This document shows, one piece after another, positions 1 to 32,192 of a stretch of DNA of 32,192 nucleotides; the first letter of the stretch is position 1, and every line of letters begins with the position of its first letter. Below the pieces are notes generated by a model. It saw only the letters and a list, made by a program, of their open reading frames with translations. It was not told the origin of the DNA and did no database searches. The position numbers and the translations under genes were made by a program. The DNA is from a virus, in the IMG/VR virus record IMGVR_UViG_3300017951_000062, positions 1-32,192 of that record; one strand, written 5' to 3'.

Positions 1-1
1 T

Positions 2-124
2 TACATTGATATGCATCAAGCAATATCAAGTTCTCTTGCCATTGCAAGAAAAAAGATAATGGAAAAAACAACAATATCAAAATGGATGCAAAGAAAATGG
101 AAAAGAGAAAAAGTAGAGTCATAA
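2..124 (+). CDS. C-terminal end of an unidentified protein (partial)
   Basis: An open frame enters from the left edge and stops at TAA 122-124. It encodes about 40 residues, YIDMHQAISS then a lysine- and arginine-rich tail ending KWKREKVES. The helical, basic tail does not let me name a family. It overlaps the start of the next gene by about 43 bases, an overlap longer than is usual in this genome, so either the next gene starts later or the two are translationally coupled. Only the last residues are visible, so no function is proposed. Confidence 0.5.
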   Translation, partial: YIDMHQAISSSLAIARKKIMEKTTISKWMQRKWKREKVES

Positions 125-465
125 TTGTTGGAATAAACCCTAGTGGAGGAAATCCTAAAAAGGTTTCTAAGACTATGCAAAAGTTATATAAATGGGTTGA
201 AGAAGTTGGTATTCAATATTTTTCATTTATGAATACTTTTAATGAAATAGGGGTTTACAAGAGCAGTAAAATAGATTATAATGGTCTATTATGTTGTAAA
301 GACTACGATAAAGTAGTCGCATTGGGTGGATTTGTTTCGAAGGCATTAGATAAAATAAATGTAGATCATTTTATGATGCCTCATCCAAGTCCTTTAAATC
401 GTAAATTAAATTCTAAAGTATTTGAGAAAAAATGTTTGAAAAAGTTATGGAAGTATCTGAATTAG
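82..465 (+). CDS. Small uracil-DNA-glycosylase-fold protein
   Basis: A 127-residue protein with two motifs typical of the uracil-DNA glycosylase superfamily: GINPSGGN at residues 17-24 (the N-terminal G-x-N-P-S loop) and HPSPLNRKLN at 101-110 (the C-terminal HPSPLN loop). Family members excise uracil or related damaged bases, or are catalytically uncertain relatives. It is shorter than a typical glycosylase of about 200 residues, so activity is not assured. ATG 82 and ATG 97 are both possible starts and neither has a clear Shine-Dalgarno. It sits at the head of a run leading into clamp genes, fitting a role in DNA metabolism. The fold is fairly likely; the substrate is unknown. Confidence 0.6.
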   Translation: MDAKKMEKRKSRVIIVGINPSGGNPKKVSKTMQKLYKWVEEVGIQYFSFMNTFNEIGVYKSSKIDYNGLLCCKDYDKVVALGGFVSKALDKINVDHFMMPHPSPLNRKLNSKVFEKKCLKKLWKYLN

Positions 466-746
466 ATATAAATAAAATAAGTTATAAATTTAGTGAAGAT
501 GTGTTTATTAATGAAATACGTGATTACATCGATTCGACATACTCACAACACTACTCCACTGAGAAATATCAAGCAACAGACATGATTATCGATGCAGGCC
601 ATGGGACCGGTTTTTGTATGGGTAATATTATGAAGTATGCAAAACGATATGGTAAAAAGAAAGGTGAAGCGCGAAAAGATCTAATGAAGATAATTCATTA
701 TGCGATTATCCAATTACATAATCATGACCAGAAAGGGAATATATAA
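432..746 (+). CDS. DUF3310-like phage protein
   Basis: A 104-residue protein whose second half matches the DUF3310 pattern: a YQATDMI segment, then GFCMGNIMKYAKRYGKKKG, then a DLMKIIHYAI helix. DUF3310 proteins are common in phages and are often labelled nucleotide kinase without good evidence. The gene overlaps the preceding one by 34 bases and its stop overlaps the next start (taATG), consistent with one polycistronic message. ATG 447 is an alternative start. I assign the family from the GN-KY-RY and DL-K pattern; biochemical function is unknown. Confidence 0.7.
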   Translation: MFEKVMEVSELDINKISYKFSEDVFINEIRDYIDSTYSQHYSTEKYQATDMIIDAGHGTGFCMGNIMKYAKRYGKKKGEARKDLMKIIHYAIIQLHNHDQKGNI

Positions 747-1612
747 TGCAGATTAAAATACCAGTAGAAGAATTAAAAAAGAAAAAATTATTTGTTGCAA
801 CACCAATGTATGGTGGTATGTGTGCAGGAATGTATACACGTTCAATTGCAGATCTATCTGCTTTATGTAAACATTATGGAATACAATTACAGTTGTATTA
901 TCTTTTTAATGAATCACTCATTACAAGAGCAAGAAATTATTGTTGTGATGAATTCTTAAGAAGTGATTGTACACATATGATGTTTATCGATTCTGATATT
1001 GGATTTAATCCACATGATATTATTGCAATGTTAGCTATGCAAACAGATGAAAGTGAATATGATATTATCTGTGGTCCATATCCTAAGAAATGTATATCTT
1101 GGGAAAAGATTGTACAAGCTGTAAACTTAGGAAAAGCAGACGAAGATCCTGAAAAGTTATCAGCATATGTTGGTGATTATGTCTTTAATCCTGCAGAAGG
1201 AGCAAAAGAAATTCAGTTGAATAAACCTGCAAAAGTTCGTGAAGGTGGTACTGGATTTATGATGATTAGACGTGCAACATTTGCTTTGTATGATAAGAAG
1301 TTTCCAGAACAAAGTTATAAACCAGATCATGTAAGAACTGAAGCGTTTGATGGTTCAAGAGAAATCATGGCATACTTTGATTGTATTATTGATCCAGAAT
1401 CTAAACGTTATCTTTCTGAAGATTACATGTTCTGTTATAATATTTGGAAAGCCGGTGGTAAAGTTTGGTTATTACCATGGGTTAGATTACAACACGTTGG
1501 TAGTTATGTATTTGGTGGTTCTCTTGTAGATATCGCTCAGATTGGTGCATCTGCTACTGCTGATGGTGGTCTTCTTAAAAATATTCGTGAAAAGAAGAAA
1601 ACTAAAAAATAA
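746..1612 (+). CDS. Family 2-like glycosyltransferase
   Basis: A 288-residue protein with a GT-A type start (LFVATPMYGGMCAGM, residues 15-29), a segment NESLITRARNYC, and the metal-binding DxD-like motif FIDSDIGF at about residues 80-87. A later block, KVREGGTGFMMIRR, followed by SEDYMFCYNIWKAGG fits an acceptor and base region. Such proteins occur in many T4-like marine phages near replication genes. Likely roles are glycosylation of DNA, virion or host surface sugars; nothing here identifies the donor or acceptor. The start overlaps the previous stop by one base. Function call is moderate, GT-A fold fairly secure. Confidence 0.7.
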   Translation: MQIKIPVEELKKKKLFVATPMYGGMCAGMYTRSIADLSALCKHYGIQLQLYYLFNESLITRARNYCCDEFLRSDCTHMMFIDSDIGFNPHDIIAMLAMQTDESEYDIICGPYPKKCISWEKIVQAVNLGKADEDPEKLSAYVGDYVFNPAEGAKEIQLNKPAKVREGGTGFMMIRRATFALYDKKFPEQSYKPDHVRTEAFDGSREIMAYFDCIIDPESKRYLSEDYMFCYNIWKAGGKVWLLPWVRLQHVGSYVFGGSLVDIAQIGASATADGGLLKNIREKKKTKK

Positions 1613-1613
1613 G

Positions 1614-1642
1614 TTTACACCAAGCTTATTTCAATATATAAT
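1614..1642 (+). promoter_or_regulatory. Sigma70-type promoter for the clamp operon
   Basis: TTTACA at 1614-1619 and TATAAT at 1637-1642 are separated by exactly 17 bases. Five of six -35 bases and all six -10 bases match the bacterial consensus, and an A-rich stretch lies just upstream. The predicted start site near 1649 gives a short leader containing GGAG before ATG 1666. This should be read by unmodified host RNA polymerase. Confidence 0.8.
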
Positions 1643-1665
1643 GTATTTTTGTAATGGAGAAAACT

Positions 1666-2316
1666 ATGAAACTTGATTCCCGTATGTTATCGATACTTAA
1701 AAACTTTTCGATGATTAATCCATCGATTCAATTTAAGGAAGGTAAAAAGTTATCGACAATCTCGCCAAGTAAAACGCTGATGGCAACAGCAACTTTAACA
1801 AATGATATTCCTAAGGAATTTGCAATCTATGATTTATCTGAATTCCTTGGTGCATTATCATTATTCGAAGATCCTGAAATTGATTTACATGATAATAGTA
1901 TGACAATCAAATCAGGTAAAAGTAGAATCGATTATGTATATGCAAGTCCTGAAACAATCGTTTCTGCACCATCAAAGAAAATTGAATTACCAGATCCAGT
2001 TTATACCTTTACACTTACTGCTGAAGTATTTTCTAAAGCATTAAGAGGTTTAGGTATATTCAAACTTCCTGAAATTGAAGTTAAATGTTCTGGTGGTGAA
2101 GTCACAATAAGTGCTACAGATTCAAAAAACAAAACTGGTCATTTGTATAGTGAAGTTGTAGGTACTCATGATAAAGACTTTAATGCAATATTTCGTGCAG
2201 AAAACTTAAAACTTTTAAGTGGTGATTATGAAGTACAAATTTGTAAAGGACTTGCTAAATTCACAGGTAGTGATATAGAGTATTATATAGCAGTTGAAGC
2301 AACTTCAAATCTTTAG
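1666..2316 (+). CDS. 45: Sliding clamp gp45
   Basis: A 216-residue protein resembling T4 gp45 along its whole length: MKLDSRMLSILKNFSMINPS at the start (T4 has MKLSKDTTALLKNFATINSG), then AIYDLSEFLGALSL near residues 55-70, and an ending YYIAVEATSNL like T4 YVVALEADS. gp45 forms a trimeric ring that tethers DNA polymerase; in T4 it is also the moving activator of late transcription. I chose ATG 1666 over ATG 1654 because GGAG 1656-1659 sits 6 bases before it and because T4 gp45 begins MKL. It heads the 45-44-62-regA block behind a strong promoter. Confidence 0.95.
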   Translation: MKLDSRMLSILKNFSMINPSIQFKEGKKLSTISPSKTLMATATLTNDIPKEFAIYDLSEFLGALSLFEDPEIDLHDNSMTIKSGKSRIDYVYASPETIVSAPSKKIELPDPVYTFTLTAEVFSKALRGLGIFKLPEIEVKCSGGEVTISATDSKNKTGHLYSEVVGTHDKDFNAIFRAENLKLLSGDYEVQICKGLAKFTGSDIEYYIAVEATSNL

Positions 2317-2325
2317 GAGGGGCTT

Positions 2326-3264
2326 ATGAATGACCAGTTTTTATGGGTTGAAAAATATCGACCTAAGACTATTAGTGATACTATATTGCCAAAAGAATTA
2401 AGTAAAGTATTTCAACAGTTTGTACAACAAAAGAATATTCCAAATCTACTTCTTTGTGGTAGAGCTGGTATTGGTAAAACAACCGTTGCACGCGCAATGC
2501 TGGAACAATTGGGTTGTGATTATATCATAATTAATGGTTCTATGAACGGGAACATAGACACATTAAGAATTGAGATTAGAAATTTTGCATCGACTGTCTC
2601 TCTTTCTGGTGGAAGAAAGTATGTTATCCTTGATGAGGCTGACTACTTAAACGCAAATTCTACTCAACCAGCTCTCCGCAACTTTATGGAAGAATATTCT
2701 AAAAATTGTGGTTTTATTCTTACATGTAATTTTAAAAACAAAATTATTGAACCACTTCATTCTCGATGTTCTGTTGTTGAATTTAATTTACCAAAGAATG
2801 AAAGACCAAAGATTGCATCTGAGTTTTTCAAAAGAACAAAAGATATTTTAGAAAAAGAAAATATTGAATATAACGAAAAAGCTGTAGTTGCATTCATTCA
2901 AAAGTATTTTCCTGATTGGAGAAGAATAATAAATGAATTGCAACGTTATAGTGCAACTGGTAAAATTGATAGTGGTATTCTTACAGATCTTGAAGGTGCA
3001 TCAATAAAAGGTGTACTCAATGATATGAAAGAAAAGAATTTTACAAGTGTTCGTAAATGGGTTGGAGAAAATTCTGATTATGATCAGGCAACTTTCTTCA
3101 GAAAATTATATGATACTGCAACGGTGTTTTTAAAGCCATCATCAGTACCACAACTCGTATTGATACTTGCTAAATATCAATATCAAGCGGCATTTGTTGC
3201 AGATCAGGAAATTAATATTGCTGCATGTTTAACAGAAATTATGGTGCAGTGCGAATTTAAATAG
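2326..3264 (+). CDS. 44: Clamp loader ATPase large subunit gp44
   Basis: A 312-residue AAA+ ATPase matching T4 gp44. Walker A is GRAGIGKT at residues 45-52, Walker B with sensor is YVILDEADYL near 98-107, and the arginine-finger SRC motif lies in PLHSRCSVVEF. The N-terminal FLWVEKYRPKTISD is the usual clamp-loader opening. It loads gp45 on primer-template DNA together with gp62. The ribosome binding site AGGAGG lies just before ATG 2326. In T4, gene 62 follows directly; here about 1.4 kb with two peroxiredoxins intervenes. Confidence 0.95.
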   Translation: MNDQFLWVEKYRPKTISDTILPKELSKVFQQFVQQKNIPNLLLCGRAGIGKTTVARAMLEQLGCDYIIINGSMNGNIDTLRIEIRNFASTVSLSGGRKYVILDEADYLNANSTQPALRNFMEEYSKNCGFILTCNFKNKIIEPLHSRCSVVEFNLPKNERPKIASEFFKRTKDILEKENIEYNEKAVVAFIQKYFPDWRRIINELQRYSATGKIDSGILTDLEGASIKGVLNDMKEKNFTSVRKWVGENSDYDQATFFRKLYDTATVFLKPSSVPQLVLILAKYQYQAAFVADQEINIAACLTEIMVQCEFK

Positions 3265-3272
3265 GAGGTAAA

Positions 3273-3875
3273 ATGGAAAAAGAAAATGATTTATCTACAC
3301 CAGCAGCATGGCCATTTCCGGTTTCAGGTGTAAAAAGAGAAGGACAAGAAGTTCCTGATGTTACATTTAAAACACGAGTAAGAGATGAAAGTGTTGAAGG
3401 TGAAAATCCATATCGCTGGCAAGATGTAACTACAGCAGATTACTTTGCAAATAAGAAAGTAGTTTTATTTAGTTTGCCAGGTGCATTTACACCAACATGT
3501 TCTGCTTATCAATTACCTGGTTTTGAAAGATTAGCATCATCATTTAAAGATGAAGGTATTGATGAGATCTATTGTATTTCTGTTAATGATGCATTTGTTA
3601 TGAATCAATGGGCACAGAAGCTTGAAGTTAAAAATGTTAAGATGATTCCTGATGGATCTGGTGTGTTTACTACAGAAATGGGAATGATGGTAAAGAAGGA
3701 TAATCTTGGTTTTGGTGAAAGATCTTGGAGATATGCTATGATTGTAAATGACTGTGTTATCGAGAAGATGTTTGTTGAACCTGGTAAAGAAGATAATCAT
3801 GAAGAAGATCCATATGGTGTCTCAAGTCCTGAGAATGTCATGAAATATATTCACGAACAAATAGAGGTAAATTAA
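3273..3875 (+). CDS. Prx5-type peroxiredoxin (first copy)
   Basis: A 200-residue thioredoxin-fold peroxidase. The signature LPGAFTPTC places the peroxidatic cysteine at residue 76, preceded by KKVVLFS. Downstream ISVNDAFVMNQWA and RSWRYAMIVND fit the Prx5/AHP1 class, which reduces hydrogen peroxide and organic peroxides using glutathione or thioredoxin. An N-terminal extension of about 25 residues and a C-terminal extension ending SSPENVMKYIHEQ are longer than in typical Prx5 proteins. AGGAGG precedes the ATG. It lies between gp44 and gp62 with its paralogue next door, so it is co-transcribed with replication genes. Confidence 0.85.
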   Translation: MEKENDLSTPAAWPFPVSGVKREGQEVPDVTFKTRVRDESVEGENPYRWQDVTTADYFANKKVVLFSLPGAFTPTCSAYQLPGFERLASSFKDEGIDEIYCISVNDAFVMNQWAQKLEVKNVKMIPDGSGVFTTEMGMMVKKDNLGFGERSWRYAMIVNDCVIEKMFVEPGKEDNHEEDPYGVSSPENVMKYIHEQIEVN

Positions 3876-3876
3876 T

Positions 3877-4467
3877 ATGACTGTCATAGTTGAAGATAGA
3901 CTTTCTATGGAAAATATGTATGCCCCTCCAACAGAGTATATCGATAATATAAAAGTGTGGTATGAAGATGAAGAACAGGAAGATGGTACTACTGTTCAAA
4001 TGAGACGTATAGACTCAAGAGCAAGAAATACTTCAGAAGATTTTGAAAATAAAAAGGTTGTTGTTTTCAGTTTACCTGGAGCATTTACTCCAACTTGTAC
4101 CACATTACATGTTCCTCAATATGATGAGATGGCACCACAGTTTACAGATTACGGTGTAGATGATATAATATGTGTATCAGTGAATGATAGATATGTTATG
4201 AGCTATTGGTGGGAATTCTTAGGTGTTAAAAATCTTAGATACATAGCAGATGCTAATGGTGATTTTACTGCAGGTATGGGAATGTTAATGAGTTTTAGGG
4301 CTGGATTTTATGGTCATAGATCTTGGAGATATGCTATGGTAGTTGAGAATGGCATAATCAAAAAAGTTTTTGAAGAACCAGGAAAGAAGCATGACCCTAT
4401 AGATGACCCTTATGAAGTATCATCCCCAGAAAACGTTTTAAATTGGTTAAAGGATCAAGTTGCATGA
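3877..4467 (+). CDS. Prx5-type peroxiredoxin (second copy)
   Basis: A 196-residue paralogue of the preceding gene. LPGAFTPTC puts the peroxidatic cysteine at residue 74; SVNDRYVMSYW, RSWRYAMVVENG, EEPGKK and SSPENVLNWLKDQ align with the first copy. The N-terminus differs (MTVIVEDRLSMENMY), so the pair has diverged beyond a recent duplication. Spacing to the upstream gene is one base and the stop overlaps the next ATG (ATGA), indicating tight operon coupling. The two copies may form a heteromer or act on different peroxides; this is inference. Confidence 0.85.
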   Translation: MTVIVEDRLSMENMYAPPTEYIDNIKVWYEDEEQEDGTTVQMRRIDSRARNTSEDFENKKVVVFSLPGAFTPTCTTLHVPQYDEMAPQFTDYGVDDIICVSVNDRYVMSYWWEFLGVKNLRYIADANGDFTAGMGMLMSFRAGFYGHRSWRYAMVVENGIIKKVFEEPGKKHDPIDDPYEVSSPENVLNWLKDQVA

Positions 4468-4655
4468 TGAAAGTAATGGAAGATATAAGTAAATTTTGGA
4501 GTGACGATGAAAAGACAAGAGCAGAAGTAACTTATTATTGTCATAGTAAAGAATACACAGTTCAAGTTTTTCATGAATGTGTACATCGAATAACTAAACA
4601 TTTTAAAAGTTTAAGTGCTGCTTCTCATTTTGCAGAAGATCAAGTAAGAAAATGA
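4464..4655 (+). CDS. Small unknown protein between prx and 62
   Basis: A 63-residue protein starting MMKVMEDISKFWSDDEKTR, with a central VTYYCHSKEYTVQVF beta-rich stretch and a C-terminal helix SLSAASHFAEDQV. The start overlaps the peroxiredoxin stop (ATGA) and its end overlaps the gp62 start by four bases, so it is translationally coupled on both sides. ATG 4467 and ATG 4476 are alternative starts. I do not recognise a family. The beta-beta-helix layout resembles small double-stranded-RNA-binding-like or AP2-like folds, but this is only a guess from secondary structure. Confidence 0.6.
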   Translation: MMKVMEDISKFWSDDEKTRAEVTYYCHSKEYTVQVFHECVHRITKHFKSLSAASHFAEDQVRK

Positions 4656-5032
4656 ATCCATTTAACTTTATTAATTCTATTAATTCTACAAAGAAGGATC
4701 TTATAAAAGAGGATCCTTCTCTAGAAAAAGCATATAATCCATTTATTGCTAATCGTGCATTATCGTATTTTACAGATACTATTATGCATGCAAACAAAAT
4801 GAATTCATTATCACATATAGATAATGCTCTTCAATACTCATATTTAATAAATATCATTAGACCTGCTAAGAGATTTTCAAAGTGGGCTAAAAAGGTAGAT
4901 GACCCTAATCTAGAAGTAGTAAAATTATATTATGGTTATAATGATAAGAATGCTAAAATTGCTCTATCACTACTAAGTAAAAAACAACTACAAATAATAA
5001 AAGAAAAAATGGAGTATGGTGGTAAAAAATGA
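4652..5032 (+). CDS. 62: Clamp loader small subunit gp62
   Basis: A 126-residue protein that opens MNPFNFINSINSTKKDLIKE and contains AYNPFIANRALSYFTDTI and ALQYSYLINIIRPAKRFSKW. These are the hallmarks of gp62 in marine T4-like phages, which is shorter than the 187-residue T4 protein. It is the non-ATPase partner of gp44 in the clamp loader. Position immediately before regA, as in T4, supports the call. Starts and stops overlap both neighbours, fitting the coupled translation known for T4 44-62. Confidence 0.9.
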   Translation: MNPFNFINSINSTKKDLIKEDPSLEKAYNPFIANRALSYFTDTIMHANKMNSLSHIDNALQYSYLINIIRPAKRFSKWAKKVDDPNLEVVKLYYGYNDKNAKIALSLLSKKQLQIIKEKMEYGGKK

Positions 5033-5421
5033 GTATTATTGAACAATTAGTAGAAGTTACTATAAAAGAAAAAGATGACTTTTTAAAGATTCGTGAAACA
5101 CTTTCACGTATTGGTATTGCAGCAAAGAAAGAAAAAAAGTTGTATCAGTCTTGTCATATTTTACATAAGCAAGGAAAGTATTATATCGTTCATTTTAAAG
5201 AATTGTTTGCATTAGACGGAAAGTCAACAAACTTTTCAGATGAAGATATGGGAAGAAGAAATGCTATTGTTGCACTTTTAAAGGAATGGAATCTAATTGA
5301 CATCGTAAATCCTTCAGTGATTGAAAATCCTAAAGCATCACTAAACAACATTAAAATATTACAATTTGGTCAAAAAGACGAATGGGAGCTTTGCACCAAA
5401 TACAATATAGGCAGAAAATAG
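5029..5421 (+). CDS. regA: Translational repressor RegA
   Basis: A 130-residue protein with near-identity to T4 RegA in the core: LYQSCHILHKQGKYYIVHFKE at about residues 37-57 compares with LYQSCHILQKKGLYYIVHFKE in T4, and the tail KDEWELCTKYNIG parallels KHEWKLVPKYTIG. RegA binds start regions of early phage mRNAs, including its own and those of 44 and 45, blocking ribosome loading. The ATG overlaps the gp62 stop by four bases. It closes the clamp operon; a large inverted repeat follows. Confidence 0.95.
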   Translation: MSIIEQLVEVTIKEKDDFLKIRETLSRIGIAAKKEKKLYQSCHILHKQGKYYIVHFKELFALDGKSTNFSDEDMGRRNAIVALLKEWNLIDIVNPSVIENPKASLNNIKILQFGQKDEWELCTKYNIGRK

Positions 5422-5435
5422 CCTAAAAATAACCC

Positions 5436-5484
5436 TTTAAAATCAACTACTTAGGTATGATATTTCTAAGTTATTGATTCTAAA
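5436..5484. repeat. 19-base inverted repeat after regA
   Basis: TTTAAAATCAACTACTTAG at 5436-5454 is the exact reverse complement of the element found at 21691 and 26179. Eleven bases later CTAAGTTATTGATTCTAAA at 5466-5484 is a direct copy with 16 of 19 matches. The two arms can form a long AT-rich hairpin just after the regA stop, and the right arm is also the upstream element of a promoter module. It may act as a protein binding site, a weak terminator, or both. Confidence 0.7.
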
Positions 5485-5534
5485 GCGTTTTATTTTCAAA
5501 AAACTGTGTACTTTTTCGTAGATCTTGGTATAAT
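5466..5534 (+). promoter_or_regulatory. Repeated promoter module, copy A
   Basis: The element CTAAGTTATTGATTCTAAA (5466-5484) is followed after 22 bases by TGTACT (5507-5512) and after 16 more by TATAAT (5529-5534), which is extended by an upstream TGG. The same order and spacing recur at 21691-21761 and 26179-26248. It would start transcription near 5541, upstream of the small-gene cluster beginning at 5566. The conserved upstream element suggests a dedicated activator or repressor. Confidence 0.75.
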
Positions 5535-5565
5535 AGTATTATAGATTAAATATTACGGAGACAGT

Positions 5566-5874
5566 ATGATCGAGTTAGAAAGATTCAAATCACCAAGCCA
5601 TGAAAGAAGTAGCTTTAAAGGTATTCATATTGGTTACTTAGATTCTGTTAAACAGATACTTGGTTGGGCACAATCTAAATATAGAATTCGTTACAGAGGA
5701 CCAAGACAAGATGCTTCTGCAGCGTATTGCCTCAAGAAAAACGCTAAATTTTTCTCAATTTACTTTACTGCTGATGCAGATAATCAACAACACCTTTGCG
5801 TTGAGATATCTCGATATCAACATGAAGCTCTTCATAGACACTACAGTGAGTTACGTGAAGGAGGGTGGATCTAA
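5566..5874 (+). CDS. Unknown small protein, first gene of the small-gene cluster
   Basis: A 102-residue soluble protein, MIELERFKSPSHERSSFKG at the start, with an alkaline middle (YRIRYRGPRQDASAAYC) and an aromatic/histidine-rich C-terminus (RYQHEALHRHYSEL). CGGAG lies just before the ATG, and promoter module A sits immediately upstream, so it is probably the first product of this unit. The alternation of basic and beta-prone segments suggests nucleic-acid contact, but I recognise no family. Its stop overlaps ATG 5874 of the downstream frame. Confidence 0.65.
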   Translation: MIELERFKSPSHERSSFKGIHIGYLDSVKQILGWAQSKYRIRYRGPRQDASAAYCLKKNAKFFSIYFTADADNQQHLCVEISRYQHEALHRHYSELREGGWI

Positions 5875-5900
5875 TGGATTTATTAAATAAGGAGACAACT

Positions 5901-6098
5901 ATGAACGTTAAAAAATTAGAGCTAAAACTTTCAGTACTTAGCTTGGCAATCAAGTCTATATATTCTGATTGTGAGTGTGAGCAGGAATTTATGGATAAAT
6001 GTTTAGATAATGAGTTAGTATCTAATCATTATACTACAGATCAACTCGTAAATATCTATAACGAGTTAAATTTTGAATTTACATCATCAATACACTAA
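5901..6098 (+). CDS. Unknown small protein
   Basis: A 65-residue acidic, mostly helical protein beginning MNVKKLELKLSVLSLAIKS and ending in TTDQLVNIYNELNFEF. I chose ATG 5901 because AAGGAG at 5889-5894 lies 6 bases before it. The in-frame ATG 5874, which overlaps the previous stop and has GGAGG upstream, would add nine residues and could also be used. It contains the pair CEC in the middle. No family recognised; presence in the early small-gene run suggests a host-interaction role, which is inference. Confidence 0.6.
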   Translation: MNVKKLELKLSVLSLAIKSIYSDCECEQEFMDKCLDNELVSNHYTTDQLVNIYNELNFEFTSSIH

Positions 6099-6109
6099 GG
6101 AGACATACC

Positions 6110-6211
6110 ATGGAAATTTTAAACTTTATCGTAGATACAATTATATATGGCCTTTTAGGTCTTGCAGTTGGAAGTTTTGTTTTACTTTTATTTAAGGATG
6201 AAAATTTATGA
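6110..6211 (+). CDS. 33-residue single-span membrane peptide
   Basis: A short frame with AAGGAG at 6097-6102 placed 7 bases before ATG 6110. The product MEILNFIVDTIIYGLLGLAV continues into a hydrophobic stretch ending LLLFKDENL, giving one membrane span with a short charged tail. The stop TGA overlaps the next start ATG at 6208. Good ribosome binding site and coupling support a real gene despite its length. Function unknown. Confidence 0.6.
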   Translation: MEILNFIVDTIIYGLLGLAVGSFVLLLFKDENL

Positions 6212-6387
6212 AATATAATATTGAGCAACAAGTGAGTGATCTTTTTTACAACAAGTTTCAAACAGCTGAAACTATTGCAAAGAAGTTAGAAGTTACTACT
6301 GATTATGTTAACAAAGTTGTTTCAAAAATTGATGACGATTTCAGTGGTGATACATGTGATTTTATGGGAGATTATTATGACTACTAA
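6208..6387 (+). CDS. Small helix-turn-helix protein
   Basis: A 59-residue protein. Residues 18-40, FQTAETIAKKLEVTT followed by DYVNKVVSK, read as a helix-turn-helix: first helix with AETIAKKL, a turn at EVT, and a recognition helix DYVNKVV. An acidic aromatic tail (DFSGDTCDFMGDYYDY) follows. Such small proteins can repress or activate phage promoters. The start overlaps the upstream stop; the last residues overlap the next gene. Being the only clear helix-turn-helix in the window, it is a candidate ligand for the repeated promoter element; that link is speculation. Confidence 0.6.
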   Translation: MKYNIEQQVSDLFYNKFQTAETIAKKLEVTTDYVNKVVSKIDDDFSGDTCDFMGDYYDY

Positions 6388-6568
6388 ATACTTAGCTAAA
6401 CCTAGAGGAAATTTCGGATATCCTGATAAGATATTTGATAATCCAAAAGATGCAATCAATTATGTTCGTGATTGTTGTATTGAAGTTATGCCACCTTTAA
6501 AAGGTACCGTAGCCGAACGACTTGAAGAGTATGGACATATTGACAAGATTGAAATTTTGAAAGGTTAA
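6377..6568 (+). CDS. Unknown small protein
   Basis: A 63-residue soluble protein beginning MTTKYLAKPRGNFGYPDKIF, with a central helix DNPKDAINYVRDCC and a C-terminal TVAERLEEYGHIDKIEIL. I chose ATG 6377 because GGAG lies 7 bases before it; the longer upstream frame has no ribosome binding site. It overlaps the end of the helix-turn-helix gene by 11 bases. The overall layout is of a small alpha/beta protein. No family recognised. Confidence 0.6.
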   Translation: MTTKYLAKPRGNFGYPDKIFDNPKDAINYVRDCCIEVMPPLKGTVAERLEEYGHIDKIEILKG

Positions 6569-6569
6569 T

Positions 6570-6818
6570 ATGGAAATCGATCACACAGGAGTTATTGATA
6601 CCATTCGAAATTTTGTAGACCAGTTACCTCACATTGGGGAAGCTGGTCTATTCAATCTTATGGTAGCAGTTGTTTTCATTTACATCTGTATTCGATTTTG
6701 TAAATGGATATTAATGGTACTAGGTATTATTTTTATATATCTTGCAATCACAGTGTATTTACCTACATTTAGTGTACAAGATAAACAATCACCTAGTAGT
6801 TATTCAAACAATATATAA
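6570..6818 (+). CDS. Unknown membrane protein
   Basis: An 82-residue protein with a soluble N-terminus (MEIDHTGVIDTIRNFVDQL) and two closely spaced hydrophobic spans from about residue 27 to 65 (FNLMVAVVFIYICI, then WILMVLGIIFIYLAI), followed by a polar tail. This is the profile of a small inner-membrane protein with two spans. It starts one base after the previous stop without a strong Shine-Dalgarno, so coupled translation is likely. Function unknown; early phage membrane peptides often modify host envelope or exclude other phages. Confidence 0.6.
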   Translation: MEIDHTGVIDTIRNFVDQLPHIGEAGLFNLMVAVVFIYICIRFCKWILMVLGIIFIYLAITVYLPTFSVQDKQSPSSYSNNI

Positions 6819-6828
6819 GGAGTTTATT

Positions 6829-6981
6829 ATGAAAGATTTATTTACAGCAATATCATTTCCTATTGGAATACTTGCAATTTTATTTAGTACAGCTACATTT
6901 TCATCAAATATTGATGTGGCTACATATTATCTACTATGTGGATTTATGATTATGTGGTTAGGTAGAGATATTCAAAAATAA
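6829..6981 (+). CDS. 50-residue membrane peptide
   Basis: AAGGAG at 6817-6822 lies 6 bases before ATG 6829. The product, MKDLFTAISFPIGILAILFS onward, contains two hydrophobic stretches separated by SSNIDVAT, and ends WLGRDIQK. Topology is a small hairpin in the inner membrane. The longer in-frame start upstream lacks a ribosome binding site. No family recognised. Confidence 0.6.
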   Translation: MKDLFTAISFPIGILAILFSTATFSSNIDVATYYLLCGFMIMWLGRDIQK

Positions 6982-6991
6982 TAAATAAATC

Positions 6992-7159
6992 ATGAGAGAC
7001 AAATCAGAGTTTAAAGTTATATACAGAGATGGGAAAAAAGTTTTTTCCTGTAAGCCAATAGTACAGAACCGTTTTGATTATGCTAGGTTTGAAGGTGGAT
7101 ATACGGTACCGGAGAAATATGAAACCACAGCTTTATCAAACAATTACAAAAGACGGTAG
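6992..7159 (+). CDS. Unknown 55-residue basic protein
   Basis: An open frame from ATG 6992 to TAG 7157-7159 giving MRDKSEFKVIYRDGKKVFSC then KPIVQNRFDYARFEGGYTV and a basic end NNYKRR. Beta-prone and positively charged. AATAAATA, one mismatch from the late box, occurs just before it, and there is no clear Shine-Dalgarno. It overlaps the following gene by 41 bases in another frame. Support is moderate; the amino-acid composition looks protein-like. Confidence 0.45.
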   Translation: MRDKSEFKVIYRDGKKVFSCKPIVQNRFDYARFEGGYTVPEKYETTALSNNYKRR

Positions 7160-7304
7160 ATTTCATATCGTGTTAAATAAATCAGGTGAAATGGTAATTA
7201 TGACGAGAAATGCTAAGCTTGCACAACTAATTTATAGTGAATCGTTTGATGTCCCAGATGATTATACATTGAATGTTGAAGATGGAGTCTATGTCAATAA
7301 CTAA
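7119..7304 (+). CDS. Unknown small protein
   Basis: A 61-residue protein beginning MKPQLYQTITKDGRFHIVLN with KSGEMVIMTRNAKLAQLIYS and an acidic end. GGAG at 7111-7114 lies 4 bases before ATG 7119, which I prefer to the upstream start in the same frame. The pattern of beta-strands followed by one helix suggests a compact domain. It overlaps both neighbours, and the downstream cytochrome gene starts inside its end, so the two are probably coupled. No family recognised. Confidence 0.55.
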   Translation: MKPQLYQTITKDGRFHIVLNKSGEMVIMTRNAKLAQLIYSESFDVPDDYTLNVEDGVYVNN

Positions 7305-7680
7305 AAGAATATTCTTTATAGGGACAGGAACTGTTTTTGGTTTACTTATTGCAGCTGCATTAGTTTTTCCTACATTTATAAAATCATTCACATCATTACA
7401 TGCCGCAGATCCTTCTGGGTACATCCTGAAGGACTTTAAATGTATGTCATGTCATAACTATCATCGAACAGAAGATGAAAAGTATCCATCATTTGATGAT
7501 ATTGCAAAGATGCATGAGTACTCAAACATGGCAGCAATTTCAGCACTAGCACTAAAGTTAAGAGAAGGTGGTAACGGTCAATGGATGTCTGAATCATGTC
7601 CACCAACCAGACTGCATAGAAATGAATCGATGTATATTATCAATTGGATACTTAATAGAAAGTATGACAAAGGAGAATGA
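7291..7680 (+). CDS. Membrane-anchored c-type cytochrome
   Basis: A protein of about 129 residues from ATG 7291. Residues 6-27 are a hydrophobic anchor (RIFFIGTGTVFGLLIAAAL). CMSCH at 51-55 is the covalent haem-binding motif of class I cytochromes c. The rest follows the c551/c552 layout: YPSFDDIAKMHEY, LALKLREGGNGQW, and a C-terminal helix YIINWILNRK. In that family Trp plus five is the Met axial ligand (W....MPP); here W98 plus five is Cys 103 (CPP), so His/Cys ligation is possible. It would sit in the periplasm as an electron carrier. Starts at 7273 and 7282 are alternatives. Confidence 0.75.
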   Translation: MSITKRIFFIGTGTVFGLLIAAALVFPTFIKSFTSLHAADPSGYILKDFKCMSCHNYHRTEDEKYPSFDDIAKMHEYSNMAAISALALKLREGGNGQWMSESCPPTRLHRNESMYIINWILNRKYDKGE

Positions 7681-7681
7681 T

Positions 7682-7957
7682 ATGAAGTATTGGGTAACAG
7701 TAGCCGGAATGTTATTAGGTACAATCTTATTATATGGTTTAACGATTAATGATCTCATGTCAAAAGATATTGATTGGTCGAAATATGATTTACCTGATTT
7801 AGGTGAAGATAAAATGTGGTGTATGTTTACACATTATGCACCTATTAATGATCCAGAACAAATTTATATGTGTTCGTATGAATGTGAAAATGGAATGATT
7901 TTAAATACACCTGGCAAGGGTGGTTGTCCTAAACATGTGAAAGAAAGAAGGTGGTAA
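7682..7957 (+). CDS. Membrane-anchored cysteine-containing protein
   Basis: A 91-residue protein starting MKYWVTVAGMLLGTILLYGL, a single N-terminal membrane anchor or uncleaved signal. The remainder, probably periplasmic, holds four cysteines (WCMFTHY, YMCSYECENG, GGCPKHV), spaced to form two disulfides or a metal site. AAAGGAG lies about 6 bases before the ATG. It is one base past the cytochrome gene, so it may be a maturation partner or a structural companion of that cytochrome; this is inference from adjacency and shared topology. Confidence 0.65.
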   Translation: MKYWVTVAGMLLGTILLYGLTINDLMSKDIDWSKYDLPDLGEDKMWCMFTHYAPINDPEQIYMCSYECENGMILNTPGKGGCPKHVKERRW

Positions 7958-7958
7958 T

Positions 7959-8180
7959 ATGATAAAACAATGCAATCAATGTAATGACCAAACAGATACG
8001 TTATGTGCTCATTATACAACAATACGAAACGATAATATTGAAGTTCATAAACTACACTTTTGTAGAACATGTCTTATGAACTTTCTTTTTACAGAAGATC
8101 CTGATAGAAATATCGAAGATATTCGTAGAGAAGTCAATAGACAAATTAGGGAGGAATTAGAAAATGATGATGATGGTTAA
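7959..8180 (+). CDS. Small zinc-ribbon protein
   Basis: A 73-residue protein with CNQCN near the start (residues 5-9) and FCRTC at about 34-38, giving a C-x2-C ... C-x2-C zinc ribbon, followed by an acidic helical tail (REVNRQIREELENDDDG). Zinc ribbons of this size typically bind nucleic acid or a protein partner such as RNA polymerase. A purine-rich AAGGTGG precedes the ATG. It starts one base after the previous gene ends. Specific partner unknown. Confidence 0.6.
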   Translation: MIKQCNQCNDQTDTLCAHYTTIRNDNIEVHKLHFCRTCLMNFLFTEDPDRNIEDIRREVNRQIREELENDDDG

Positions 8181-8193
8181 CATGGAGGAAAAT

Positions 8194-8403
8194 ATGAGTA
8201 ATGTGCTTGCGAGATATAATTATGATGACAACTCTGGAAAAGAAGCAATAGTAGTTGATAAAAAGGGTAGTTATTATGTCCATATCTTAAGTAAAAAAGG
8301 TAATATAGAAAAAACAATTGATGTCTCAGAACATTCGATTTATTATGCTCAAGACACAGCTGTAAATTATGCAACAGGAATTGTGAAAGGAGATCTACAA
8401 TGA
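8194..8403 (+). CDS. Unknown small protein
   Basis: A 69-residue protein beginning MSNVLARYNYDDNSGKEAIV and with repeated beta-prone segments (SYYVHILSKKG, KTIDVSEHSI) before a short helix. I chose ATG 8194 because GGAGG at 8184-8188 lies 5 bases before it; upstream in-frame ATGs have no site. The stop overlaps the next start by four bases. No family recognised. Confidence 0.55.
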   Translation: MSNVLARYNYDDNSGKEAIVVDKKGSYYVHILSKKGNIEKTIDVSEHSIYYAQDTAVNYATGIVKGDLQ

Positions 8404-8708
8404 AAAAATTAATATGTACAATTATGTTATTATTTTTTAGTACAAGCGTTATGGCTTGGGGCGAAAAAGAACAAAGTGCTTTAATGGGATTTATTGCAGG
8501 AGTTGCAGCTCTTGAATTCTATCTTGACAAAAAGAAAGAAAGACAATATCGTCCAGGACGTGAAGTTATTGCAGACTGTAGTAATAATCCATATAAAGAT
8601 AATCCTAGAGCTGCTACAGCTTGGGAAAAAGGTTGTATGGATAGAGTAAAAGCAGATCAATATCGTCTTGAAACTGAGGCATATGCTGAAGGTTATAATT
8701 CTTTTTAA
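8400..8708 (+). CDS. Secreted small protein
   Basis: A 102-residue protein with a clear signal peptide, MKKLICTIMLLFFSTSVMAW, cleavage expected after VMA (residue 19). The mature part has a short hydrophobic helix (SALMGFIAGVAALEF), a basic patch (YLDKKKERQYR), and two cysteines in DCSNNP and KGCMDRV that may pair in the periplasm. AAAGGAG lies upstream of ATG. Its location next to other envelope-directed genes suggests action in the periplasm or at the cell surface; precise role unknown. Confidence 0.65.
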   Translation: MKKLICTIMLLFFSTSVMAWGEKEQSALMGFIAGVAALEFYLDKKKERQYRPGREVIADCSNNPYKDNPRAATAWEKGCMDRVKADQYRLETEAYAEGYNSF

Positions 8709-8797
8709 TGTATATTAATGACAAACGTGGTAATGAGTTTCTGCGTTCGTTCTCAAAAAGAAAAACGAATGCTTCATTATTTAAGGAGATAACAAGT

Positions 8798-9004
8798 ATG
8801 TCATCAATACAAAATGTAACTCAAGGTATCAATGCAGATATTTTAACAAACATGAAATCTTCAAAAAAGATTTTAAATAAAGTTGCTGAAGATAGACAAA
8901 ATGCAGCTAACGAATCTAAAGAATATTTCAAAGAAGTAATTAACAAATCAACAGAAATAAAAGATAACGTTGCGAAAGGTATTAATGTAGACGTAACGGT
9001 ATGA
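8798..9004 (+). CDS. Unknown helical small protein
   Basis: A 68-residue, highly helical, lysine- and asparagine-rich protein beginning MSSIQNVTQGINADILTNMK and ending NVAKGINVDVTV. Note the near repeat TQGINADI / AKGINVDV at both ends. I chose ATG 8798 because AAGGAG at 8783-8788 precedes it by 9 bases; the frame opens earlier at ATG 8708, overlapping the previous stop, which would add 30 residues. It could form a short coiled coil. No family recognised. Confidence 0.5.
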   Translation: MSSIQNVTQGINADILTNMKSSKKILNKVAEDRQNAANESKEYFKEVINKSTEIKDNVAKGINVDVTV

Positions 9005-9192
9005 AAAGACACCATGTAATCTTTAATTTATGGTTATATGGCTGGGTAATTTTTTGTACGATACCGTTAGTAGCCGTTATTTTTTTGAATTTTCTAGAGT
9101 TGTACCTATATCTGACAGACCGCCCTGCCTTGCCTTCTTCTCTGCATCCCACTGAAGTCCTAAAGCTACTAGCTCAAAAATTATCCACATAA
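9001..9192 (+). CDS. Small membrane protein, convergent overlap
   Basis: A 63-residue frame whose ATG overlaps the previous stop (ATGA). Residues 6-35 are strongly hydrophobic (VIFNLWLYGWVIFCTIPLVA), and a polar tail follows. The last 116 bases overlap the 3' end of the minus-strand gene, so the tail sequence is constrained by, or is simply the antisense of, that gene. The hydrophobic half lies outside the overlap and looks genuine. Possibly the real stop has been displaced by insertion of the opposite-strand unit. Confidence 0.4.
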   Translation: MKRHHVIFNLWLYGWVIFCTIPLVAVIFLNFLELYLYLTDRPALPSSLHPTEVLKLLAQKLST

Positions 9193-9616
9193 CGCCACCA
9201 ACAAATAAAGATACAAATACACCGTCTCTTATTTGTTTCCTTCTTCTTATTTTCGCATATACTGCTTGCTCTCTTTGAGCCCTTAATTTTCTTCTCATTG
9301 CAATCATATCTTCATAAACAGTACCACCATATCTCCATTTAATCATAGTCGCTAGTTCAGCTTCCATTTCTTGGATCTTCTTTTTATGAATAACAATATC
9401 AAGTGCTTCTTGTTCAACAGATTTTGCAGCCATAAACTTCTTCATTGAAGAAGGATTTTCTACTTCACTTCTTGCATGATTAAAGTCAGACACAGCAGTA
9501 AACCATTTACCTATTTGTCCGGTAACATCTTCTATCTCTCTTCCTGCTTGTACCAACTTCTTGACGCCATTAAACGCAGCAGTAGCAGCTGTAATTGCAG
9601 TTATTGGATCTATCAT
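9077..9616 (-). CDS. Probable virion protein with coiled coil and membrane span
   Basis: A 179-residue minus-strand protein, MIDPITAITAATAAFNGVKK at the start, a long helical middle rich in Glu, Lys and Arg (coiled coil around residues 60-125), then one hydrophobic span near 130-155 (VFVSLFVGGVMWIIFELVAL) and a polar tail. Proteins with this opening are widespread in T4-like marine phages and are usually listed as structural or hypothetical. AGGAG precedes the ATG. It is the only sizeable minus-strand gene here and is probably transcribed from the palindromic late promoter at 9705-9720. Confidence 0.75.
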   Translation of the reverse strand: MIDPITAITAATAAFNGVKKLVQAGREIEDVTGQIGKWFTAVSDFNHARSEVENPSSMKKFMAAKSVEQEALDIVIHKKKIQEMEAELATMIKWRYGGTVYEDMIAMRRKLRAQREQAVYAKIRRRKQIRDGVFVSLFVGGVMWIIFELVALGLQWDAEKKARQGGLSDIGTTLENSKK

Positions 9617-9704
9617 TTAATCTCCTAAAACTTTAATAATAGATCGACGGCACTTTATGATGAAGGATGGGGTTCGCGTATGTATTTGTCGACTTTCTCT
9701 TATA

Positions 9705-9720
9705 GTTATTTATAAATAAC
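9705..9720. promoter_or_regulatory. Palindromic two-way late promoter
   Basis: GTTATTTATAAATAAC is a perfect 16-base palindrome. It contains TATAAATA, the T4 late box, on the plus strand (9711-9718) and on the minus strand (9714-9707). The plus box sits 5 bases before ATG 9724; the minus box leaves a leader of roughly 90 bases before the minus-strand gene. One site may therefore fire in both directions. Confidence 0.7.
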
Positions 9721-9723
9721 AGT

Positions 9724-9966
9724 ATGAATACAATAAGAAATATTATAAAGAAAAACAAATTATTTGTGCTTAAAGCATCATTTTTTGCAATATTATTCTC
9801 AATGGTCATTGCATTAACAATAGCTATATGGGAAGCAACACCATTTGTATTTCTTTTTACAGCCAGTGTTGTAATGTTGATGATTCTATTAATATACGCA
9901 TTAATGTGGATTATAAGTGAAATAGAACGTGAAAAGGCAAAAGATAGCGACATGAAGGAATGGTAG
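9724..9966 (+). CDS. Two-span membrane protein
   Basis: An 80-residue protein with a basic N-terminus (MNTIRNIIKKNKLFVLK) and two membrane spans (ASFFAILFSMVIALTIAIW and FVFLFTASVVMLMILLIY), then a charged helix EIEREKAKDSDMKEW. This is a holin-like profile (two spans, charged tail), although a holin is not required. No Shine-Dalgarno is visible and the late box ends 5 bases upstream, so a leaderless transcript is likely. It lies two bases before the nuclease gene. Confidence 0.6.
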   Translation: MNTIRNIIKKNKLFVLKASFFAILFSMVIALTIAIWEATPFVFLFTASVVMLMILLIYALMWIISEIEREKAKDSDMKEW

Positions 9967-9967
9967 C

Positions 9968-10378
9968 ATGTATGAGTACAAAGTAAAAATTTTAAAAGTT
10001 GTTGATGGTGATACTGTAGATGTTGATATTGATCTTGGATTTGGTGTATGGTTAAAGAATGAAAGAGTAAGAATAATGGGAATTGATACCCCTGAGTCAA
10101 GAACTAGAGATCTTGAAGAAAAAAAATATGGTCTTCTTGCAAAAGAATATTTAAAAGAACTCTTAGAAAACGAAGTAACATTAAAAACACAGATCAGTAA
10201 AAATGGTGAAGATATGAAAGGTAAGTTTGGTAGAATACTTGGAGACTTTTCAACACCTTCAGGAAATGTTACTGATTTAATGATTAGTGGTTTTCATGCA
10301 GTTCGTTATCATGGACAATCAAAAGATGATGTTAAAGAAGCACATCTTCAAAATAGAATAAACCTTCAAAGCTTATAA
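9968..10378 (+). CDS. Staphylococcal-nuclease-like endonuclease
   Basis: A 136-residue SNase-fold protein. VVDGDTVDVDIDLGF carries the calcium-binding aspartates, ERVRIMGIDTPESR contains the catalytic Arg and the usual acidic residue after TPE, and KFGRILGDF supplies the second conserved Arg. These proteins cut DNA and RNA to 3'-phosphate ends. There is no signal peptide, so it acts in the cytoplasm or virion, perhaps in host DNA degradation. T4-like marine phages often carry one. The ATG lies two bases after the previous stop. Confidence 0.85.
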   Translation: MYEYKVKILKVVDGDTVDVDIDLGFGVWLKNERVRIMGIDTPESRTRDLEEKKYGLLAKEYLKELLENEVTLKTQISKNGEDMKGKFGRILGDFSTPSGNVTDLMISGFHAVRYHGQSKDDVKEAHLQNRINLQSL

Positions 10379-10381
10379 TGA

Positions 10382-11677
10382 ATGGCTTCGATCGTAGATA
10401 ACCCAAAATATGGTGAAGGTCATCAAGTAGTTTTAAAAGATAAATTATCAAGCGTGATGGTGTCTAAACTTCGTGAAAGTGGTTATGCACCTGGTAAAGA
10501 TGTTTTTAAAATTACCTTAAAACAATCTCCAAAACCTGAAAAAAGTTTAACTATTGCTAAAGGTGAAAAGTCAGTTTTATTAATAGATAAAAGCAATAGC
10601 AAATTATTATTAAAAGGTTCTGAATCTTCAATCAATGGATTGTTTAATCATTTTTCTAATAATACAAAATCAAATACTAATTTACTAACAGAAATTAAAG
10701 AAACATTTTCTTTAGAAGTGTTTAAAGAATTTATTGAAAGAAATCGTAAAGTTAGTGAAGAAGAACTAATTAAAATTGTAGATGACCAGATACGTGGAAC
10801 TGTAGAGAATTATGACAGTGTATATTATGAAAGTGCATACAAACAATTAGATGAACTAAAAAAGTATGTACGAAAAAAAGGTTATGACTATGAAAGACAA
10901 GGAGGTCGACGCACAAAGGATTTATATACTGTAGCTAGAAAATTGACAGGCAAACTTAGTGATAACTGGAACCCTGCTGATGTATGGATGATTCAAAAAA
11001 AGTATAATATGAAACCAATGTTAGATTCTAAGTCATCATCTGAATTAAACAGTATGTTAACTGATGCATTTAATAAAAGAGACATTATACCAATATCATT
11101 AAAACAAGTTTTACAACCTAAAGCTAAAAGTTCTATTATTGATCCAAGCAACTTAATGAATCAAAAATTAGATTTAGATTTACGTTTTGATAGAGTAGAT
11201 TTGTCAGATTCATATAATAACTTTATTGTTATTACAAAATCAGGTTTTGCAATACGATGTGGTTTTAAGGCAAGTGCAACTACATTAAATGTTTCATTAG
11301 AAGGTAGATTTATTAAAGCTGGATATCAAACAGGTGCTGTTGATGCTAAACTATATACTGCCGAAGTATTAAAAAAACAAAATTATAGATTGCGTTCAGG
11401 TTCAGTACAAAAATCAGAGTATAATACAGCTAAAAAAGAATTAAAAGAAATGTTTACAAAATACAGACGTTTATCAAATGCAATTATTGATTATAAGCAA
11501 GCAATAGAATTATTTGAAGCAGGTAGTAAACTAACACAAGATAGATTTACAAATCTAATGTCGTACTTATATAGCATGTTAATAAAACCAAAGGATTTTC
11601 AAGATCATATGAAGTTTTGTTATTTTACTTCTAAAAAATTAACTAAAGATAGTGGCATTTATCTTATTCTGCAGTAA
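10382..11677 (+). CDS. Large unknown protein, possibly virion-associated
   Basis: A 431-residue protein beginning MASIVDNPKYGEGHQVVLKD. Features include a lysine-rich central region (ELKKYVRKKGYDYERQGGRR near residues 160-180), a beta-rich segment (NNFIVITKSGFAIRCGFKAS near 280-300), and a C-terminal helical part. LLTEIKETFSLEVFKEFIE near residues 100-118 resembles the internal-head-protein cleavage context (LTE). It follows the nuclease by three bases in what looks like a late operon. I do not recognise a characterised family and give no activity. Confidence 0.6.
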   Translation: MASIVDNPKYGEGHQVVLKDKLSSVMVSKLRESGYAPGKDVFKITLKQSPKPEKSLTIAKGEKSVLLIDKSNSKLLLKGSESSINGLFNHFSNNTKSNTNLLTEIKETFSLEVFKEFIERNRKVSEEELIKIVDDQIRGTVENYDSVYYESAYKQLDELKKYVRKKGYDYERQGGRRTKDLYTVARKLTGKLSDNWNPADVWMIQKKYNMKPMLDSKSSSELNSMLTDAFNKRDIIPISLKQVLQPKAKSSIIDPSNLMNQKLDLDLRFDRVDLSDSYNNFIVITKSGFAIRCGFKASATTLNVSLEGRFIKAGYQTGAVDAKLYTAEVLKKQNYRLRSGSVQKSEYNTAKKELKEMFTKYRRLSNAIIDYKQAIELFEAGSKLTQDRFTNLMSYLYSMLIKPKDFQDHMKFCYFTSKKLTKDSGIYLILQ

Positions 11678-11767
11678 TATTACAATCCCATTACAATAAA
11701 CCAACTTTGCAACAAAATGACACATTATTGTGTTAAATATATATTATTAATATAACATGGAGGAATT
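11678..11767 (+). promoter_or_regulatory. AT-rich leader with inverted repeat before the beta-barrel gene
   Basis: This gap of about 90 bases holds ACACATTATTGTGT (11721-11734; arms ACACA and TGTGT) and a loose pair TTGTGT (11728) and TATAAC (11751) 17 bases apart. That pair would place the start site on top of the GGAGG (11759-11763) that serves ATG 11768, so I regard the promoter reading as weak; the inverted repeat may be an operator. Confidence 0.35.
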
Positions 11768-12358
11768 ATGATTCGTTATTTTTTATTTGGATTTTTGGCA
11801 ACAGTAATCTTATCTTTAATCTCAGTAACTGCTTTTGCAAATGATAGAAACTGGGAAAAATCAGAACACAATATAAACATCAAACATAACAATTTTGGTT
11901 TAAATATTCGTCAATACGCGCAAGACGATTACGATCATATTCAATTTCAATACAAACTAATGAAAAATGTTAATGTAGCATTACGATTAGCAGAAGAAGG
12001 TGAGATAAAAGAAAAAAGACCAATCATTACTCATAAAATTAATGATTACCTATCTCACAGATTAGAATATAGAACATATGAAAGTGATCTAAAATCTGAT
12101 TATATGAGATACAGAATTATTCTTGGGGCAAATTATAAAATGGTTTGGGCAAAAATACAACCAAGATGGAAAGTTGGTGGTGAAGGTGTTCATGTTGATG
12201 AAAAAATAGATGACGTCAAAGCTGCAGTCGGTATTAAATTAAACTTGAATGAACATACAACATTTAAACCATATATTGAATATCTATCGGATAGTGAATT
12301 AAACGACTTTAAAAAACAATATGTAATGTTAGGAACATCATTAACATTTAAATTTTAG
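11768..12358 (+). CDS. Predicted outer-membrane beta-barrel protein
   Basis: A 196-residue protein with a signal peptide (MIRYFLFGFLATVILSLISV, cleavage after TAFA about residue 24). The mature chain alternates polar and hydrophobic residues in short strands (HNINIKHNNFGLNIRQY, HIQFQYKLMKNVNVALRLA, SHRLEYRTY, MRYRIILGANYKM, VKAAVGIKLNLN, YVMLGTSLTFKF) and ends in Phe, the classical signal for outer-membrane assembly. I count about eight to ten candidate strands, so a small barrel. GGAGG precedes the ATG. A phage-made barrel could block receptors or alter permeability; a bacterial-derived origin is likely. Confidence 0.7.
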   Translation: MIRYFLFGFLATVILSLISVTAFANDRNWEKSEHNINIKHNNFGLNIRQYAQDDYDHIQFQYKLMKNVNVALRLAEEGEIKEKRPIITHKINDYLSHRLEYRTYESDLKSDYMRYRIILGANYKMVWAKIQPRWKVGGEGVHVDEKIDDVKAAVGIKLNLNEHTTFKPYIEYLSDSELNDFKKQYVMLGTSLTFKF

Positions 12359-12471
12359 TGAAACAAGAAACTAAAAAATTAATAAGACAAATAATTTTTG
12401 AAATTATATTACCAATAGCATTACTTACTTGGTTTATGCTATGGTTACTAGGACCAGTAGGAAAAGGATAA
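12358..12471 (+). CDS. 37-residue membrane peptide
   Basis: A GTG start overlaps the TAG stop of the barrel gene. The product begins MKQETKKLIRQIIFEIILPI and continues through a hydrophobic stretch LLTWFMLWLLGP to VGKG. A basic N-terminus and one span fit an inner-membrane peptide with the N-terminus inside. Its TAA overlaps ATG 12471. The gene is supported by coupling on both sides rather than by a ribosome binding site. Function unknown. Confidence 0.5.
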   Translation: MKQETKKLIRQIIFEIILPIALLTWFMLWLLGPVGKG

Positions 12472-12761
12472 TGTTTGACGTATTAAGAGATGTATTAAAA
12501 AGAAGATATGCAGATAATAGATTACTTTATCTGCGTGCTCTTTATCTTAATGTAGAAGTTGGACCTTATACACCAGATCCTGTTGAAGGGTGGTATGCAA
12601 TAGATAATTATAAATCAGGTGATATCACATATGATGAAGCAATCGCACACATTGCAAAAAATAGATTAAAGAAATTTGATTTACAACAATACAATGATGA
12701 TTGGCAAGAGTATTTAGATTTGTGTGAAGAAGAAATCAAAAAAGGACTAGATAATAAGTAG
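12471..12761 (+). CDS. Unknown soluble protein
   Basis: A 96-residue protein beginning MFDVLRDVLKRRYADNRLLY, tyrosine-rich (GPYTPDPVEGWYAIDNYKSG) with two helical segments (DEAIAHIAKNRL and DWQEYLDLCEEEIKK). AAAGG lies just before ATG 12471, which I prefer to the longer frame opening at 12429. It overlaps the membrane peptide stop by one base. No family recognised; the pattern suggests a compact helical protein. Confidence 0.6.
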   Translation: MFDVLRDVLKRRYADNRLLYLRALYLNVEVGPYTPDPVEGWYAIDNYKSGDITYDEAIAHIAKNRLKKFDLQQYNDDWQEYLDLCEEEIKKGLDNK

Positions 12762-12850
12762 TAGTCCTTCTGGGAATCAATCCGTGAGATATATATTTAT
12801 ATATCAAAATGATATGTAATGTTTTTAATATTAATTCCCTAGGAGAAAAA

Positions 12851-13315
12851 ATGACTCGATTTATTCAATTGTTAGCCCACCCATTATCAGTTGCCTTTCT
12901 GGTATTCTCAATAGCAGCGACATCTAAAGCTGAAGAAGATTTTTGGTTTGGAGATCAAATTACTGATAATACAAATAATTGGAAAAGTTACGTTGCACTA
13001 ACAACTTCAAACTTAGACAGTAATGAAATAGAAATAGTAAGAAACTATAATGCAGAAATAAATTTAGGTGTAGATCCAGTAAGTGGTGTAGAATGGTATC
13101 CACATAGATCAGTTAAAGTAAAGTATATGACTGACTGCGAAAATGAAAAGGTTGCAATGCAATCATGGAAACTATACACAAAGCAAAATGCAAGAGGTGA
13201 CGTTGTATGGGCAGATGAAGACTTTGCAATTCCACATTATTATAAACCAATGATTAAAGATGAAAGGATAGCTTTAGAAAATGTATGTGAACTTATCCAA
13301 ACTGCTAAAAAGTAA
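12851..13315 (+). CDS. Secreted protein
   Basis: A 154-residue protein with a signal peptide (MTRFIQLLAHPLSVAFLVFS), cleavage expected after SKA (about residue 28). The mature part is beta-rich (WKSYVALTTSNLD, EWYPHRSVKVKYMTDC, KVAMQSWKLYTKQN) with two cysteines (TDCENEK and ENVCELI) that probably pair in the periplasm. It resembles bacterial periplasmic or surface proteins more than phage proteins. AGGAG precedes ATG 12851; the in-frame ATG at 12809 is less likely. Just upstream, 12788-12805, is an AT inverted repeat (GATATATA arms). Function unknown. Confidence 0.65.
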   Translation: MTRFIQLLAHPLSVAFLVFSIAATSKAEEDFWFGDQITDNTNNWKSYVALTTSNLDSNEIEIVRNYNAEINLGVDPVSGVEWYPHRSVKVKYMTDCENEKVAMQSWKLYTKQNARGDVVWADEDFAIPHYYKPMIKDERIALENVCELIQTAKK

Positions 13316-13406
13316 TTATAGAAAATTTATTAGACTATTAATAAAGAACAAGCTAGAATATAAGTCTACAGTATGGGTAAAACCATATTTCGAGGACTGC
13401 TTATAA
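13281..13406 (+). CDS. Possible 41-residue basic peptide
   Basis: An open frame starts inside the 3' end of the secreted-protein gene (ATG 13281) and stops at TAA 13404-13406, directly before the terminator. It encodes MYVNLSKLLKSNYRKFIRLL followed by IKNKLEYKSTVWVKPYFED and CL. The product is basic with aromatic residues, and filling the gap exactly up to the terminator is suggestive. AAAGGA is 12 bases upstream of the ATG, rather far. I rate it tentative. Confidence 0.35.
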   Translation: MYVNLSKLLKSNYRKFIRLLIKNKLEYKSTVWVKPYFEDCL

Positions 13407-13430
13407 AAAAAGGGACTTAGGTCCCTTTTT
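13407..13430. terminator. Two-way intrinsic terminator
   Basis: AAAAAGGGAC (13407-13416), loop TTAG, GTCCCTTTTT (13421-13430) is a perfect 10-base stem with U-runs on both strands. It separates convergent units: the plus-strand envelope genes ending near 13406 and the minus-strand pqqA-like gene ending at 13450, and should stop both. Confidence 0.9.
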
Positions 13431-13449
13431 CCTTTTCTACAAAATGAAA

Positions 13450-13521
13450 TTACTTGTTAGCGATGTACATAGTTACTTCGAAACCAAATCTCATTTCTTC
13501 ATATGATGGCTTATTCCACAT
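13450..13521 (-). CDS. pqqA: PQQ precursor peptide PqqA
   Basis: A minus-strand frame encodes a 23-residue peptide opening MWNKPSYEEM and ending RFGFEVTMYIANK. Bacterial PqqA peptides are 22-24 residues, start MW-KP and end G-E-V-T-M-Y; here Glu 15 and Tyr 19 occupy exactly the residues that PqqE and its partners cross-link to make pyrroloquinoline quinone. GAGGAG at 13534-13529 lies 7 bases before the ATG, an excellent ribosome binding site, and the terminator at 13407-13430 follows the stop. No pqqB, C, D or E is in this window, so host enzymes would have to process it. It is a stand-alone single-gene unit. I consider the identification strong; activity is inferred. Confidence 0.9.
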   Translation of the reverse strand: MWNKPSYEEMRFGFEVTMYIANK

Positions 13522-13570
13522 GTGTATACTCCTCAATTAAAATTAAATTCTGCCTCATTCCGACATTGTA

Positions 13571-13576
13571 ATTATA
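13571..13576 (-). promoter_or_regulatory. Possible -10 box for pqqA
   Basis: TATAAT reads on the minus strand at 13576-13571, about 50 bases before the pqqA start. The position 17 bases further upstream reads TGATTT, a poor -35, so the promoter may need an activator. It abuts the plus-strand late box, making the region divergent. The remaining gap 13522-13655 is AT-rich and shows no other gene. Confidence 0.4.
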
Positions 13577-13584
13577 TATAAATA
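13577..13584 (+). promoter_or_regulatory. Late promoter box for the endolysin
   Basis: TATAAATA at 13577-13584 is a perfect T4-type late box, about 70 bases upstream of ATG 13656. Lysis genes are normally late, which fits. Confidence 0.7.
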
Positions 13585-13655
13585 ATTATTCAAAAATCAT
13601 ATAGTTAAAAGTATTAAATTTATATAGTTATTTTAATTAAAATTGAAAGGTGTTT

Positions 13656-14117
13656 ATGAAACTATCAGAAAATTTTACTCTTCATGAGTTAACAAAATCA
13701 GAAACTGCTTTAAGGAAAGGATTAGATAATGAGCCAGGAGAAGAAGAACTCAAAAACCTTACCTTACTTACAGAAAAGATCTTACAACCAGTTAGAGAAC
13801 ACTTTGGACCAACAAAAGTTAATTCAGGATTTAGACATCCAGATGTTAATTCAGCAGTTGGCGGATCAAAAACCTCTGATCACTGTAAAGGAATGGCAGC
13901 TGATATCGAGGTGCCAGGAGTTGCTAATGCAGATTTGGCACAATGGATTGTTGATAATTGTGAATTTCGTCAGGTTATTTTAGAATTCTATACACCAGGT
14001 ATTCCAGACTCCGGTTGGGTACATGTGTCGTATAATCCTGATGATAATAAAAAGCAGGTACTTACTGCTATGAAAGAAAATAAAAAAACAGTTTACAAAC
14101 TAGGATTAATAGTTTAA
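13656..14117 (+). CDS. M15-type peptidase endolysin
   Basis: A 153-residue protein beginning MKLSENFTLHELTKSETAL, the usual opening of the phage M15 peptidase family. SGFRHPDVNSAVGGSKTSDH then CKGMAADIE supplies zinc ligands His 76 and Asp 83, and GWVHVSY near residue 125 supplies the second His. Such enzymes cut peptide cross-links of murein (D-Ala-D-Ala or L-Ala-D-Glu bonds). There is no signal peptide, so export would need a holin. I chose ATG 13656 because AAGG lies 6-7 bases before it; ATG 13650 adds two residues. A late box lies upstream. Confidence 0.85.
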   Translation: MKLSENFTLHELTKSETALRKGLDNEPGEEELKNLTLLTEKILQPVREHFGPTKVNSGFRHPDVNSAVGGSKTSDHCKGMAADIEVPGVANADLAQWIVDNCEFRQVILEFYTPGIPDSGWVHVSYNPDDNKKQVLTAMKENKKTVYKLGLIV

Positions 14118-14127
14118 AATAGAATTT

Positions 14128-14215
14128 ATACTATATAGTATTCCTTCTCGGAATAGATATGTAGGATAAATAATAATGACAGAAAGGTTCTGTCAACTAA
14201 CGCCGTAAGGGTTAG
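14128..14215 (+). promoter_or_regulatory. Hsp20 control region: palindrome, late box, 5' hairpins
   Basis: In order: palindrome ATACTATATAGTAT (14128-14141); hairpin ATTCC-TTCTC-GGAAT (14140-14154); GATAAATA (14165-14172), one base from the late box; hairpin GACAGAA-AGG-TTCTGTC (14178-14194); and stem CTAAC/GTTAG (14197-14215). A start site about 12 bases after the start of the box would put the GACAGAA hairpin at the very 5' end of the message, a plausible stabilising structure. AGGAGG follows before ATG 14252. Confidence 0.5.
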
Positions 14216-14251
14216 GTTTATTAATATCTCGCTAATTAGGAGGTAAAAATT

Positions 14252-14746
14252 ATGACATCTAATACATTAATTCCAACTATCTTTAAAGACTTCGATCAGT
14301 TCTTTGTCGGCACTGACACGTTTCTCAATACGTTCGGTCGACAGTTAGAGGAACATAAGAGAGTAAATACAAATTACCCACCGTACAATATCTCTAAGAT
14401 CGGAGATTTCAAATATTCTGTAGAAATTTCTGCATCTGGATTCTCAAAATCTGATATAGAAATTAAAGTTGAAGATCAGACCTTGACCGTGATTGGACAA
14501 TCCAAAAAAGACGTTCAAACTGATCAGGAATATCTCTATAAAGGGATTGCGGGTCGATCCTTTACTAGAACATTCACACTCGCAGAATATATGGAAGTAA
14601 AAAATGCTTCAATGAAAGATGGTATTCTCACAATATCAATTGAGCAAATTTTACCAGATCATAAGAAACCAAGGACAATTGAAATAAAAGATGAAGTAAG
14701 TGAAGTAACTGAAAAACAATTTCTTACAGAAGAGAGTAAAAGATGA
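14252..14746 (+). CDS. Small heat-shock protein Hsp20
   Basis: A 164-residue alpha-crystallin-domain protein. NYPPYNISKIGDFKYSVEIS opens the domain, ASGFSKSDIEIKVEDQTLTV is its core, and KDGILTISIEQI is its end. The N-terminal IFKDFDQFFVG and a charged C-terminal tail are like Hsp20 of T4-like cyanophages. It holds unfolded proteins, possibly scaffold or capsid subunits, in the host cytoplasm. AGGAGG precedes ATG. The first 300 bases use more C-ending codons than the surroundings. The stop overlaps the start of the next small gene. Confidence 0.9.
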   Translation: MTSNTLIPTIFKDFDQFFVGTDTFLNTFGRQLEEHKRVNTNYPPYNISKIGDFKYSVEISASGFSKSDIEIKVEDQTLTVIGQSKKDVQTDQEYLYKGIAGRSFTRTFTLAEYMEVKNASMKDGILTISIEQILPDHKKPRTIEIKDEVSEVTEKQFLTEESKR

Positions 14747-14910
14747 TCTTAAAATTTCTTGCGAAAATATTTAACTGGCTTGATCAAGCACCAAATACGA
14801 TGGATTCATGGGAAGAAGATTTCCTATCAAGTGCAACTGATGCAGCTGATTTGGAAGATAGAATGAGAAGACTTGAATTCCATAGACGCCATCAAAGCCG
14901 ATTAATATAA
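14743..14910 (+). CDS. DUF3563-like small protein
   Basis: A 55-residue protein starting MILKFLAKIFNWLDQAPNTM and containing the block FLSSATDAADLEDRMRRLEF. This matches the DUF3563 pattern of short bacterial proteins (a Y/F-L-x-x-A-x-D-x-x-D-L-E-x-R-M-R core). The ATG overlaps the Hsp20 stop (ATGA), so translation is coupled. Bacterial homologues have unknown function, and the motif suggests capture from a proteobacterial host. A strong terminator follows. Confidence 0.65.
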   Translation: MILKFLAKIFNWLDQAPNTMDSWEEDFLSSATDAADLEDRMRRLEFHRRHQSRLI

Positions 14911-14925
14911 ATTATGTAGTCCCAC

Positions 14926-14957
14926 AAGGGGGAGAGTTCTTCTCCCCTTTTTTATTT
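14926..14957 (+). terminator. Intrinsic terminator after the Hsp20 unit
   Basis: AAGGGGGAGA (14926-14935), loop GTTCT, TCTCCCCTTT (14941-14950), with one G-U pair, then TTT and ATTTT. A GC-rich stem followed by a U-run; it isolates the Hsp20 unit from the polymerase promoter. Confidence 0.85.
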
Positions 14958-14962
14958 TACAG

Positions 14963-14989
14963 TTTACAAACACTTGAGATTGTGATAAT
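14963..14989 (+). promoter_or_regulatory. Probable promoter for gp43
   Basis: TTTACA (14963-14968) and GATAAT (14984-14989), the latter preceded by TGT as an extended -10, lie 15 bases apart. The predicted start near 14996 falls at the gp43 ATG (14999), and no Shine-Dalgarno is visible, so the message may be leaderless or nearly so. Confidence 0.5.
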
Positions 14990-14998
14990 ATTATAGTT

Positions 14999-17503
14999 AT
15001 GAATAAATTATTTTTCTACACAAACGTTACTCGTCGTGGTAATAATCTTCTTGTACGTGGATACGATGGAGATATACCATTTAAAAAGAAAATAAAGTAC
15101 TCCCCCACGATGTATATCCATTCAGATACTGATACTGAATGGAAAACTCTTAATGGAAAAAATGTGAAGGAAAAAAGATTTCCCACGATGAGCGAGTGTA
15201 GAAATTATATTAATGAATACAAAGATGTTGCAGGATTTTCAGAGATTTATGGAAATCCAAATTATACCATGCAATTTATCAGTGATGTTTATCGTGGTGA
15301 AGTTCCATATGATAGAAGTAAAATTAAAGTTTATTCTCTTGATATTGAAACTGCAACAGAAAATGGTTTTCCTGATATTGAATCAGCGAATGAAGAAGTT
15401 CTTCTTATTAGTTTACAAGATAATCAAACAAAAAGAATGACGGTATTTGGTAGTCGCCCTTTCAACGACGGTACAAGTCGTTATGTTCATTGCAAAGATG
15501 AAATAGAACTACTGAAAAATTTTATTGAGTTTTGGCAAAAGATTAATCCAGATATTATTACTGGTTGGAATACAGAGTTTTTTGATATACCATATCTCAT
15601 TCATAGAATCGATCGTGTCCTTGGAGATGGCGAATGTCTCCGGCTGTCTCCTTGGCAATATATCGATCAGGGCAGTGTGCCTACTAAATACAAAGTTGGT
15701 AAAAATAAACCAAAATCAGATGCTAAATTTGAATTAAAATACAACATTGCTGGTATTTCCCATCTAGATTACATGCAGCTGTATAAAAAATTCACATACG
15801 TTAATCGAGAATCATATGCACTCGATCATATTGCTTTTGTAGAACTCGGTGAAAAGAAACTAAGTCATAGTGAATATGTTAATTTTAAAGAATTTTATAC
15901 AAAAGATTGGAAAAAGTTTGTTGAATACAATATGCGTGATGTTCAGCTCGTTGACTCTTTAGAAGATAAGATGAAACTTATCGATCTTGTTATTACTCTT
16001 GCATATTATTCAAAGATAAATTACGAAGAAACATTTAGTCCTATTCGAATGTGGGATGCAATCATCTATAATTATTTACGTGATAATAAAATTGTAATTC
16101 CACAGAAAAAAGATAATGCAAAATCACAACACTTTGCGGGTGCTTATGTAAAGAATCCAATATGTGGTTCTCAAAAGTGGGTTGCTTCATTTGATTTAAA
16201 CTCACTGTATCCTCATTTGATTATGCAATATAATATGTCTCCTGAAACGTTAGTTGAAAAGAGGATTGATGTAACAGTTGATTCTCTTCTCAACAACGAA
16301 TCAGTATTAAGTGATGAGTTTGCAGTTGCTGCAAATGGTTGGCACTTTAAAAAAGATAAGCGCGGTTTTCTTCCAACACTTATGGAAAACATGTACAAAG
16401 ACAGATCTAAGTACAAGAAACAAATGTTGAAATGTCAACAACAACTTGAAGAAGATCCAAATAATATTGAGTTAAGTAAAGAAATATCGAAACTTAATAA
16501 TCTTCAAATGGTTATGAAGATTGCATTAAACTCAGCTTATGGTGCAATTGGTAACAAATACTTTCGTTACTTTGATTTACGAATTGCTGAAGGTATTACA
16601 TTATCTGGTCAATTATCAATTCGATGGATTGCAAATAAAATAAATCATCTTATGAATAAAATTCTAAAAACAAAAGATGATTATGTTATTGCTATCGATA
16701 CAGATTCAGTTTATCTATCTCTTGAAAAAATTGTTGAACAACAAAAACCAAAAAATGGTATTCAATTCATGGATAAATTTTGTGAAGAAGTTTTACAACC
16801 ATATATTGATAAGTCCTATAAAGAACTTTCAATACAACAAAATGCATATGAACAAAAGATGATTATGAAACGTGAAGTACTTGCTGATAAAGCAATATGG
16901 GTTGCAAAGAAAAGATATATTCTTAATGTTCATAATTCAGAAGGTGTACAATATTCAAAACCAAAACTCAAAGTTATGGGTTTAGAAATGGTAAAGTCTT
17001 CAACACCAATGGTTGTTCGTGATAAGTTCAAACATTTTATTAATATTGCATTACATCTTAGTGAAGATACTATGCATAATGAAATTAAAAAGTATTGTGA
17101 AGAATTTTATAATCTAACACCTGAAGAAGTTGCATTACCTCGATCTGTTACTGATGTTCAAAAGTACAGTAATAAATATACCATCTATGGTAAGGGTACA
17201 CCTATTCATGTTCGTGGTGCTTTACTTTATAATCATTACTTATTAAAGAAAAAAGTAGGTAATGATTTTGTAAAGATTATGGGTGGAGATAAAATAAAGT
17301 TTTTATATCTTCGACTTCCAAATCCAATCAATGAAGATGTTATTTCTTTTCAAACAGAACTTCCGAAAGAATTCAATCTTCATAAATATATTGATTATGA
17401 TAAACAATTTGAAAAATCATTCCTTGATCCACTGCAAATAATTCTTTCTGCGATTGGTTGGAATGTTGAAAAAGTAAATACACTAGAGGAATTCTTCGTA
17501 TGA
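14999..17503 (+). CDS. 43: DNA polymerase gp43
   Basis: An 834-residue family B polymerase like T4 gp43. Exonuclease motif I is YSLDIETA (Asp 115, Glu 117), Exo II is ITGWNTEFFDIPYL, Exo III is VEYNMRDVQLVDSL. Polymerase motif A is FDLNSLYPHLI near residue 397, motif B is KIALNSAYGAIGNKYFRY, motif C is IDTDSVY near 566, and KKRYILNVH follows. The C-terminus LDPLQIILSAIGWNVEK resembles the clamp-binding end. Shorter than T4 (898), as in marine relatives. It replicates phage DNA with gp45, gp44/62 and gp41. Start agrees with T4 alignment although no ribosome binding site is seen. Confidence 0.97.
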   Translation: MNKLFFYTNVTRRGNNLLVRGYDGDIPFKKKIKYSPTMYIHSDTDTEWKTLNGKNVKEKRFPTMSECRNYINEYKDVAGFSEIYGNPNYTMQFISDVYRGEVPYDRSKIKVYSLDIETATENGFPDIESANEEVLLISLQDNQTKRMTVFGSRPFNDGTSRYVHCKDEIELLKNFIEFWQKINPDIITGWNTEFFDIPYLIHRIDRVLGDGECLRLSPWQYIDQGSVPTKYKVGKNKPKSDAKFELKYNIAGISHLDYMQLYKKFTYVNRESYALDHIAFVELGEKKLSHSEYVNFKEFYTKDWKKFVEYNMRDVQLVDSLEDKMKLIDLVITLAYYSKINYEETFSPIRMWDAIIYNYLRDNKIVIPQKKDNAKSQHFAGAYVKNPICGSQKWVASFDLNSLYPHLIMQYNMSPETLVEKRIDVTVDSLLNNESVLSDEFAVAANGWHFKKDKRGFLPTLMENMYKDRSKYKKQMLKCQQQLEEDPNNIELSKEISKLNNLQMVMKIALNSAYGAIGNKYFRYFDLRIAEGITLSGQLSIRWIANKINHLMNKILKTKDDYVIAIDTDSVYLSLEKIVEQQKPKNGIQFMDKFCEEVLQPYIDKSYKELSIQQNAYEQKMIMKREVLADKAIWVAKKRYILNVHNSEGVQYSKPKLKVMGLEMVKSSTPMVVRDKFKHFINIALHLSEDTMHNEIKKYCEEFYNLTPEEVALPRSVTDVQKYSNKYTIYGKGTPIHVRGALLYNHYLLKKKVGNDFVKIMGGDKIKFLYLRLPNPINEDVISFQTELPKEFNLHKYIDYDKQFEKSFLDPLQIILSAIGWNVEKVNTLEEFFV

Positions 17504-17781
17504 GTAAAATTACAACAAACTTAGGTGATGACGATTTTGGATTTAGTTTTGTAAATGAAGATGAATTACGTCAAATAGAAAAACAGTTAGAAACAAAACT
17601 AGAAGATACAAGTAAAGTTGCTGAAAGTACAAATGAAAAACTACAGAGCATGTACAACATGGTATTACCACTTCTTAAAAATCTAATGAAAAATCCAGAG
17701 AAAGAATATATCTACTGGCCTGATCGTTCATCTAAAATTGCATCATTTATAAAAAAGTTAGAAAAATTTACTGAACAATGA
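17500..17781 (+). CDS. Conserved coiled-coil protein after gp43
   Basis: A 93-residue acidic protein: MSKITTNLGDDDFGFSFVNE, a coiled coil (LRQIEKQLETKLEDTSKV to about residue 55), and a C-terminal block NPEKEYIYWPDRSSKIASFI. Proteins of this shape recur between polymerase and uvsX in T4-like marine phages. ATG overlaps the gp43 stop by four bases and the stop overlaps the next ATG by four, so expression is tied to the replisome. Function unknown; a helper of polymerase or recombination is plausible by position. Confidence 0.75.
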   Translation: MSKITTNLGDDDFGFSFVNEDELRQIEKQLETKLEDTSKVAESTNEKLQSMYNMVLPLLKNLMKNPEKEYIYWPDRSSKIASFIKKLEKFTEQ

Positions 17782-18665
17782 TAAACTATTTAGCACTACT
17801 TTCTGCTATTAGTATATCGGCGGTTGCTGCTTATTATTCAATTGTTGGATTAGTAGCAATTTTTTCTGCACAAGCCATGCCTATTATTGTTATGGGTACT
17901 ACTTTAGAAATAGGAAAACTTGTTGCAGCATCATGGGTGTTTAATAACTGGAAATCATGTCCTGTTATTATACGATCTTATCTTGTCATTGCTGTTGTTG
18001 TCTTAATGTTTATTACATCAATGGGTATTTTTGGTTTCTTATCAAAAGCACATCTTGATCAAACAACAACTGCAGACACAGCATCTATAGAAATAGAAAG
18101 AATAGAAACATTTCTAAATATTGAAAAAAGGAGAATAAAAAATGCTCAGCAAAATCTTGACAACCTTGAAGCGTTGGTTCTTAAGTTGGATGCCTCCGAT
18201 GCAGCATACACACGAAGAATTCAACGTAAAGAAAGAGCCGCGATCGAAGAAGAAATCAAGCAAGCCTCGCAAAAAGTTATCGAATACCAGGAAGAGCTCA
18301 TCCCGCTCAGAAAAGAGCAAGTCAAAATCGAAGCCGAAGTCGGTCCGATCAAGTACATCGCGGAACTCCTCTACGAAACCGAAGAAAACAAGGAAGCCTC
18401 GCTCAACAAAGCGATCCGTGGAGTAATTATAGTTATTGTAATTGTCTTTGATCCTCTTGCAGTAATTCTTTTAATAGCAGCAAATATTGGTTTAAAACGA
18501 AGACGTGAAGAAGATTCTGATGTTGAAGTTCAATTAGAAAAACCAAAACGAAAAAGAAAACCTACTCAAAAAAAGTGGGTAAAAAGAGCAAAAGACAGTT
18601 TACAAAGCAATAAGAAAAATGATATAATAGAAGTTGATAAAAAAAGTATATTTAAAATGAGATAA
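17778..18665 (+). CDS. Membrane protein with a central coiled coil
   Basis: A 295-residue protein. Three N-terminal spans (MINYLALLSAISISAVAAYY, IMGTTLEIGKLVAASW, LVIAVVVLMFITSMGIFGFL), a central coiled coil (about residues 90-215), a further span VIIVIVIVFDPLAVILLIAA, and a lysine-rich tail. Relatives are common in T4-like phages of cyanobacteria and SAR11 and may be virion or membrane proteins. Bases 18142-18423 are strikingly GC-rich compared with the flanks, and an overlapping reading frame fills exactly that part. The gene overlaps its upstream neighbour by four bases. Confidence 0.8.
   Translation: MINYLALLSAISISAVAAYYSIVGLVAIFSAQAMPIIVMGTTLEIGKLVAASWVFNNWKSCPVIIRSYLVIAVVVLMFITSMGIFGFLSKAHLDQTTTADTASIEIERIETFLNIEKRRIKNAQQNLDNLEALVLKLDASDAAYTRRIQRKERAAIEEEIKQASQKVIEYQEELIPLRKEQVKIEAEVGPIKYIAELLYETEENKEASLNKAIRGVIIVIVIVFDPLAVILLIAANIGLKRRREEDSDVEVQLEKPKRKRKPTQKKWVKRAKDSLQSNKKNDIIEVDKKSIFKMR
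18142..18426 (+). CDS. Candidate overprinted gene for a basic protein
   Basis: A 94-residue frame inside the membrane-protein gene, shifted by +1. AAGGAG at 18128-18133 lies 8 bases before ATG 18142, as good a ribosome binding site as any here. The product has an amphipathic, tryptophan-containing start (MLSKILTTLKRWFLSWM) and a long Lys/Arg/Ser/Pro tail that would bind nucleic acid or membranes. The GC-rich patch begins and ends with this frame. Because host-frame third positions are second positions here, C- and G-ending host codons produce its Ser, Arg, Pro and Thr residues. A transferred GC-rich segment is the alternative explanation. Confidence 0.45.
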   Translation: MLSKILTTLKRWFLSWMPPMQHTHEEFNVKKEPRSKKKSSKPRKKLSNTRKSSSRSEKSKSKSKPKSVRSSTSRNSSTKPKKTRKPRSTKRSVE

Positions 18666-18673
18666 GGAGTTCT

Positions 18674-19717
18674 ATGTCAACGTTTTTAAAAAATTTAATT
18701 GATGAGGTTAAAGATGAAAATACTACTATTGCCGCTGACGGCACCTCTAGTTCTGAGTTTACTGGTTGTATTGATACTGGTTGCTACATCCTCAATGCTG
18801 CTCTCTCAGGCAGCTTATATGGTGGCGTACCTAATAACAAGGTTACTTCATTTGCAGGGGAGTCAGCTACTGGTAAAACTTTCTTCGTTCTTGGTCTCGT
18901 TAGATCCTTTCTGGACCAAAATCCAGAAGGAGGAGTCGTCTATTACGATACCGAGGCGGCGGTCACGAAAAAAATGATGGAAGAAAGAGGTATTGATACT
19001 AATCGTGTTATTATCTCTGAGCCAGAAACTATTCAAGCATTTAGACATCATGCATTAAAAATGATTGATGCCTATGAAAATCATAAAGATCAACCACCAA
19101 TGATGTTTGTACTTGATTCTCTTGGTTTACTTTCCACAACAAAAGAGATGGAAGATACTGCTGAAGGTAAAGCAACAAGAGATATGACAAAAGCACAGGT
19201 AATTAAAGCATGCTTTACAGTATTAATATTAAAGATAGCTAAAGTAAAAATACCATTATTAGTTACTAATCACGTTTATGCTGCAGTTGGTTCTTATGTA
19301 CCAATGAATGAAATTTCTGGTGGTTCTGGTTTAAAGTATGCAGCATCTACAATTGCAATGCTAACAAAGAAAAAAGATAAAGATGGTACTGATGTTATTG
19401 GTAACATTATAAGAGTAAAAATGTATAAGTCAAGATTATCAAAAGAAAACAGTCAATGTGAAGTAAAATTAAGTTATAAAACTGGTCTTGATAAGTATTT
19501 TGGTCTGTTAACTCTTGCTGAAAAGTATGGCATATTTAAAAAAGTTTCAACACGATATGAATTACCAGATGGTACAAAAGTTTTTGGTAAATCAATCAAT
19601 GAATCTCCAGAAAAGTATTATACTGAAGATGTTATGAAACAACTAGAAGTAGCTGCACAAAAAGAATATTCATATGGAGAGGAAGAAGAAGAAGTTGTTG
19701 TTGAGGAAACTGCATGA
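18674..19717 (+). CDS. uvsX: Recombinase UvsX
   Basis: A 347-residue RecA-like protein. TGCYILNAALSGSLYGGVPN leads to Walker A GESATGKT at residues 62-69; VVYYDTEAAVTKKMM follows; Walker B is MMFVLDSLGLL near 140-150; the DNA-binding loop region includes ISGGSGLKYAAST. UvsX forms filaments on single-stranded DNA and drives T4-type recombination-dependent replication. AAGGAG at 18664-18669 sits 4 bases before ATG. The C-terminus is acidic (EEEEEVVVEETA). Bases 18720-18975 are richer in GC than the rest of the gene. Confidence 0.96.
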   Translation: MSTFLKNLIDEVKDENTTIAADGTSSSEFTGCIDTGCYILNAALSGSLYGGVPNNKVTSFAGESATGKTFFVLGLVRSFLDQNPEGGVVYYDTEAAVTKKMMEERGIDTNRVIISEPETIQAFRHHALKMIDAYENHKDQPPMMFVLDSLGLLSTTKEMEDTAEGKATRDMTKAQVIKACFTVLILKIAKVKIPLLVTNHVYAAVGSYVPMNEISGGSGLKYAASTIAMLTKKKDKDGTDVIGNIIRVKMYKSRLSKENSQCEVKLSYKTGLDKYFGLLTLAEKYGIFKKVSTRYELPDGTKVFGKSINESPEKYYTEDVMKQLEVAAQKEYSYGEEEEEVVVEETA

Positions 19718-21096
19718 GATTAGAAGATATTATATTTTGTAATTTAGTTTATAATGAAGACTTTAGTCGTAAATCATTACCTTATATCAAAGAAGATTAT
19801 TTTGCAGATCCAAATGATAAGATAATCTTTGGTCTAATTGATAACTTTGTAAAGACTTATAATAAACTTCCAACTAAGCAAACACTTAGTGTTGATTTAG
19901 AAAATATAGAAAAATCTATAAGTGATGATCAGTTCTCAACACTTTCGAAATCTATTGATGCAATAAAAGAACCTGATAATGATATTGAATGGTTACTTAA
20001 TACAACTGAAAAGTTCTGTCAAGAAAAAGCTGTATATAATGCGATTATGCAATCAATTAAAATTATTGATGGTAAAGAACCAAACTTATCAAAAGGTGCA
20101 TTACCTGATATTTTATCTGATGCATTATCTGTTTCTTTTGATACTCATATCGGTCATGATTTACTTGAAGATACCGATGAACGATTTGAATTCTATCATA
20201 AGAAAGAAATAAAAGTACCATTTGACCTTGATTACTTTAACAAGATAACTAAAGGCGGTGTACCAAAGAAAACACTTAACATCGCTTTAGCTGGTACTGG
20301 TGTTGGTAAATCATTATTCATGTGTCATTGTGCTGCATCTAATTTACTAAGAGGTAATAATGTTCTTTATATTACTATGGAAATGGCAGAAGAAAAGATT
20401 GCTGAAAGAATTGATGCAAATCTTCTTGATACAACAATTGATGAACTTATGTTATTACCAAAAGATACTTATGATAAAAGAATTGATAAGGTAAAAAATA
20501 CTACAGCAGGTAAATTAATCATTAAAGAATATCCAACTGCTGGTGCAGGTTCTTCTAACTTTAGATATCTCTTAAATGAATTAAAACAAAAACGTGGTTT
20601 TATTCCTGATGTTATCTATATTGATTACTTAAATATTTGTACATCATCAAGAATCCGTGTTGGTGCAAGTGTCAACAGTTACACATATGTTAAAGCAATT
20701 GCAGAAGAATTAAGAGGTCTTGCAGTTGAATTTGAAGTACCAATATTTTCTGCAACACAAACAACAAGATCAGGTTTCAGTAGTTCTGATATTGGATTAG
20801 AAGATACTTCAGAATCTTTTGGTCTTCCTGCTACTGCCGATTTTATGTTTGCATTAATATCAACTGAAGAGTTACAAGAACTTGGACAAATGATGGTTAA
20901 GCAGTTAAAAAATCGTTATAGTGATCCAACAACAAACAAACGATTTGTCATTGGTGTTGATAGAGCAAAGATGAAGTTATATGATGTTGAACAACGAGCA
21001 CAAAATGATATTGTTGATGAAGGTCCATTAATGGATAAATCTCCACTTGGTAAAAAATTAAATTCTGAAAGAAAGGATTTTAGTGAATTTTTCTAA
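19714..21096 (+). CDS. 41: Replicative helicase gp41
   Basis: A 460-residue DnaB-like helicase of the T4 gp41 type. Walker A is AGTGVGKS at residues 193-200, followed by YITMEMAEEKIAERIDANLL; Walker B is VIYIDYLNIC; FSATQTTRSGF is the sensor region and QLKNRYSDPTTNKRFVIGVD the arginine-finger end. The N-terminal half is the primase-interacting domain. It unwinds the lagging-strand template as a hexamer. ATG overlaps the uvsX stop (ATGA). No gp61 primase is present in this window. Confidence 0.95.
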   Translation: MRLEDIIFCNLVYNEDFSRKSLPYIKEDYFADPNDKIIFGLIDNFVKTYNKLPTKQTLSVDLENIEKSISDDQFSTLSKSIDAIKEPDNDIEWLLNTTEKFCQEKAVYNAIMQSIKIIDGKEPNLSKGALPDILSDALSVSFDTHIGHDLLEDTDERFEFYHKKEIKVPFDLDYFNKITKGGVPKKTLNIALAGTGVGKSLFMCHCAASNLLRGNNVLYITMEMAEEKIAERIDANLLDTTIDELMLLPKDTYDKRIDKVKNTTAGKLIIKEYPTAGAGSSNFRYLLNELKQKRGFIPDVIYIDYLNICTSSRIRVGASVNSYTYVKAIAEELRGLAVEFEVPIFSATQTTRSGFSSSDIGLEDTSESFGLPATADFMFALISTEELQELGQMMVKQLKNRYSDPTTNKRFVIGVDRAKMKLYDVEQRAQNDIVDEGPLMDKSPLGKKLNSERKDFSEFF

Positions 21097-21694
21097 ATCA
21101 AATATAGTATTAACAGATTGTGATGGAGTATTATTAGATTGGTATGCACACTTTGCATTATGGATGGGAAGAAAAGGATTTAAAGCAGGTCCAGTTCCAA
21201 GAGATGATGAGTATGGTAGAATTCTTTTAAAGGTTTATGGTGGACTTTCAGAAGAAGAACATGATTATTATTGTCAACAGTTTAATTGTTCAGCATGGAT
21301 ATCAGATGTTCCACCAATTAGAGATGCAGTTTTTGGTATAAAAACATTATATGAAAAACATGGATGTACATTTCATGTGATCACAGCATTTGGTGGTGAT
21401 GAATATTCTCAAGCATTACGTATTAAAAATATTAAGAGAATATTTGGTGATGCAATTACAAAGGTAACATTTACACCCTTTAGAGGAAGTAAGCAAGAAG
21501 AACTCAACAAATATAAAGACAGTGGTTTATATTACATTGATGATAAGCCACGTCATATGGAATCTGCTATAGAAGCAGGTTTAACTCCAGTTATGATGGC
21601 TCATGACTACAATGCTATGTATATGGAGGTTGGAGAGTGTAGAAGAGACATCCTCCGAATTAAAAACTGGAAGAATTTTGTTGATATTTACTAA
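21083..21694 (+). CDS. HAD-superfamily phosphatase
   Basis: A 203-residue HAD-fold protein. VLTDCDGVLLDW (Asp 12, Asp 14) is motif I; FHVITAFGG is motif II; a Lys/Arg region KVTFTPFRGSK corresponds to motif III; YYIDDKPRHMESA is motif IV. Size and motif I with DW resemble nucleotidase-type HADs, so dNMP dephosphorylation is possible. It starts with GTG 21083, overlapping gp41 by 14 bases, with AAAGGA about 8 bases upstream. The stop TAA lies inside the 19-base upstream element of promoter module B. Confidence 0.8.
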   Translation: MNFSKSNIVLTDCDGVLLDWYAHFALWMGRKGFKAGPVPRDDEYGRILLKVYGGLSEEEHDYYCQQFNCSAWISDVPPIRDAVFGIKTLYEKHGCTFHVITAFGGDEYSQALRIKNIKRIFGDAITKVTFTPFRGSKQEELNKYKDSGLYYIDDKPRHMESAIEAGLTPVMMAHDYNAMYMEVGECRRDILRIKNWKNFVDIY

Positions 21695-21761
21695 GTAGTT
21701 GATTTTAAAGGAAACTATTTTCAGTTAAAGTATGTACATTGTCTGCTATTTTTGATAGAAT
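21691..21761 (+). promoter_or_regulatory. Repeated promoter module, copy B
   Basis: CTAAGTAGTTGATTTTAAA (21691-21709), then 23 bases, TGTACA (21733-21738), 17 bases, TAGAAT (21756-21761). The first 19 bases are identical to copy C at 26179 and to the reverse complement of 5436-5454. The predicted start near 21768 leaves a short leader with AGGAG before ATG 21794. Confidence 0.8.
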
Positions 21762-21793
21762 ATATCTATACAATTAATTAAATAGGAGACAAT

Positions 21794-22741
21794 ATGTCAC
21801 ATGAAGTAGAAACAATGGCTTACGCCGGTGAAGTTCCTTGGCATGGTTTAGGTGTCGAGGTTTCAAATGACCTTTCACCATCTGAAATGATGGAAAAAGC
21901 TGGACTTAATTGGACAGTTGAAAAAGTTGATAGCTATATCAAACACGACGGTCAAGAAATTAAAACCGGCACTCAATCTTTAGTAAGAAGTTCTGATAGT
22001 TCTATTCTTACTAATGTCGGTCCTGACTGGGTTCCTGTACAAAACAAACAAGCATTTGAATTCTTTTCTGAGTATGTAAATACTGGAAATATGGAAATGC
22101 ATACTGCAGGTTCTTTGAAAGATGGTAAAATGGTTTGGGCACTAGCAAAGATCAATGATGGTTTTGAACTTTTTTCTGGTGATGCAGTCGAATCATATCT
22201 TCTTTTCTCTAACCCACATCAGTATGGTAAATCAATTGACATTCGTTTTACCCCAATCAGGGTTGTATGCAACAACACTTTATCTCTTTCACTAAATAGT
22301 GCATCAAACAATTCTGTAAAAGTTGACCACAGAAAAGAGTTTAGTGCTGATAACGTTAAAGAAGCTCTAGGAATTGCATCTTTGAAACTTGAGAAGTACA
22401 AGGATATGGCATCATTTCTTGGTTCTAAGCGTTACACTAAAGACAATCTCATTCAATATTACAACACAGTGTTTCCAAAAAGATCTACTGATGGTGATAT
22501 TATAAAAATTGAAGACTTGTCTAGAAATGCACAAGCATGTATGGAAGCTATCGACAAGCAACCTGGAAGTAAATTTGCTGAAGGTACTTGGTGGCAAGCT
22601 TTCAATTCTGTTACTTACATCACTGATCACGTTCAAGGTAGAAATGCTGACAACAGACTTTATACTTCTTGGTTTGGTGATAACATCAACAGAAAAAACA
22701 AAGCACTAGAAACTGCAGTTCAATATGCAGAGGCGGCTTAA
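21794..22741 (+). CDS. DUF932 family protein
   Basis: A 315-residue protein with the full DUF932 / phage-plasmid-like layout: MSHEVETMAYAGEVPWHGLG at the start, a LVRSSDSSILTNVGPDWVPV block, WALAKIND, and the family core RFTPIRVVCNNTLSLSL near residues 155-170, ending in a conserved WWQAFNSVTYITDHVQGR. Members are found in phages, plasmids and bacteria; the biochemical role is not established. AGGAG precedes ATG and promoter module B is directly upstream, so this is the lead gene of its unit. Confidence 0.9.
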   Translation: MSHEVETMAYAGEVPWHGLGVEVSNDLSPSEMMEKAGLNWTVEKVDSYIKHDGQEIKTGTQSLVRSSDSSILTNVGPDWVPVQNKQAFEFFSEYVNTGNMEMHTAGSLKDGKMVWALAKINDGFELFSGDAVESYLLFSNPHQYGKSIDIRFTPIRVVCNNTLSLSLNSASNNSVKVDHRKEFSADNVKEALGIASLKLEKYKDMASFLGSKRYTKDNLIQYYNTVFPKRSTDGDIIKIEDLSRNAQACMEAIDKQPGSKFAEGTWWQAFNSVTYITDHVQGRNADNRLYTSWFGDNINRKNKALETAVQYAEAA

Positions 22742-23022
22742 TGTTAAGTCAAAAGCAAAATCAAGCACAGCAGTGGGTTCATAAGTCTGGTCAAAAAGTT
22801 GGGATTTGGCCAGACCGAAAAAAAGGTGGTTATGTTCCTAGATTTTTTGTCGATGACTATGTTACAAAAACTGGAAAAAAACATAGTCAAAGAAGTTACA
22901 GAAAATTTAAAACTGCAAAAGAAGCAAAAGTTTTTTGTAATACGATTTGTGATTTTCTAACTGTTGAAACTGCTGGCAAGGAAAAGATTATCACTGCAAT
23001 TGTAAAAACAAAATTTATTTAA
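22741..23022 (+). CDS. AP2-like small DNA-binding protein (tentative)
   Basis: A 93-residue basic protein: QQWVHKSGQKVGIWPDRKKG then GYVPRFFVDDYV, then SYRKFKTAKEAKVFCNTICD. The order GVxP-K-GG-W/Y-beta strands followed by F-T-EEA helix resembles an AP2-type DNA-binding domain, found in phage HNH proteins and elsewhere, though no nuclease motif is present. The ATG overlaps the DUF932 stop (taATG), so translation is coupled. DNA binding is an inference from pattern and charge. Confidence 0.55.
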   Translation: MLSQKQNQAQQWVHKSGQKVGIWPDRKKGGYVPRFFVDDYVTKTGKKHSQRSYRKFKTAKEAKVFCNTICDFLTVETAGKEKIITAIVKTKFI

Positions 23023-23032
23023 GGAGAATATT

Positions 23033-23158
23033 ATGAAAGCACAATACATTTTTTGGGGATTTATGCTAGGTTGGATGTGTAACTTATTTGCATTTATGGT
23101 AATTGGCTACATCAGAGATAGATTTACAGATAGAAGAATTCAAAAGATGCTTGATTAA
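23033..23158 (+). CDS. 41-residue membrane peptide
   Basis: AAGGAG at 23021-23026 lies 6 bases before ATG 23033. The product begins MKAQYIFWGFMLGWMCNLFA, continues FMVIGYIRDR and ends QKMLD: one membrane span and a basic cytoplasmic tail. The ribosome binding site and clean spacing argue that it is real. Function unknown. Confidence 0.6.
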   Translation: MKAQYIFWGFMLGWMCNLFAFMVIGYIRDRFTDRRIQKMLD

Positions 23159-23172
23159 ATCTGTCTCCTAAC

Positions 23173-23688
23173 ATGAAAATAATAATCAAGCCTCGGAATC
23201 TTAAGGACTTCAAAGATGATTATGGAGTCCTTAAGTTCCATCTTTATAATGCAACAAAATATTTTGGTTCATTGTTACTCAGTCAAAAAGTTTTTCAGGA
23301 TATGGTAGTAAACATCAAAGTATGTTGGAAGATTGATGCAGATGATGATGACTTCTATTATGGTGACTGCATAAATACTGACCTAGATAGATATCCAAGA
23401 GAATTTTCAATACGTTTACTTGCATCTAAGACAAAAGCTCAAAGAAGAAATATGTTTGAAACTTTAGCTCATGAGATGGTTCATCTTCGTCAATATGCAA
23501 CAGGACAATTGAAACAACTTGAACGAGAAAACAATGTGTACAGATTCGGTAAATTATATTATAATAGTAAAAATATAGTGTATCAAAATTTACCATGGGA
23601 AGTAGAAGCAGAAACACTTGAAGTTGTACTAACAAAAGCTTTTGCTATTAATTATAAACTTATAGACTATTTGGGATATAAATTATGA
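23173..23688 (+). CDS. SprT-like zinc metalloprotease
   Basis: A 171-residue protein with the HExxH zinc motif in TLAHEMVHLRQY (His 100, Glu 101, His 104). A downstream acidic residue in LPWEVEAETLE may be the third ligand. The placement within a small domain resembles SprT/Wss1-type or other minigluzincin peptidases often seen in marine phages. It may cut DNA-crosslinked or regulatory proteins; the substrate is unknown. No good Shine-Dalgarno is seen; the stop overlaps the next start (ATGA). Confidence 0.7.
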   Translation: MKIIIKPRNLKDFKDDYGVLKFHLYNATKYFGSLLLSQKVFQDMVVNIKVCWKIDADDDDFYYGDCINTDLDRYPREFSIRLLASKTKAQRRNMFETLAHEMVHLRQYATGQLKQLERENNVYRFGKLYYNSKNIVYQNLPWEVEAETLEVVLTKAFAINYKLIDYLGYKL

Positions 23689-24002
23689 AACATACGCAAC
23701 ACTTAAAAGTCGATTCTGATGAACTCAGAAAGACAATACTTGATAAACTGTGGGATGATGGATTAGATGGGTATCTTACAGTTGTATTTGAAAAGAAAGA
23801 TGGTACATTAAGAGAGATGAAATGCACTCTTGTTAATAAGTACATACCTGAAGATAAGAAACCTAAAGGTGATAGTTCAACAGTAAACAATGCTGATGTA
23901 CAACGTGTATTTGATGTTGATAAGATGGATTGGAGATCGTTTAGATTCGATTCAGTACGTCAAATAAAATATTCAACATATGATTTTATAGTATCAAAAT
24001 GA
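23685..24002 (+). CDS. DUF2693-like small protein
   Basis: A 105-residue protein. The core GTLREMKCTLVNKYIPEDKK, then VQRVFDVDKMDWRSFRFDSV, matches the short domain (DUF2693 or close) that is widespread in T4-like phages. Sequence pattern suggests an SH3-like beta barrel with a Trp-Arg-Ser-Phe-Arg strand. Both ends overlap neighbouring genes by four bases. Its role is unknown in any phage I can recall. Confidence 0.65.
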   Translation: MKHTQHLKVDSDELRKTILDKLWDDGLDGYLTVVFEKKDGTLREMKCTLVNKYIPEDKKPKGDSSTVNNADVQRVFDVDKMDWRSFRFDSVRQIKYSTYDFIVSK

Positions 24003-24592
24003 ATCTGTTTCTCTTACATGAAGATCCTAAAATATGTGCGCAGTATCATGCTGATATGCATGTCAACAAGATGATTGTTGAAACTGCGCAGATGTTATCA
24101 ACAAACCATAGAATACTGGATGGTTATCCTGTCATAGAACAACGTGTAAACGAAAAGACTGGACGAAAGTACAAAGTAAAAACATACAAACTTGATAATG
24201 AGCTTGATTCGATTTTATACAAGTCATGTCATATTAATCATCCATGTACTGTATGGTTAAGGGAATCTATTCATAATTATAATTGGGGTTATGATCTTAT
24301 GTGTGAACTTGGTATCGAAGTTAGAATCAGATATGGTACACGTCATAAGACTATATCTAAGCTTAGAGAAGTTCTTAAGAATCCTCCTAATAATATTCCA
24401 AACATACCTAAAACACCATTCAAACCTGCAATCACTGATAAAGATTGTATGTATCATGAAGGAAAGTTATTGAAGCCTGTTGAAATGTACAGAAAGTTCT
24501 ATATGGTTTCAAAGACAGCAAAGAAAAAATGGGATGGTTGGAAACATACACCAACACCAGATTGGTTTCAACGAGGAGAGTTTTTATTATAA
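23999..24592 (+). CDS. Conserved phage protein with HxDxHxxK motif
   Basis: A 197-residue protein starting MNLFLLHEDPKICAQYHADM then HVNKMIVETAQMLS. The pattern D-K-H-x-x-K-M followed by E-x-A-Q-x-L-S is shared by a family found in many marine phages and giant viruses that I know only as conserved hypothetical. Other conserved parts are HINHPCTVWLRES and the C-terminal YRKFYMVSKTAKKKWDGW. Conserved His, Lys and Glu residues suggest an enzyme, with a distant look of pyrimidine-dimer glycosylase, which I cannot confirm. Its end contains the next gene's late promoter. Confidence 0.6.
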   Translation: MNLFLLHEDPKICAQYHADMHVNKMIVETAQMLSTNHRILDGYPVIEQRVNEKTGRKYKVKTYKLDNELDSILYKSCHINHPCTVWLRESIHNYNWGYDLMCELGIEVRIRYGTRHKTISKLREVLKNPPNNIPNIPKTPFKPAITDKDCMYHEGKLLKPVEMYRKFYMVSKTAKKKWDGWKHTPTPDWFQRGEFLL

Positions 24593-24595
24593 ATA
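24588..24595 (+). promoter_or_regulatory. Late promoter box at a leaderless start
   Basis: TATAAATA at 24588-24595 overlaps the end of the upstream gene and finishes 7 bases before ATG 24603. The expected start site is at or within two or three bases of the ATG, and there is no Shine-Dalgarno between them. Confidence 0.7.
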
Positions 24596-24602
24596 AGAAA
24601 TA

Positions 24603-25826
24603 ATGTTTAATCTAAAGTCTTTTATAACCGAACAAAGAAATGTCCATATGGAACACCTAGAGGATAATGTCCTTAATGCAGGTGTCGATGGAGCTAAACG
24701 TTCTTTGATATTCTTAACAAGACTTGTAAGATTACTTTCTGGTCATTCACGATCAAAACTCAACATATCTACAAAATGGGATGGTGCACCGGCAATCTTT
24801 GCCGGCATTGATCCACGTGATGGAAAGTTCTTTGTTGCAAAGAAAGGTGTCTTTGCCAAGAATCCTAAGGTATATAAAACTAATAAAGATATAGATGCAG
24901 ATACCTCTGGGGACCTCGCTGCTAAACTCAAAATAGCACTAAAACATTTACCTGAATTAAAGATAAAAGGTGTCATTCAGGGTGATCTTTTATATAGCAA
25001 ATCTTCACTCAAGAAGGTGAATATAAACGGAGAGCCACACTTATCGTTTCATCCAAATACGATTGTCTATACAGTGCCAATGAATACACCATTATCAAAA
25101 GAGATGCTTGCATCTAAACTTGGTATTGTTTGGCATACACAATATCAAGGTAATTCTTTTGAAGACATGCATGCAGTATTTGGACAACCTATAGCTATGC
25201 ATCTTGCTAAAAGTAAGAATGTATGGTTTACTGATGCCGTATATAAAGATGTTTCTGGATCTGCTAATTTTACAGCGAATGAAACTAAGGATATAAGAAA
25301 AGATCTTAATTCAGCAATACGAACATATAAAAGTATCGATAAGAAAATGCTCAATGATATTTCAAACAATCATGAGTTAGTAATTCGTGTTAAGGCGTTT
25401 TACAATACTTATGTTAGAGCAGGAGAAGTTGTCAATGATACTAAATCTTTTACTAGGGATCTCGTTAATCATATTATGGATTACTATACTAAACAAGCGA
25501 GTACTAAAAAAACTGAACGTGGGAAAGCAGTACAATTTGAAAAGCAAAAGTCGCTTCTAAAACATTTTGTTAATCCTCCAAAGGTCCAAAAGATCTTTGA
25601 TTTAATGTTACAGTTGAATAGTGTTAAGCTTAAAATTGTTGATAAGTTAAATAAGAATAGAACATTGAATACATTTTTACTTACTGATAAAGGTTATCAA
25701 GTTACATCTCCAGAAGGATATGTTGCAATCGATCATCTTGGTAAAAATGCAGTGAAGTTAGTTGATCGTTTAAATTTTTCATATGCTAACTTTTCACCAA
25801 ACGTTAAAAAGGGATGGACAAAATGA
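24603..25826 (+). CDS. RNA-ligase-like nucleotidyltransferase with capsid-targeting start
   Basis: A 407-residue protein. Residues 1-10, MFNLKSFITE, match the T4 internal-protein signal (T4 IPIII: MKTYQEFIAE), with cleavage expected after ITE. The body has covalent nucleotidyltransferase motifs: TKWDGAPAIF with Lys 58 as KxDG motif I, FVAKKGVF as motif III-like, and near the C-terminus EGYVAIDHLG with AVKLVDR as motifs IV and V, like T4 RNA ligase 1. It could be an RNA or DNA ligase packed in the head and delivered with the genome. Related proteins are annotated only as unknown in marine phages. Enzyme class fairly likely; packaging inferred. Confidence 0.65.
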   Translation: MFNLKSFITEQRNVHMEHLEDNVLNAGVDGAKRSLIFLTRLVRLLSGHSRSKLNISTKWDGAPAIFAGIDPRDGKFFVAKKGVFAKNPKVYKTNKDIDADTSGDLAAKLKIALKHLPELKIKGVIQGDLLYSKSSLKKVNINGEPHLSFHPNTIVYTVPMNTPLSKEMLASKLGIVWHTQYQGNSFEDMHAVFGQPIAMHLAKSKNVWFTDAVYKDVSGSANFTANETKDIRKDLNSAIRTYKSIDKKMLNDISNNHELVIRVKAFYNTYVRAGEVVNDTKSFTRDLVNHIMDYYTKQASTKKTERGKAVQFEKQKSLLKHFVNPPKVQKIFDLMLQLNSVKLKIVDKLNKNRTLNTFLLTDKGYQVTSPEGYVAIDHLGKNAVKLVDRLNFSYANFSPNVKKGWTK

Positions 25827-26182
25827 AGTCATTTAAAAATTTTCTACAAGAAAAAGGACTATGGTATAATATTCATATGAAGCGCAAGCGTGGTGAACGT
25901 ATGCGTAAAAAAGGTGAGAAAGGTGCACCTACTCAAGATGCTATAAAAAGTGCACAAGGTGAAAGCATTGAAGAAAAGAAATCAGAATCATGGGAAGCTG
26001 GTTATAAAAGACGTGTAGTTAAAACTACTAAACCAGAACATAAAGCAAAAGGATATGAATGGAGAATCAAAGGTAAAGAACGTCCTGAAATATCAATAAA
26101 GCTTTATAAGAATAAGCCATCTCAGGCTGAATTTAATAATCAAATGAGAAGAGTTGCAGGTCACGAATTTGGTAGTGGCTAA
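25823..26182 (+). CDS. Small basic protein with capsid-targeting start
   Basis: A 119-residue protein, MKSFKNFLQE followed by KGLWYNIHMKRKRGERMRKK. The first ten residues match the T4 internal-protein signal, with cleavage after LQE expected. GLW-x-NIH-x-KR-x-RG then GEKGAPTQ is a motif that recurs in marine phage and giant-virus proteins of unknown role. The rest is basic (SWEAGYKRRVVKTTKPEHKA), suitable for DNA in the head. The ATG lies inside the 3' end of the ligase-like gene. The stop codon forms part of the 19-base element of promoter module C. Confidence 0.65.
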   Translation: MKSFKNFLQEKGLWYNIHMKRKRGERMRKKGEKGAPTQDAIKSAQGESIEEKKSESWEAGYKRRVVKTTKPEHKAKGYEWRIKGKERPEISIKLYKNKPSQAEFNNQMRRVAGHEFGSG

Positions 26183-26248
26183 GTAGTTGATTTTAAACAA
26201 ATCTTTTTTCCTTTAATAGTGTACATTTTCGTGTACATATGTTAGAAT
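26179..26248 (+). promoter_or_regulatory. Repeated promoter module, copy C
   Basis: CTAAGTAGTTGATTTTAAA (26179-26197), 22 bases, TGTACA (26220-26225), 17 bases, TAGAAT (26243-26248). A second TGTACA lies at 26232-26237. The predicted start near 26255 falls at ATG 26257. Element and spacing match copies A and B. Confidence 0.8.
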
Positions 26249-26256
26249 ATTAATAT

Positions 26257-26862
26257 ATGTTAAATTTTAAACAGTTCATAGCAGAAGAAAAAACACTCAA
26301 TATATTCGATATTGATGATACTCTTCTACGAACTACAGCCAAGGTCATGGTAATGAAAGATGATAAGGTTGTAACTAAACTCTCAAATCAACAGTTCAAT
26401 ACATATAAACTTAAACCTGGTGAGCATTTTGATTTCACTGAATTTGCTGATTCTGAGAAGTTTTTTAAGACATCTAAACCTATGATGGGAATGCTTCAAA
26501 AAGCAAAAGCCATTCTAGGAAATATGAAACCATCTTCAAAGATGATCTTTGTTACAGCAAGAACTGATTTTGATGACAAGAAGAAAGTTCTTGCAACATT
26601 TAGGAAATTTGGATTTCCAATCGATAAAGTTTATATTGAAAGAGCAGGAAATATCGTTAATGCAAAGAAGACTTCTGCAGCAATTGCAAAAGCCTATATC
26701 ATAAGAAAATACCTTTCAAAGACAGGATATGATAAGATAAGAATGTATGATGATGCTCCTAAAAACTTAGATATGATCAACAAACTAAAGAAATTGAATA
26801 AAGATGTTTCTTTAGATCTACATCTAGTTACTCCTTCTGGAAACATAAAAAAGTATAAATAA
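26257..26862 (+). CDS. HAD phosphatase with capsid-targeting start
   Basis: A 201-residue protein. MLNFKQFIAE is nearly the T4 internal-protein signal (FIAE identical), with cleavage expected after residue 10. Then NIFDIDDTLLRT is HAD motif I (two Asp), FVTARTDFDD is motif II, and MYDDAPKNLDM is motif IV; a lysine-rich middle supplies motif III. The closest functional analogy is polynucleotide or nucleotide phosphatases, but the substrate is unknown. No Shine-Dalgarno is visible and the promoter -10 ends 8 bases before the ATG. The stop overlaps the next late promoter. Confidence 0.75.
   Translation: MLNFKQFIAEEKTLNIFDIDDTLLRTTAKVMVMKDDKVVTKLSNQQFNTYKLKPGEHFDFTEFADSEKFFKTSKPMMGMLQKAKAILGNMKPSSKMIFVTARTDFDDKKKVLATFRKFGFPIDKVYIERAGNIVNAKKTSAAIAKAYIIRKYLSKTGYDKIRMYDDAPKNLDMINKLKKLNKDVSLDLHLVTPSGNIKKYK
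26854..26861 (+). promoter_or_regulatory. Late promoter box for the polyprotein
   Basis: TATAAATA at 26854-26861 overlaps the HAD stop codon. A start about 12 bases after its first base leaves a leader of roughly 60 bases before ATG 26928. Confidence 0.7.
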
Positions 26863-26865
26863 AAG

Positions 26866-26927
26866 TAATAACAGTTAGGCTACGGCAAACCTGCTTGCTA
26901 ACGGATAAGGCTAAGGTAAACTCCGAG
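26866..26927 (+). other. Structured GC-rich 5' leader
   Basis: This leader is far richer in GC than its surroundings. Possible pairings are GTTA/TAAC (26874-26877 with 26899-26902) enclosing GCAA/TTGC (26885-26888 with 26895-26898), and CGGA/TCCG (26902-26905 with 26922-26925). There is no typical Shine-Dalgarno before ATG 26928, so RNA structure may control initiation. I match it to no known riboswitch. Confidence 0.4.
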
Positions 26928-28910
26928 ATGAAAATAGAAAATCAAAACATACAAATAGTGTCAAAGTCCTCCGACCAAACAGCTAGATCTTTGACAAACT
27001 TAACAGAGCAAGCGGGCTCCGTGGCTGCTGTTTCTTTTGGACGTCTAAATCCAATAACAACAGGCCACGAAAAGATGGTCAACGCATTAAAGAAACAATC
27101 TAAGATACATAAAGCCACACCAATGTTATACTTGTCTCATTCACAAGACAAGAAAAAAAATCCACTGTCATACAACGAGAAGGTTTCTCTAGCAAAGAAA
27201 GCCTTTGGTTCTATCGTAAAAGTTTCAAAGTCAAGAACAATATTTGAAATATTTAAAGAACTGAATAAGAAATTTAAAGAGGTCGTTCTCGTGGTAGGGT
27301 CAGATAGAGTGAATGAATTTAGGACATTAATGAATAAATATAATAACAATTTATATAAGTTCGATAAGATCACAGTAATATCTGCAGGTGAAAGAGATCC
27401 TGATTCAGATAGTGTTTCTGGAATGTCTGCTTCAAAGATGAGAGACGCAGTTCAGAAAGGTGATAAGAGTAAATTTAAACAAGGACTACCAAAAAAATTA
27501 CAAGCACGATCAAAACAAATATTCGATTTAGTGAGGGACGGGATGGGATTAAAAGAAATTAAAGAAGAGCTAATGCAAGAGTTGAAGGAAGAAGGTTTAT
27601 TAGCATTAGATGAAGTTTTAACGTTACAACAAAGAATGAAGAAGCGTCAGATCTTCAAACGTTATAAGGCAAAGATTCAAAGAGCACGTAAGATTGCAAT
27701 GAGAAGATTTGCTAAAATGCCTAACCTTAAAAAGAGAGCTCAGTTAGCTGCACGTAAATTAATTCGTAAAAGAGTTGCAGGTGAAAGAGGTACAAATTAT
27801 CAAAAATTAAGCGCTTCAGAAAAGATACAAATTGATAAGATGTTAGAGAAAAAGAAAGGCTTAATTAGAAAGCTTGCAGTTAAACTTCTTCCGCGTGTAA
27901 AGAGAGCTGAAACTCAAAGATTAGCATCGTTTAGAAAAGGGGCTGCACTAAAATCTCATCATGAAGAGAATATTAAATCATTTAAAGAAATGATTTCTGA
28001 GAAGCCTGAAGTTCCACAAGATAGAGATGTAAAAGATCGTCCAGGTTCTCAACCAAAAGGATACTATAAAGGTTTATCTAAAGGACAAAAAGAAAGAAGA
28101 GCAAGCCAGTTTGAAAAACAAACTGATAAGCCAGCATCTATGGCTAAACCTGCTCCAGGTGATTTAGATAAGTCTGGAAAATTTAAGAAAACAAAACTAT
28201 CAAAGCATACAAAGAAATATCGTCAGATGTATGGTGAAGAAGTAAATGATAAAGAATTAATCACCATCATTGAAAAGGTAATGGATAGAATAGAGACAAC
28301 TCAACTTGACGAAAAGTCTTTAGAAGGATTAAAGAAGAAGTCAGAAAAGTCAGGTATACCTTATTCTATTTTGAAACAAGTCTATAATCGTGGTCTTGCT
28401 GCATGGAGAACAGGACATAGACCTGGAGCAAACCCTCAACAATGGGGATATGCTCGAGTGAATAGTTTTATTACAAAAGGAAAAGGAACTTGGGGAGGTG
28501 CTGATAAAGACCTTGCTGCCAAGGTAAGAAAAGAATCTGTTGAAATGAATGAAGGTTTTCAAATGGCATATGACTATTTTGGAAAACCTGCTGTTGCACC
28601 GATTGCAGACAAATTCAAAGAAATGAAAATCAACGGAGGATTTCACCATCATCCAGATACAATAAAAGAGATGGAGGATAATGAAAAAGATGTCAAAAAG
28701 AAAAAGATTACAATAACAATCGATGAAGGTGTTGAAGAATTAAATGAGATGAAATCATTTAAACAACACATGAAGAAACCTGAAGAAGTTAAACCAAAGA
28801 AAAGAGAAAACGATCTTCAAGGCGATGAAGTACGTAAAGAAAAGGCTGATGCAATAAGTGGTAATCTGTATAAAGCTAAAGCAAGGGATATTGGTACAGA
28901 TGCAGCTTAA
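26928..28910 (+). CDS. Multidomain internal-head polyprotein: nucleotidyltransferase, basic domain, C-terminal phage domain
   Basis: About 660 residues. SLTNLTE at 21-27 is a candidate prohead protease site. Residues 30-215 form a nucleotidyltransferase: SFGRLNPITTGHE (41-48 core, PPAT/NMNAT-like T-x-G-H), VVLVVGSDRVNEF, and SVSGMSASKMRDAV as the terminal motif. Residues 237-340 are a very basic helical domain (RAQLAARKLIRKRVAGERG). SFKEMISE near 350-358 is another cleavage-like site. SLEGLKKKSEKSGIPYSILK through GLAAWRTGHRPGANPQQWGY (about 463-535) matches a domain common in marine T4-likes. LNE and MKSFKQHM near the end may be further sites. I prefer ATG 26928 to the TTG at 26895. Confidence 0.7.
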   Translation: MKIENQNIQIVSKSSDQTARSLTNLTEQAGSVAAVSFGRLNPITTGHEKMVNALKKQSKIHKATPMLYLSHSQDKKKNPLSYNEKVSLAKKAFGSIVKVSKSRTIFEIFKELNKKFKEVVLVVGSDRVNEFRTLMNKYNNNLYKFDKITVISAGERDPDSDSVSGMSASKMRDAVQKGDKSKFKQGLPKKLQARSKQIFDLVRDGMGLKEIKEELMQELKEEGLLALDEVLTLQQRMKKRQIFKRYKAKIQRARKIAMRRFAKMPNLKKRAQLAARKLIRKRVAGERGTNYQKLSASEKIQIDKMLEKKKGLIRKLAVKLLPRVKRAETQRLASFRKGAALKSHHEENIKSFKEMISEKPEVPQDRDVKDRPGSQPKGYYKGLSKGQKERRASQFEKQTDKPASMAKPAPGDLDKSGKFKKTKLSKHTKKYRQMYGEEVNDKELITIIEKVMDRIETTQLDEKSLEGLKKKSEKSGIPYSILKQVYNRGLAAWRTGHRPGANPQQWGYARVNSFITKGKGTWGGADKDLAAKVRKESVEMNEGFQMAYDYFGKPAVAPIADKFKEMKINGGFHHHPDTIKEMEDNEKDVKKKKITITIDEGVEELNEMKSFKQHMKKPEEVKPKKRENDLQGDEVRKEKADAISGNLYKAKARDIGTDAA

Positions 28911-29262
28911 AGTCTTTATTCTCGCGTTTATTCTATCTAGTTGTTCTTTAATGGACTATAGTAAGATGGCAAATGTTAAGTATGATAATAGTTTATCAGA
29001 ATCATTTGTACATGTTAAAATGAAACTAAACATGATAGATTGTGAGAATAAATTTACAGGAATTTGGAACTCTCTATTATATAATTCAGAATTTATGAAA
29101 GAATTTGCTGAATTTAGAGATGATCCACAAAAACAAACAGCAGCTGGAGTATATGACAATGTACTTAAAGCTTATAGAGGAGATCCTGCGGTATGTAATC
29201 GTTGGATCAAATTAACAAAAATTAGGATGAATGCGCTTGCTAAAGCATGGAGTAAAAGATAA
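28900..29262 (+). CDS. Small lipoprotein
   Basis: A 120-residue protein starting MQLKVFILAFILSSCSLMDY. The run to LSSC is a lipoprotein signal with the lipidated Cys at residue 15. The mature part is helical and charged, with two further cysteines (IDCENKF and AVCNRWI). The ATG lies inside the end of the polyprotein gene; the frame opens earlier at 28858 but only 28900 gives a signal peptide. It would be anchored to the inner leaflet of the outer membrane, as Rz1-type spanin partners are, but spanin function is not shown. Confidence 0.65.
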   Translation: MQLKVFILAFILSSCSLMDYSKMANVKYDNSLSESFVHVKMKLNMIDCENKFTGIWNSLLYNSEFMKEFAEFRDDPQKQTAAGVYDNVLKAYRGDPAVCNRWIKLTKIRMNALAKAWSKR

Positions 29263-29504
29263 TGCAAAGTTTGAATGAAATAATAGAATTAAAGAAAAGT
29301 AATCAACATAATATTGTTGGTCAGTTAGCCGAAGAAGTTGAACAGATACTTCTTGACTTTAAAAATAGAACAATCACTGAGTCTGATAAAGACGCAATGT
29401 TAAAAGAAGTTGAACAAATCTATTTAGCTGATAGAGGGGCTACTGAAGAAGTAGTACTACGAAAAATTAAAAAAGTTTTCGAGTTCGCAAGCAAATTCGT
29501 CTAA
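29262..29504 (+). CDS. Unknown helical small protein
   Basis: An 80-residue protein: MQSLNEIIELKKSNQHNIVG, then AEEVEQILLDFKNR and KDAMLKEVEQIYLADRGATE. Two similar helices with the core EVEQI-L/Y suggest an internal repeat or a helical hairpin. Its ATG overlaps the lipoprotein stop (aATG). The composition fits a virion or assembly component in this late region. No family recognised. Confidence 0.55.
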   Translation: MQSLNEIIELKKSNQHNIVGQLAEEVEQILLDFKNRTITESDKDAMLKEVEQIYLADRGATEEVVLRKIKKVFEFASKFV

Positions 29505-29521
29505 ATTAAAGGGGAATTAAA

Positions 29522-29662
29522 ATGGGAATGACAAGAACACAACAAGCATTAGAAGAATTAAAAGAGATAGATCTTAATGCATATGAAGCATTAAAGTATT
29601 TGTGGAAAGACTCATTTAGTGGTGAGTTTAATCACAAAGACGTTGAAAAATTTATTGAATAA
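29522..29662 (+). CDS. 46-residue small protein
   Basis: AAGGGG lies 6 bases before ATG 29522. The product reads MGMTRTQQALEELKEIDLNA and YEALKYLWKDSFSGEFNHKD then VEKFIE, a soluble mostly helical peptide. The same frame continues open after TAA 29660-29662 for 29 more codons in a protein-like way, so the stop may be recent, bypassed, or separate two peptides. Confidence 0.55.
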   Translation: MGMTRTQQALEELKEIDLNAYEALKYLWKDSFSGEFNHKDVEKFIE

Positions 29663-29677
29663 AATAAAATTAGAGAA

Positions 29678-29752
29678 TTGATATCAGATAAGAATAAACA
29701 TTTAATTGAATCAATTATTAGCAGTATACATGGAGTAGTGGGAATACAATAG
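29678..29752 (+). CDS. Possible remnant or read-through extension
   Basis: Continuing in frame after TAA 29660, the sequence encodes NKIRELISDKNKHLIESIIS then SIHGVVGIQ before TAG 29750-29752. TTG 29678 is the only plausible start of its own and has no ribosome binding site. TAG overlaps the GTG start of the next gene by one base. It could be the C-terminus of the preceding peptide. Confidence 0.25.
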   Translation: MISDKNKHLIESIISSIHGVVGIQ

Positions 29753-30489
29753 TGGCTAGATATTATCCAACAGAAGATTCAAAGCTTAACGTATCAAGAG
29801 GTTTAGTACAGGATGCCGAAGTAAGAAATATTTTTGGCTATCAAGCTGCAGGTGATACAACATTAAGAGCATTATGGGAATTTGCAGCTACTAATTATGT
29901 TTTTCCAACATCTGCAATTACAATGACTGTTACATCTGCTAGTGCAAGTGATGATGGCAAATCGTTATTAATAAAAGGATTAGATGCTAATTATCTAGAA
30001 ATAACAGATACTGTAACAATAACTGGTGGTGGAGATGTTAATACTAACATTCCTTTTTTTAGAATTAATGATATAATATTATTAACAGGTACAACAAATG
30101 TTGGATTAATAACAGTACAGAATACTGGTAAAACTGTTAAGTATGGAGGTATTAGAGCAGGAGATGGTAGAAATCAAGCAAGTATTTTTACTGTGCCCGC
30201 AGATCATTGTTATTTTTTATATCGTATTGATGCATTTTCAAATGACAGTTCATCAGCAAAACCTGCTGTATTCAGAAATTTTAGTAGAAATGCAAGTGGA
30301 CAAGAATATAATACAGCAAGAACAACATTCTTTAATAATATGAATATACAAAGAAGATTACCATTTAAATATAGTGAAAAAACTGATATACAATTTCAAT
30401 GTGCAACAAATCAAGGTACACATGAATTGTCAGTATTTGGAGAAGGTATATTAATTAGAGAACCATTAGCGGAGCCGAGTGTATACTAA
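29752..30489 (+). CDS. Probable virion structural protein
   Basis: A 245-residue beta-rich protein beginning MARYYPTEDSKLNVSRGLVQ, with SAITMTVTSASASDDGKSLL, TDTVTITGGGDVNTNIPFFR, GGIRAGDGRNQASIFTVPAD and TDIQFQCATNQGTHELSVFG. Repeated short strands with Asn, Thr and Gly, no signal and no catalytic pattern are typical of phage structural or decoration proteins in marine T4-like genomes. It uses GTG, with the preceding TAG overlapping by one base, and no clear Shine-Dalgarno. Position among late genes supports a virion role. Confidence 0.65.
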   Translation: MARYYPTEDSKLNVSRGLVQDAEVRNIFGYQAAGDTTLRALWEFAATNYVFPTSAITMTVTSASASDDGKSLLIKGLDANYLEITDTVTITGGGDVNTNIPFFRINDIILLTGTTNVGLITVQNTGKTVKYGGIRAGDGRNQASIFTVPADHCYFLYRIDAFSNDSSSAKPAVFRNFSRNASGQEYNTARTTFFNNMNIQRRLPFKYSEKTDIQFQCATNQGTHELSVFGEGILIREPLAEPSVY

Positions 30490-30797
30490 TGACTAAGCCA
30501 GGAACAGATTTTGTAAGAAATTTAGCAGTAGCATGTGTACCTTTACTTCTTGCTGCGCTAGGTTATCTTTTTACTAATGCATTGACATTACATGATAAGG
30601 TAAGAGTGTTAGAACAGAAGATGTCAATATTGATTGATATGGATAATAAGATTATTCCATCACCAGGTAATGCTATTGCAAGATTAGAATTAAAAGAACA
30701 GTTATTGATAGAAAAGAATGAGATTGATAAGAGAATTCATATCTTAGAATATCATGTTGACAAATTATTACAAGGAGAAGAAGATGCCAGCAGGTGA
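30489..30797 (+). CDS. Membrane-anchored coiled-coil protein
   Basis: A 102-residue protein with one span near the N-terminus (NLAVACVPLLLAALGYLFTN) followed by a coiled coil (LHDKVRVLEQKMSILI and LKEQLLIEKNEIDKRIHILE). Such a layout resembles holin/antiholin or XhlA-type haemolysin-like phage proteins, and some spanin inner subunits. The ATG overlaps the previous stop region (taATGA). It overlaps the next gene by 14 bases. Lysis-related function is possible; the sequence does not prove it. Confidence 0.55.
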   Translation: MTKPGTDFVRNLAVACVPLLLAALGYLFTNALTLHDKVRVLEQKMSILIDMDNKIIPSPGNAIARLELKEQLLIEKNEIDKRIHILEYHVDKLLQGEEDASR

Positions 30798-31203
30798 ATT
30801 TGGTACAAGTAAACTTTCGAATAAATATAAAGATGATACGCCTGGAGAAAGAAAATTGAAAAGATTCGATAAGTTCTATACAGAAAATGTTAAAGAAAGA
30901 TATTTAGAAGATCTTGTTCAAGAAGCTGCTGAGTATCAAGGAAAGAAAGTTAAGCTTAATGATCCAGTAAGATCAAGCGACGGTAAGAAGAAATTCTATG
31001 TCTATGTCAAGAATGACAAAGGCAATGTTATTAAGTTAGGTTTTGGTGATCCAAATATGGAGATTAAACGTGATGATCCAGCTCGCAGAAGAAGCTTTAG
31101 AGCACGTCATCAATGTGATACAAATCCAGGACCAAAGTATAAAGCAAGATATTGGTCATGTAGAATGTGGGCAAAAGGGCAAACAGTTTCAGAATTAGAT
31201 TAA
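30784..31203 (+). CDS. Conserved marine-phage basic protein
   Basis: A 139-residue protein. MPAGEFGTSKLSNKYKDDTP opens it; KKKFYVYVKNDKGNVIKLGF then GDPNMEIKRDDPARRRSFRA and RYWSCRMWAKG form the core, with two cysteines (HQCDTNPG and WSCRMW). The core GDPNMEIKRDDPARR-SFRARH recurs in T4-like marine phages in virion contexts, though its function is not established. LEDLVQE near residue 45 is a cleavage-like site. I chose ATG 30784 because AAGGAG at 30772-30777 lies 6 bases before it. Confidence 0.65.
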   Translation: MPAGEFGTSKLSNKYKDDTPGERKLKRFDKFYTENVKERYLEDLVQEAAEYQGKKVKLNDPVRSSDGKKKFYVYVKNDKGNVIKLGFGDPNMEIKRDDPARRRSFRARHQCDTNPGPKYKARYWSCRMWAKGQTVSELD

Positions 31204-31212
31204 GGATAAACA

Positions 31213-32127
31213 ATGTCATATAAAAATTTTAGTAATACATATAAAGATATTCTTACTGCCGAAGCAAGAAAAATATCTCCAAAAGAAAGACAGCTTGCAA
31301 TGAAAGGATTAGGAGGGGAGAATGTACAGCAGATTATGCGTGCACTTCAAGATCCAGAAAAAGCTGTAAAGAATCCACAATTAAGAGACATCATCATGAA
31401 AGTTATGCAACAACTTTTAGATATTGTTGTTGATGATCCAGTAACATTTATGAAAACTAGAAAAGCCCTTACAAAAGAAGATGTTGATCCAACTGATACT
31501 GGTGGAAAAGAAGAAGTTTCAATGGCAATGAACCAAATTAATCAAGCACGTCATTACCTTGATGGTATAGAAAAGATGGTAAAGAAACAAGGTGATATGG
31601 AAGAATGGGTTCAGAATAAGATGACTAAAGCTACTGATTACTTAAAGTCAGTTTATGGTTATAACACAGGTAAAGATGTTAAAGAAGAAGGTTATAGTGC
31701 AGAAATTAACGAAGTAGATACAGACACCTTAAAGTCATATCATAAGCGAAGCCAAGATCATATGACAACTGCTTTGAAATCAAATGATCCGAAAATGAAG
31801 AAAAAGTTTGGTAACAGACTTACAGGTTCTGGAAGAGCTTATCAAAAATTAAAAGCAAGAGGCGTATCGTTAAACAATAGCACAGGTAAAGATGTTAAAG
31901 AATCTAAGGTCTTAAATCTCGAGAATGTAGTTCATATTCGTAAAACTACACCGAAGATGGAATATGCAATGATTAAATCTGCACTTAAAAAACATAAAGG
32001 TAAGTATGCAGAATCATGGGATAAGCATCATGTCTTTGAATTTAAAAATCCAGAGATTGTAGATAGTTTTATTAACGAATTAAAGTCAAAATATGTTGAA
32101 ATACCACCAAATAAGGAGAAGAAATGA
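31213..32127 (+). CDS. Helical virion-type protein, possible protease substrate
   Basis: A 304-residue, highly helical, lysine-rich protein: MSYKNFSNTYKDILTAEARK at the start, with LTAE as a possible prohead-protease site near residue 17. Methionine-rich helices (IMKVMQQLLDIVVDDPVTFM) and two copies of TGKDVKE (near residues 156 and 231) mark an internal repeat. The C-terminal part (HHVFEFKNPEIVDSFINELK) is a different alpha/beta piece. Context suggests an internal head or structural protein. AAGGATAAAC before the ATG is a weak site. No enzymatic motif seen. Confidence 0.55.
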   Translation: MSYKNFSNTYKDILTAEARKISPKERQLAMKGLGGENVQQIMRALQDPEKAVKNPQLRDIIMKVMQQLLDIVVDDPVTFMKTRKALTKEDVDPTDTGGKEEVSMAMNQINQARHYLDGIEKMVKKQGDMEEWVQNKMTKATDYLKSVYGYNTGKDVKEEGYSAEINEVDTDTLKSYHKRSQDHMTTALKSNDPKMKKKFGNRLTGSGRAYQKLKARGVSLNNSTGKDVKESKVLNLENVVHIRKTTPKMEYAMIKSALKKHKGKYAESWDKHHVFEFKNPEIVDSFINELKSKYVEIPPNKEKK

Positions 32128-32192
32128 AATTATATGGAGAAACTAGTAAAGGCGCCTTGAAAGCAATTGCTAGTATATTAGAAAAAAAAGAA
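32124..32192 (+). CDS. N-terminal fragment of an unknown protein (partial)
   Basis: ATG 32124 with AAGGAG at 32113-32118, 5 bases upstream, opens a frame that leaves the window. The visible product is MKLYGETSKGALKAIASILE then KKE, a basic helix. The ATG overlaps the previous stop by four bases. Too little is visible to name it. Confidence 0.5.
   Translation, partial: MKLYGETSKGALKAIASILEKKE

Follow-up and report, generated by a model that had tools for sequence, protein, structure and literature searches.

Phage T4 guides internal proteins into its prohead with a short N-terminal propeptide, in which genetics assigned targeting to positions 4 and 7 and proteolytic processing to positions 8 and 10 (PMC3012670, PMC9026906). 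Our control sequences, T4 ipII and ipIII, both carry it as MKTYQEFIAE. In SPN3US and phiKZ, propeptides likewise guide the loading of inner-head ejection proteins, and the prohead protease cuts after a glutamate (PMC5694885). Papers on the virions of cyanophages S-CREM2, S-SZBM1, S-SCSM1, S-SM1 and S-CRM01 report the detection of enzymes and, in the parts dealing with these proteins, name no targeting signal. The S-CREM2 authors considered contamination possible, through carry-over in CsCl purification, and the S-SCSM1 authors likewise raised contamination.

Organization of the cassette

The window, meaning the whole 32-kb (32,192-nucleotide) record analyzed here, comes from a marine T4-like virus of bacteria, which we read as a Kyanoviridae-like T4-type phage. 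Genes were called mechanically in our scripts; gp21-gp23 genes are absent from these 32 kb. Four neighboring plus-strand genes form the cassette: a 407-aa DUF6267 protein, the ligase-like cargo 1 (24603..25823; ORF 24603-25826), a 122-aa small basic protein, cargo 2 (25814..26179; ORF 25814-26182), a 201-aa HAD-fold phosphatase-like protein, cargo 3 (26257..26859; ORF 26257-26862), and an HxGH nucleotidyltransferase of the cytidyltransferase/NMNAT-like kind, cargo 4 (26895..28907; ORF 26895-28910).

The original prediction placed T4-type targeting sequences at the N-termini of three consecutive proteins (24603-26862), and all three can be read directly. The predicted propeptides are MFNLKSFITE at 24603..24632, with a predicted cut after E10, MKSFKNFLQE at 25823..25852 and MLNFKQFIAE at 26257..26286. 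The cargo 2 ORF reads MDKMKSFKNFLQE from 25814 and MKSFKNFLQE from the ATG at 25823. A T4-type late-promoter-like element, TATAAATA, stands ahead of the cassette at 24588..24595 on the plus strand, and a second copy precedes the nucleotidyltransferase gene at 26854..26861 on the same strand. The first lies only 7 nt from the ATG, so that a transcript from it would have almost no leader. The window is not enriched in the core ATAAATA (15 copies versus 23.2 expected).

Predicted activities of the cargo

An enzymatic cargo had been proposed, and the matches fit it: DUF6267 looks ligase-like from its residues and, less decisively, from its fold, and profile matches point to a HAD-like protein and a nucleotidyltransferase. 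The DUF6267 protein matches PF19782 (E 2e-103). It contains, in order, the covalent nucleotidyltransferase motifs K58/D60/G61, G127/D128, E371/G372/V374 and K385, which we take to be motifs I (KxDG), III, IV (EGxV) and V (K); these nine residues are invariant across 32 homologues. When its structure model was compared with solved structures, the top 21 rows were all RNA or DNA ligases, the best with a Z score of 7.5, which is below the decisive level (rmsd 3.8, 182 residues aligned). Foldseek gave no match to the model at E 1e-3, and a PDB sequence search with the DUF6267 profile found no credible relative. DUF6267 is thus probably a ligase-like nucleotidyltransferase of the RNA/DNA ligase superfamily.

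Cargo 2 matches phrog_11180 and other families of unknown function. The HAD protein matches PF03767 (E 1.8e-4), under the cut-off of that family, and phrog_415, polynucleotide kinase (E 6e-7). It had no match in the isolate phage records searched and no credible match among solved structures in a PDB sequence search.

The nucleotidyltransferase scores 23.1 bits against PF01467, where the cut-off is 21, with GRLNPITTGH supplying the TxGH motif, and matches phrog_3041 (E 2.5e-76). The chain also includes a basic region and, at its C-terminus, a DUF5824 domain (PF19141, E 1.7e-20); a PDB sequence search found no credible relative. Its ORF starts with TTG at 26895, and the ATG at 26928 is the likelier start. 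Two predicted elements of this protein were located: LTE (27000..27008; residues 36-38 when numbering begins at the TTG), a predicted protease site directly before the nucleotidyltransferase domain, and the internal targeting-like peptide SFKEMISE at residues 362-369 (27978..28001). Nearly all homologues with a leader have [LVI]xE[AQ] at the place of LTE. Past residue 40, homologues gave 21 regex matches to internal peptides (18 sites after double counts were removed), as opposed to 0.77 expected from shuffles.

Conservation of the predicted targeting peptide

Among 54 DUF6267 leaders, position 4 is F, L, Y or I in 53, position 7 is Y, F or L in 54, position 8 is L, I or F in 54, and position 10 is E in 54, while the remaining tag positions are variable. 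The distance from M to E is 9 in 47 of the 54. Since the glutamate was located by [ILVMF]xE, the conservation of positions 8 and 10 is partly selected; that of positions 4 and 7 and the M-to-E distance is not. Across the 32 homologues, with identity down to 28%, every sequence has E10 and almost every one M1; residues 1-16 have low confidence in the structure model. The positions kept in the 54 leaders are those that T4 IPIII needs. The tag is found in 2 of 4 distinct short homologues of cargo 2 and in 16 of 23 distinct HAD homologue leaders; the other 7 lack the pattern, three of them with Gly replacing Glu10.

A broad start regex matched 5 of 54 called genes in the window, where 0.43 would be expected if N-termini were shuffled. 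Of these matches, those in UvsX (MSTFLKNLIDE) and in a hydrophobic ORF look like chance. A stricter regex matched 1 of 297 genes in relatives that are either outside the locus or encoded on the minus strand; at that background, the probability of three tagged genes in a row among about 50 is roughly 1e-5. When IMG/VR DNA was scanned for MK[ST]FK..F[IL].E, at least 120 stretches were found, as against none with the same codons in permuted order. Eighty of these stretches were analyzed, where 82 of 86 ORFs were at least 50 aa long and the tag occurred on at least 34 clusters of viral ORFs. An E-to-K pattern returned 27 stretches, mostly from one small T4-like family. It is therefore not clean noise, and the permuted-codon pattern is the real control.

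The cleavage motif of the tag is of the same kind as prohead protease sites in relatives: gp21 leaders there show IVEA, ITEA, IAEA and LTEE, and gp23 shows LLTE-AP and FLTE-TG. No [LI]xE[ASG] site was found in gp23 of HTVC008M. The window may encode a further cargo at 30754..31200 (plus strand), with RFDKFYTE (30862-30885) and LVQEA before the domain. Homologues of this protein have starts such as MKKFKQYIDE and MKSFRNYIKE; the strict tag pattern occurs within 60 residues in only 5 of 21 distinct homologues.

Tagged genes around DUF6267 in relatives

Collected across relatives, as the original prediction had proposed, tagged starts turned up on many unrelated proteins adjoining DUF6267. In 124 IMG/VR loci, 50 of 52 DUF6267 proteins were tagged, as were 21 of 221 genes upstream of DUF6267 (3.0 expected) and 28 of 284 genes downstream (2.3 expected). 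On the minus strand there were 0 of 122, and further upstream 1 of 175. In one relative, C48C1, 6 of the 8 tag matches among 229 genes fall within 11 kb at the DUF6267 locus.

In relatives, the slot upstream of DUF6267 is occupied by an HhaI-like PD-(D/E)xK nuclease, by an ADP-ribosyltransferase or by other cargo. The nuclease has an invariant E...D...ExK quartet (E25, D50, E63, K65) in 15 members that are 21-92% identical to the first, and its fold compares with HhaI at Z 9.6 (rmsd 4.1, 177 aligned), the Foldseek match alone being weak (E 0.034). One relative has a tagged, ART-PolyVal-like slot protein, for which a PDB sequence search gave no credible relative. Most slot and scan proteins had no Pfam match. 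A restriction-modification reading of the nuclease is unsupported, because crude methyltransferase motifs, defined by a regex that may be over-strict, occurred in none of the 19 nuclease loci and in none of the 105 other loci.

In relatives, TATAAATA precedes 12 of 19 tagged slot genes versus 53 of 802 other genes; set against all genes outside the slot, 55 of 861 of which have it, the p value is 5e-10. ATAAATA precedes 16 of 124 tagged genes and 129 of 1,178 others, showing no general association. The late-promoter link is limited to the slot upstream of DUF6267 and does not extend to all tagged genes.

Tagged enzymes reported from cyanophage virions

Three enzymes detected in S-CREM2 virions start with the tag: SAM lyase (MKDFDSFLEE), kinase (MKRFDAFLTE) and cytidylyltransferase (MKNFSSFLTE). 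A fourth detected protein, gp12, annotated as Cas9-like and without a Pfam family, has it at residues 17-25 rather than at the N-terminus. Thus, all four named enzymes detected in S-CREM2, lysis proteins aside, carry the tag. By the broad regex, 4 of 52 detected and 3 of 167 undetected proteins were tagged (p 0.057); by the stricter one, 5 of 52 and 1 of 167 (p 0.003), with patterns drawn up after the S-CREM2 virion N-termini were known. The cytidylyltransferase detected in S-SZBM1 virions starts MRFRQFIIEA, and the S-CRM01 kinase, published as a virion protein, starts MISFDQFLSE. Homologues of cargo 4 were detected in the virions of both S-CREM2 and S-SZBM1.

Reading the locus in three cyanophages (S-SZBM1, S-CRM01 and Syn9) showed DUF6267 itself to be untagged, and in HTVC008M scarcely anything was seen apart from MYNDLLVED, a shortened form on DUF6267. 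The untagged S-SZBM1 DUF6267 protein is missing from the list of 30 virion proteins. One of three strictly tagged S-SZBM1 proteins was detected, so tag and detection are not significantly associated there (216 genes; virion proteins matched by length, with 87, 291 and 292 aa each fitting more than one gene).

Proposed mechanism and alternatives

The original prediction is supported in part. Capsid targeting and processing are well supported by conservation of the positions required in T4, by the tag on unrelated neighbors, and by tagged enzymes and nucleotidyltransferase homologues in relatives' virions. The prediction does not hold throughout: DUF6267 is untagged in three cyanophages, and the element of the fourth protein is internal. 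For the cassette proteins we infer, with good support, packaging and removal of the tag. The cassette is probably the head-cargo set of a Kyanoviridae-like T4-type phage, targeted, cleaved and released with the DNA; for this phage we infer core binding, cleavage and ejection. Each cassette protein would bear a T4-type propeptide, internal in the nucleotidyltransferase. Docking of the cargo on the prohead core would depend on residues 4 and 7. Residues 8 and 10 would allow a gp21-like protease to cut after Glu and free the enzyme in the head, and at infection the freed enzyme would exit together with the DNA. In this reading the tag is a movable address, which relatives place on PD-(D/E)xK nuclease, ADP-ribosyltransferase, SAM lyase, kinase and others.

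The tag might instead bring proteins to the prohead core to act there, as core or assembly factors or by mending DNA ends during packaging, with no delivery to the next cell. The same type of peptide does occur on a small head-like family with at least 47 members, and a Lys10 variant retains only the targeting residues. Against this stand the injection reported for a tagged T4 protein, internal protein I, and the cargo itself, which differs between relatives (nuclease, ART, HAD, kinase, SAM lyase) and so fits weapons rather than assembly parts. We regard action confined to the prohead as rather unlikely.

The cytidylyltransferase, kinase and SAM lyase reported from virions might instead be contamination by abundant late proteins, with another role for the tag; contamination was raised by the S-CREM2 and S-SCSM1 authors themselves. 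Contamination would not select for the tag, which the detected, named non-lysis S-CREM2 enzymes share (three at the start, the Cas9-like one internally), and this explanation is very improbable. Slightly less probable still is a common amphipathic start helix with no targeting function that resembles T4 by chance. The broad regex also matches UvsX and other replication proteins, but the scan contrast with permuted codons, the exact positional agreement with T4 genetics, the occurrence of the tag on unrelated families within one locus and its presence on virion-detected enzymes all argue against it.

The likeliest role of the cargo in the window, offered tentatively, is healing and sealing of nucleic-acid ends, together with chemistry on nucleotides or NAD as infection begins. 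More broadly, we lean slightly toward a mobile ten-residue head address of marine and other T4-like phages that makes nearly any enzyme an injected effector. At the DUF6267 locus there would be an arsenal of interchangeable enzymes: restriction-enzyme-like nuclease, ADP-ribosyltransferase, HAD phosphatase, ligase, NAD-type nucleotidyltransferase and kinase. SAM lyase and others would be encoded at other places in the genome. Each long nucleotidyltransferase polyprotein with an internal address would be packaged as one precursor, from which several mature proteins are then cut.

The tag would provide a sequence rule for predicting head-packed phage proteins. It would also supply a mechanism for the puzzling enzymes in virions that could not be told from contamination by the authors who found them. 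Abundant marine phages would then have large, unexplored sets of injected effectors, with anti-defense and host-takeover enzymes likely among them, and the tag is short and could be tried in the well-studied T4 packaging assay.

Comparison with known systems

In the open-licence PMC literature, we found no paper tying a capsid-targeting sequence to Kyanoviridae cargo. The virion cytidylyltransferase/NMNAT-like, kinase and SAM-hydrolase proteins of S-CREM2, S-SZBM1, S-SCSM1, S-SM1 and S-CRM01 include homologues of cargo 4, and the S-CREM2, S-SZBM1 and S-CRM01 copies are tagged. Propeptides in SPN3US and phiKZ are mostly longer than 100 residues (PMC5694885), as opposed to ten here. The closest likeness is to T4 IPI-IPIII and Alt, in which one conserved ten-residue N-terminal propeptide, hydrophobic or aromatic at positions 4 and 7, Ile or Leu at 8 and Glu at 10, stands ahead of diverse cargo (PMC3012670, PMC9026906); the tagged ADP-ribosyltransferase-like protein of one relative belongs to the class of Alt. 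The cassette differs from the T4 internal proteins in comprising larger enzymes (ligase-like, HAD, nucleotidyltransferase, nuclease) of marine Kyanoviridae-like phages, one of which has its element inside the chain. We judge it to be a new, enzyme-rich form of the T4 internal-protein system.

Probable targeting peptides in the cassette

The original prediction was that three consecutive proteins of the cassette at 24603-28910 start with T4-type capsid-targeting peptides (tags), and MFNLKSFITE, MKSFKNFLQE and MLNFKQFIAE were all present in the window ORFs, heading a DUF6267 protein, a small basic protein and a HAD-like protein. LTE and SFKEMISE, claimed for the fourth protein, were both found in its sequence, and the T4 signal, given as MKTYQEFIAE, was read in ipII and ipIII of the fetched T4 record. 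A broad start pattern matched 5 of the 54 called window genes, as opposed to 0.43 expected; two of the five matches were chance-like.

The 32,192-base window is the entire virus record and is probably a genome fragment. Judged by likeness to annotated neighbors, its ORFs encode a sliding clamp, clamp loader, DNA polymerase, UvsX and helicase. The best relatives were Phage C48C1, Methylophilales phage Melnitz, Pelagibacter phage HTVC008M and cyanophages. Gene content and these relatives mark the window as coming from a T4-like, Kyanoviridae-type phage. A tandem pair of similar proteins at 3273-4467 resembles peroxiredoxins.

Conserved positions of the tag

DUF6267 homologues were chosen by features downstream of the leader, yielding 53 distinct leaders, or 54 with that of the window. 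Positions were numbered back from the glutamate, which was located with the pattern [ILVMF]xE; positions 8 and 10 were therefore partly selected, whereas 4, 7 and the spacing were not. Position 4 was F in 29 leaders, L in 22, and Y, I and S in one each; position 7 was Y (27), F (24) or L (3); position 8 was L (33), I (20) or F (1); and position 10 was E in all 54. Positions 2, 3, 5, 6 and 9 varied freely, and Met lay nine residues ahead of Glu in 47 leaders. In a review of T4 IPIII signal genetics (PMC9026906), residues 4 and 7 are assigned to targeting and 8 and 10 to processing. E10 was invariant across a 32-sequence DUF6267 alignment with identity down to 28%, and the DUF6267 structure model had very low confidence at residues 1 to 16.

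A small T4-like family starting MK[ST]FK[QE]FL[ND]KxV (loci L267, L271, L273, L278, L282-L285 and L289-L293) has Lys for Glu10 and keeps the targeting residues. Since Asp at position 10 in T4 stops cutting and leaves targeting unaffected, this family may, by analogy, be a core or cargo protein left uncut.

Tagged proteins at the locus in relatives

We collected proteins with the tag start from 124 IMG/VR loci (1,262 distinct N-termini), as had been proposed, and obtained 28 clusters. DUF6267 starts were tagged in 50 of 52 cases. Within 4 kb upstream of DUF6267, 21 of 221 starts were tagged, where 3.0 were expected, and downstream as far as 7 kb the count was 28 of 284, where 2.3 were expected. 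It was 5 of 62 past that distance and 1 of 175 far upstream, and the minus strand had none among 122. Where a locus lacked the anchor gene, 19 of 346 starts were tagged (3.4 expected). Six of the eight pattern matches in the 229 genes of C48C1 fell inside 11 kb at the DUF6267 locus; the counts were lower in Melnitz (four in 199 genes) and HTVC008M (four in 210 genes), where only one or two of the matches lay at this locus. Sixteen of 23 distinct HAD leaders carried the tag, and Gly replaced Glu in three others. The phrog_1462 protein at 10382-11677 of the window is untagged; its homologue at L086:565-1911 is tagged (MESYANFLAE).

A DNA pattern encoding MK[ST]FK..F[IL].E, blind to phage type, matched at least 120 IMG/VR stretches, and a permuted pattern matched none. 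Among the matches listed, 86 sites were read in 80 stretches; these gave 82 ORFs of at least 50 aa in 34 clusters, one with 47 members, and a T4-like hallmark gene occurred in 55 of 76 loci (21 of 29 without the big cluster). The Glu-to-Lys pattern matched 27 stretches, mainly one small T4-like family keeping the targeting residues. The ORF at L147:3268-3621 and the 46 others in its cluster (L147-L226) form a 118-aa family with the start MKSFKEFIKEETPTNSVGTG that resembles the post-cleavage stretch of the major capsid protein (S-CREM2 LLTE-APTQAVG). Four neighboring same-strand proteins at L189:6505-9422 share the start MKTFKQF[IL].E; portal, sheath and tube genes are present in the same locus.

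Candidate prohead protease sites and late-promoter-like elements

Protease leaders of relatives contain IVEA, ITEA, IAEA and LTEE. The major capsid proteins of S-CREM2 (LLTE-AP) and C48C1 (FLTE-TG) have sites resembling SFLTE-AE, where T4 gp23 is cut; inspection of the HTVC008M capsid protein revealed no such cleavage-type site. The sequence TATAAATA, the T4 late promoter, was counted within 80 nt of genes. In the slot, the gene position upstream of DUF6267 in relatives, it accompanied 12 of 19 tagged genes and 10 of 42 untagged genes, several of which are near-misses of the tag. For DUF6267 genes the figure was 2 of 59, and for the remaining genes 53 of 802 (tagged slot genes versus all genes outside the slot, p 5e-10). 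Copies occur in the window at 24588-24595, very near the DUF6267 ATG, and at 26854-26861; the core was not enriched within the window.

Tagged proteins in virions of relatives

Table 3 of PMC10665884 lists 52 virion proteins of S-CREM2. They include the gp6 SAM hydrolase (MKDFDSFLEE), gp13 (MKDLHSFLTE), the gp14 kinase (MKRFDAFLTE), the gp154 cytidylyltransferase (MKNFSSFLTE), gp136 (MQTFSMFFSE) and gp12 (L137:7704-10313), with LRFASFMAE at residues 17 to 25. gp12 is annotated as Cas9-like, and a Pfam search assigned it no family; similar leaders occur in S-CRM01 and S-N03 proteins (SLDSFIKEAA and GFSNFLKEAE). Across 219 annotated genes, the preset broad pattern matched 4 of the 52 detected versus 3 of 167 undetected proteins (p 0.057). 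Stricter patterns, devised after the virion N-termini were known, gave 5 versus 1 (p 0.003) and 6 versus 2 (p 0.003).

In S-SZBM1, the virion-detected cytidylyltransferase starts MRFRQFIIEA, and DUF6267, which starts MAKNTHLEHLED without a tag, is absent from the 30 virion proteins in Table 1 of PMC9146016. Two more tagged small proteins are missing from that list, so tag and detection were not significantly associated. In its introduction, PMC10665884 names the kinase of S-CRM01 as a virion protein; this kinase has the start MISFDQFLSE and is flanked by DUF6267 on one side and a tagged cytidyltransferase (MKLFNQFFKE) on the other. The Syn9 cytidyltransferase starts MKKFSAFLSE, and DUF6267 is untagged in both S-CRM01 and Syn9. 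Two further reports record a putative citidylyltransferase in S-SM1 virions (PMC3037559) and NMNAT in S-SCSM1 virions (PMC9602691).

Probable cargo and comparison with T-even phages

DUF6267 keeps the columns KxDG, GD, EGxV and K in ligase order, and the 21 best rows of its structure comparison were all RNA or DNA ligases (top Z 7.5, middling for the tool). The closest family of the HAD-like third protein is polynucleotide kinase. The pairing of a ligase-like protein with a phosphatase that resembles polynucleotide kinase points to a possible role in nucleic-acid end healing and sealing. The fourth protein, an HxGH nucleotidyltransferase with a C-terminal DUF5824, suggests nucleotide or NAD chemistry. 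Profile phrog_455 covers DUF6267-like and nucleotidyltransferase-like parts, which are thus probably fused in some phages.

Nucleotidyltransferase homologues contained internal targeting-like peptides (21 regex matches at 18 sites, where shuffled sequences would give 0.77), many of them around residues 336 to 391, and an [LVI]xE[AQ] site immediately ahead of the enzyme domain; other homologues had the tag at the start instead. The slot is often occupied by a PD-(D/E)xK protein whose E-D-ExK quartet is invariant and whose fold is HhaI-like (Z 9.6). In one relative the slot protein is ADP-ribosyltransferase-like (ART-PolyVal E 1e-5, under the model cut-off). Among the matches listed, the pattern scan included tagged ADP-ribosyltransferase-like proteins at L195:6037-6813 and L226:1723-2589 (ART-PolyVal E 1e-23; ADPrib_exo_Tox E 5e-4).

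By analogy with T4, targeting of the cassette proteins and removal of their tags are very likely, and their ejection is likely. In open-license PMC articles, we found no account of the tag on an enzyme cassette in marine Kyanoviridae-like phages, of its match to published virion proteomes, of a swappable nuclease/ART slot, or of the internal tag copies. The principle of one tag on diverse cargo is already known from the internal proteins of T-even phages.
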